NCBI GenBank assembly: GCA_028714335.1
Contig: JAQTMM010000010.1
Span: 1-40,931 of the forward strand
DNA: 40,931 bases
Reading direction: 5' to 3'
Origin: Dehalococcoidales bacterium
GTDB taxonomy: Bacteria > Chloroflexota > Dehalococcoidia > Dehalococcoidales > RBG-16-60-22
A program made the position numbers and the translations under genes. Below, one piece after another: positions 1 to 40,931 of this stretch (position 1 is its first letter; the number at the start of each line of letters is the position of its first letter). The notes beneath the pieces were generated by a model. That model made no database searches. It was not told where the DNA came from and worked only from the letters and a program-made list of their open reading frames with translations.

Positions 1-58
1 TATTTTCCGTGGCATTCTTCCCATTATTCTTCTTTTTCCTGAACCACAAAATCAGCAT
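1..58 (-). CDS. Possible start of an unknown gene, cut by the window edge
   Basis: On the minus strand an ATG opens at 58 and the frame stays open for 19 codons to the left edge (begins MLILWFRKKKNN). A GAAAGG ribosome-binding-like sequence sits 5 nt before it. It starts 36 nt after the stop of the receiver gene, on the same strand, so it could be the next gene of that transcript. Nothing in the short, hydrophobic-then-basic peptide identifies a family. It could equally be non-coding. Confidence 0.3.
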   Translation of the reverse strand, partial: MLILWFRKKKNNGKNATEN

Positions 59-93
59 GATAACCTTTCTAAGAAACCTTCATTGTCTAGAGA

Positions 94-504
94 TTAATTA
101 GCGTTGACGCGGATATCGGTGAATGGGTGGGGGTGAGGATTGTTAAGTGTGACCTCGATACGCTTTTTCAGCGCGGGCATATCAAATGGCTCGGTGAGGT
201 AGGTATCGCAGGCCAGGTTGAGCCCGCGCACCATGTTATCGTCCGTTTCCCAGGCGCTAAGCATCATGATGGGCGTTTGCGTCCACTGCCTTAACTGCAG
301 GCAGGTGCGGATGCCTTCCAGCGACGGCATGACGATATCGAGGACGATAAACGCCGGGGCTTCGTTCTCAATGATGTTCTTAAGCTGGATGCCGCTTTCC
401 TCGGTAGAGACGACTTCATAACGTCCGCTGTTAAACCCATGACGAAGTAAATTCACCAGAACCTGGTCTTCGCTGACGGCTAAAATTTTAGTTTTTACAG
501 TCAT
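94..504 (-). CDS. Stand-alone response-regulator receiver domain protein, atypical
   Basis: A 136-residue protein made of one CheY-like receiver domain with no output domain. The phosphoacceptor Asp56 is present (VLDIVMP), as are the acidic pair E12/D13 and the switch Ser83. The lysine that is nearly invariant in receivers (normally TKPF) is Glu here (YLTEPF). In the family that lysine contacts the phosphoryl group, so signalling may be altered. The start is set by GAGGAG 7 nt upstream. A His/Pro-rich tail follows the last helix. It may take part in the phosphorelay encoded at 2.6-6.2 kb, but partner kinases cannot be assigned from sequence. Confidence 0.85.
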   Translation of the reverse strand: MTVKTKILAVSEDQVLVNLLRHGFNSGRYEVVSTEESGIQLKNIIENEAPAFIVLDIVMPSLEGIRTCLQLRQWTQTPIMMLSAWETDDNMVRGLNLACDTYLTEPFDMPALKKRIEVTLNNPHPHPFTDIRVNAN

Positions 505-633
505 AATAGTCTCCTCAAATAGCCTTGTTTCTATTTACATTAGTAGATTAACATTCGGAGGGTAAATATGGCATAAACGAGGCTAATAATAAGATAAATA
601 TATTGTGAATGCGGGACGAAAAAAAGTAAAAGT

Positions 634-687
634 TAACCCCCAGACGGCGTCATTGTAGTTGACATAAAAACATACTGCTGGGGGTTA
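634..687 (-). terminator. Probable terminator of the SnoaL-cupin-cupin operon
   Basis: TAACCCCCAG and CTGGGGGTTA form a perfect 10-bp stem around a 34-nt loop, just past the stop of the last cupin gene. Read on the minus strand it is followed by a T-rich run (ACTTTTACTTTTTTT). The long loop is unusual for an intrinsic terminator. Confidence 0.55.
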
Positions 688-708
688 TAGAATTACTATT
701 TATTTACT

Positions 709-1185
709 TTAGACTTCCTCATTACCGGAGCTGCGGGTATAATCGGTGCCGTTGCCCGCCGTCCAGAAGAAGATAGGGTAGTCAATACTCTTTAGAGTCA
801 GGGGGAGGTGCTTCATGCCGCGGGGGACGTAAATCAGGCAGCTCTTGGTGATAGTGAATTTCTCGTCCTCCAGCCAGAGGTCCATCTCGCCGCCTAAAGC
901 CTGCGGGTCGCCGGGCACGGTGCCGACAAAGCCCAGCGTTTCATCAAAGTCGTGGGTGTGCGCTATTTCTATATCCAAAGGTTCTGCGCCGTGCTTTTTC
1001 CAGAGCCAGACGCAGTTGGTATAAAAAGAACCGCCAACGACTTTATTATCTAAAGCGAACATCCACGTGCTGTCAAAGTAATTGCCCTTTTCTCGCGCCT
1101 CCACCAGTCGCTTGGGTCGAGGGAAGGGTTTATCCAGCTTGGGCGGTTCATAAACGATGTATTTGCTGTATTTTGATTCGGTCAT
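709..1185 (-). CDS. Cupin-domain protein (metal-binding beta-barrel)
   Basis: A 158-residue single-domain cupin. Motif 1 (AHTHDFDETLGFVG) supplies H76, H78 and E82. Motif 2 (VPRGMKHLPL) supplies H126. The full His-His-Glu-His metal set of the family is therefore present, so a metal-dependent enzyme or ligand binder is plausible. Substrate unknown. It is the last gene of a three-gene operon. Its AGGAG ribosome-binding site lies just past the stop of the upstream cupin gene, which ends 9 nt before. Unlike its two operon partners it has no lysine-rich tail. Confidence 0.8.
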   Translation of the reverse strand: MTESKYSKYIVYEPPKLDKPFPRPKRLVEAREKGNYFDSTWMFALDNKVVGGSFYTNCVWLWKKHGAEPLDIEIAHTHDFDETLGFVGTVPGDPQALGGEMDLWLEDEKFTITKSCLIYVPRGMKHLPLTLKSIDYPIFFWTAGNGTDYTRSSGNEEV

Positions 1186-1194
1186 TTTAAACTC

Positions 1195-1698
1195 CTACTT
1201 CTTCTTTTTCGCCTTGGGTTTGGCTTTAGTTGCCGGCTTTTTCTCTACTTTATTAATGAGGTCGGCTTTCTTCTTTTTGTTGCGCCCCGCCGGTTTCCAG
1301 ATGCGGGTCAGCGAGATTTCTAAAAAGATAATCGGCTTATTCACTGTTTTAATATTGATAGGGCAGTGCTCGACATTGCTGGGGATGGATACCACCGCCG
1401 CTTTACTTATCTTATGTGTTTCACCGCCTATGGTGAAATCAATCTGGGCATCAAAGTCGGTGATGTCTTTAGGATTCCCCCCGATAAAGCAAAGCATCTC
1501 CGGGAAGTTGTGGGCATGGGGCTCGTCAAAGTTTATCGGTTTGGCGATGCAGTGATAGCCGATGGATACGTCGGCATCCAACTCACCGTCGTGCGCCACG
1601 AAGGATTTACCGCCGTAGTAGGGGATGTTCCTGATTAAGTCTTTAGTGTGAATACACTTGCCGTACTTGGTTTTCTTGGCTTTGGTTTTTGTCGCCAT
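1195..1698 (-). CDS. Cupin-domain protein with lysine-rich termini
   Basis: A 167-residue paralogue of the downstream cupin. H61, H63 and E67 (HAHNFPEMLCFIG) and H111 (SNVEHCPI) give a complete cupin metal site. The first ~14 residues (MATKTKAKKTKYGK) and the last ~30 (KPATKAKPKAKKKK end) are strongly basic and low-complexity, like histone-H1-type tails. These could bind nucleic acid, polyphosphate or membranes, but this is inference. The start follows AAGGAG and lies 11 nt after the stop of the SnoaL-like gene. Two related cupins in one operon suggest a hetero-oligomer or successive reactions. Confidence 0.8.
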   Translation of the reverse strand: MATKTKAKKTKYGKCIHTKDLIRNIPYYGGKSFVAHDGELDADVSIGYHCIAKPINFDEPHAHNFPEMLCFIGGNPKDITDFDAQIDFTIGGETHKISKAAVVSIPSNVEHCPINIKTVNKPIIFLEISLTRIWKPAGRNKKKKADLINKVEKKPATKAKPKAKKKK

Positions 1699-1709
1699 TT
1701 TTTTACTCC

Positions 1710-2492
1710 TTAACGCTTAGATTTCTTCACAGATTTTTTCGTGGTCTTTTTAGTCTTTTTATCGTCCAGCCCAAACATATCCCGGACGGCTTTCTCGGCG
1801 CCCTTAATGTTCTTTAGCAGGGCGGCATTCTTTTTGCCTTCTGATGTAGGCTTGCCTGTGACCGGGTGGTCGTAATGGAAGGGGAAGATATAGCCGGAGA
1901 CAAAGCGCGGGTCGCCTTGAATGAATGGTTCATCCGCTTCAAAAGCTTTAAATTCTGCCAGCATACGCCCGAGGTTTTCCGCCGGCGACCAGTATTCCGA
2001 GGGAATCTTGATGCTTAGAGGTATAATCCAGTCTATCTTCCAGAACTTCCAGGTGCCTTTTTCTTTAATATAGTCAATCTCGTAAATGCCGCCGACGATG
2101 CCCGGATTGGTCTTACCGGTTTTTTGGTCGGGCGTGGCAACACCCCCAAAGGAATACCACCGGCCCTTGGCGGTTTTGCCGTCCGGGGCAACGTCCACCA
2201 CACCCGCTATGGGCATTACCTGGTGGATAAAGCCGGGTGGGGGATCGGGGCGCTTTTTATCGCCGACGCCAAAGTAACGCGCCACGCCTTTCTTGCCGTA
2301 CCAGGTGCCTTCCAGCCAGCGGAGTTTAACATCGTCGCGGTCGGCAAAGCAGTCGTAAATCTCATCGCGCATCATATGCATTACGTAATAACTGTAAACG
2401 CGCTGCAGCCTGGTTATCTTGTTGATGTCCTCCAGACGGGTGACTTTCTTTTCCAACGCTTTGACTCTTGCTTCCAGGTCTTTTATAGCCAT
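1710..2492 (-). CDS. SnoaL/NTF2-like domain protein with N-terminal coiled coil
   Basis: A 260-residue protein. Residues 1-25 form a short heptad coiled coil (LEARVKALEKKVTRLEDI). A SnoaL/NTF2-like alpha+beta barrel follows (about 25-175), recognisable from the LQRVYSYYVMHMMRD helix and the later GRWYSFGG and GIYEIDYIKE strands. The tail (KKTKKTTKKSVKKSKR) is lysine-rich. The family includes polyketide cyclases, dehydratases and non-catalytic ligand binders, so no reaction can be assigned. It is the first gene of the operon with two cupins; AAAGGAG precedes the ATG. Confidence 0.7.
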   Translation of the reverse strand: MAIKDLEARVKALEKKVTRLEDINKITRLQRVYSYYVMHMMRDEIYDCFADRDDVKLRWLEGTWYGKKGVARYFGVGDKKRPDPPPGFIHQVMPIAGVVDVAPDGKTAKGRWYSFGGVATPDQKTGKTNPGIVGGIYEIDYIKEKGTWKFWKIDWIIPLSIKIPSEYWSPAENLGRMLAEFKAFEADEPFIQGDPRFVSGYIFPFHYDHPVTGKPTSEGKKNAALLKNIKGAEKAVRDMFGLDDKKTKKTTKKSVKKSKR

Positions 2493-2530
2493 CAGGCGCT
2501 CCTTTCGATAATCGTTGAAATGTTTACCTG

Positions 2531-2560
2531 ATTTTACTCTAAAATGCAGCTAATAAACAA
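2531..2560 (-). promoter_or_regulatory. Possible promoter of the SnoaL-cupin operon
   Basis: On the minus strand TTGTTT and TAAAAT are separated by 18 nt, about 40 nt before the SnoaL-like gene. The -10 matches 5 of 6 consensus bases; the -35 is weak. Confidence 0.4.
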
Positions 2561-2563
2561 ATA

Positions 2564-2593
2564 AAAAAGGGAGCTTTTTACGGCTCCCTTTTT
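2564..2593 (-). terminator. Terminator of the two-component operon
   Basis: AAAAAGGGAGC and GCTCCCTTTTT form an 11-bp stem with an 8-nt loop, 20 nt past the stop of the OmpR-type regulator. On the minus strand the stem runs straight into a T tract. This is a standard intrinsic terminator and it insulates the SnoaL operon. Confidence 0.85.
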
Positions 2594-2612
2594 AACTGGT
2601 GAAAATTTTGGT

Positions 2613-3323
2613 TTATTCGATGTTCACCGGGGAAGAGGTTGAGATTTGATAACCCACCCCGGGGATAGTCTGGATATACTTGGGGTTCTTGGCGTCGGGC
2701 TCCAGCTTGCGGCGCAAACGCCCCACAAAGACCCGCAGGTATTCTTTCTCGGAAGAGTACTCATTGCCCCAGACGCTTTGCAGCAGCATGTTGTGGGTCA
2801 GCACTTTATCCGAATTTACCGCCAGGTGCTGCAGCAGGGCGAACTCGGTGGGCGTTAGAGTAACCTCGCGGCCGTCAACGGTTACGCGGCGTTTGGCAAA
2901 GTTAATCTCCAGCCCTTCATAAGAGAAGGTAGCCAGTGCCGGAGTGACCGATGGGTCGCCGCGGTGGCGGAAAGCAGTCTTAACCCTGGCCATCAGCTCG
3001 GCGATGCCGAAGGGTTTAGTCAGGTAGTCGTCCGCGCCCAGTTCCAGGCACTTCACCTTATCGTTTTCATCGCCGCGGGCGCTAAGGATAATAATAGGGA
3101 TAGTCGACCATTCCCTGATGCGCCGGCAGACTTCCACACCATCCAGCTTGGGCATCATCAGGTCGAGGATTATAAGGTCGATGAAGTCTTTCTGGACGGC
3201 TTCCAGCGACTCCTCGCCATTGGTGGCGGTGAATATTTCATAACCGCGCGCCTTCAGGTTCATGCTAAGGAGTTTAAGTATCGCCGGGTCGTCGTCTACA
3301 ATGAGTATGCTTTTCTTGTCCAT
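2613..3323 (-). CDS. OmpR/KdpE-family response regulator
   Basis: A 236-residue transcription factor. The receiver domain (about 1-120) has the acidic cluster VDDD, phosphoacceptor D54 (ILDLMMP) and the conserved Lys in YLTKPF. The C-terminal winged helix (about 135-230) contains the LTPTEFALLQHL and GRLRRKLEPD helices and the PGVGYQI wing. It should bind tandem DNA half-sites when phosphorylated. It is the last gene of the kinase operon, 12 nt after the hybrid kinase, which is its likely phosphodonor. AAAGGGGG precedes the start. Target genes are not evident. Confidence 0.92.
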   Translation of the reverse strand: MDKKSILIVDDDPAILKLLSMNLKARGYEIFTATNGEESLEAVQKDFIDLIILDLMMPKLDGVEVCRRIREWSTIPIIILSARGDENDKVKCLELGADDYLTKPFGIAELMARVKTAFRHRGDPSVTPALATFSYEGLEINFAKRRVTVDGREVTLTPTEFALLQHLAVNSDKVLTHNMLLQSVWGNEYSSEKEYLRVFVGRLRRKLEPDAKNPKYIQTIPGVGYQISTSSPVNIE

Positions 3324-3335
3324 AATGTACCCCCT

Positions 3336-4952
3336 TTAGTTCACCGGGAGACTGAAAGAGAACTCTGCTCCCTGTCCGGGTTTGCTATCCACCCAGATTC
3401 TGCCTTCGTGTGCTTGAATTATGCCCTTGCAAATCGCCAGACCAAGGCCGGTGCCCCTGCGGCCGGATTTGTTGCGCCCCTCCGCCTGGAAGAAGCGCTC
3501 AAAGATTTTTTGCTGCAGTTCCGCAGGGATACCAATACCTTCGTCCGCGACGGTAATAATTACTTCGTTATTTTTCTTCGCCGCCCGAATGATGATGCGT
3601 GAGTCATCGTCGGAGAATTTGACGGCGTTTTCTACGAGGTTGGTTAAAACTTCGCCGATACGAACTTCGTCAATATTAACCGGCGGCAAGTCGTCCGGGA
3701 TATCAATGCTTAAGTGACGCTTAATAGTCAGCTTATGCAGCCGGTCTTTAATATAATCAATAACCTCGCCCATTTTATGCGCTTGTTTTTTAACTTCCAG
3801 TGCGTTGGCATCCAGTCGGGAGACCATCAATAAGTCGTCTACCAGGCGGGTCAGCGTATCGGCGTCTCTGTCAATTGATACCAGGAACTCGCGCCGTGTC
3901 TGCTCATCGAAGATAACGTCCGGCTGCAGCAGGCTGTTGGCAGAGCCCTTAATCACTGCCAGCGGGGTGCGCAACTCGTGGGAAACGTTAGCTAGGAATT
4001 CGGTACGCATGGTGTCCAGTTCCCTTAAAGCGCGGGCGCTGGAGGCGTCCTCGTAAAGCTGGGCATTCCTGACGGCAATGGCAATCTCGCGCCCGATGCC
4101 GGTCAGCAGTTCAAGATTGTTGGGGCTGAAGCTCTGGGTAAAATCGGTAGCAATGCCCAGCACGCCAATGTTCTCGCCCAGAATTGTCAACGGCACGGCA
4201 GCAAAAGAGCGGTAGCCGAAGTTCTTTAAAAATTCCAGTTCAAGCTCGTCGGTTTTCTCCAGGTCTTTTATAATGATTGGGCCGGACTGCTCCAGCAGAT
4301 GGATGAATATGCCGGAGGTGACGGCTAACTCCTGGGGCATGGTAACCATTGCCCTGGGGGGTAAACCGTGATGGCCTCTGAACTTTAGTTTGTCTCTATC
4401 TCTAAGGTAAATGAAAAACGCTTCCAGCCCGGTGCACTCGGCAACTCTTTCCAGGGCTGAATCAATAATTTTCTGCAAATCCAGCGACTGCGCTACAGCC
4501 TGTGCCACGCTAAGCAGGGTAGTGGCGGTGCGGTTGTGGCGTTCCAACTCGCTGATGAGTTTGCGGTTTTCAAAGACAAGGTGCTGTTTTTCTAAACCGC
4601 GCTGAATAATCGAAAGGAGGTTATCCGGGTCGAGGGGTTTTTCAAGGTAGGAGAATGCACCGCTATTCAACGATAGCACGGCGTTTTTAACTGAAGAATG
4701 GCCGGTAAGCATAATGGCGATGATTTCGGGATGCAGCTCAACCATCTGGGAAAGCAGCTCTGTGCCCTCTGTATCCGGCAGGCTGATATCAAGAATAGCC
4801 ACATTATAGAAGTTGTCGTTCAGTAAAGCCATCGCTTCTTTACCGGTAGAAACGGCGTTTACTTTAAAACCCTTCTTTTCCAGTATCTGACGAATAATCA
4901 CCTGAAAGTCCAGGTCGTCATCTACTACTAAAATGCTGTCCTTGATTTTCAT
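3336..4952 (-). CDS. Hybrid sensor kinase: REC-GAF-HisKA-HATPase
   Basis: A 538-residue soluble histidine kinase with an N-terminal receiver. Receiver (1-120): D55 in ILDISLPD and K105 in YLEKPLD. GAF sensor (about 145-300): AVAQSLDLQKIID helix and FAAVPL strand. HisKA: H325 in VSHELRTP. HATPase: N box around N442, G1 DEGIGIP, G2 GTGLGLAI. There are no membrane segments, so it senses a cytoplasmic signal or ligand. The receiver at the front suggests it takes phosphate from an upstream kinase, perhaps via the gene before it, and controls the OmpR regulator after it. The start follows AAGGAAAG. Confidence 0.92.
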   Translation of the reverse strand: MKIKDSILVVDDDLDFQVIIRQILEKKGFKVNAVSTGKEAMALLNDNFYNVAILDISLPDTEGTELLSQMVELHPEIIAIMLTGHSSVKNAVLSLNSGAFSYLEKPLDPDNLLSIIQRGLEKQHLVFENRKLISELERHNRTATTLLSVAQAVAQSLDLQKIIDSALERVAECTGLEAFFIYLRDRDKLKFRGHHGLPPRAMVTMPQELAVTSGIFIHLLEQSGPIIIKDLEKTDELELEFLKNFGYRSFAAVPLTILGENIGVLGIATDFTQSFSPNNLELLTGIGREIAIAVRNAQLYEDASSARALRELDTMRTEFLANVSHELRTPLAVIKGSANSLLQPDVIFDEQTRREFLVSIDRDADTLTRLVDDLLMVSRLDANALEVKKQAHKMGEVIDYIKDRLHKLTIKRHLSIDIPDDLPPVNIDEVRIGEVLTNLVENAVKFSDDDSRIIIRAAKKNNEVIITVADEGIGIPAELQQKIFERFFQAEGRNKSGRRGTGLGLAICKGIIQAHEGRIWVDSKPGQGAEFSFSLPVN

Positions 4953-4960
4953 CGCTTTCC

Positions 4961-5398
4961 TTATTTCCTCACCAGACTGGTTTGACGCAGGGTCTGGTAA
5001 ATAGTGTCGTCGTCCACCATTAGAATTGGTTCGTTGCCGGCGGTATCGTTAATCAACTTGATAAGTGAATCAATACGGATGGGTTTCTGGATAATCGTAG
5101 TGACGCCTTCATCCACCGCGGACTTGACCAGTTCTTCATCGGAGTAGGCGGTCATTAATATAATGGAAGCGTCCGGCTGGATTTCCTTAATTTTCTTAAA
5201 AGCGTCCACGCCGTTCATTTCCGGCATAACAACGTCCATTAAGGTTACGTCAAAGTTGTGCTCTTTAAACTTGTCCACCGCGCCTACGCCGTCGCAGGCC
5301 GTCTGGACGTCATAACCGCGCCGCTTTAAAATCATAGCGAAGGTTTCCAGCAGGTCTTCGTTATCATCAACTACTAAAATCGTCGTCTTGTCGTTCAT
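4961..5398 (-). CDS. Single-domain response regulator with a start-like receiver tail
   Basis: A 145-residue receiver protein: VVDDNED acidic pocket, D55 in LMDVVMPE, T83 in LMTAYS, and K105 in IIQKPI. The domain should end near residue 120. The remaining ~25 residues (GNEPILMVDDDTIYQTLRQT) look like beta-1 and helix-1 of a second receiver, cut short. It may be the relic of a tandem-receiver protein. It lies between two kinases, 5 nt after the upstream kinase stop and 8 nt before the hybrid kinase, so it is a natural intermediate between them. Confidence 0.88.
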   Translation of the reverse strand: MNDKTTILVVDDNEDLLETFAMILKRRGYDVQTACDGVGAVDKFKEHNFDVTLMDVVMPEMNGVDAFKKIKEIQPDASIILMTAYSDEELVKSAVDEGVTTIIQKPIRIDSLIKLINDTAGNEPILMVDDDTIYQTLRQTSLVRK

Positions 5399-5403
5399 CG
5401 CGG

Positions 5404-6159
5404 TTAACTCCTTTGCTCCAGCGGCAGTTTCACGGTGAAGGTAGCGCCCTTGTCGGCCTCACTTGCTACCTCTATTTGCCCGCCGTTTTCTTCCACCAGT
5501 CTTTTGGCTATAGCTAGCCCCAGCCCGATGCCCTTGGGCTTGGTGGTGAAGAGAGGCTCGAAAATCTTTTTAAGAGTATCATCGGTGATGCCGCAGCCGG
5601 TGTCGCTAAAGACTATCGAGGCGTAGCCGCCGCCGGTGGCGGTGGTGATGGTCAGGTCGCCGCCCTTGCCGTTCATAGCCTGGATGGCGTTAGAGATAAG
5701 ATTGGTAAACACCCGGGTCATCTGTTCAGGGTCGGTCCTTAACGGCTGGGTAATGCCCTTCAAATCTATAGATAACTTGACCTGCTCCGGGATGGCGACC
5801 CAGGTCAGGCTCTCGTCTATCAGTTTCTGCAAATCCACCCTGGTCTGCGCCGGGGGCTTAATGCGGGTGAAGTCCAGCAGGTCGGTAACAATTTTGTTGG
5901 CGACGTCAATCTGTTTATCCAGTACCTTAAGCGCTTCGGCAGTGCCGGCTTCATCCTTTTCATCAATGGCTATCTTTAATAGGTAAGCGCAGTTGCGGAT
6001 AACGTTAAGGGGATTGCGCAGCTCGTGGCCAACGCCGGAAGCCAGCTCGCCGATGGCTGCCAGACGTTCAGCCCGGATGAGTTTTTCCTGCATCGCTTCC
6101 AGTTCAGCCTTGTTTTGCTGCAGGACGTTTTCTACTGATTTGTCGTTTTTCGTGTTCAT
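5404..6159 (-). CDS. Sensor histidine kinase, NtrB-like core without sensor domain
   Basis: A 251-residue kinase if started at the ATG at 6159. The ORF track extends to 6294, but the extra 45 residues are Pro/Cys/Arg-rich and look non-coding. A coiled coil (about 8-35) leads into HisKA with H45 in GHELRNPLN. The HATPase has SDTGCGI and KGIGLGLAI boxes. There is no transmembrane or PAS segment, so the sensory input must come through a partner. It is the first gene of the four-gene signalling operon and probably phosphorylates the adjacent receiver proteins. The ribosome-binding site is weak (GGGACGGAC). Confidence 0.85.
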   Translation of the reverse strand: MNTKNDKSVENVLQQNKAELEAMQEKLIRAERLAAIGELASGVGHELRNPLNVIRNCAYLLKIAIDEKDEAGTAEALKVLDKQIDVANKIVTDLLDFTRIKPPAQTRVDLQKLIDESLTWVAIPEQVKLSIDLKGITQPLRTDPEQMTRVFTNLISNAIQAMNGKGGDLTITTATGGGYASIVFSDTGCGITDDTLKKIFEPLFTTKPKGIGLGLAIAKRLVEENGGQIEVASEADKGATFTVKLPLEQRS

Positions 6160-6570
6160 TTTTCTGTCCGTCCCACGTGAATTTGCTCCTCGCGGGATTA
6201 ACACTTTTACTTTATCGCCATACCTTGGCGGCGAACACGAGACTAGCCCCAATCTTGGACAAGCTTTGCACCAATGTAGGGTTGGGGGCAGCAATCAGGA
6301 CTAAAGTAGGGTCAATTCAAGTATAAATTGGGGGTTAACATGTATTGTTTGTACGTACGGCAGATGACACAATCAAACGAGGAAAGTATTTTTTATATGC
6401 GAAAATAGTCGATTAGGCGTAAAAAACACGAAAAATATACAGTCTCTTTACGCTTTGTTTATGATTATTTATTCATATCTTTATATATGAATACTACAAT
6501 TGTTACAGTTGAGTGCGATGGGGCTGAAGCAAAGAACTAATATTAGATAAGCCCCCGGAAGGTAAGAATC
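6160..6570. other. 411-nt divergent intergenic region between signalling genes
   Basis: No credible gene. The right half is AT-rich and should contain the promoters of the leftward kinase operon and the rightward LuxR-type gene. I see no clear paired -35/-10 boxes; TACAAT at 6495 is only a weak -10 candidate. The left 135 nt are the rejected N-terminal extension of the kinase. Confidence 0.5.
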
Positions 6571-7302
6571 ATGATAGAAACGAAGACGGAAACAGTAAAC
6601 CTTTTAGTGGTAGAAGAACAGGAAATTTACCGCGAAATTTTCGCCAGTACGCTGTCAAAAAATGGAGACGTCAACATCTTGCGTATTTCTGATGTTGGCG
6701 AAAGCGGTTCAATTAACCGCGCCGTCGGCAGCCTAAATCCCGACGTTTTACTGTTAAGCATTAAAAAGCTCGATGAGGAAATTATCGAAGAGCTTGGAAG
6801 AATCAAAGAAACCGCGCCCAAGATGGGCATCATTATATTAATTGTAAACTACAATCCGCAGGACATTGAACTATTACGCAAGCTCGCTCTGTGCGGCGGC
6901 TCCGGTATGGCGCTTTTCTTGAAACAGTCGCTGGATAAAGTTCAGCAGCTTTCCCGCATGATTACAGCCGTCAAACAGGGGCAGGTTATCCTCGACCCCC
7001 CGCTGGCCAACTACATGTTCGCCGGTCAGCCGGATTGCCCTTTCTTAAAGCAACTCACCGCCCGCGAACTGGAAATTTTAAGCCTGCTCTCGCAGGGCTA
7101 CACCAATCAGGCAATCGCCGAGACCCTATACATCGATATTAAAACGGTGGAGCATCACCTGAACAGCATGTACAGCAAACTCAAGGCCGATCCCGGCTAT
7201 AATACAAAACACTTAAGAGTCAGTGCCGCCAGGCTTTACCTGGAAAAAATGGGCACGATTTATCAAAAAGAAGAAACAAAAGTTCTTGCCGGCGTAAGAT
7301 AA
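6571..7302 (+). CDS. LuxR/NarL-type regulator with a degenerate receiver
   Basis: A 243-residue protein. The N-terminal 125 residues have the receiver fold (VVEEQE acidic strand, LLLSIKKL, K118), but the phosphoacceptor Asp is Ser63 and the switch Thr/Ser is Asn. The C-terminal HTH (about 161-206) is a typical LuxR domain: LTARELEILSLLSQGYTNQAIAE and KTVEHHLNSMYSKL. It should bind DNA, but probably without Asp phosphorylation, perhaps by ligand or protein contact. It lies divergently from the kinase operon, so it may regulate or cooperate with it. GGAAGG precedes the ATG. Confidence 0.88.
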   Translation: MIETKTETVNLLVVEEQEIYREIFASTLSKNGDVNILRISDVGESGSINRAVGSLNPDVLLLSIKKLDEEIIEELGRIKETAPKMGIIILIVNYNPQDIELLRKLALCGGSGMALFLKQSLDKVQQLSRMITAVKQGQVILDPPLANYMFAGQPDCPFLKQLTARELEILSLLSQGYTNQAIAETLYIDIKTVEHHLNSMYSKLKADPGYNTKHLRVSAARLYLEKMGTIYQKEETKVLAGVR

Positions 7303-7317
7303 ACGCTGATAAAAGAT

Positions 7318-7647
7318 TTACTCGAAGACTTTAATGGGCTCGCCGGCAACGACCCACTTGATATCCGGCATATTACCTTTCCATGTCTCGTTCATCTCTT
7401 CGATGGCGTCCTTGAACGCCTGTGTTGACTGCATGTTGTCCATGTCTTCTTTCTTATCGAATTCGTATATCGCTAAATACCTCGGTTTGCCTTCGTTCTG
7501 AATAGAGGTATAGCGCGTCACCTTTTTAATTCCCTTATATTTCATCAGCATAGGTATATGCACTTCGTTGTACCATTTGTTGAATTGTTCGGCATCCTCC
7601 GGCTTGCATTCTGTGCAGACGATGTTGATAACTCTGGTTTTGGACAT
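7318..7647 (-). CDS. Small dimeric alpha/beta-barrel protein, EthD-like
   Basis: A 109-residue protein. The pattern VINIVCTECKPEDAEQFNKWY, then HIPMLMKYKGIKKVTRY, then RYLAIYEFD is typical of ferredoxin-like dimeric alpha/beta barrels (EthD and antibiotic-monooxygenase-like groups). Members bind small ligands or act in degradation pathways. The function here is unknown. AAAGGGG sets the start. It is divergent from the alcohol dehydrogenase and shares a promoter region with it, which hints at joint regulation. It converges with the LuxR-type gene, 15 nt apart. Confidence 0.65.
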   Translation of the reverse strand: MSKTRVINIVCTECKPEDAEQFNKWYNEVHIPMLMKYKGIKKVTRYTSIQNEGKPRYLAIYEFDKKEDMDNMQSTQAFKDAIEEMNETWKGNMPDIKWVVAGEPIKVFE

Positions 7648-7685
7648 TTTATTCCCCTTTCATTAAGCGGCGTAAATTATAACTA

Positions 7686-7757
7686 ATCATAATTTTTAAA
7701 AACTCGCTTTGTCAAATATAAAACAGATTTGACAATATCCTCACGAATAATTAGACT
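7686..7757. promoter_or_regulatory. Divergent promoter pair with an inverted repeat
   Basis: TTGTCAAAT (7709-7717) and ATTTGACAA (7727-7735) are perfect 9-bp inverted repeats with a 9-nt spacer. Each arm contains a TTGACA -35 box pointing outward. Rightward, TTGACA-N17-TAGACT leads to the dehydrogenase. Leftward, TTGACA-N18-TATGAT leads to the EthD-like gene. The repeat is therefore either a mirrored -35 pair or a regulator site covering both promoters. Confidence 0.6.
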
Positions 7758-7793
7758 GTGGATACAAAAACAACGGTTAGTAAGGAGGATAGC

Positions 7794-8873
7794 TTGAAAG
7801 CAGCAGTTTGTTATGAGGCAGGTAAACCCCTCGTCGTTGAGGAAATAAAACTGGATCAGCCCAAGCAGGGCGAGGTAAAAATCAAGATGGCGGCAACCGC
7901 CGTCTGCCACAGCGATATTCATTTCTTTATGGGGGAACTCCCCGGCCAAACACCCTTTGTGGGCGGGCATGAGTCGGCCGGGTATGTTGATGAAGTAGGC
8001 CCCGGCGTTACCGATTTTAAGAAGGGTGACCCGGTGCTGGTGTCGCTTTTGTATTCCTGCGGCAAGTGCCTTTACTGCCGGACGGGGCGCAGCCACCTCT
8101 GCACCGGCGTGTTTCCGCTGGACACCGAGACGCGGATGCATAACATGAAGGGCGAACCGCTGACGCAAAACCTGAAAATCAGCAGCTTTGCTGATTACAC
8201 CATCATCGACCAGTCACAGCTGGTTAAACTCCCCGCTGATATACCGATGGACAGCGCCTGTATGCTCGCTTGCGGCGTTATCACGGGCTTTGGGGCGGTG
8301 GTCAATAAAGCTAAAGTGGGGCCAAACGACAGCTGTGCCATCGTAGGCGTTGGCGGCGTAGGGATTAACGCGATTCAGGGCGCGGCAATTTCCGGCGCGT
8401 ATCCTGTTATCGCCGTGGACATTTCCGATTCCAAGCTGGAGACAGCCAAGAAATTCGGCGCCACGCATACCGTCAACTCCTCCAAGGTTGACCCTGTTGA
8501 AGCCGTTCAGAAAATCACCGGCGAGGGGGCGGATTACGTTTTCGTTACCGTGGGCAACACTAAAGCCTTTACACAGGGCTTTAATATGTCCAGCCCCTGC
8601 GGCACAACGGTGCTGGTTGGCCTCGCTAAATTCGACGCCATGGCGGAATTTTCACCATTCCTGATTACCCGTTTTGAGAGGACGGTCACCGGCAGCTTTA
8701 TGGGTACCACCCAGCTCCAAACAGAAATCCCCAAGCTGGTTAAGCTTTATCAAGCTGGCATTCTTAAGCTCGACGAGCTGATTACTCACCGCTTCCCGCT
8801 GGAGAAAATCAACGAAGCTATAGACGAAGTCGTGCAGGGCAAAGCGTTGCGGAATATCATCGTTTTCAAGTAA
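7794..8873 (+). CDS. Zinc-dependent alcohol dehydrogenase (MDR family)
   Basis: A 359-residue NAD(P)-dependent dehydrogenase. Catalytic zinc ligands are C38 (AVCHSD), H59 (GGHESAG) and C160. Structural zinc ligands are C89, C92, C95 and C103 (CGKCLYCRTGRSHLC). The Rossmann motif is GVGGVG (185-190). It should oxidise alcohols or reduce aldehydes; the substrate is unknown. The track starts it at GTG 7758, but AAGGAGG at 7782-7788 lies inside that stretch and serves the TTG at 7794, giving the usual MKAAV start. A terminator follows, so it is transcribed alone. Confidence 0.93.
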   Translation: MKAAVCYEAGKPLVVEEIKLDQPKQGEVKIKMAATAVCHSDIHFFMGELPGQTPFVGGHESAGYVDEVGPGVTDFKKGDPVLVSLLYSCGKCLYCRTGRSHLCTGVFPLDTETRMHNMKGEPLTQNLKISSFADYTIIDQSQLVKLPADIPMDSACMLACGVITGFGAVVNKAKVGPNDSCAIVGVGGVGINAIQGAAISGAYPVIAVDISDSKLETAKKFGATHTVNSSKVDPVEAVQKITGEGADYVFVTVGNTKAFTQGFNMSSPCGTTVLVGLAKFDAMAEFSPFLITRFERTVTGSFMGTTQLQTEIPKLVKLYQAGILKLDELITHRFPLEKINEAIDEVVQGKALRNIIVFK

Positions 8874-8900
8874 AAAAAGGTATCTTATATGAAAATATGT

Positions 8901-8935
8901 GAGGGCGGCTCTTATAGCCGCCCTCTTAATTTTTG
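8901..8935 (+). terminator. Terminator after the alcohol dehydrogenase
   Basis: GAGGGCGGCT and AGCCGCCCTC form a perfect 10-bp stem with a CTTAT loop, followed by TTAATTTTT. It falls within the ORF-track extension of the esterase, which argues against that longer start. Confidence 0.92.
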
Positions 8936-8959
8936 TAAAAGTTTCGATGATGGTATAAT
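8933..8959 (+). promoter_or_regulatory. Probable esterase promoter with extended -10
   Basis: A perfect TATAAT at 8954-8959 is preceded by TGG, giving an extended -10. The best -35 candidate, TTGTAA, is only 15 nt upstream. It lies between the terminator and the esterase start. Confidence 0.5.
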
Positions 8960-9002
8960 AGGGCAACAATATCAAAGGGAAACTATCATTCAGGAGGATT
9001 TG

Positions 9003-10553
9003 ATGACCGACAACAGGGCAATCGCTACCACTAAATACGGCAGGCTGGAGGGCTCGTTTGAAAACGGGATGTATGTTTTTAAAGGGATTCCTTACGCCGC
9101 CCAGCCGGTAGGGGATTTAAGGTGGATGCCGCCCCAGCCTCCGGCAAAATGGGAAGGCGTTAAACCGGCGCAAAAGTACGGCGCAATCTGCCCCCAGAAC
9201 ATGATGCTGATGGCGGCTAAATTGCCCGGTACGCCGGACTTTTCCCAAGACACGCAGGATGAAGGTTGCCTTTACATAAATATTTGGACGCCGGGACTGG
9301 ACGACGCCAAACGCCCGGTAATTTTTTGGATACACGGCGGAGCGTTTATCATTGGGGCGGGGAATGAGCCATTCCTGGAGGCCGGTACTCTGGTAAAGCG
9401 CGGCGACATCGTCCTTGTCAGCATCAACTACCGCATGGGCGCTTTTGGGTTTATGAACCTTAAGGAAATTACCGGGGGCAAAATACCCGCCACCGGCAAT
9501 GAAGGTTTGCTCGACCAGATAGCCGCTCTGGATTGGGTACAGGAAAATATTAAAGCTTTCGGCGGCGACCCGGATAATGTTACCGTGGCCGGTTTTTCCG
9601 CCGGCGGTATGAGCATCGGCGACCTGCTGGGTATGCCTAAAGCACGCGGCAAGTTCTGCAAGGCTATCAATCGTAGCGGTTCGACCAATACCGTCAGTCC
9701 GCTTCAAGATGCCGTCGCCAAAGCTGGGCAGTTCTTAAAAATACTTAACATAAACTCTAAAGGTTCCGATGCTTTACGCGGACTCTCAACTAAGCAGCTG
9801 CTGGAAGCACAGGAGAAACTCGGCGTGGTAATGCGCGAAGCCAAAGGCGCTTTAACGCCCTTTATGCCCGTTGTTGACGGTGGCGTGATGCCGGACTTCC
9901 CGATTGAGCTGATTAAAAAAGGCTCGGCGAAAAACGTCATTGTCATGGCGGGGAACAGCCTTGACGAACTTAAAATGAGTACGGCTATGGATCCTGCAGT
10001 CCGCAATTTGGACGAAGCCGGTCTGGTGAATAGACTGAATCTTCATATACCGGGTGATATGGTTCCCAAAGTCATTGAGGTGTACCGTGAAGCGTTAAAA
10101 AAGCGCGGCGGCAACTCTTCCCCGTTGGATATTTTGGGCACGGTAAGCACCGACCTTATGTTCCGGATACCGACCATCCGGCTGGTGGAAGCCCAGCGCG
10201 ATATCGGCATGCCGTCATACAACTATTATTTCACCTACAAATCACCAGCTATGGGCGGCATATTGGGTGCGATGCATGGGCTGGATAACCCATTCCTATT
10301 TGGCGCTCTGGACACGGACTTTACGGGAGACGGCGAGGGGCAGCGGGATCTGGCGCTTAAGATGCAGGACTCATGTATCGCTTTCGTCCATACCGGCGAC
10401 CCGTCCTGTAAAACAGCCGGGGAGTGGCCCGTTTACGGCAAGAATCGCCAAGCGATGATTTGGGATATCAACCCTCGCGTAGAAACAGCGCCCTATGAAC
10501 CGGAGCGTAAAGTCTGGGATGCTTATGAATACAAACATACCCAGCCGCTGTAA
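9003..10553 (+). CDS. Type-B carboxylesterase (alpha/beta hydrolase)
   Basis: A 516-residue serine hydrolase of the carboxylesterase/para-nitrobenzyl-esterase family. Visible marks are the EGCLYINIWTP motif, the oxyanion HGGAF (111-115), nucleophile S199 in GFSAGG, and a C-terminal catalytic His in GAMHGLDNPF. It hydrolyses carboxylic esters; the natural substrate is unknown. There is no signal peptide, so it is cytoplasmic. The track start at 8889 would run through a terminator. The ATG at 9003 has CAGGAGG 6 nt upstream. It converges with the ThDP enzyme, 8 nt apart. Confidence 0.93.
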   Translation: MTDNRAIATTKYGRLEGSFENGMYVFKGIPYAAQPVGDLRWMPPQPPAKWEGVKPAQKYGAICPQNMMLMAAKLPGTPDFSQDTQDEGCLYINIWTPGLDDAKRPVIFWIHGGAFIIGAGNEPFLEAGTLVKRGDIVLVSINYRMGAFGFMNLKEITGGKIPATGNEGLLDQIAALDWVQENIKAFGGDPDNVTVAGFSAGGMSIGDLLGMPKARGKFCKAINRSGSTNTVSPLQDAVAKAGQFLKILNINSKGSDALRGLSTKQLLEAQEKLGVVMREAKGALTPFMPVVDGGVMPDFPIELIKKGSAKNVIVMAGNSLDELKMSTAMDPAVRNLDEAGLVNRLNLHIPGDMVPKVIEVYREALKKRGGNSSPLDILGTVSTDLMFRIPTIRLVEAQRDIGMPSYNYYFTYKSPAMGGILGAMHGLDNPFLFGALDTDFTGDGEGQRDLALKMQDSCIAFVHTGDPSCKTAGEWPVYGKNRQAMIWDINPRVETAPYEPERKVWDAYEYKHTQPL

Positions 10554-10561
10554 ATAGCCGT

Positions 10562-12235
10562 TTAGACCGGTGCTAGTTTTACATCCAGCACGGCAGCCTG
10601 GCCGTTACGTACCGCCGCCAGGCAGTCTTTAAGCGCCTGTGGCACGTCGGCAGGATTATCCACCGTCAATCCGTAGGCTTTATTGGCGCGGGCAATCAGG
10701 TCGTAGTCCGGCGGCGCAGGAATATCCGCGCCCATATTAATCACATTATATTTTTCATGGAAGAGCCCTTTGATGGCGCCGTAACCCTGATTATCATAAA
10801 TAACGGCCAGGAACGGAGCCTTATAAAAATCTGCCGACCACAACGATGCTTCCGGACAGCCGTAAATAAACGCGCCGTCGCCCATAAGACTGATAACGGT
10901 TTTATCCGGTGACGCCAACTTGACACCTAAAGCCGCCCCAGGCGCCCAACCGATGCACCCGCCGCCGCAGGAAAAAAGTTTACCGGGTTTATCTAGATGC
11001 AATTCGTGGAAAACAATGGTAGCGGGGGAAATAGTCTGATTGACGATTATCGTATTGTCGTCTTTGATTTCATCAATACAGCGGGTCAGCCAATGGGAAG
11101 TAATGGGTTTATTTTTAGCATGACTCTGGGCGATTGATTGCCATTCCCCGTCGAGTTTATCATGCTCGGCGGACAAGGTTTTAAAGCGTTTTTGCAACTC
11201 CTCGCGCCGTTCCTTGGTAAGTTTTTGCTTGATTAAAGTGATTAAAGCAGGTATTGCCTGGCCGGAATCGGCGTTTATCTGTATGTCCGGTGGTATGCCC
11301 CAGAGCGGCACGCCTTTTTTCTTGACGTCAATATCCAGGTGGATAATCTTTGCCTTTGAATTGGGCGTGACCCGTGGCGCCGCATAATGCATATCGTAAT
11401 CAATGGTAAATATCACGTCGGCTTCTGTTAATAGAGGATTGCTGAAGCCCACCGTTGATGAAAGATAAGCTGCCATCGGATGAGTATTGGGGAAGTTCAC
11501 CCATGTATCGGTACTCAACACTCTGGTGGCCAGTGTTTCTGCTAGTTCAATCAAAGCCATTACAGTGGTGGCGTGCCGGCCGGCGTAGCCGGTAATTATC
11601 AGGGGATTTTCGGCCTGCAGCAATATGTCAGCGGCTTTTTCAAGCAATGCGAGGTCGGTTTTGGGTGGCGCCCCAATTGCCGGGTTATAAGATAATTTGG
11701 CTTTGATTTTGTCTTTGCTCCAGAACATCTGCCGCGGCAAGGATAGATAGACAGGCCCGCACGGTTCAGTCAGAGCTATGCTCAAAGCCTGGTTTAAGGC
11801 TTCGCCGGCATCCTCGCCCATTTTCACCTGATGATCCCATTTCACAAAGCTCCTTACCATCGCCCCCTGGTCGAAAGACTCACCCTGCCAATTGGTGCGT
11901 TCAAGCGGTTCCTGCACCTCTGTAAAGAATACTATGGGGACTTTGCCCCACTGGGCGTTGTGTAAAGCGCCTCCGACCTGGAGAACGCCCAGCTCGGAGT
12001 GAACCGATACCACCTGCGGTTTACCGGAAGCCATCCAGCTGCCGTGAGCGGCAGTCATCGCCACAAATTCATCAAGACAAAGGATGCCCCTGGGTGCTTT
12101 TTGGCCCTGTGCCTGGTAAGCCGCGATCGTTTCCAGTACCGGCACATTATCAATGCCGGGGTTAAAAAACACGAATTCCACATCATGGCGGTTCATCACT
12201 TCGATCATGGTTTTTGCTGTGGTGTAGTTCTCCAT
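10562..12235 (-). CDS. ThDP-dependent enzyme, acetolactate synthase/benzoylformate decarboxylase-like
   Basis: A 557-residue three-domain ThDP enzyme. The N-terminal Pyr domain has the activating glutamate E56 (CLDEFVAMTAAHG). The C-terminal PP domain has the GDGAF...YDNQGYG cofactor/Mg motif. Decarboxylases and carboligases of 2-oxo acids share this layout. No small regulatory subunit lies nearby, and the usual RHEQ context of acetolactate synthase is changed, so biosynthetic IlvB is unlikely. A 2-oxo acid decarboxylase is the better guess. The start at 12235 has GAAAGG upstream; the track start is 14 codons longer. Confidence 0.82.
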   Translation of the reverse strand: MENYTTAKTMIEVMNRHDVEFVFFNPGIDNVPVLETIAAYQAQGQKAPRGILCLDEFVAMTAAHGSWMASGKPQVVSVHSELGVLQVGGALHNAQWGKVPIVFFTEVQEPLERTNWQGESFDQGAMVRSFVKWDHQVKMGEDAGEALNQALSIALTEPCGPVYLSLPRQMFWSKDKIKAKLSYNPAIGAPPKTDLALLEKAADILLQAENPLIITGYAGRHATTVMALIELAETLATRVLSTDTWVNFPNTHPMAAYLSSTVGFSNPLLTEADVIFTIDYDMHYAAPRVTPNSKAKIIHLDIDVKKKGVPLWGIPPDIQINADSGQAIPALITLIKQKLTKERREELQKRFKTLSAEHDKLDGEWQSIAQSHAKNKPITSHWLTRCIDEIKDDNTIIVNQTISPATIVFHELHLDKPGKLFSCGGGCIGWAPGAALGVKLASPDKTVISLMGDGAFIYGCPEASLWSADFYKAPFLAVIYDNQGYGAIKGLFHEKYNVINMGADIPAPPDYDLIARANKAYGLTVDNPADVPQALKDCLAAVRNGQAAVLDVKLAPV

Positions 12236-12336
12236 GTTAAGCCTTTCATTACATTTTTCCCGACTCTTTAGTGTCATATTATAACAGCGTAGTATTGATT
12301 ATACAAAAATAGCCTGGCCTGAAAAAACTAAATCAA

Positions 12337-12365
12337 TTGACGGTTAGTTTGAGAGCTAATATAAT
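12337..12365 (+). promoter_or_regulatory. Promoter of the zinc-ribbon-lemA-htpX operon
   Basis: TTGACG (12337-12342), a 17-nt spacer, and a perfect TATAAT (12360-12365), about 72 nt before the first gene. This is one of the best sigma-70-type matches in the window. Confidence 0.8.
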
Positions 12366-12437
12366 AGCAGCAATATCCATTTGCAGTATTGTAACCTGTA
12401 TATAGAACACGTATAATTTAGGTTAGAGAGAACGTTG

Positions 12438-12854
12438 ATGATTTGCCCTGTATGCCGCACAGACGCACTAATTGTTGAGTACAAGAATATCGAACTTGAT
12501 ATTTGCCCAAACTGCCAGGGCATCTGGTTCGATTCAGGAGAACTCGAATTGCTGCTGGAATCGGCAAATCTGGGTGATTATCGGACCTATCTTGAAGGTA
12601 TTATCAACAACCCGGAAGTCAAAACATCCGAGAAAAAGCACAAGTGCCCCATCTGCCGCCGCAAAATGAAAAAGAGTCATATTGATGAAGATAATAAAAT
12701 CTTGGTGGATATTTGCTCCGTTGGCGACGGCATCTGGTTTGACAGCGGCGAGGTCCAGGGTCTGGTGGAATCGTTAGCCGGAAAATCCTCGGGCGGGGAT
12801 GCTTCAAAGAGTGTACAGAACTTCATTGGAGACCTGTTAAAAAATAAAAAATGA
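12438..12854 (+). CDS. Two-repeat TFIIB-type zinc-ribbon protein
   Basis: A 138-residue protein with two zf-TFIIB-like units. Unit 1 has C3/C6 and C23/C26 followed by QGIWFDSGELE. Unit 2 has C70/C73 and C93, with the same GIWFDSGE signature, but its fourth Cys is Gly96. Unit 2 may therefore bind zinc poorly. The C-terminal tail is Ser/Gly/Lys-rich. The function is unknown. It is the first gene of an operon with lemA and an htpX-like protease, 60 nt before lemA. TTG 12435 precedes the ATG, but the ATG at 12438 fits the GAGAG site better. Confidence 0.82.
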   Translation: MICPVCRTDALIVEYKNIELDICPNCQGIWFDSGELELLLESANLGDYRTYLEGIINNPEVKTSEKKHKCPICRRKMKKSHIDEDNKILVDICSVGDGIWFDSGEVQGLVESLAGKSSGGDASKSVQNFIGDLLKNKK

Positions 12855-12914
12855 TTTGTAACGAATTTTAGATAGTAAAACGTTATTCGTAGAAATAGTG
12901 AAAGGAGACAACAA

Positions 12915-13481
12915 ATGGCCTGGTGGATTTGGATTATTATTGCAGTCGCGGCGATTCTTGTCCTCTGGATTATCGGTGCATACAACGGATTAATTGGTTT
13001 ACGCAACATCGTTAAAAACGCCTGGGCGCAGATAGACGTTCAGTTAAAACGGCGTTACGACCTGATTCCTAATTTAGTGGAAACAGTCAAAGGGTACGCC
13101 AAACACGAACGTGAAGTTTTCGAGAACGTAACCAAAGCTCGTAATATGGCACAGCAGGCTAGTTCTGCCGGCGCAGGGGAGAGGGGCAAACTGGAAGGCG
13201 AATTGGGCATGGCGCTGGGTCGGCTGCTGGCTGTAGCCGAAGCCTATCCCGAACTAAAAGCCAACCAGAACTTCCTCGCTTTACAGGAAGAACTGACCTC
13301 GACGGAAAACAAAATCAGCTTCTCACGGCAATTTTATAATGACTCTGTATTAAATTTGAATAACAAGATACAGATGTTCCCTTCCAACGTCATCGCCGGT
13401 ATGTTCAACTTTAAACTCGGCGAGTTCTTTGAAGTTACCGTAGAAGCCGAGAGACAGGCCCCTAAGGTCAGTTTCAGCTAG
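12915..13481 (+). CDS. lemA: LemA family membrane protein
   Basis: A 188-residue LemA protein. An N-terminal transmembrane helix (about 3-22, [19 protein letters not shown]) is followed by the family signature [28 protein letters not shown], then a long helical domain predicted to face outside. LemA function is unclear, but it is very often encoded beside HtpX-like proteases or TPM-domain proteins, suggesting membrane-protein quality control. AAAGGAG precedes the ATG. The htpX-like gene follows after 15 nt, so translation is probably coupled. Confidence 0.93.
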
Positions 13482-13496
13482 AAAAAAGATTGAGTT

Positions 13497-14717
13497 ATGT
13501 GGGAACAAATACGGTCTAATCAGGTTAGGTCGGTAATACTGCTGGGTCTAATTGCCGCCATACTTCTGGCTGTGGGCTATTTTATCGGCTTAATATTCTT
13601 TGAGAGTGCCATCGGCGGGCTAATCATCGCCCTAGTCATCTGGGCTATCATGAGCCTGGTTGCATACTTTCAGGGCGATAGTATTCTGCTGGGCATGGCA
13701 GGGGCGAGGAAAGTCGGGCCAAGTGACGCGCCGCGGCTTTATAACGTCGTCGAGGAAATGAAAATCGCGTCCGGGCTGGAGAAAATGCCGAACGTCTATG
13801 TCATTGACGACCCCGCCCTTAATGCCTTTGCCACCGGGCGTGACCCCACTAAAGCCTCGGTAGCCATTACCACCGGCCTGCTGCAAAAGCTTAACCGTGA
13901 TGAGCTGCAAGGCGTCATCGGTCACGAGATATCGCACATCAAGAACCGCGATGTCCTACTAATGGCTATTACCAGTGTTATGCTCGGCACCATCGTGATT
14001 CTTGCCTGGTATGCTTCCAGAGTCCTGATATTCGGCGGCATAGCGGGTGGTAATAGGCGGTCTTCATCGAGCAGCGGCGGTGGTGGCGGCGCTCAAGTTA
14101 TCATACTTATCGTAGGACTCGTTTTGATGATTCTGGCGCCCATTATGGCACAGTTCATCTACTATGCAATATCACGCAAGCGTGAATATCTTGCCGATGC
14201 TTCATCGGCGCTTTATACGCGCTACCCGGAAGGGTTGGCATCGGCTCTGGAGAAAATAGGGGCTTCAACACACCAGTTGAAAAAAGCCAATCAGGCTACC
14301 GCGCCTATGTATATAGCCAACCCGCTGAATAAAGAGGGCAGGAAGCTTTCCGACCTTACCAGTACCCATCCTCCCATTTCCGAGAGGATAAAAATCCTGC
14401 GCGCTATGGCCGGCGGCGTCTCATTTACTGATTATAATAGTGCTTACAGTCAGGTGCATGGCAGAGGCGGCGTACTCTCTAAAGCCGCGATGGGCGCTGT
14501 AGGGGCTGTAGGTATGAGGCAGGCATCGCCTTCGGCGCCGGGTGAAATGGCGCTATCAGAAAAGGCGGCGCGCAGCCGTGAAGTCTCTGACATGATGCTG
14601 AAAATGGATAAGTACCGAATTGTGGACTGTCCTTGCGGCGCCAAGTGGAAGGTGCCGCCGGGTTACACAGAAGACAGCATTTATTGTACGCGGTGCGGAC
14701 GCACCATCAAATTATAG
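13497..14717 (+). CDS. HtpX-like M48 membrane metalloprotease with C-terminal zinc ribbon
   Basis: A 406-residue protein. Two N-terminal transmembrane helices (about 13-34 and 38-58) precede the catalytic HEISH (143-147). Two more hydrophobic segments follow (about 155-180 and 199-220). The third zinc ligand is E230 in REYLADASS, and H291 lies in STHPPISERI. It should degrade damaged membrane proteins. HtpX is usually near 290-300 residues. Here about 90 residues are added, ending in CPCG...CTRCG (C378, C380, C397, C400), a likely zinc ribbon. It is the last gene of the operon with the zinc-ribbon protein and lemA. Confidence 0.9.
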   Translation: MWEQIRSNQVRSVILLGLIAAILLAVGYFIGLIFFESAIGGLIIALVIWAIMSLVAYFQGDSILLGMAGARKVGPSDAPRLYNVVEEMKIASGLEKMPNVYVIDDPALNAFATGRDPTKASVAITTGLLQKLNRDELQGVIGHEISHIKNRDVLLMAITSVMLGTIVILAWYASRVLIFGGIAGGNRRSSSSSGGGGGAQVIILIVGLVLMILAPIMAQFIYYAISRKREYLADASSALYTRYPEGLASALEKIGASTHQLKKANQATAPMYIANPLNKEGRKLSDLTSTHPPISERIKILRAMAGGVSFTDYNSAYSQVHGRGGVLSKAAMGAVGAVGMRQASPSAPGEMALSEKAARSREVSDMMLKMDKYRIVDCPCGAKWKVPPGYTEDSIYCTRCGRTIKL

Positions 14718-14777
14718 AGACAAATAGTCCAGCGCTATTCTCAAGAGGGAATTTCCGTTTATTGCCGCTTTACCCTT

Positions 14778-15755
14778 TTAGTCGTAGTGGTGGCACTTCA
14801 CCATCTGCTTACCGACCTTGCGCATCTCCGGTACATCCTTGGAGCACTTGTCGCTGGCTTCGGTGCAGCGGGTATGGAAGCGGCAGCCCGACGGGGGATT
14901 CAACGGCGAAGGCATTTCACCGGTCAGAATAATCTGCTGTGCTTTACCTTCGGAGTCTTCAGGCAGCGTCAACTGTGAAGCGGAAATCAGAGCCCGGGTA
15001 TAGGGGTGGAGTGGCCGCTCGAACAATGCTTCGGAATCGCCGTATTCCACCAGCTGTCCCAGGTACATAATCGCCACGCTATGGCTCATGTAACGTACTG
15101 TAGCCAGGTTATGAGCGATAACGATATAGCTAAGGTCGAACTTGCTTTGTAAGTCTTTGAACAGGTTCATTATCTGGGCACGGATGGATACGTCGAGAGC
15201 AGAAACCGGTTCATCGAGGATTAACAAGGTGGGGTTTAAGGCTAACGCGCGTGCCACAGCGATACGCTGCCGCTGGCCGCCGCTGAACTCGTGCGGATAA
15301 CGGGTCATGCCATCGGTGTCGATGCCGACCTGATCAAGCAATTTACCTACTTCTGTGTAAACTGTTTTTTTCGTTTGTTTGGTGTTAACGAATATGGGCT
15401 CGCCAACGACGTCTCTAATGCGCATCCTGGGGTTCATGGAACTCCAGGGATTCTGCTGCACATAGTGCACCTTGGGCCGATAATCGTCTTTAACCTGTGC
15501 AGGCGACATTTTATAGAGGTCGGTGCCTTCAAAGAGGATTGAACCGGAGGTCAGTTTTTCCAGCAGTAATATCTGCCGGGCAACGGTGGTTTTACCCGCA
15601 CCCGATTCACCAACAATACTCAATGTTTTTCCTTGCTCAACGCTGAATGAAACTCCATCAACTGCTCTAACCCAGCCGACGGTGCGTTGTAATAAACCCT
15701 TTGTAACGGGATAGTGTTTTACGACGTCTCGAGCTTCAAGTATCACCTTTGCCAT
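14778..15755 (-). CDS. oppF: Oligopeptide ABC transporter ATPase, OppF-type
   Basis: A 325-residue ATPase. Walker A is GESGAGKTTVARQ, the signature is FSGGQRQRIAVARA, and Walker B is LLILDEPVSALD, followed by the switch His in VIAHN. The C-terminal oligo_HPY extension has GCRFHTRCTEASDKC, the cysteine set seen in Opp/Dpp ATPases. It pairs with OppD to power peptide import. The start is set by GGAGGGTG, 3 nt after oppD. It is the last gene of oppABCDF and converges with the htpX-like gene, with no clear terminator in the 60-nt gap. Confidence 0.93.
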   Translation of the reverse strand: MAKVILEARDVVKHYPVTKGLLQRTVGWVRAVDGVSFSVEQGKTLSIVGESGAGKTTVARQILLLEKLTSGSILFEGTDLYKMSPAQVKDDYRPKVHYVQQNPWSSMNPRMRIRDVVGEPIFVNTKQTKKTVYTEVGKLLDQVGIDTDGMTRYPHEFSGGQRQRIAVARALALNPTLLILDEPVSALDVSIRAQIMNLFKDLQSKFDLSYIVIAHNLATVRYMSHSVAIMYLGQLVEYGDSEALFERPLHPYTRALISASQLTLPEDSEGKAQQIILTGEMPSPLNPPSGCRFHTRCTEASDKCSKDVPEMRKVGKQMVKCHHYD

Positions 15756-15758
15756 GAG

Positions 15759-16727
15759 TTATTTCACCCTCCAACAGGATACGGAGCGATTTTCGCCAAT
15801 CTTTACCTCAGGCGGTTCCTGTTCCTTGCAGATATCCATGGAAACAGTGCAGCGGGGATAGAAACGGCAGCCTTTAGGTAAGCGTAACAGTGACGGCGGC
15901 TGGCCTTCAATGGAGAATAACCGCTCATCTTTTTTATCTAATTGAGGCACGGATTGAATCAACGCTTTAGTGTAAGGATGCTTGGGGTTTTTAAAGATAT
16001 CTCGCGTTGAAGCAGTTTCAACAATTTTCCCGGCGTACATTACGCCAACTCTATCGCATATCCTGGCGACGACGCCGAAGTCATGCGTAATGAAAATAAT
16101 AGCAACGTTGGTTTTTTCCTGGATGTCTTCAAACAGAGCGATATACTGGGCTTGAATCGTAGCATCCAGGGCGGTCGTAGGCTCATCGGCAATCAGCAGA
16201 CGGGGCCGGCAGGACATGGCAATAGCGCCTACCGCTCTTTGCCTCATGCCGCCGCTAAGCTGGAAAGGATATTCCCTGGCACGCATTTCTGGTGAGGGAA
16301 TTCTTAACAGCCTTAAAGCGTCGATCACTTCGGCTTCCACCATATTCTCGGGGAGGTCCTGGTGCAAACGTACCGATTCACCAATCTGGTCGCCGATGGT
16401 ATAAACGGGATTCAGTGATGACATCGGGTCCTGTAAAATCATAGATATCATCTTGCCCCGGTAGGCTCTCATTTGCTTGGGGTTAAGCTCAAGGAGGCTC
16501 TTGCCCTCCATGATGATTTTACCACCAACTACCTGTCCGGCGGGTTCTGGTAAAAGACGCAAAATAGACAGGCCAGTTACGGACTTGCCGCAGCCGGATT
16601 CTCCCACAATCCCAAAGGTTTCGCCTTCTCTTACGTAGAAGCTAACGCCGTCAACGGCTTTAACTTCACCGGCACGGGTAAAGAATGAGGTGTGTAGGTC
16701 TTCAACTTGTAATACAATATTGCTCAT
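15759..16727 (-). CDS. oppD: Oligopeptide ABC transporter ATPase, OppD-type
   Basis: A 322-residue ATPase. Walker A is GESGCGKSVTG, the signature is LSGGMRQRAVGA, and Walker B is LLIADEPTTALD with the switch His in FITHD. The C-terminal oligo_HPY segment contains GCRFYPRCTVSMDIC. It forms the nucleotide-binding dimer with OppF on the cytoplasmic face. Its ATG overlaps the oppC stop by 4 nt, implying coupled translation. Opp and Dpp types cannot be told apart from the ATPases alone, so the peptide length preference is open. Confidence 0.93.
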   Translation of the reverse strand: MSNIVLQVEDLHTSFFTRAGEVKAVDGVSFYVREGETFGIVGESGCGKSVTGLSILRLLPEPAGQVVGGKIIMEGKSLLELNPKQMRAYRGKMISMILQDPMSSLNPVYTIGDQIGESVRLHQDLPENMVEAEVIDALRLLRIPSPEMRAREYPFQLSGGMRQRAVGAIAMSCRPRLLIADEPTTALDATIQAQYIALFEDIQEKTNVAIIFITHDFGVVARICDRVGVMYAGKIVETASTRDIFKNPKHPYTKALIQSVPQLDKKDERLFSIEGQPPSLLRLPKGCRFYPRCTVSMDICKEQEPPEVKIGENRSVSCWRVK

Positions 16728-17629
16728 AATTGTCTTAACCTCGGGTCAAGTTTATCGCGAATCCAGTCGCCAAGGAAGTTGCCGGATAACACTACAAGGC
16801 CGATGGCTGCGCCGGGGAACGCGGATATCCACCATGCATTATCAAGATTGGCACGGCCGTCAGATACCATCGAGCCCCAGGAAGGCGTCGGTACTGAAAT
16901 GCCGATGCCCAGGTAGCTTAAAGCGGCTTCCGCCAGAATCATCATACCAACCTGCAGCGTCATAAGAACGATAAGTGAGTTAATAATATTCGGGAAGATG
17001 TGCCTGGTCATAATGCGCCAGCCGGACGCGCCATTGACGCGCGCTTGCGCCACAAAGTCCGATTGGGACAATCGCATCGCCTCGCCGCGAATCATACGGG
17101 CGTATCCTGCCCAACCGAGCAGTGACAAGGCGAACACCACCGTCCAGAAACCTGGCCCGATGGCTACGGCTAACAACATAGCCAGCAGCAAGCCTGGGAA
17201 CGATAACGCCACGTCCACGACTCTCATCACTATAGCGTCAGTGCGTCCGCCGCCGTAACCGGCAATAATACCTAATACGGTGCCGATGCTGGCAGTAATT
17301 GCGATAGCCAACAAAGAGACACTAAGAGATATTCTAGCGCCGTAGATAAGACGGCTTAAAATATCGCGTCCCAGCTGGTCCGTGCCCAGCAGATAATCGG
17401 TTTTTCCACCCTCCATGAAAGCGGGAGGCAGATACCTGTCTGTAATTTTACCTACTGTGGGGTCGTGTGGTGCAATCCAGGGAGAAAATATGGCCAGGAC
17501 AATCATGAAGGCCATGACAACAGTCGGAATCCACAGAGCGAGATTGCGCATAACACGCGTCGCCCGCGAAATACCTCGATATTGCTTCTTCTTTTTTGTT
17601 TTTGCAGTCGTTGTTATTGTATTTAGCAT
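16724..17629 (-). CDS. oppC: Oligopeptide ABC transporter permease, OppC-type
   Basis: A 301-residue permease. A basic N-terminus (KTKKKKQYRG) precedes the first transmembrane helix (about 33-52), and several more follow. The EAA coupling loop, ARVNGASGWRIMTRHIFPN, contacts the ATPases. The region GTDQLGRDILSRLIYGAR is typical of OppC/DppC. It forms the membrane channel with OppB. The start follows AAAGGA within the end of oppB, 3 nt after that stop, and it overlaps oppD by 4 nt. Confidence 0.93.
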   Translation of the reverse strand: MLNTITTTAKTKKKKQYRGISRATRVMRNLALWIPTVVMAFMIVLAIFSPWIAPHDPTVGKITDRYLPPAFMEGGKTDYLLGTDQLGRDILSRLIYGARISLSVSLLAIAITASIGTVLGIIAGYGGGRTDAIVMRVVDVALSFPGLLLAMLLAVAIGPGFWTVVFALSLLGWAGYARMIRGEAMRLSQSDFVAQARVNGASGWRIMTRHIFPNIINSLIVLMTLQVGMMILAEAALSYLGIGISVPTPSWGSMVSDGRANLDNAWWISAFPGAAIGLVVLSGNFLGDWIRDKLDPRLRQL

Positions 17630-17632
17630 CCG

Positions 17633-18556
17633 TTAAGTCCTTTGGTACCTGATTTGCGGATCAACCCATGCATATGAAATATCAACCAGCAGGTTAATAC
17701 CAAGAACGAGTATTGCTGTGATAATAGTAACCGCTTGTACCACCGGGAAGTCGCGGGCGAACGTTGCTTCAACCAGCAATCTACCCATGCCGGGCCAGTT
17801 AAAAATCTGCTCGGTAATAACCGCGCCCAGGACTGTACCAGGCAGTAACATACCAATAATGGTTAATGGTGATATCAAGGCGTTTCTTAAAGCGTGTTTC
17901 CAGATAACTGTTCTTTCCGGCAGACCCTTGATGCGTGCCATCTTGATGTACTCGCTATCAAGCACATCTAACATTGTAGAACGAACCAGACGCATCATGC
18001 CGGGTAAGGTAAAGAACACTAAAGTACCCATTGGCAAAATATAATGAGCTGGTGTATCCATACCGGCAACCGGCAGCCATTCAAGCTTTACCGAGAATAT
18101 CAATACGGCCATAATAGCCACCCAGAAGCCAGGCAAAGCCTGGCCCAATACAGCGATGAACTTAACTAAGTTATCCCACCATGAATCGCGGTAGGTAGCC
18201 GCCAATACGCCCAATATAAACGATAATATCATCGCCAGAACAAAAGACGGTACCATTAGCTTAAGTGTGTTCGGCAATGCATCACCTATCATAATGCCGA
18301 CAGCTTTTTTCTTAAGTAACGATTCGCCAAAGTCACCATGCACGATGCTATTTAAGTAAATACCAAGTTGTTCGCCCCAGGATTTATCTAACCCCAGTTC
18401 TGCTTTGAGAGCTTGAACCTGCTCGAGTGAAAAATTGGGAGACGCAAGAAGCGTAGAAGGGTCTCCAGATGCCCGTAACAAGAAAAATGTAATGAGTAGA
18501 ATTCCGAAGAATGCGACGACACACTGCAAAAGTCTGATGACTATAAAACGTGCCAT
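17633..18556 (-). CDS. oppB: Oligopeptide ABC transporter permease, OppB-type
   Basis: A 307-residue permease. It begins MARFIVIRLLQ with a first transmembrane helix at about 9-28, then the conserved FFLLRASGDP segment, and further helices. The EAA loop is ARIKGLPERTVIWKHALRN. It pairs with OppC. AAAGGAAA lies upstream of the ATG. The 284-nt gap to oppA contains a strong hairpin, so this gene begins the less abundant part of the opp transcript or may have its own weak promoter. Confidence 0.93.
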   Translation of the reverse strand: MARFIVIRLLQCVVAFFGILLITFFLLRASGDPSTLLASPNFSLEQVQALKAELGLDKSWGEQLGIYLNSIVHGDFGESLLKKKAVGIMIGDALPNTLKLMVPSFVLAMILSFILGVLAATYRDSWWDNLVKFIAVLGQALPGFWVAIMAVLIFSVKLEWLPVAGMDTPAHYILPMGTLVFFTLPGMMRLVRSTMLDVLDSEYIKMARIKGLPERTVIWKHALRNALISPLTIIGMLLPGTVLGAVITEQIFNWPGMGRLLVEATFARDFPVVQAVTIITAILVLGINLLVDISYAWVDPQIRYQRT

Positions 18557-18789
18557 TATATATTTCCTTTACGATTTGAGTTCTTAATGGATCTCATATA
18601 ATTTGGAATACCGGGCCGTTTTTATTACTCCAGCTTAAGTGAGAGACATTAAAATCACATTATTCTACCATACCACTTTAATAAAACACAAGCCGACTTT
18701 TTCAACTCTATTTCTGGTTATAAAACTTATCCGTTTTTGGGTCGCAGACCATCACTATCTATAAATCAAAACGCTAAAACTTAGAAACT

Positions 18790-18820
18790 TTCGGGGCGGG
18801 ATTTTTGGTCCCGCCCCGAA
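18790..18820 (-). terminator. Hairpin between oppA and oppB (attenuator or mRNA stabiliser)
   Basis: TTCGGGGCGGGA and TCCCGCCCCGAA form a perfect 12-bp stem with a 7-nt loop, 20 nt past the oppA stop. The sequence after it on the minus strand (AGTTTCTAAGTTTT) is only moderately T-rich. Partial termination, or protection of the oppA 3' end, would give more binding protein than transporter. Confidence 0.75.
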
Positions 18821-18840
18821 ATCCTTATTGATTTAACTTA

Positions 18841-20445
18841 TTAGGCGTGAGTGGCACCCTGGATTGTTTCAGCATAGCCAGTGTGTCTGCCATCAAAGCC
18901 ACCGACCGTCGCCGGGTTATAGAGGAAGTAATTTTGATACTCGACAACGCCGATGTTGGTGTACAGGCCTTTAACGTATACCTGGAATTCTGCCATCTTC
19001 TCGCGGGCTGCCTCGTAAGTTAGCTGAGTGGTCACTGCGGCATACAGTGCATTGGCGGTTTCATCGTTGGTGACTTTATGAACGCCATTGGTAGTATACA
19101 TGTTAGCGCAGTGGTAGGCCGAGCAAGCGTAGGACCAGGATTTCCAGAACCATATCCAGCCAATGTTGTCCTCAGGAGGCGGGCCAAACCCAAGGTAACT
19201 CCAGTAAGTAGCCGTTTCCATAACCTTCAGTTCAACCTGGAGACCGACAGCCTGCCAGTAGGACATGTAGTATAAGATTCTGTCCTGATCAGAAGCCTGA
19301 CAGTAAACAGTGATTATCGGGTTGGCAAAAGCATCAGGATAACCAGCTTCAGCGATCAGCTGTTCAGCTAATGCCGGGTCGTAGGCATCAGCTACGATTT
19401 CATCAGTCCAGCCGAAAACGCCATGAGGGAAGAAGAACTGGCCGCCCGGAATGGCGTAACCAGAATACCAGGTGTCGCAGATTTCCTGGCGGTTAAGGGA
19501 ATAGGACATTGCTTTGCGGATATTGATATCGTGTACCGGGCCGGCTTCTTCCATCCAGGATTTCTGGAAAGCGAAGCTGTCGGTGCCGTTGATGCCGTAC
19601 TGTTCAACGGGATATCCTTCGTCCTGTAACGCTTTCATACGGGCATAGTCATCAAGGCCGAGGATATCGCACTGACCGGTCTTGAACATGCTGATACGGG
19701 TAGCAAGTTCAGGAACCAAGTACTGCTGGTAGAACTGGAAGTGAGGAACTTCATTAGCTCGGCAATAAGCGGTATTAGCTTCGAATTTGACGCTGATACC
19801 GGTGGAATAGCCGACTAATTTCCATGGGCCGGAACCGGACGGATTGGCAAAGTAGGCTTCTTCGCCAACTCTGTCAATATCGGCTTTGTTCACGATTGCT
19901 GTAGCCGAGAAAGAGGCTACCAGCGTGGGTTCGGCGTGTGCGGTAACGTATTCAACGGTAAGAGAGTCAACTACGTTAACGGCAACACGATTGTAGTCTT
20001 CGCGAAGGTAAGGCGACCAGGCGCTTCTTGCAGAATCAGCGAAACGCTCGATGGAGTATTTAACAGCTGCGGCATCGACTGGGTCACCATTGGTGAAGAA
20101 GTTGTTTGGAATTAGGTGGAACGTCCAGGTCAAACCGTCGGCGCTAAGATCCCAACTTTGGAGAACGTCGCCTTCAAAATCTCCTGCCGCTGTAGTGCGC
20201 ATTAGGTTCTGGAACATTAAACCCGACCAACTGCTGACTAGATTGGGATCAAAGTTATCATAACCGAATGTTGCAGCAACGTCGGTCAAGGTGCCCCAAG
20301 GTTCAGGAATTGTTGTTTCTGTCTGGGTTTGTGTCTGTGTCTGTGTCTGAGTCTGGGTAACCGTTTGAGCTTCCTGTTGGCAGCCCGTGAAAATTATGAC
20401 GGTAGCCAGAAGCACAAACAATGGAACTAGGAACCATTTCTTCAT
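18841..20445 (-). CDS. oppA: Peptide-binding lipoprotein of the ABC transporter (SBP_bac_5)
   Basis: A 534-residue family-5 solute-binding protein. The signal peptide ends in a lipobox (IFTGC, lipid-anchored C22), so the protein is tethered outside the membrane. A (Thr-Gln)n linker at about 28-42 separates the anchor from the binding domain. The domain has the usual LVSSWSGLMFQNLMR and GLTWTFHLIPNNFFTNGDPVDAAAVKYSIERF blocks. It delivers peptides to OppBC. GAGGAGGAAAG gives a strong start. A good promoter lies 170 nt upstream. The ligand could also be nickel or another small compound, as family 5 is broad. Confidence 0.92.
   Translation of the reverse strand: MKKWFLVPLFVLLATVIIFTGCQQEAQTVTQTQTQTQTQTQTETTIPEPWGTLTDVAATFGYDNFDPNLVSSWSGLMFQNLMRTTAAGDFEGDVLQSWDLSADGLTWTFHLIPNNFFTNGDPVDAAAVKYSIERFADSARSAWSPYLREDYNRVAVNVVDSLTVEYVTAHAEPTLVASFSATAIVNKADIDRVGEEAYFANPSGSGPWKLVGYSTGISVKFEANTAYCRANEVPHFQFYQQYLVPELATRISMFKTGQCDILGLDDYARMKALQDEGYPVEQYGINGTDSFAFQKSWMEEAGPVHDINIRKAMSYSLNRQEICDTWYSGYAIPGGQFFFPHGVFGWTDEIVADAYDPALAEQLIAEAGYPDAFANPIITVYCQASDQDRILYYMSYWQAVGLQVELKVMETATYWSYLGFGPPPEDNIGWIWFWKSWSYACSAYHCANMYTTNGVHKVTNDETANALYAAVTTQLTYEAAREKMAEFQVYVKGLYTNIGVVEYQNYFLYNPATVGGFDGRHTGYAETIQGATHA
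20320..20364 (-). repeat. Hexanucleotide repeat encoding the OppA Thr-Gln linker
   Basis: Near-perfect GTCTGT/GTCTGG units (plus strand) encode alternating Thr and Gln just after the lipobox. Such an in-frame 6-nt repeat can change length by slippage without shifting the frame, which would alter the linker between lipid anchor and binding domain. Confidence 0.85.
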
Positions 20446-20489
20446 TCTTTCCTCCTCTTAAAATTTTTGATAAATGGTTATTGTATGCC

Positions 20490-20509
20490 TATTCTCGACT
20501 ATTCTCGAC
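20490..20509. repeat. Tandem 10-bp repeat in the oppA leader
   Basis: TATTCTCGAC occurs twice in direct tandem, 45-64 nt upstream of the oppA start and inside its 5' untranslated region. One DNA turn of spacing would suit a regulator binding in tandem, but two copies could be chance. Confidence 0.5.
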
Positions 20510-20761
20510 CTCCCCTGCATTTGTGTATTCGGGTTAGATCAATTCGTCTATATCAACACGCACAGAAACCCATCTTCTGGCGCGTATTGTTTTCTATAGG
20601 AAATTCTGATTTTCAAATACTATAAATCATATTTAGACATTTGTCAACTGTAAAAATAGGCACTTTTTTGGGGAAATAAATGGAATGATGAAAAAATTCG
20701 CAAATAGTGAAAAAAACGAAGCTGAATATTATTAAGAAAATGTTAAATTAGAGGTGAATTT
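20510..20761. other. Upstream region of oppA
   Basis: No gene is visible. It holds the oppA promoter and about 170 nt of leader. I could not fold a convincing riboswitch in the leader by eye. The segment nearest the tRNA is AT-rich. Confidence 0.5.
20619..20647 (-). promoter_or_regulatory. oppA promoter
   Basis: On the minus strand TTGACA, a 17-nt spacer and TATAGT, pointing to oppA. The -35 is perfect and the -10 matches 5 of 6. It predicts a 5' untranslated leader of roughly 165 nt. Confidence 0.82.
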
Positions 20762-20838
20762 TGGCGACCCCGGGGGGATTTGAACCCCCGATCTCCACCG
20801 TGACAGGGTGGCATGTTAGACCGCTACACCACGGGGCC
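20762..20838 (-). tRNA. tRNA-Asp(GTC)
   Basis: On the minus strand a full cloverleaf reads GGCCCCG (acceptor), a D arm with TGTAGCGGT, anticodon stem CCACC / GGTGG around CTGTCAC (anticodon GTC), and a T arm with GGTTCAAAT. Acceptor pairing is complete apart from one G-T. The discriminator is G, the expected base for Asp, and CCA is encoded (20762-20764). Confidence 0.96.
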
Positions 20839-20848
20839 ATGTCTTATG

Positions 20849-20878
20849 AGTCTAGCAAAGCGGGTTTATAGCTGTCAA
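20849..20878 (-). promoter_or_regulatory. tRNA-Asp promoter
   Basis: TTGACA, an 18-nt spacer and TAGACT on the minus strand, with the -10 ending 10 nt before the mature tRNA 5' end. Confidence 0.75.
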
Positions 20879-20961
20879 GGAGTTTCTTCTATCTACAATA
20901 TATATAAAGACATGCATGAGACATGTTTCCAGCCTCGGTCATGGAAACGAATATAAAATTG

Positions 20962-20990
20962 TTGTCTAGTTTTATAGTATATGGTATAAT
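20962..20990 (+). promoter_or_regulatory. Promoter of the rpsF-ssb-rpsR run
   Basis: TTGTCT, a 17-nt spacer and a perfect TATAAT preceded by TGG (extended -10), about 30 nt before rpsF. It is divergent from the tRNA-Asp promoter. Confidence 0.8.
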
Positions 20991-21019
20991 AACATAAAAT
21001 TTGCTAAGGAATGGCGGAC

Positions 21020-21349
21020 GTGGCTAAGAAAAAGACAGAACAAGCAATAGTAGATAGTAAATCTCAAGAATATGAACTGGTTTATATCCTGAATCCAGAG
21101 ATGACGGATGAAGCTTTAGAAACCAGCGTCAACAACGTCAACCAGTTTATCACCAACAGAGAAGGCATTGTTGACGGGGTGGATAAGTGGGGAAAGAAAA
21201 AACTGGCCTACCCACTAAAGCATTTCCAGGAAGGCAATTACTTTTTAACCAAGTTTAAGATAAGCCCGGCGCGGTGCAAGGAACTCGAAGCTAACCTGCA
21301 TATAACCGAAGATGTCTTAAGGCATCTTTTAATAAAAGTAGGCAGTTAG
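21020..21349 (+). CDS. rpsF: 30S ribosomal protein S6
   Basis: A 109-residue S6 protein, recognisable from YELVYILNPEMTDEALE, the VDKWGKKKLAYPLKHFQEGNY block and the FKISPARCKELEANLHITEDVLRHLL end. It sits on the 30S platform bound to S18, which is encoded two genes on. The ATG at 21011 abuts AAGGA with no spacing, so the GTG at 21020, 9 nt from AAGGA, is preferred. It is the first gene of the rpsF-ssb-rpsR cluster found in most bacteria. Confidence 0.96.
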   Translation: MAKKKTEQAIVDSKSQEYELVYILNPEMTDEALETSVNNVNQFITNREGIVDGVDKWGKKKLAYPLKHFQEGNYFLTKFKISPARCKELEANLHITEDVLRHLLIKVGS

Positions 21350-21395
21350 ATATTGATGCCATGCTCTCGAGTTTTTGTGGAGAGGTGAAAGGGCG

Positions 21396-21803
21396 ATGCC
21401 GAGTCTGAACAAGGTAATTATAATAGGTAATGTAGGCAACGAACCGGAAATGCGTTTCACGCCTAACGGCAAACCAGTCACGTCTTTTTCGGTAGCGACT
21501 AACTGGGTCTATACCACCCCGGAAGGGGAACGCCGCCAGGAAACCGAGTGGTTCAATGTCGTAGCCTGGAACCGTCTGGCGGAACAGTGCAACCAGTTCC
21601 TGGCCAAAGGCAAACTAGTTTACACCGAGGGCAGGATACATACGAGGAATTGGGAAGGGCAGGACGGACAGGCCCATTCCAAGATGGAAGTAGTCGCCAA
21701 CCGCGTAATCTTCCTGGATAGAAAAGCAGCCGTCGGCGCCATTGATGAAAAGACGGATGACCCCTCCACAGCGGAAATGGAGCCGGAAGATCTGCCGTTT
21801 TAG
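21396..21803 (+). CDS. ssb: Single-stranded DNA-binding protein
   Basis: A 135-residue SSB. The OB fold (about 1-105) begins LNKVIIIGNVGNEPEMRFTPNGKPV and includes the TEWFNVVAWNRLAEQC strand pair. The short linker ends in EPEDLPF, the acidic tip that recruits replication and repair partners. It binds single-stranded DNA as a homotetramer. The track start at 21375 is 7 codons upstream; the ATG at 21396 fits the GAGAGGTGAAAGG site. It lies between rpsF and rpsR, as usual. Confidence 0.96.
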   Translation: MPSLNKVIIIGNVGNEPEMRFTPNGKPVTSFSVATNWVYTTPEGERRQETEWFNVVAWNRLAEQCNQFLAKGKLVYTEGRIHTRNWEGQDGQAHSKMEVVANRVIFLDRKAAVGAIDEKTDDPSTAEMEPEDLPF

Positions 21804-21846
21804 TTAAAGCAATAAATATTAAGTTAATATATAGATAGAGGAAAGA

Positions 21847-22137
21847 ATGACGCAAGCAAGAGAATCAACCAGACCTCACAGGCCATCACGCGGCAAGTAT
21901 GTGCCCAAGCGCAAGGTGTGCTTGTTCTGCCGCGATAAAATTGATTACATTGATTATAAAGAACCGGCCAAATTACGGCCTTATATAACCGATAGAGGCA
22001 AAATATCGCCCCGCCGCAAGAGCGGCACCTGCGCCAAGCACCAGCGCGCTTTAACGACTGCCATCAAGCGGGCACGGCACATTGCCTTGCTGCCTTTCGT
22101 TACTTCCAGCGGTCAGAGAGTTGTGCCAACCGGTTAA
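21847..22137 (+). CDS. rpsR: 30S ribosomal protein S18
   Basis: A 96-residue S18 protein. After a ~20-residue basic extension comes [37 protein letters not shown], then the [12 protein letters not shown] end. It has C26 and C29 (CLFC), which can form a zinc knuckle in the Cys-containing S18 type. It binds S6 on the 30S platform. GAGGAAAG precedes the ATG. rplI, often the next gene, is absent and rpmH follows instead. Confidence 0.96.
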
Positions 22138-22202
22138 GCGGTTAAAAAAGCTGATGCTTTTATATTTCAATTATATTGACTAAATTACCATAGGGAGTTA
22201 AA

Positions 22203-22343
22203 GTGCCTAAGAGAACATACCAACCAAAGAATATACCGAGAAAGCGTGAACACGGTTTCTTGAAAAGAATGAGTACCCGCGGCGGTAGGGACGTCCTTAA
22301 AGCCCGCAGGCAAAAAGGGCGCAAAAGACTAACCGTCGTTTAA
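22203..22343 (+). CDS. rpmH: 50S ribosomal protein L34
   Basis: A 46-residue protein missed by the ORF track because of its length. It reads [20 protein letters not shown] and ends GRKRLTVV, with the L34 core [22 protein letters not shown]. It starts at GTG 22203 with AGGGAG 5 nt upstream and stops at TAA 22341. L34 binds 23S rRNA near the exit side of the 50S subunit. It lies 29 nt before rnpA, the classic rpmH-rnpA pairing. Confidence 0.97.
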
Positions 22344-22372
22344 CGGTTCCGGCTGAACCGTACAGGATTAGT

Positions 22373-22735
22373 GTGAGGGGAGAGAGATATTTAAAAAGCA
22401 ATAACCAGTTCAACCTGGTTTATGACGAAGGCCGGTCGTGGGCGGGTAAAGAAATCGTCCTAAAGGCTTTAGCGAATAACTCAAGCAGCACAAGATTCGG
22501 TTTCGTCATCAGCCACCGTCTGGGGAAAGCGGTTGTAAGAAACCGCATCAAGCGGCGCCTGCGGGAAATCACCAGGCAGATGCCGGTGCAAACCGGATGG
22601 GATATTGTCCTTATCGCCCGCCTCCCCGCCGCCTCCCTCGATTTCCAGGGTTTAGAAAAATCGGTCAAAAGGTTATTGTTAAAAGCCGGATTAATAACGG
22701 GAGAAAATGAAGGCAATCGCCTTAGGGCTAATTAA
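22373..22735 (+). CDS. rnpA: Ribonuclease P protein component
   Basis: A 120-residue RnpA. The family pattern is clear: [37 protein letters not shown] with the RNR signature, then [15 protein letters not shown]. It binds RNase P RNA and helps mature tRNA 5' ends. It starts with GTG, with AGGA 5 nt upstream. The last 29 nt overlap yidD in another frame, suggesting coupled translation. Confidence 0.95.
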
Positions 22736-22925
22736 AATATATCAGCGGACATATTCGCAGGTCATGCCTCCTTCCTGCCGCTTCACACCGACCTGCTCGC
22801 AATATACCGTCGAGGCGATAGAGCGGTTCGGAATAATAAAAGGAATAGGTATGGGCATCCGGCGCATCGCGCGCTGCCACCCCCTAAATCCCGGCGGCTA
22901 TGACCCGGTGCCAGAAAAAAGGTAA
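22707..22925 (+). CDS. yidD: Membrane protein insertion efficiency factor YidD
   Basis: A 72-residue YidD. It shows [20 protein letters not shown] and the [17 protein letters not shown] motif, with the conserved Cys residues. An amphipathic N-terminal helix should hold it at the inner membrane face. It supports YidC-dependent insertion. It overlaps rnpA by 29 nt, and yidC follows after one extra gene. Confidence 0.95.
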
Positions 22926-22948
22926 ACTAATCATCGGTGGAGAAAATA

Positions 22949-24109
22949 GTGAAACTTAAAAATCTAAAAAGAATCGGTTTAATATCGCTGGTGGCTACCG
23001 CCCTAATAATAATAGCGGTGTTCGGCTTCGGCTGCGTCAGCGGTTTATCCGCCATCGGCTGGTCCGGCGGCGCGGTGCAAAACGACGTTCTTTACGTCGG
23101 CTCAATGGAAGGGCGCCTGGCCGCCATTAATCTGGTGGATGAAAGCCGACAGTGGGCCGAGTATCTTAAGGTACAATCGTCCGGCGGCATATTCGGCTGT
23201 TCTTCAATGTTGAGCTGTGGCGGCGATACAAGCCGCGTGCCCATTTACGGCACTCCGGTAGTCACCGACGAACAAATTTTTGTTGCCGGCTACAACGGCA
23301 AGATATATGCCTATAACACCATTAACCTGGCACAGCGCTGGGTGTTCCCGCGCGATACCTATCTCTCACCATTTGTTGGCGGAATGTTTTATGATGACAA
23401 TAAACTTTACGTCGGCTGCTCCGATGGCTTTGTCTATTGCCTTAACGCCATTACCGGCGAGCTGTTAAGTTCCTACCAGACCGAGGATAAAATCTGGGGG
23501 ACACCAACCGTTGCCGACGGCGTTGTCTATATAGGTTCCTTCGATAAAAACATCTACGCCCTTAACGCCGGCGACCTTACGCTGAAATGGAAATACGCCA
23601 TCGAGGGCTCGATAATCGCCGAGCCGCTGGTGGCAAACGGCATTGTTTACGTCGGCTCCTTTGATAAGAAGCTCTATGCCCTCAATGCCGAGGCCGGCAC
23701 GCTTAAGTGGACCTATGAAGCGAACAATTGGTTCTGGACACAGCCGGTCATTGTTAACGGTACACTTTACGCCGGCTGCCTTGATGGCTTTATCTACGCC
23801 CTAAATCCCGCAACCGGGGCGGTGGTTAAGGTATTCGGTGAAGAAGACATTGCCGTTATAAGCGCCTTCGCCTCTCAACCCGCCGTCGAGGGCAACTATG
23901 TTGTCTTTGCCAGTAAAGACGGCATTGTTTATAGAATAGACACCACAACTCAAGAACTAAAAGTGCTGGCGGTCCTAACCGGCTCCATTACCGGGCCGCT
24001 AACGGTTTATAACGGGATAGTCTACTTCCAGACACAGGACATCGCCATACAGCGCATTGATATAGAGTCGGGCGCTTTATTGCTATCAATATCTTTGATA
24101 TCGGGGTAA
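22949..24109 (+). CDS. PQQ-type beta-propeller lipoprotein
   Basis: A 386-residue protein. A signal peptide ends in FGFGC, a likely lipobox, so the protein is probably anchored on the outer face of the membrane. The rest is made of repeated blades with YVGSFDKNIYALNA, YVGSFDKKLYALNA and YAGCLDGFIYALNP, like PQQ-repeat/BamB propellers. No cofactor site is evident, so it may be a scaffold rather than an enzyme. GTG 22949 with GGTGGAG upstream is preferred to GTG 22937. It sits between yidD and yidC, suggesting a role in membrane-protein insertion or folding. Confidence 0.82.
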   Translation: MKLKNLKRIGLISLVATALIIIAVFGFGCVSGLSAIGWSGGAVQNDVLYVGSMEGRLAAINLVDESRQWAEYLKVQSSGGIFGCSSMLSCGGDTSRVPIYGTPVVTDEQIFVAGYNGKIYAYNTINLAQRWVFPRDTYLSPFVGGMFYDDNKLYVGCSDGFVYCLNAITGELLSSYQTEDKIWGTPTVADGVVYIGSFDKNIYALNAGDLTLKWKYAIEGSIIAEPLVANGIVYVGSFDKKLYALNAEAGTLKWTYEANNWFWTQPVIVNGTLYAGCLDGFIYALNPATGAVVKVFGEEDIAVISAFASQPAVEGNYVVFASKDGIVYRIDTTTQELKVLAVLTGSITGPLTVYNGIVYFQTQDIAIQRIDIESGALLLSISLISG

Positions 24110-24115
24110 TTTGAA

Positions 24116-25021
24116 TTGAACGTTTGGGAATTAATAATACAACAGCCATTAACTAACGTCCTCATTGTCATCTCGCATGCCTTCGGGGGGAGTTTCGGCG
24201 CGGCCATCATCATCCTGACAATTGTGGTCAACCTGGCTCTGCTGCCGCTTACCTTAAGTCAGATTAAGTCTTCCAAGAAGATGATGGAGCTGCAGCCCAA
24301 ACTCGCCGAACTGCAGAAGAAGTACGCCAAAGACCGCCAGAAACTTGCCCAGGAGCAGATGAAGCTGTACAAAGAATCCGGCGTCAAGCTCCAGGGCTGT
24401 ATGCTGGGCATGATTATCCAGATGCCGGTATGGTTCGCTCTTTACCAGTCCATTATGCTGGCGCTGGCTGCAGTACCGGAAGGTCTGCTCAACCTTTCCA
24501 GATTCTTATATTCCTGGCCGGTTGTATTTTCGGCTATACCGATGAACCCCTATTTCCTGGGGATGGATCTGGCATCGCCGAATATAGTTCTGGCGATACT
24601 CGTAGGCGTCTTCATGTGGGTACAGCAGAAGATGTCCACTATGCCTACCGCCGACCCGCAGCAGCAGTCGCAGAGTTCCATGATGCTCTGGATGATGCCG
24701 TTGCTCTTTACCTTCATGTCGTTAACCTTCCCCGCCGGCTTGGCGCTTTACTGGGTGGTCAATAGTTTATTCCGCATCGGGCTGCAATACCGCATCACCG
24801 GTTGGGGCACGCTGTTCAAACGTGCTGCTAAACCTGGCGCTGAACCGGAGAAAAAACACCTTAAGTTCGAACAGCCGCCGCAGGAAGAAATTAAGCAGAC
24901 GATTGTTGATAAAAACGGTGAGATTATTATTACCGACAAAGAGTCTTTAAAGAAGAGCCAGAAGAAAGGCTTCCTCGATAGGTTTTTCAAGGGCGGTAAT
25001 AATGGCCAGCAAGACCAGTAA
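24116..25021 (+). CDS. yidC: Membrane protein insertase YidC/Oxa1 family
   Basis: A 301-residue insertase of the short, Gram-positive type without the large periplasmic domain. Transmembrane helix 1 (about 22-45) is followed by the cytoplasmic helical hairpin QIKSSKKMMELQPKLAELQKKYAKDRQKL. The core helices include MIIQMPVWFALYQSI and FPAGLALYWVVNSLF. A basic tail (KKSQKKGFLDRFFKGG) may contact ribosomes. It inserts and folds membrane proteins. The start is a TTG with GGGGT upstream, 6 nt after the propeller gene. Confidence 0.95.
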   Translation: MNVWELIIQQPLTNVLIVISHAFGGSFGAAIIILTIVVNLALLPLTLSQIKSSKKMMELQPKLAELQKKYAKDRQKLAQEQMKLYKESGVKLQGCMLGMIIQMPVWFALYQSIMLALAAVPEGLLNLSRFLYSWPVVFSAIPMNPYFLGMDLASPNIVLAILVGVFMWVQQKMSTMPTADPQQQSQSSMMLWMMPLLFTFMSLTFPAGLALYWVVNSLFRIGLQYRITGWGTLFKRAAKPGAEPEKKHLKFEQPPQEEIKQTIVDKNGEIIITDKESLKKSQKKGFLDRFFKGGNNGQQDQ

Positions 25022-25055
25022 ATTAGCACACTGTCACCGCTAAGGCAGGTTTGTA

Positions 25056-25559
25056 ATGTCGGATAATCAGCAGGAAATTTATGATGCCGCAAAGGAAGTG
25101 CTGGGAACGCTGCTTTCTTTAATGGACTTATCCGGCAGTATTTTCCCTTCTGATGAATTCACGGCCACCGACGATGATGGCAACCTTACTTCTGTCGGGC
25201 TCAACATCGAAGGCGAAGACCTCGGTATCCTAATCGGGCGGCGCGGCCAGACAATGGTTTCCCTGCAGTATATCGTCCGGCTCATCGTTTCTCACAAGAT
25301 GGATGTGCAGATACCCATCGTCCTTGATGTTGAAGGCTACAAGCAGCGCCGCTGTGAAGGGCTCCGCATGCTGGCGACGCGCTTGGCGGAACAGGTCAAG
25401 AACCGCAAAGCGCCCTTCACCATGGAACCGATGACGGCCTTTGAACGCCGCATTATCCACATCACTTTAGCCGACCACCCCGATGTTATTACCGAAAGCA
25501 TCGGCGTCGGCGACGGGCGCAAGGTAGTCATCACCCCTAAGATGCTTCCCGAAAACTAG
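25056..25559 (+). CDS. khpB: KH-R3H RNA-binding protein (Jag/KhpB)
   Basis: A 167-residue protein. The KH domain includes GEDLGILIGRRGQTMVSLQYIVRL with the GRRG loop. The R3H domain includes MTAFERRIIHITLADHP (Arg-x3-His) and the GVGDGRKVVI end. The N-terminal Jag_N domain seen in many homologues is absent. It binds RNA and in other bacteria affects cell division and envelope synthesis. It follows yidC by 34 nt, the usual order. Confidence 0.92.
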   Translation: MSDNQQEIYDAAKEVLGTLLSLMDLSGSIFPSDEFTATDDDGNLTSVGLNIEGEDLGILIGRRGQTMVSLQYIVRLIVSHKMDVQIPIVLDVEGYKQRRCEGLRMLATRLAEQVKNRKAPFTMEPMTAFERRIIHITLADHPDVITESIGVGDGRKVVITPKMLPEN

Positions 25560-25594
25560 TAATTAGTAACCAGTTGTCCTGCGCCTTTCATCCC

Positions 25595-25623
25595 TTGCTT
25601 TTAACATTATCGTGTGTTAACAT
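25595..25623 (+). promoter_or_regulatory. Possible ileS leader promoter
   Basis: TTGCTT, a 17-nt spacer and TAACAT precede the T-box stem I by about 15 nt. Both boxes are imperfect. The -10 overlaps a small hairpin (TTAACA...TGTTAA) that could also be part of the khpB 3' end. Confidence 0.35.
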
Positions 25624-25631
25624 AAACTAAA

Positions 25632-25888
25632 GGCTGTGACGGAGAAGAGTAGGGGCGGCAACGAGTATCCAGCGAGTCTGGCAAGGTGGAAGCAGATATA
25701 CTCCCCGCTTTGAAAATCCCTCCCGAGCCTCCGGCTGAAAACCTTGAATGAGTAAGCCCGGACGGACCCGTCAACCGTTAACCGTGACGAGGGCATCAAA
25801 GGTGTCCTTAAAGAGTGCCCCGTTTTTTGGGGAATTTGGGTGGTACCGCGGAGCTTTAAGCCTCGTCCCTTAGAGACGAGGCTTTTTT
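25632..25888 (+). promoter_or_regulatory. T-box leader (isoleucine) controlling ileS
   Basis: A complete T-box element. Stem I base GGAG/CTCC, the AGTA loop-E side at 25648, the apical CCAGCGAGTCTGG...AAGGTGGAAGC region, and GAAAATC on the 3' side of the specifier loop, where ATC (25716-25718) is the likely Ile codon. CGTTA at 25776 fits the stem II region. GGGTGGTACCGCGG (25838-25851) is the antiterminator T-box, followed by a terminator. Uncharged tRNA-Ile should stabilise the antiterminator and raise ileS expression. The specifier reading is by eye; one A more than usual separates GAA and ATC. Confidence 0.93.
25858..25888 (+). terminator. T-box regulated terminator before ileS
   Basis: AAGCCTCGTC and GACGAGGCTT form a 10-bp stem with a 7-nt loop and a T run. 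The 5' arm lies 6 nt past the T-box sequence, so antiterminator and terminator are mutually exclusive. Confidence 0.93.
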
Positions 25889-25907
25889 ATATATATAGGG
25901 GGTAAAT

Positions 25908-28900
25908 ATGTTTAAACCAGTCAATAACCGGGTGGACTTTCCTAAGCAGGAAGAAGACATCTTAAAGTTTTGGAAAGACAACACGATTTTTGAAAAAAGC
26001 GTGGACGCGCGTAAAGACGGCAAGCGCTTTGTCTTTTACGAGGGGCCTCCCTTCGCTAACGGCAACCCGGGCATTCACCATGTGCTGGCGCGCGCGATAA
26101 AAGACGTCATCGTACGCTACAAAACAATGAAGGGCTATTACATCCCCCGCATCGCCGGGTGGGATACGCATGGCCTTCCCGTCGAGCTGGAAGTAGAAAG
26201 ACAGCTCGGTTTTAGCGGCAAGGACCAGATAGAAAAGTACGGTGTCGAGGAGTTTAATAAAAAGTGCCGCGAGAGCGTTTTTAAGTACCTCAAAGAATGG
26301 AACTTTATGACCGAACGTATCGGTTACTGGGTTGACCTCGACCACGCTTATAAAACGATGGACAACACCTATGTGGAATCGGTGTGGTGGGCGCTAAAGC
26401 AAATCTGGGACAAAGGGCTAGTTTACCAGGGCTACCGCGTCACCCCGCATTGCCCGCGCTGCGGTACGTCGTTAAGCTCCCACGAGGTTTCGCAGGGTTA
26501 TAAGGACGATACTGAAGACCCGTCGGTTTACATAAAGTTCAGAGTGGTGAAAGAGGCTAAAGCCAAGTTGCCCACTAATAAACCGGTCTATCTTTTAGCC
26601 TGGACGACTACTCCCTGGACACTGCCGGGCAACACCGCGTTAGCCGTTGCGCCGGACGCTGAATACGTCTTGTTGGAAGGCGAAAACGGCTATCTCATCT
26701 TGGCGGCGCGGCTGGCAGGGACGCTGGATTTAAAAGATTATCAAGAGGTCAAAAAGTTAAACGGAAAAGAACTCGTTGGCACGGAATACCAGCCGTTGTA
26801 CAACCCGCACGAATTTGGTGTTGAAAGGCTAAAGTTCCATCATGACGGAACATTAACCGCCCAAAAGGAAAGCAAAGACCTGACCTATAAAGTCATCGGC
26901 GGCGACTTTGTCACTATGGAGGACGGTACGGGCATCGTGCATGTCGCCCCCGCTTTTGGCGAGGTGGACTTTAACGCCGGTAAAGAGCTGGGTTTAAGTT
27001 TTGTCCAGCAGGTTGATTTGCAGGGTAAAATTACCGGTAATTATTCCTTCGCCGGTAAGTTCGTAAAAGCCGCCGACCCGCTTATCATGGATGACCTTCA
27101 AGAGCGAGGGCTGCTTTTACACTCCGGTACGATAAAACATACCTATCCATTCTGCTGGCGTTGCGACGCCCCATTGCTTTATTACGCCAAGACAACATGG
27201 TACATCAAGACCACCGCAATTAAAGATAAAATGATTGCCGGCAACGAGACTATCAACTGGTACCCGGAACACATCAAGAAAGGGCGCTTTGGCAACTGGT
27301 TGGAAAACAATGTTGACTGGGCTTTTGCCCGCGAGCGATACTGGGGCTCGCCCCTGCCTATCTGGAAGTGCGAAAAGTGCGGCGCTTTTGAGTGCGTCGG
27401 CTCGATTGAAGAACTGGAGAAAAAACCAGGCTGCCAGGGCATAAAATCACCCATCGATTTACATCGCCCCTATATGGACGAGGTGACCTTTAACTGCGGC
27501 AAATGCGGCGGCAAGATGCAGCGTACGCCGGAGGTAATGGACTGCTGGTTCGATTCCGGCTCGATGCCTTTTGCCCAGACGCATTACCCCTTTGAAAATA
27601 AGGAATTGTTCGATAAAGAAACCGGCCAGGCGGACTTCATCTCCGAGGCCGTAGACCAAACGCGCGGCTGGTTCTATAGCCTCCACGCCATCTCCACCTT
27701 GCTTTTCGGCCGGCCTATTTTTAAGAACTGCATCTGCCTGGAACTGATACTGGACACCAAGGGCAAGAAGATGAGCAAAAGCAAAGGCAATGTCGTTGAC
27801 CCGATAGAGGTAATTCAAAAACACGGCGCCGACGCCCTGCGCTGGTATAACTATACTTCTTCACCGCCCGGCGCCGTCCGCCGCTTTGACGTTAAGATGG
27901 TGGCGGAGATAAATCGCCAGCTGCTGATGACGCTGTGGAACGTCTATTCCTTCTTTGTCATGTACGCCAACATCGACCACTACCAGCCGGCGGATTCATT
28001 CCCGCCGCCCTCCACCGAACTGGATAAATGGATTCTCTCCGAGCTTAACCAGCTCGTCGCCGATTGCGATAACCTGCTGGAAAACTACAACTACACCGAC
28101 GCCGGGCGCAAGATAGAGACCTTTGTGGACGGGCTTTCCAACTGGTACGTCCGCCGCAGCCGACGGCGCTTTTGGAAGAGTGAAAACGACGAGGATAAAC
28201 TCTCGGCGTACAACTCACTCTATACCTGCCTGGTGACGCTGGCAAAACTGCTCGCTCCCTATACTCCCTTCCTCGCCGAAGAGATGTATCAGAACCTGGT
28301 GCGTGAGGTCAAACAAGATGCGCCGTTAAGCGTCCACCTGGAGGACTTCCCCGTCGCCGATACGAGCCTGATTGACAAGCAGTTGAGCGATGATAATCGC
28401 CTGGCGATGAAAGTCTGTAGCCTGGGCAGGGCGGCGCGCAATAAGTGCGGTCTTAAAATCCGCCAGCCGTTGGAAACCCTCTACGTTAGCGTCACTAACG
28501 AATTTGAGGCGCGCGCTTTAGAGAGGGTTGCCCCGCTGATTTTGGAAGAGCTGAACATCAAAGAGTTGAAAACCGAAACGCTGGAAAAGGTCGGCGGTTT
28601 GGAGGTTGCCAACTTCAGCACAGTGACCGAGATGGGTACCTGTGTGAGTATCTCCACCTATATCACTATTGAACTTCAAGCAGAAGGCATCGCACGGGAG
28701 ATTATTCACCGCCTGCAAACCATGCGCCGTAATGCCGGTTATGAGATAGCCGACCATATCAAAATCTACCATGACGCTGACGCTTACTTTATTCAGGCAA
28801 TTTCCGGCTTTACCGACTATATCCGGCAGGAAACCCTCGCCGACGATATTGAAGACGACATCCCGGAAGATGTTGACCTGAAAGAGGAACACAAGATAGG

Positions 28901-28940
28901 CGGCTACCACCTGAACCTGGCGGTAAAAAAGGTGAAATAA
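25908..28940 (+). CDS. ileS: Isoleucyl-tRNA synthetase, type-2-like, with GIHH signature
   Basis: A 1010-residue class I synthetase that charges tRNA-Ile. The active-site motif expected as HxGH (PxHxGH) reads PGIHH at 54-58, with the first His and the Gly swapped. KMSKS is normal (GKKMSKSKGNVVDP). The editing domain contains LAWTTTPWTLPGNTALAV. The length and the SPPGAVRRFD region fit the eukaryote-like IleRS2 group. That group tolerates mupirocin, and I recall a GxHH subgroup described as hyper-resistant. GGGGG precedes the ATG. It is regulated by the upstream Ile T-box and ends at a bidirectional terminator. Confidence 0.97.
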   Translation: MFKPVNNRVDFPKQEEDILKFWKDNTIFEKSVDARKDGKRFVFYEGPPFANGNPGIHHVLARAIKDVIVRYKTMKGYYIPRIAGWDTHGLPVELEVERQLGFSGKDQIEKYGVEEFNKKCRESVFKYLKEWNFMTERIGYWVDLDHAYKTMDNTYVESVWWALKQIWDKGLVYQGYRVTPHCPRCGTSLSSHEVSQGYKDDTEDPSVYIKFRVVKEAKAKLPTNKPVYLLAWTTTPWTLPGNTALAVAPDAEYVLLEGENGYLILAARLAGTLDLKDYQEVKKLNGKELVGTEYQPLYNPHEFGVERLKFHHDGTLTAQKESKDLTYKVIGGDFVTMEDGTGIVHVAPAFGEVDFNAGKELGLSFVQQVDLQGKITGNYSFAGKFVKAADPLIMDDLQERGLLLHSGTIKHTYPFCWRCDAPLLYYAKTTWYIKTTAIKDKMIAGNETINWYPEHIKKGRFGNWLENNVDWAFARERYWGSPLPIWKCEKCGAFECVGSIEELEKKPGCQGIKSPIDLHRPYMDEVTFNCGKCGGKMQRTPEVMDCWFDSGSMPFAQTHYPFENKELFDKETGQADFISEAVDQTRGWFYSLHAISTLLFGRPIFKNCICLELILDTKGKKMSKSKGNVVDPIEVIQKHGADALRWYNYTSSPPGAVRRFDVKMVAEINRQLLMTLWNVYSFFVMYANIDHYQPADSFPPPSTELDKWILSELNQLVADCDNLLENYNYTDAGRKIETFVDGLSNWYVRRSRRRFWKSENDEDKLSAYNSLYTCLVTLAKLLAPYTPFLAEEMYQNLVREVKQDAPLSVHLEDFPVADTSLIDKQLSDDNRLAMKVCSLGRAARNKCGLKIRQPLETLYVSVTNEFEARALERVAPLILEELNIKELKTETLEKVGGLEVANFSTVTEMGTCVSISTYITIELQAEGIAREIIHRLQTMRRNAGYEIADHIKIYHDADAYFIQAISGFTDYIRQETLADDIEDDIPEDVDLKEEHKIGGYHLNLAVKKVK

Positions 28941-28943
28941 AAA

Positions 28944-28975
28944 GAGGGGGCTTTAGAGCCCCCTCCCGTTTTTCT
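28944..28975. terminator. Bidirectional terminator between ileS and the HtrA-like gene
   Basis: GAGGGGGCT and AGCCCCCTC form a 9-bp stem with a TTAG loop. Rightward it is followed by CCGTTTTTCTTTT. Leftward it is followed by TTTTTATTTC. It therefore serves both converging genes. Confidence 0.93.
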
Positions 28976-28988
28976 TTTACCCTATAGC

Positions 28989-30110
28989 TTAACTGTGCGG
29001 CGTTTCGATGGGTGTTACCATTATCGTGTATTCCTGATCGCCCCGCCAGTACTTTATTTCCAGCGGCTGCCCGATGGTGGAAGCAAATAATATCTTGGTG
29101 AATTCGGCAACCGTGGTTACCTTCGTCCCCCCAATGCTGACGATTACGTCGTATTGCTGCAATCCGGCTTGTGCGGCGGGTCCGTCGGAGGTTATCTCGG
29201 TAATCAGCACGCCTTCACTTACTTTTAAACCTAATTGCATAATTGCATACTGGTCAACGGTATAAAGCCCCACACCTAGGTATGGCCGGGTCACATAACC
29301 CTTGTTGACTAGTTCTTGAATTATTGGCAGGGCGGTGTTAATGCTGATGGCGTAGCCCATCCCCTCTACTCCCACGCTGGATACCTTGGCACTGGTGATG
29401 CCGATGACCTCGCCGCTAAGGTTGACCAGCGGGCCGCCGGAGTTGCCGGCGTTAATCGCCGCGCTGGTTTCCAGCAGGTCGTACAGTGTCTGGTTCTGGT
29501 CCATCTGCAGCTCCACGTTTACGCGGCTAATGATGCCCTCGGTGGCGCGGGTGCCCTGTCCTAAAGCGTTGCCGATGGCGATTACCCAGTCGCCGATGCG
29601 CATACTGCTCGAGTCGCCAATCTTTAAATATGGGAGATTCGTGGCGTTTATCTTGATGATTGCCAGGTCGTTCAAAGAATCGGTATACACATTATTAATG
29701 TCCGCTTGGTAGGTTGCTCCGTCATCGGTGGTAACGGTTATTGACTTTGCCCCTTCAACGACGTGGTTGTTGGTGACGATGATGCCGTTGGGGTCGATAA
29801 TCCAGCCGGAGCCGGCGCCTTGCTGCGTGTATTGCTGATTAAAAAAATCTACTACGGTGACCTCGGTATTGATTGCCACCACCGACGGCTTAACCAACGC
29901 CACAACGTCTGCCAGATTAGGCAATGCCGTTAATGTTCCGCCTGTCGTCGTAGGCGTCCACGTTGAGTCGATTACCGTTGATGTATTGGTACTTGTGGTT
30001 GTATTGGTTGCTGTGCCGTCAACGGCAATACAGCCCGTCAATAGCGTTGTGCCCAGCACGGCCGCTATCACGAAAACCAGGAAAAATGCTTTCAGATTAA
30101 TCGTTTTCAT
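28989..30110 (-). CDS. HtrA/DegP-like serine protease, lipoprotein, with PDZ domain
   Basis: A 373-residue protease. The signal peptide ends in a lipobox (LLTGC, C27), then a Thr/Asn/Ser-rich linker (about 32-55). The trypsin-like domain has H116 (TNNHVVEG), D148 (LNDLAIIK) and S224 (GNSGGPL). One C-terminal PDZ domain (about 270-365) has YLGVGLY and GPAAQAGLQQYDVIVSIGG. It should degrade misfolded proteins outside the membrane. It is a single gene between two terminators. The lipid anchor replaces the membrane helix used by many Gram-positive HtrA proteins. Confidence 0.94.
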   Translation of the reverse strand: MKTINLKAFFLVFVIAAVLGTTLLTGCIAVDGTATNTTTSTNTSTVIDSTWTPTTTGGTLTALPNLADVVALVKPSVVAINTEVTVVDFFNQQYTQQGAGSGWIIDPNGIIVTNNHVVEGAKSITVTTDDGATYQADINNVYTDSLNDLAIIKINATNLPYLKIGDSSSMRIGDWVIAIGNALGQGTRATEGIISRVNVELQMDQNQTLYDLLETSAAINAGNSGGPLVNLSGEVIGITSAKVSSVGVEGMGYAISINTALPIIQELVNKGYVTRPYLGVGLYTVDQYAIMQLGLKVSEGVLITEITSDGPAAQAGLQQYDVIVSIGGTKVTTVAEFTKILFASTIGQPLEIKYWRGDQEYTIMVTPIETPHS

Positions 30111-30184
30111 ATATCATCCTCATCTTTCACTACTATAATACTAATTGATTGTTAAAGGATTGTGAAGATGATATTGACGGAAAA

Positions 30185-30223
30185 ATAAAGCCCCCTCCCC
30201 ACCAGGGGATAAGGGGGCTTTAT
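30185..30223 (-). terminator. Terminator of the trp operon
   Basis: ATAAAGCCCCCT and AGGGGGCTTTAT form a 12-bp stem with a 15-nt loop, 20 nt past the trpB2 stop. On the minus strand ATTTTTCC follows. It closes the eight-gene trp transcript. Confidence 0.88.
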
Positions 30224-30243
30224 CATTTTGCTTTATTTTAGTT

Positions 30244-31617
30244 TTACTGAAATTCGGCGGGAACTTCGGGCAGTGACTTTAGCGCTTCTTTTACCAGGTC
30301 TTCGGGATAAGCGTAGTCCTGCAGTTTGCCGTTAAGGTACTGCTCGTAAGCCGCCATGTCAAAGTGGCCGTGGCCGCTGTGGTTGAACAAGATGACCTTT
30401 TTCTCGCCGGATTCTTTGCACTTGAGCGCTTCGTCAATGACGGCGCGGATGGCATGGTTGGTTTCCGGAGCGCTGATGATGCCCTCGGAGCGGGCAAAGG
30501 TGATGCCTGCTTCAAAGGTCGCCAGCTGCGGCACCGACCGGGCTTCCACGAAGCCGAGTTTGTGCAGGTGGCAGATGAGCGGCGCCATGCCGTGGTAGCG
30601 TAAACCGCCGGCGTGTACTGGCGGCGGCATGAAGCCATGGCCCAGCGTGAACATCTTGGCAATAGGTGCCATACCGGCGACATCGCCGAAATCGTAGGCA
30701 TACAGGCCTTTGGTCAGTGTCGGGCAGCTGTCCGGCTCGACGTTGATGATGCGCAGGTTTTTTTTCTTGCCGCTGATTTTCTCCTTGACGAACGGCAGGA
30801 ACAGACCGGCGAAGTTGGAGCCGCCGCCCACACAGCCGATGATGATGTCCGGGTAATCTCCGGCCATTTCCATCTGCTTCATGGCTTCCTGTCCGATGAT
30901 GGTCTGGTGCATCAAAACGTGATTCAGCACGCTGCCCAGCGAGTAGTGGGTGTCTTCGCGGCTGAAGGCGTCTTCACAAGCTTCGCTGATAGCCAGTCCG
31001 AGGCTGCCGGGACAGTTGGGATCAGCGGCTAAAGCGTCGCGGCCGGACTTGGTGTCTGTGCTCGGGCTGGCGACGCACTTGGCGCCCCATGTCTCCATCA
31101 TGATGCGGCGGTAGGGCTTCTGGTTGTAGCTAACCTTAACCATGTAAACCTTGCATTCCAGCCCGAACAGGTTACAGGCAAAAGCCAGCGAGCTGCCCCA
31201 TTGTCCCGCGCCCGTCTCAGTGGTGATGCGTTTAATGCCTTCGGCTTTATTGTAGAAAGCCTGGGCTACCGCGGTGTTGGGTTTGTGGCTGCCGGGCGGT
31301 GAGGTGCCTTCGTATTTATAGTAGATTTTAGCGGGGGTGTCCAGCACTTTTTCCAGCCGGTGCGCCCGGAACAGGGTGGTAGGACGCCATACCTTTAGTA
31401 CGTCCTGCACCTCTTCCGGGATGTCGATATACCTTTCCTGACTCATTTCCTGTTTGATGAGTTCCATCGGGAACAGGGGTGCCAGGTCGGCCGGGCCTAG
31501 GGGCTGCTTGGTGCCGGGATGAAGATAAGGGGGTAGTGGTTTAGGCAGGTCGGCCTGGATGTTATACCATTTGGTCGGCATGTCTTTTTCTTCGAGTAAG
31601 AATTTGGTCTTTTCCAT
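30244..31617 (-). CDS. TrpB2-type tryptophan synthase beta-like protein
   Basis: A 457-residue PLP enzyme of the TrpB2 group. PLP Lys is K112 in PPGSHKPN. The glycine phosphate loop is GGGSNFAG. The block [17 protein letters not shown] replaces the ETGAGQHG of TrpB1. An N-terminal extension of about 80 residues and extra C-terminal length are typical of TrpB2. It makes tryptophan from indole and serine, in some organisms without TrpA. It is the last gene of the trp operon, 51 nt after trpA, with its own AGGAGG site. A role in salvaging free indole is a reasonable inference. Confidence 0.92.
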
Positions 31618-31668
31618 TTTTCCTCCTAAAAATTTGTGTGATATTTAAACGGCAGAGCATTACATATT

Positions 31669-32463
31669 TTATACCTCCCCGGTGTTTTTCTTTTCGTTTA
31701 AAGCTTTTCTAACGCTGGTAATAAACGACTTTAAAGCCGCCAGCGATGTGTCTTCTTCAATTAAATTTATCAAACGGCTGCCGATGATAACGCCGTCGGC
31801 GAGGGCGGCGGCTTCTAAAGCGTGTTCCACTTTAGAGATGCCAAAGCCCACGCAGAGTGGCAGGTCGCTTTTGGCGCGCACTCTTTTAACAAAACCCTTA
31901 AGTTCCGGCGAGAGTGAACTGCGCGCGCCGGTTACCCCTGTTAATGAAACTAAATAGATAAATCCCCTTGACCGCGCTGCCACTGTCCCGATGCGCTGGT
32001 CAGTGCTGGTCGGCGCCAACAGATATATCAAATCGAGGTTGTGTTTGTGCGTCACCTTTTCCAGTTCCAGTCCTTCTTCCGGCGGCAGGTCTGGCACGAT
32101 TAACCCGCTGACGCCGGCCTTGATGCATTCTTTACAAAAAGCCTCCAACCCGTAACGGAGTATCGGATTATAATAGGTCATAAAGACCAGCGGCGTAGTA
32201 ATTATTTGCCGGATTTCCGCGGCTATATCTAGGCAAATCTGTGGCGTGATGCCTTGCTGTAAAGCCAGGTAACTGGCGTGCTGTATCGTGGCGCCGTCAG
32301 CCAATGGGTCGGAGAAGGGTATCCCCAGTTCTATAATGTCACAACCGCCCTCCGCCAGCGCCGCGGCGATATTTACCGTGGCGGTTTTATCCGGGTAGCC
32401 CGCGGTAACGTAGGCGATTAACGCTTTATGGTCAGGCTTGAAAACCGACGTTATTTCACTCAT
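31669..32463 (-). CDS. trpA: Tryptophan synthase alpha subunit
   Basis: A 264-residue TIM barrel. Catalytic E45 and D56 lie in [31 protein letters not shown] and [12 protein letters not shown] are also family blocks. It splits indole-3-glycerol phosphate to indole and glyceraldehyde 3-phosphate and passes indole to TrpB. It overlaps trpB by 4 nt, which favours equal synthesis of the two subunits. Confidence 0.97.
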
Positions 32464-33653
32464 TCCTTCATCCCCAAAGCCTGTGTAACGATGCCCAAAT
32501 CCTTATCCCCTCGCCCCGAAAGATTCACGATAATCAGTTTGTCCTTGCTCAAATCTTTGGCCATTTTTACGGCGTAATATATGGCGTGGGCGGATTCTAA
32601 AGCGGGGATAATCCCCTCTGTATTGCTAAGCAGTTTAAATCCTTCCAGCGTTTCTTCGTCGTTCACCGCAACATAGGTGGCGCGGTCGCTGTCTTTGTAG
32701 AAACTGTGCTCCGGCCCCACTCCCGGATAATCCAGCCCGGCGGAGATGCTGTGCGTCTCCATAATCTGCCCGTGCTCGTCCTCCATCAGGTAGCTCTTGG
32801 TGCCGTGCAGTACGCCAACCTTGCCGGTAGCTAAAGTGGCGCTGTGCTTGCCGGTTTTCAAACCCAACCCCCCCGCTTCCACCCCGATGAATTTGACGTC
32901 TTTATCATTGTAAAAAGGATGGAAAAGCCCAATGCTGTTGCTGCCGCCGCCCACGCATGCCACCAAATAATCCGGCAGGCGGTTGTAGGCTTTAAGCACC
33001 TGTGCCCTGGCTTCCCGCCCGATGATTGCCTGGAAGTCGCGGACTATCATTGGGTAGGGGTGCGGCCCGACCACCGAGCCCAATAAATAGTGGGTGTCTT
33101 TAACGTTACTCACCCAGTCACGTATCGCCTCGTTAATGGCGTCTTTAAGCGTCCGACTGCCGGAATCCACCGGGCGGACTTCGGCGTTCATTAGCTTCAT
33201 GCGTTGGACGTTGGGCGCCTGTCGCTTAATGTCCTCCGTCCCCATATAAACAATGCACTCCAGGTCTAGCATCGCACAGACGGTCGCCGTGGCAACGCCG
33301 TGCTGGCCTGCCCCTGTCTCAGCAATAATGCGCGTTTTGCCCATCCGCTTGGCTAGCAGACCCTGCCCCAGCGCGTTGTTGATTTTGTGCGCTCCGGTAT
33401 GCGCCAGGTCCTCACGCTTTAGGAGTATAATCGCCCCGCCGGACTTCTTTGTCAGTTGTTCAGCATAATACAGCGGCGTCGGCCGCCCGATAAAGTCCTT
33501 ACACAATTGGTCGAATTGCTTTTGGAAAGCCGCGTCGGCCAAAGCGTCGGCGTAAGCGCCTTCCAGTTCCGCCAGCGCCGGCATCAGCGTTTCTGGCACG
33601 AACTTGCCGCCGTAATTACCGAAGTACCCGCTAACATCAGGCCTACATGGCAT
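32460..33653 (-). CDS. trpB: Tryptophan synthase beta subunit (TrpB1)
   Basis: A 397-residue PLP enzyme. It opens [22 protein letters not shown] Lys is K90 in [13 protein letters not shown]. The catalytic Glu is in [15 protein letters not shown], and [10 protein letters not shown] binds the PLP phosphate. It condenses indole with serine in the TrpA-TrpB complex. The ATG overlaps the trpF end by 11 nt, with GTGAGG upstream. It coexists in the operon with a second beta-like gene (TrpB2). Confidence 0.97.
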
Positions 33654-34296
33654 CGGCTTGCCTCACTGCTTCAATAAACTTCACGATTTTTTTCATATCT
33701 TTAACGCCCCTCGTTTCCACCCCGCTGGATACGTCAACGCCCCAGGGCTTTAGTGTTTCTATCGCCTTTCCCACATTACTCGGTTTAAGACCGCCGGCAA
33801 TGATGATGTGGTCGTGTTTAGCTACTATCGGTTCAGCGAGTTTCCACGGAAATGTTCTGCCCGTCCCTCCGAAGAATCCCTTGACGGCGGTATCGAGTAG
33901 CACCAGGTATTGGCCGTCAAACTTCAACTTTTTACCCTCGTTGATTTTCTCTATCGTGGTTAGCGTATTACGTCTGGCGCACTTAATGGCTTTAATAAAG
34001 GGCTTGCCCAGTTCCCGGCAATACGCCCAGCTTTCGTCGCCGCTCAACTGTATCCAGTCTAGCCCGCATTTATCAGCTATTTTTCTAACGGTGGCTAAAG
34101 GCGTGTTGACGAACACCCCCACCGATTTTGTTCTGGCTTTATTTTTCTTCAGCGCGGCAGTTATTTTTGCGGCGGTTTTAGGTGTGATTTGCCGTCGGCT
34201 GGGCGCAAAAACCAGCCCGATAAAGTCCGCCCCGGCATCCGCCACCTTCATGGCGACGTCCTCGCTTTTTATACCGCAAATCTTGATGTGTGTCAT
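33643..34296 (-). CDS. trpF: Phosphoribosylanthranilate isomerase
   Basis: A 217-residue TIM barrel. The catalytic Cys is C7 in KICGIK. The barrel has [16 protein letters not shown], and [19 protein letters not shown] holds the catalytic Asp. It converts phosphoribosyl-anthranilate to the ribulose form. It overlaps trpC by 4 nt and trpB by 11 nt. The sequence TKSVGVFVN is a standard strand of the family. Confidence 0.96.
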
Positions 34297-35069
34297 GCCA
34301 GCAGTTCCTTCATCTTGGCGGGTATATCTTTCGCCGTCACCAAAGCCTCGCCGACTAGTACGGCGTTAACCTTGCACTCCTTCATTTTCTTCATATCGTC
34401 GGCGGTGCTGATGCCGCTTTCGCTAACGACGATGTTTTCCGCCGGAATCAGCATCCTCAAGCGCCGCGTGGTGTTGGTGTCCACTTTAAATGTCTCCAGG
34501 TTCCGGTTGTTAATCCCGATAATCTCCGCCCCAGCCAGCATCGCTTTAAATAATTCTTCCTCGTTATGCACCTCAACGAGGCAGTCCAGTTTTAGATTAT
34601 TGGCAATGCCTAATAGTTCTTCTAAAACTTCTGTTTCCAGTATCGCTGTAATCAGTAAAATAGCGTCGGCGCCATAAGCGGCGGACTCGTAAACCTGGTA
34701 CGCGTCAAAGATAAAGTCCTTCCGCAATAGAGGGACGTTGACCTTTTCTCTTATCTCTGCTAAATATTCCAAACTCCCCAAAAAGTTCTTTTCTTCCGTC
34801 AGCACGGATATCGCGGCCACGCCGTGTTTTTCATAAGTCTGCGCTAACTCCACTGGCTTAAAATCCGGGCAAAGCAGTCCCTTGGACGGTGACGCTTTTT
34901 TAACCTCGGCGATGAGTTTTACGCCGTTGCCATTTAGCGCCCCCGCAAAGCTGTGCAGTTTACGTTGGGAGATGCGTTCCTGCAAAACCGACAAAGGCAT
35001 CTGTTGCTTAGCCAGCTTTAACGCCTCCCGTTTATCCCCCACGATTTTATCCAGTATCGTTGAAGCCAT
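34293..35069 (-). CDS. trpC: Indole-3-glycerol phosphate synthase
   Basis: A 258-residue TIM barrel. Family blocks are KLIAEVKKASPSKG, AISVLTEEKNFLGSLEYL, PLLRKDFIFDAYQVYES and GINNRNLETFKVD, with VSESGIS near the end. It forms the indole ring by decarboxylation and closure of the TrpF product. It is stand-alone rather than fused to TrpF. Its start is 1 nt after the trpD stop. Confidence 0.97.
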   Translation of the reverse strand: MASTILDKIVGDKREALKLAKQQMPLSVLQERISQRKLHSFAGALNGNGVKLIAEVKKASPSKGLLCPDFKPVELAQTYEKHGVAAISVLTEEKNFLGSLEYLAEIREKVNVPLLRKDFIFDAYQVYESAAYGADAILLITAILETEVLEELLGIANNLKLDCLVEVHNEEELFKAMLAGAEIIGINNRNLETFKVDTNTTRRLRMLIPAENIVVSESGISTADDMKKMKECKVNAVLVGEALVTAKDIPAKMKELLA

Positions 35070-35070
35070 G

Positions 35071-36087
35071 TTATTTCAAATTCCGGCTTAATGTAGCCAG
35101 CCTTTCGAGCTTTCCTTTCGCCTTGCCGCTATCAATTGATTCTTCCGCAATTTCCACGCCTTCTTTAAGGTCTTTAGTGACGTCCCCGGCTACTAACGCG
35201 GCGGCGGCATTCATCACCACCATGTCCCTTAGGACGCTTTTTTCCCCGCCCAGAATCCGGTTTAATAATGAGGCATTTTCCTGCGGTGTGCCGCCCTTCA
35301 CCTCACTGATGTCCGCCTTGCTGAACCCAAAGTTTTTAGGCGTGACTTCATACGGTGAGGATAACTTATCTTTAGTGATGTCCCAGATAACGGATTTGCC
35401 GGTTATCGAAATTTCATCCAGCCCGTCTTTGCCGTGCACTACCAGCGCGTGCTTGATTCCCAGACGCTTTAGGACGGCGGCAATTTTTGAGCCGATGTCT
35501 TCGCTCGGCACACCGAGGAGGATATGCTCCACCTGTGCCGGATTGGTTAATGGGCCAAGGATATTAAAAATAGTGCGGATGCCGATTTCTTTACGCACCG
35601 GTGCGGCGTATCTCATCGCCGGGTGGAATGCCTGCGCGAACATGAAACCGATGCCCGCATTCTCGATGCACTCGGTAACACTGTCCGCGCTCAATTCAAT
35701 CTTTACCCCCAGCGCCTCCAATATATCGGCGCTGCCGCAATTGCTGGACATGGCGCGGTTGCCGTGCTTAGCGACTTTTAAGCCAGCCCCCGCCACCACA
35801 AACGCCGCCGCGGTAGAGATATTGAATGTTGCCGCCCCGTCACCCCCAGTCCCCACGATATCTATAGCTGGGCCCTTAATTTTTACTGGGGTGGCTTTAG
35901 CGCGCATCACCGTTGCCAGCCCGGCGATTTCATCGGCGGTTTCGCCCTTTAATCGTAATGCGGTTAAAAAGGCGCCGACCTGCGCCGGTGTTGCCTCCCC
36001 GCCCATGATTTCACCCATCACAAAATAGGCTTCTTCGTAGCTTAAATTCTTGCCTTCTACCAGAGCCCCGATTGCTTCTTTAATCAT
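35071..36087 (-). CDS. trpD: Anthranilate phosphoribosyltransferase
   Basis: A 338-residue transferase. The PRPP loop is DIVGTGGDGAATFNIST. KHGNRAMSSNCGSADILEALG is the conserved anthranilate/PRPP block. It adds phosphoribose to anthranilate. It is separate from TrpG, unlike the fused enterobacterial form. A 56-nt gap with a hairpin separates it from trpG. GGAAAGG lies about 10 nt before the ATG. Confidence 0.97.
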   Translation of the reverse strand: MIKEAIGALVEGKNLSYEEAYFVMGEIMGGEATPAQVGAFLTALRLKGETADEIAGLATVMRAKATPVKIKGPAIDIVGTGGDGAATFNISTAAAFVVAGAGLKVAKHGNRAMSSNCGSADILEALGVKIELSADSVTECIENAGIGFMFAQAFHPAMRYAAPVRKEIGIRTIFNILGPLTNPAQVEHILLGVPSEDIGSKIAAVLKRLGIKHALVVHGKDGLDEISITGKSVIWDITKDKLSSPYEVTPKNFGFSKADISEVKGGTPQENASLLNRILGGEKSVLRDMVVMNAAAALVAGDVTKDLKEGVEIAEESIDSGKAKGKLERLATLSRNLK

Positions 36088-36109
36088 TTACCCGATTCCT
36101 TTCCTCGCC

Positions 36110-36130
36110 TCTCCCTTTCATAAAGGGAGA
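36110..36130. repeat. Perfect hairpin in the trpG-trpD gap
   Basis: TCTCCCTTT and AAAGGGAGA form a 9-bp perfect stem with a CAT loop. No T tract follows on the minus strand, so it is not a terminator. A related CTCTCCCTTT sequence occurs near 38770, which suggests a small dispersed element. Confidence 0.65.
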
Positions 36131-36143
36131 CTAAGAGGGTTTT

Positions 36144-36713
36144 TTACAATCCCTTCCTCAAAAAGTTATCCAATATTTTCTTCCCCTCCCCCGTCATAAT
36201 GCTCTCCGGGTGGAACTGTACGCCCTCCACTGGATACTGGCGGTGGCGCAGCCCCATGATAATCTTGTTCTCTGTCACGGCGCTGATGTCCAGGCAGTCC
36301 GGGAACTTGTCCCTCTGTACCGCCAGCGAGTGATAACGCACCGCCGCGAAGGGATTTTTTACGCCCTGGAAGACGCCTTTGTCGTCGTGCTGTATCATCG
36401 AGGTCTTGCCGTGCTTTATCTCACCGGCGTGGTCCACCTTGCCGCCGTACGCCTGACCGATGCACTGGTGTCCCAGGCAGACGCCCAGTATTGGCGTCCT
36501 TTCCCCGAACCTTAAAATCACATCGTTAGAAATCCCCGCGTCCTCCGGTTTCCCCGGCCCCGGCGAGATTACAATTCGTTCCGGCTGCATCTTTTCAATC
36601 TCGTCCAGCGTTATCTTGTCATTGCGCGCCACCTTAACCACCTGCCCCAGTTCACACAGGTACTGATAGAGGTTGTAGGTGAAGCTGTCGTAATTATCAA
36701 TCAGTAAAAGCAT
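36144..36713 (-). CDS. trpG: Anthranilate synthase component II (glutamine amidotransferase)
   Basis: A 189-residue class I amidotransferase. The nucleophile is C79 in GVCLGHQCIGQAYGG, and the His/Glu pair is in VQFHPES. It supplies ammonia to TrpE. The track start at 36770 is not used: the ATG at 36713 overlaps the trpE stop as TGATG and gives the usual MLLLIDNYDSFTYNL start. In many bacteria this subunit also serves folate synthesis as PabA; no pab genes are in view. Confidence 0.96.
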   Translation of the reverse strand: MLLLIDNYDSFTYNLYQYLCELGQVVKVARNDKITLDEIEKMQPERIVISPGPGKPEDAGISNDVILRFGERTPILGVCLGHQCIGQAYGGKVDHAGEIKHGKTSMIQHDDKGVFQGVKNPFAAVRYHSLAVQRDKFPDCLDISAVTENKIIMGLRHRQYPVEGVQFHPESIMTGEGKKILDNFLRKGL

Positions 36714-38131
36714 CAATCGCCCTCCGCTTGCGCTATCGCCGAAAGCGTCGCTTGCATTTTGTTGAGGCACTCGCGGTATTCGTTAGCCGGGATGGAATCC
36801 GCCACGATGCCCGCGCCCGCCTGCACGTAAGCTGTCCCGTCTTTAATGATGATGGTGCGGATGCCGATGGCAGTATCTATGTTGCCGGAGAAATCAAAGT
36901 AGCCCACCGCGCCGGCGTAAGGCCCGCGCTTATCCGGCTCAAGGTCAGCGATGATTTCCATAGCGCGTATCTTGGGCGCGCCGGAGACCGTTCCTGCTGG
37001 AAAGCAGGCGCGTAAAGCGTCGTACTGCGTTAGCCCCTCCCTTAATTTCCCCTGCACGTGAGAGACTATATGCATCACGTGGGAGTAGCGCTCGATGTCC
37101 ATGAATTGTGTTACCTCCACCGTGCCCGGCTCGCTGATGCGCCCCACGTCGTTGCGGGCAAGGTCTACCAGCATCACATGCTCGGCGCGTTCCTTTTCGT
37201 CGCCCTTGAGTTCCTCCTCCAGCGCTTTGTCGTCGCCATTGTCTTTACCGCGTGGGCGCGTCCCGGCGATGGGGTGGTTGGAAACGATGCCGTCTTCCAC
37301 ACGGACTAATAATTCCGGTGACGCCCCGACGATATAGATGTCGTCGAGGTGGAGGAAATACATATAAGGGGAGGGATTTATCGAACGTAAAGCGCGGTAG
37401 ATGGCAAAGGGGCTGGCTTTAGTCGGTTTGCCCAATCTTAACGATGGCACGCCCTGGATGATGTCGCCTTCGTAGATGTGTTTTTTCATCTTGGTGACGA
37501 TTTCTTCATATTGCGCCTGCGTCAGGTTCTGCGTTTCTTTAGTATTGTTATTGTTGTTTTGCACCGGTTGCTCTACCGGTAAAGGTTTCTTGAGCCTTGC
37601 CACCAGACTGTCTATTTTCTCTTTGGCTTCCTGGTAGCTTTTTTCTATATCGCCGTCGAGGTAGGCGTGCGCCACCACCTTTATCTTGTGCGCCAGGTGG
37701 TCGAAGACTAAAAGCGTATCCGCCAGCATCATGCGGGTTTCCGGCAGCTTTAAGGGGTCGGCGGCAGGAGAGGGGAGTTCTTCAAAATACCGTGCCACCT
37801 CATAACTTAAATACCCCACCATCCCCCCGTGGAAGCGCGGCAGCCCGTCCACCGCTATCGGCTTAAATTTCTTGAACTCCTTTTCAATAACCAGTAGCGG
37901 GTCGCCGCCGTCGGTGGATATCACTTTAGACGGCTCCGTCCCCAAGAAGCTGTAGCGCGCCAGCCTTTCGCCGCCCTCGACGCTTTCCAGCAAGAACGAA
38001 TAGTTGCCGCGCGTAATCTTCAGATACGCCGAAACCGGCGTCTCCATGTCCGCGTTAATTTCGCGGTACACCGGCAGCAGGTTGCCCTGGTTCTTTAGTT
38101 TCTTCGCTTCTTCTAAACTTGGTTTATACAT
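36713..38131 (-). CDS. trpE: Anthranilate synthase component I
   Basis: A 472-residue chorismate-using enzyme. The tryptophan feedback site is marked by LLES (47-50) in YSFLLESVEGGERLARYSFLG. The C-terminal chorismate-binding domain has AGTRPRGKD, ELKGDEKERAEHVMLVDLARND and CFPAGTVSGAPKIRAMEII. It makes anthranilate with TrpG. The operon is controlled by the Trp T-box. Start choice is between GTG 38137 and ATG 38131. The ATG has GTGAG at a better distance, but both are weak. Confidence 0.96.
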   Translation of the reverse strand: MYKPSLEEAKKLKNQGNLLPVYREINADMETPVSAYLKITRGNYSFLLESVEGGERLARYSFLGTEPSKVISTDGGDPLLVIEKEFKKFKPIAVDGLPRFHGGMVGYLSYEVARYFEELPSPAADPLKLPETRMMLADTLLVFDHLAHKIKVVAHAYLDGDIEKSYQEAKEKIDSLVARLKKPLPVEQPVQNNNNNTKETQNLTQAQYEEIVTKMKKHIYEGDIIQGVPSLRLGKPTKASPFAIYRALRSINPSPYMYFLHLDDIYIVGASPELLVRVEDGIVSNHPIAGTRPRGKDNGDDKALEEELKGDEKERAEHVMLVDLARNDVGRISEPGTVEVTQFMDIERYSHVMHIVSHVQGKLREGLTQYDALRACFPAGTVSGAPKIRAMEIIADLEPDKRGPYAGAVGYFDFSGNIDTAIGIRTIIIKDGTAYVQAGAGIVADSIPANEYRECLNKMQATLSAIAQAEGD

Positions 38132-38145
38132 ATTCACTCACTAAA

Positions 38146-38181
38146 ATAAAAAACCCCCGTCCCATAAAAGGGGCGGAGGTT
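38146..38181 (-). terminator. T-box regulated terminator before trpE
   Basis: On the minus strand AACCTCCGCCCC and GGGACGGGGGTT pair over 12 positions with one mismatch, around a TTTTAT loop, followed by TTTTTT. It follows the T-box sequence directly. Confidence 0.9.
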
Positions 38182-38225
38182 ATAGCTTCCGCGGTGCCAC
38201 CCTAATTATCCTTCTACTATAAAGA

Positions 38226-38249
38226 CCTTGTCCTGAGCGAAGTCGAAGG
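38226..38249. repeat. Dispersed 24-bp repeat, copy near the antiterminator
   Basis: CCTTGTCCTGAGCGAAGTCGAAGG, matching the two tandem copies at 38371-38418 at most positions. It lies between the CGTTAAC element and the antiterminator of the Trp T-box. Confidence 0.85.
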
Positions 38250-38370
38250 ATATCTCTGCGAGTACAGCCTGCCCGCCGGAACTTCAGTGTAGGCGGGTCT
38301 TAAACGATACCCCGGGCTCTGTTAACGCTGCCCTTGCGTCAAAGCCTACTACCCATAACTTGCTCGAACG

Positions 38371-38418
38371 ACTTGTCCCGAGCGTGGTCGAAGGACTTGT
38401 CTCGAGCGTGGTCGAGGG
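38371..38418. repeat. Two tandem 24-bp dispersed repeats inside the Trp T-box
   Basis: ACTTGTCCCGAGCGTGGTCGAAGG is followed directly by ACTTGTCTCGAGCGTGGTCGAGGG (two differences). They lie between stem I and the CGTTAAC element. A partial unit (ACTTGCTCGAACG) precedes them. Confidence 0.88.
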
Positions 38419-38550
38419 ATTCGGTTTGCGGCTCCCAGGTCCATTCAGTTCTAGCGTTGGCGTCGGACTCACACCTTACCCGACTCTCTGAAGCCCCGCT
38501 TTAGGACTTACTACTCCTGTTCACAGCCTTTACATAATTCAGTTGTATCT

Positions 38551-38580
38551 AATTTATCATGGATAAAGGGGGGTTGTCAA
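38551..38580 (-). promoter_or_regulatory. trp operon promoter
   Basis: On the minus strand TTGACA, an 18-nt spacer and TAAATT, with TGA before the -10 (extended -10). Transcription would begin near 38544, just before T-box stem I. Confidence 0.75.
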
Positions 38581-38588
38581 GGGTTTTT

Positions 38589-38649
38589 TTACACCACCAT
38601 ATACACATAACACAAGTAAACCACCACCCCCGGCAAACAGCACGCTGTT
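38589..38649 (-). pseudogene. Decayed copy of the cdsA 3' end
   Basis: About 60 nt match the last codons and stop of cdsA (38997-39055) with only a few substitutions and one inserted base. Shared blocks include TTACACCACCATATA, CACAAGTAAAC and AACAGCACGCTGT. The insertion shifts the frame, so it cannot encode the CdsA end (DSVLFAGVVVYLWYVYMVV). It lies 409 nt downstream of the true end and directly upstream of the trp promoter. Confidence 0.85.
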
Positions 38650-38996
38650 TATAATATACAGCAAATCACTCGCTCTGTCATTCTGAGCATAACGAAGAAT
38701 CTTGTTTCCCTGTCATTCCAGCGCAGGCTGGAATCCACTTAATGCCTTCTCTTTTTTGGGGGTATTGGCTCTCCCTTTGAAAAAGAGCCTGTCATGAGCG
38801 TAGTCGAAGGAAGGGAATAAGGGAGTGTTTACTCTTCTAACCTTCAGACAAAATCCCCTTGTTCTTCGGATTATCTAAGCAGTATTATTAGATAGAAAAC
38901 AGCAGGGCAGGGTAAACAAACTAGACATAAAATAAATAACGAAAAAGAAAATCTGAACGTAAAATAAAAAAATATTTTAAGACGAATACTAAATCG
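38650..38996. other. Gene-free stretch with several small dispersed repeats
   Basis: No gene is supported. It contains TGTCATTCTGAGCATAACGA (from 38677), the hairpin ATTCCAGCGCAGGCTGGAAT (from 38714, 8-bp stem), the hairpin GGCTCT...AGAGCC (near 38767-38789), and CCTGTCATGAGCGTAGTCGAAGG (38788-38810), which is related to the repeats in the Trp T-box. The remainder, next to cdsA, is AT-rich with no clear terminator. Confidence 0.7.
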
Positions 38997-39821
38997 TTAC
39001 ACCACCATATAGACATACCACAAGTAAACTACCACCCCGGCGAACAGCACGCTGTCCAGCCTGTCCAGTATGCCGCCGTGCCCCGGCATGATAGCTCCGG
39101 AGTCCTTCACCCCCGTGTTGCGCTTTAGTAAAGACTCCGCCAGGTCTCCCACCTGCCCGAGGGCACTAACCGCCAGACCCAGCAGAACCGCCTGCCACCA
39201 GCTCAAAGCCACCTGGAAAGGCGTAGCCAGCGTGAACAGCCAGGCAACCAGCATCCCCCCGATTATCCCCCCAAAAGCGCCTTCCCATGTCTTGTGCGGG
39301 CTGACGGATGGCGCCATCTGGTGCCTGCCGATGGCTTTACCCAAAAAGTACGCAAATGTGTCCGACCCGAACGTTGCCAGCAGTGCCAGATAAACAAAAT
39401 TGCGTCCTGCCTCCGGGAAGGCCATTGTTCCCGGTTCCAGCCGTAACGCCACCATATAGCTTAACAGCCACCCGATGTAAAGCGCCCCGCCCACCATCCA
39501 CGCCCAGCGCTGGAACTGGCCCTCTCGTTTGGGCAGGAAAACCAGCATCGCTAAAGATAGTCCCACCCCCGCCACTAAAAGCAGGTGCAGTTCCATCTGC
39601 GGGTAGTAGGGGCGGACGATAAATGCCGCCGTCCAGAGGATGCCGAAGCCGGTGAGGGCATAGCATTCGGTGACGCCGGTGATGCGGTAAAATTCAAAAA
39701 CCCCGATGGCGGCTACTAACGCCGCCAGTATCAAAAACCAGGGCGCCGGGGTGTTGACCCACACGGCAATGAGGACGAGGGGAATACCGATGAGCGCGGT
39801 TAATAACCTTTTCTTCAACAT
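38997..39821 (-). CDS. cdsA: Phosphatidate cytidylyltransferase
   Basis: A 274-residue integral membrane enzyme with about eight hydrophobic segments. The family signature is near the C-terminus: SLLKRNTGVKDSGAIMPGHGGILDRLDS. An earlier block, SPHKTWEGAFGG, is also typical. It makes CDP-diacylglycerol from phosphatidate and CTP, for phospholipid synthesis. It starts 2 nt after uppS, with a weak ribosome-binding site. The order frr-uppS-cdsA is common in bacteria. Its 3' end occurs again as a relic at 38589-38649. Confidence 0.96.
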   Translation of the reverse strand: MLKKRLLTALIGIPLVLIAVWVNTPAPWFLILAALVAAIGVFEFYRITGVTECYALTGFGILWTAAFIVRPYYPQMELHLLLVAGVGLSLAMLVFLPKREGQFQRWAWMVGGALYIGWLLSYMVALRLEPGTMAFPEAGRNFVYLALLATFGSDTFAYFLGKAIGRHQMAPSVSPHKTWEGAFGGIIGGMLVAWLFTLATPFQVALSWWQAVLLGLAVSALGQVGDLAESLLKRNTGVKDSGAIMPGHGGILDRLDSVLFAGVVVYLWYVYMVV

Positions 39822-39823
39822 TG

Positions 39824-40552
39824 TTACTTAGGTTGCAGGCCGCCGAAGCGACGCTGCCGCTGGCTGTAGGCTGTTAAAGCTTCCTCCAGTTCCTCTACGC
39901 CAAAGTCCGGCCAGAGTACCGGAGTAAAGTAATATTCGCTATAGGCGGTTTGCCAGATTAACAGGTTGCTGATGCGCATCTCGCCGCCGGTGCGGATGAC
40001 CAGGTCAACGTCCGGGAAGTCCGGCGCGTAGAGGTATTTTTTAAAGGTATTCTCGTTAACTTTATTCGGCTGGGTGCCGTCGGCAATCATGCCCTTAACG
40101 GCGTTGAGTATCTCCGCCCGGCCCCCGTAATTCAAAGCCACCCCGAGGTGCATATCGGAGTTGTCTTTAGTCAACTCCAGCGCCTCGCTGATGGACTTTT
40201 TAAGCTTGGATGAAAATCCTTTGATACTCCCGATGTGGTGAATTCTAACGCCGTATTTTTTAAGCTCTTTGGATTCTTTGCCGATGATTTCCTCGAGAAT
40301 GTGGAACAGCCCGTTGACTTCACCCTCGGGGCGGTTCCAGTTCTCGGTGGAAAAAGCGTAAAGGGTCACATACTTAACGCCTTTATCGTGCATGTACTTA
40401 ATGATGGGGCGGAGGTTTTTTACGCCGGCGCGGTGTCCCTTAAGCCTTGATAAACCGCGCTTTTTCGCCCACCTGCCGTTGCCGTCCATAATGATGGCTA
40501 GGTGGCGGGGGATGGGCTTCTTTTTAGGGGTAACGGCGATTGTTTTCTTCAA
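39824..40552 (-). CDS. uppS: Undecaprenyl diphosphate synthase (cis-prenyltransferase)
   Basis: A 242-residue UppS. The catalytic Asp is in IIMDGNGRWAKKRG. Later blocks are GHRAGVKN, TLYAFSTENWNRP, LNYGGRAEI and DLVIRTGGEMRISNLLIWQ. It extends farnesyl diphosphate with cis-isoprene units to make the lipid carrier for wall synthesis, so a glycan-bearing envelope is implied. The start is a TTG only 4 nt from AAGGGG; no other start lies before the conserved region. The N-terminus is basic (KKTIAVTPKKKP). Confidence 0.95.
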   Translation of the reverse strand: MKKTIAVTPKKKPIPRHLAIIMDGNGRWAKKRGLSRLKGHRAGVKNLRPIIKYMHDKGVKYVTLYAFSTENWNRPEGEVNGLFHILEEIIGKESKELKKYGVRIHHIGSIKGFSSKLKKSISEALELTKDNSDMHLGVALNYGGRAEILNAVKGMIADGTQPNKVNENTFKKYLYAPDFPDVDLVIRTGGEMRISNLLIWQTAYSEYYFTPVLWPDFGVEELEEALTAYSQRQRRFGGLQPK

Positions 40553-40607
40553 AATGCCCCTTAAAAATGGTGTGGTTAAATTCCGGTGACTTTATTGGGT
40601 TGGGAAG

Positions 40608-40931
40608 CTAAACTTCCAGCAGTTCTTTTTCTTTATTATTGCTGGCTTTTTCGGCTTCGAGGATATGGAAGTCCGTCAGCTTTTGCAGCTGGTCTTGGCC
40701 GCGTTTTATCTCATCTTTAGATGTCGTTTTTTCCAGCTTCTTAAATTCGTTCATGCCTTCATGGCGTAGGTTGCGGATAATGACGCGGCGCTCCTCGGTC
40801 CGGCTGTGGACGATTTTGATAAGTTCCTGGCGGCGCTCCTCGCTCAAGGGCGGGATGATAATGCGTATTACATTGCCGTCGTTGGAGGGATTAAGCCCCA
40901 GCTCCGATTTCGCGATGGCTTTTTCAATATC
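40608..40931 (-). CDS. frr: Ribosome recycling factor, N-terminal part beyond the window
   Basis: The track shows 79 residues from an internal TTG, but the frame continues to the right edge. It adds DIEKAIAKSELGLNPSNDGNVIRI and then IPPLSEERRQELIKIV, the unmistakable middle of RRF. About 107 of the usual ~185 residues are present, ending KELLEV. RRF splits post-termination ribosomes with EF-G. The stop lies 55 nt before uppS. The gene is intact as far as can be seen; only the window cuts it. Confidence 0.96.
   Translation of the reverse strand, partial: DIEKAIAKSELGLNPSNDGNVIRIIIPPLSEERRQELIKIVHSRTEERRVIIRNLRHEGMNEFKKLEKTTSKDEIKRGQDQLQKLTDFHILEAEKASNNKEKELLEV

Follow-up and report, generated by a model that had tools for sequence, protein, structure and literature searches.

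The ileS locus and its product

The window, which is the whole stretch of 40,931 nucleotides that was analysed, carries the isoleucyl-tRNA synthetase (IleRS) gene of a Dehalococcoidia bacterium in the setting yidC-jag-ileS. The gene, its leader and the motifs of its product are located as follows:

25627-25873, + strand: T-box leader (RF00230) of ileS; cmscan, 103.1 bits
25861-25890, + strand: strong hairpin and T run (GCCTCGTCCCTTAGAGACGAGGCTTTTTT) that form the terminator of the T-box switch; read from the sequence, with the hairpin present in the predicted fold
25908-28940, + strand: ileS, type 2 isoleucyl-tRNA synthetase, 1010 aa; TIGR00392 (978 bits), PF00133, Anticodon_1 and DUF5915
26070-26081, + strand: swapped class I signature GIHH, residues 55-58; translation and alignments
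26604-26627, + strand: CP1 editing-domain motif TTTPWTLP, residues 233-240; unchanged or almost unchanged across 26 relatives
27582-27596, + strand: HYPFE, motif of eukaryotic and eukaryote-like (type 2) IleRS, residues 559-563; defined in PMC4861432
27735-27755, + strand: CLELILD strand before KMSKS, with Glu in place of the Gly (CLG[HL]) of most relatives; alignment
27768-27782, + strand: KMSKS, residues 621-625; translation

The reading frame is translated without interruption and includes YEGPPFANGNPGIHHVLARAIKDV, while the GIHH signature sits within PPFANGNPGIHH. A sequence-only reading of this DNA had placed an exchange of the first His and the Gly of the HxGH signature between 26050 and 26090, and the translation bears this out (G55-I56-H57-H58). 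In alignments with structures of the Protein Data Bank, GIHH coincides with HVGH of the Thermus thermophilus (1ile) and Priestia megaterium type 2 enzymes and with GVHH of an engineered P. megaterium variant (8c8w); His residues in HxGH arrangement elsewhere, which would have spoken against the exchange, were looked for and none were found at the aligned signature position. The same reading had described KMSKS and the editing domain as intact, and both are, since the editing domain also keeps HVAPAFGEVDF. Its view that PHYGH is the normal type 2 form has to be narrowed, as the alignment assigns PHYGH to just one subgroup, the others having PHVGH, PHIGH or PGxHH. In the predicted structure, helix 56-74 begins at GIHH, which occupies the tip of the first catalytic helix.

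Control by a T-box leader

The leader of ileS combines a match to RF00230, an isoleucine specifier (AUC at 25716-25718, within GAAAAUC) and a terminator, in agreement with the earlier suggestion that the gene has its own isoleucine T-box; the T-box sequence GGTGGTACCGCG starts at 25839. Leaders were read in eight relatives, of which seven (L007, L008, L009, L013, L014, L018 and L051) have AUC in the corresponding position; in the eighth, L022, a plain string search did not locate it. The overall z-score of the RNA fold is -0.93, by itself not significant, and the T-box is therefore accepted on the covariance-model match and the conserved specifier, not on RNA folding alone. Expression of ileS is controlled by an isoleucine-specific T-box, which reads uncharged tRNA-Ile.

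A second T-box lies at 38166-38533 on the - strand, before trpE or an operon containing it, with GAAUGGA as its Trp specifier region. A 2008 survey reported three T-boxes in Dehalococcoides, before ileS, trpE and a trpB-like gene (PMC2494555). The window, from the same phylum, likewise has T-boxes before ileS and trp genes, here on a single contig and separated by about 12.5 kb; the T-box account of that survey comes without discussion of the IleRS motif.

Assignment to type 2

Sequence scores, the C-terminal domain, the HYPFE motif, the tree and a fold comparison all assign the window enzyme to type 2. Its matches to type 2 structures reach 949 bits (1ile) and 914 bits (8c8w), against 346 (1ffy) and 343 (8c9f) for type 1. 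DUF5915 occupies the C-terminus, where zf-FPG_IleRS (PF06827) is absent and no Cys4 zinc cluster is present, with three Cys in total after residue 830. As regards the motifs that distinguish the IleRS types (HYPFE, Tyr-59, NKIL and SSL; PMC4861432), HYPFE is present, NKIL and SSL of type 1 are absent, and Phe stands where the Escherichia coli enzyme has Tyr-59. The AlphaFold model has a mean pLDDT of 81 and a pTM of 0.71, and is less certain around the active site, where several blocks have pLDDT values of 40-70. Its full-length fold match is the P. megaterium IleRS2 (8c8v, 8c8w; TM 0.87), ahead of type 1 enzymes.

The swapped signature and the published G/AXHH group

The sequence-only reading referred to published work on an IleRS2 subgroup with this swap and very strong mupirocin resistance, and such a group exists: Brkic et al. 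(2023) described the G/AXHH motif, in which the first residue of HIGH is Gly or Ala and the third is His, in 86 of the 163 bacterial IleRS2 of their tree, about half of them, and mentioned Chloroflexi in an early IleRS2 branch (PMC10485003). The motif is tied there to hyper-resistance, with mupirocin Ki values in the millimolar range (6.6 mM for the ALHH enzyme of Deinococcus radiodurans), and motif swaps made in both directions in three IleRS2 changed inhibition roughly 175- to 820-fold. The same authors solved the structure of a swapped enzyme (8c8w), and in the mechanism that they propose, a shift of the helix tip allows the third His to take over catalysis and to collide with mupirocin; natural and engineered G/AXHH enzymes are active, and the catalytic cost is small (PMC10485003).

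G55-I56-H57-H58 fits this definition. Like the window enzyme, the members of the group (D. radiodurans ALHH, Streptomyces griseus and the engineered P. megaterium GVHH of 8c8w) have positions 1 and 3 of HxGH exchanged, possess KMSKS, share the same fold and serve as sole housekeeping enzymes. Its best matches in sequence and fold, the IleRS2 of T. thermophilus (1ile) and P. megaterium (8c8v), differ from it in having the canonical HVGH and mupirocin Ki values of 0.2-1 µM. By analogy with the published group, the window enzyme is likely to be insensitive to mupirocin.

The window sublineage departs from the published group in having Phe, not Thr, at position 49 and Glu in place of Gly before KMSKS. 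The substituted Gly precedes the adenine-stacking residue. CLEL is found in L007, L008, L010 and L051, which belong to this sublineage, and separately in L022; it lies outside the published mutants, so that an exact Ki is not transferable to the window enzyme. Glu for Gly recurs in unrelated IleRS2 (L072, L073 and L152) whatever the state of the HIGH motif. A coupling of the swap to the residues before KMSKS was considered and rejected, as changes there accompany both motif states.

Distribution and inheritance

In Dehalococcoidia, including anaerobic and marine groups, GxHH is the class norm. A DNA pattern for it matched 157 of 195 genomes of the class, a figure close to a lower bound because the pattern is rigid, and all 25 genomes of the window's order, among which are the window's own genome and one other member of its family. 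The first 100 motif-bearing frames of the fetched loci comprised 96 with GxHH, three with HxGH and one with AxHH, a tally in which the window's genome (L001, L087) and some species occur twice; a second genome with AxHH, L066, emerged from a later alignment. With a stricter pattern, 82 of 251 genomes across the phylum gave matches, a few of these being evident chance hits. The sequence-only reading had remarked that exposure to mupirocin is not obvious in a probably anaerobic lineage; the surprise implied in this is not supported, because the motif is the default of the class and common in the phylum.

The other family member sampled (G442) gave two GxHH pattern matches on different contigs, C38:6112 and C54:185. 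This could mean that the genome has a second ileS, that strains vary or that the assembly is split.

As a search for canonical HxGH in the class, a rigid DNA pattern matched six genomes, but these PYVNGxPHLGH matches resemble MetRS and were set aside. The pattern misses HYGH, and protein alignment revealed an HYGH IleRS in one genome (G014, locus L164) of the family group that gave the MetRS-like matches.

In a quick tree of the LG+G4 kind, the window enzyme groups with L007 (starred) and L008 and nests among the GxHH enzymes of Dehalococcoidia. Seven changes between the canonical and swapped states were counted on the 52-row tree; a long-branch warning at the join of type 1 and ValRS has no bearing on the placement of the window. 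GxHH is vertically inherited within the class.

Explanation of the swap

We are nearly certain that ileS of the window encodes the housekeeping type 2 IleRS of a Dehalococcoidia bacterium and a member of the published G/AXHH group. The enzyme is a new member of that group and otherwise ordinary, the swap itself having been known since 2023. As the one IleRS found in the genome, with its other motifs intact and the swap shared by relatives, it is probably catalytically competent. With it the documented swap extends to a further lineage, and the analysis shows an entire bacterial class in which the swapped form is the default. This has a mild bearing on the idea that exposure to mupirocin drove the swap.

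Why the swap exists is a separate matter. It may have been fixed in the class for reasons other than mupirocin, either as a near-neutral catalytic alternative or through selection by another natural product that binds IleRS, with resistance as a by-product; we give this a little under an even chance, and it is compatible with the housekeeping G/AXHH reading. It draws on the near-universality of GxHH across groundwater, marine SAR202, thermal Tepidiforma and Dehalococcoides lineages, on the small published catalytic cost and on the lack of polyketide genes among the 20 window ORFs scanned, whereas PMC10485003 connects the motif with hyper-resistance and makes a case for selection by antibiotics. 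Since GxHH is class-wide, from groundwater to ocean and hot springs, a recent episode of mupirocin selection in this genome is not needed as an explanation, and ancient selection is compatible with the data. A drug-biosynthesis setting was considered and rejected, with neither polyketide nor related genes among the same 20 ORFs. More tentatively still, GxHH could have been fixed at or near the base of Dehalococcoidia as an alternative mode of catalysis without mupirocin selection, the window sublineage having further exchanged the adenine-pocket Gly for Glu; if so, the class would offer natural material in which catalysis and drug evasion can be told apart.

It is very improbable that the window enzyme is a resistance copy in addition to a separate housekeeping IleRS1, the arrangement of some Bacillaceae and of staphylococci with mupA plasmids, even if type 2 enzymes do exist as second copies (PMC10485003). 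The isoleucine T-box and the yidC-jag-ileS setting stand against it, as does copy number: a search for a second copy found one IleRS in the 1.74-Mb genome, as the sequence-only reading had supposed, in an assembly that is 88.8% complete and from which another could be missing, and six near relatives have one each, in one case split across two contigs. The remaining PF00133 matches of the genome score far lower and resemble related class I synthetases. A single PF06827 match (C53) was considered as a second IleRS and rejected, its 275-aa frame being read as Fpg-type from its size and finger.

Loss of function or an assembly artefact at the HIGH motif, suggested by the fact that few positions in class I synthetases are as conserved as the Gly and the first His of HxGH, is refuted by the same residues in about 100 relatives with intact frames and by the activity of natural and engineered G/AXHH enzymes (PMC10485003), and GIHH is shared by independent genomes (for example L007, 84% identity, and L008, 73%), so that it is neither a sequencing error nor chance.

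Other IleRS variants in the phylum

Other Chloroflexota classes have a distinct IleRS with GPITANNPMGVHH, found by pattern in 67 of 201 Chloroflexota genomes. In this clade (L157, L159 and L166-L175), DGPITANNPMGVHHAWGR occurs together with a change of KMSKS to xMHKS, in which the first Lys is lost and Ser is replaced by His, while the editing motifs are kept; the 12 aligned examples have xMHKS or close variants along with GVHH, and both class I signatures are therefore altered. Two genomes (G284 and G336) have an xMHKS IleRS alongside a GIHH/KMSKS IleRS2. A possible identity for it is the minor GXHH clade already described; in PMC10485003, the passages on KMSKS do not mention a change of this kind, and 'MHKS' paired with tRNA synthetase was not found in the literature searched.

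Among the close relatives of the window, L009:880-3912 (71%) and L066:4001-6481 (67%) have ALHH and KMSKR. The flanks of ALHH are altered as well, to DGPATVNGSPALHH and DGPPTLNGNPALHH in L009 and L066, whereas their tree neighbours keep EGPP[FT]ANGxPGIHH.
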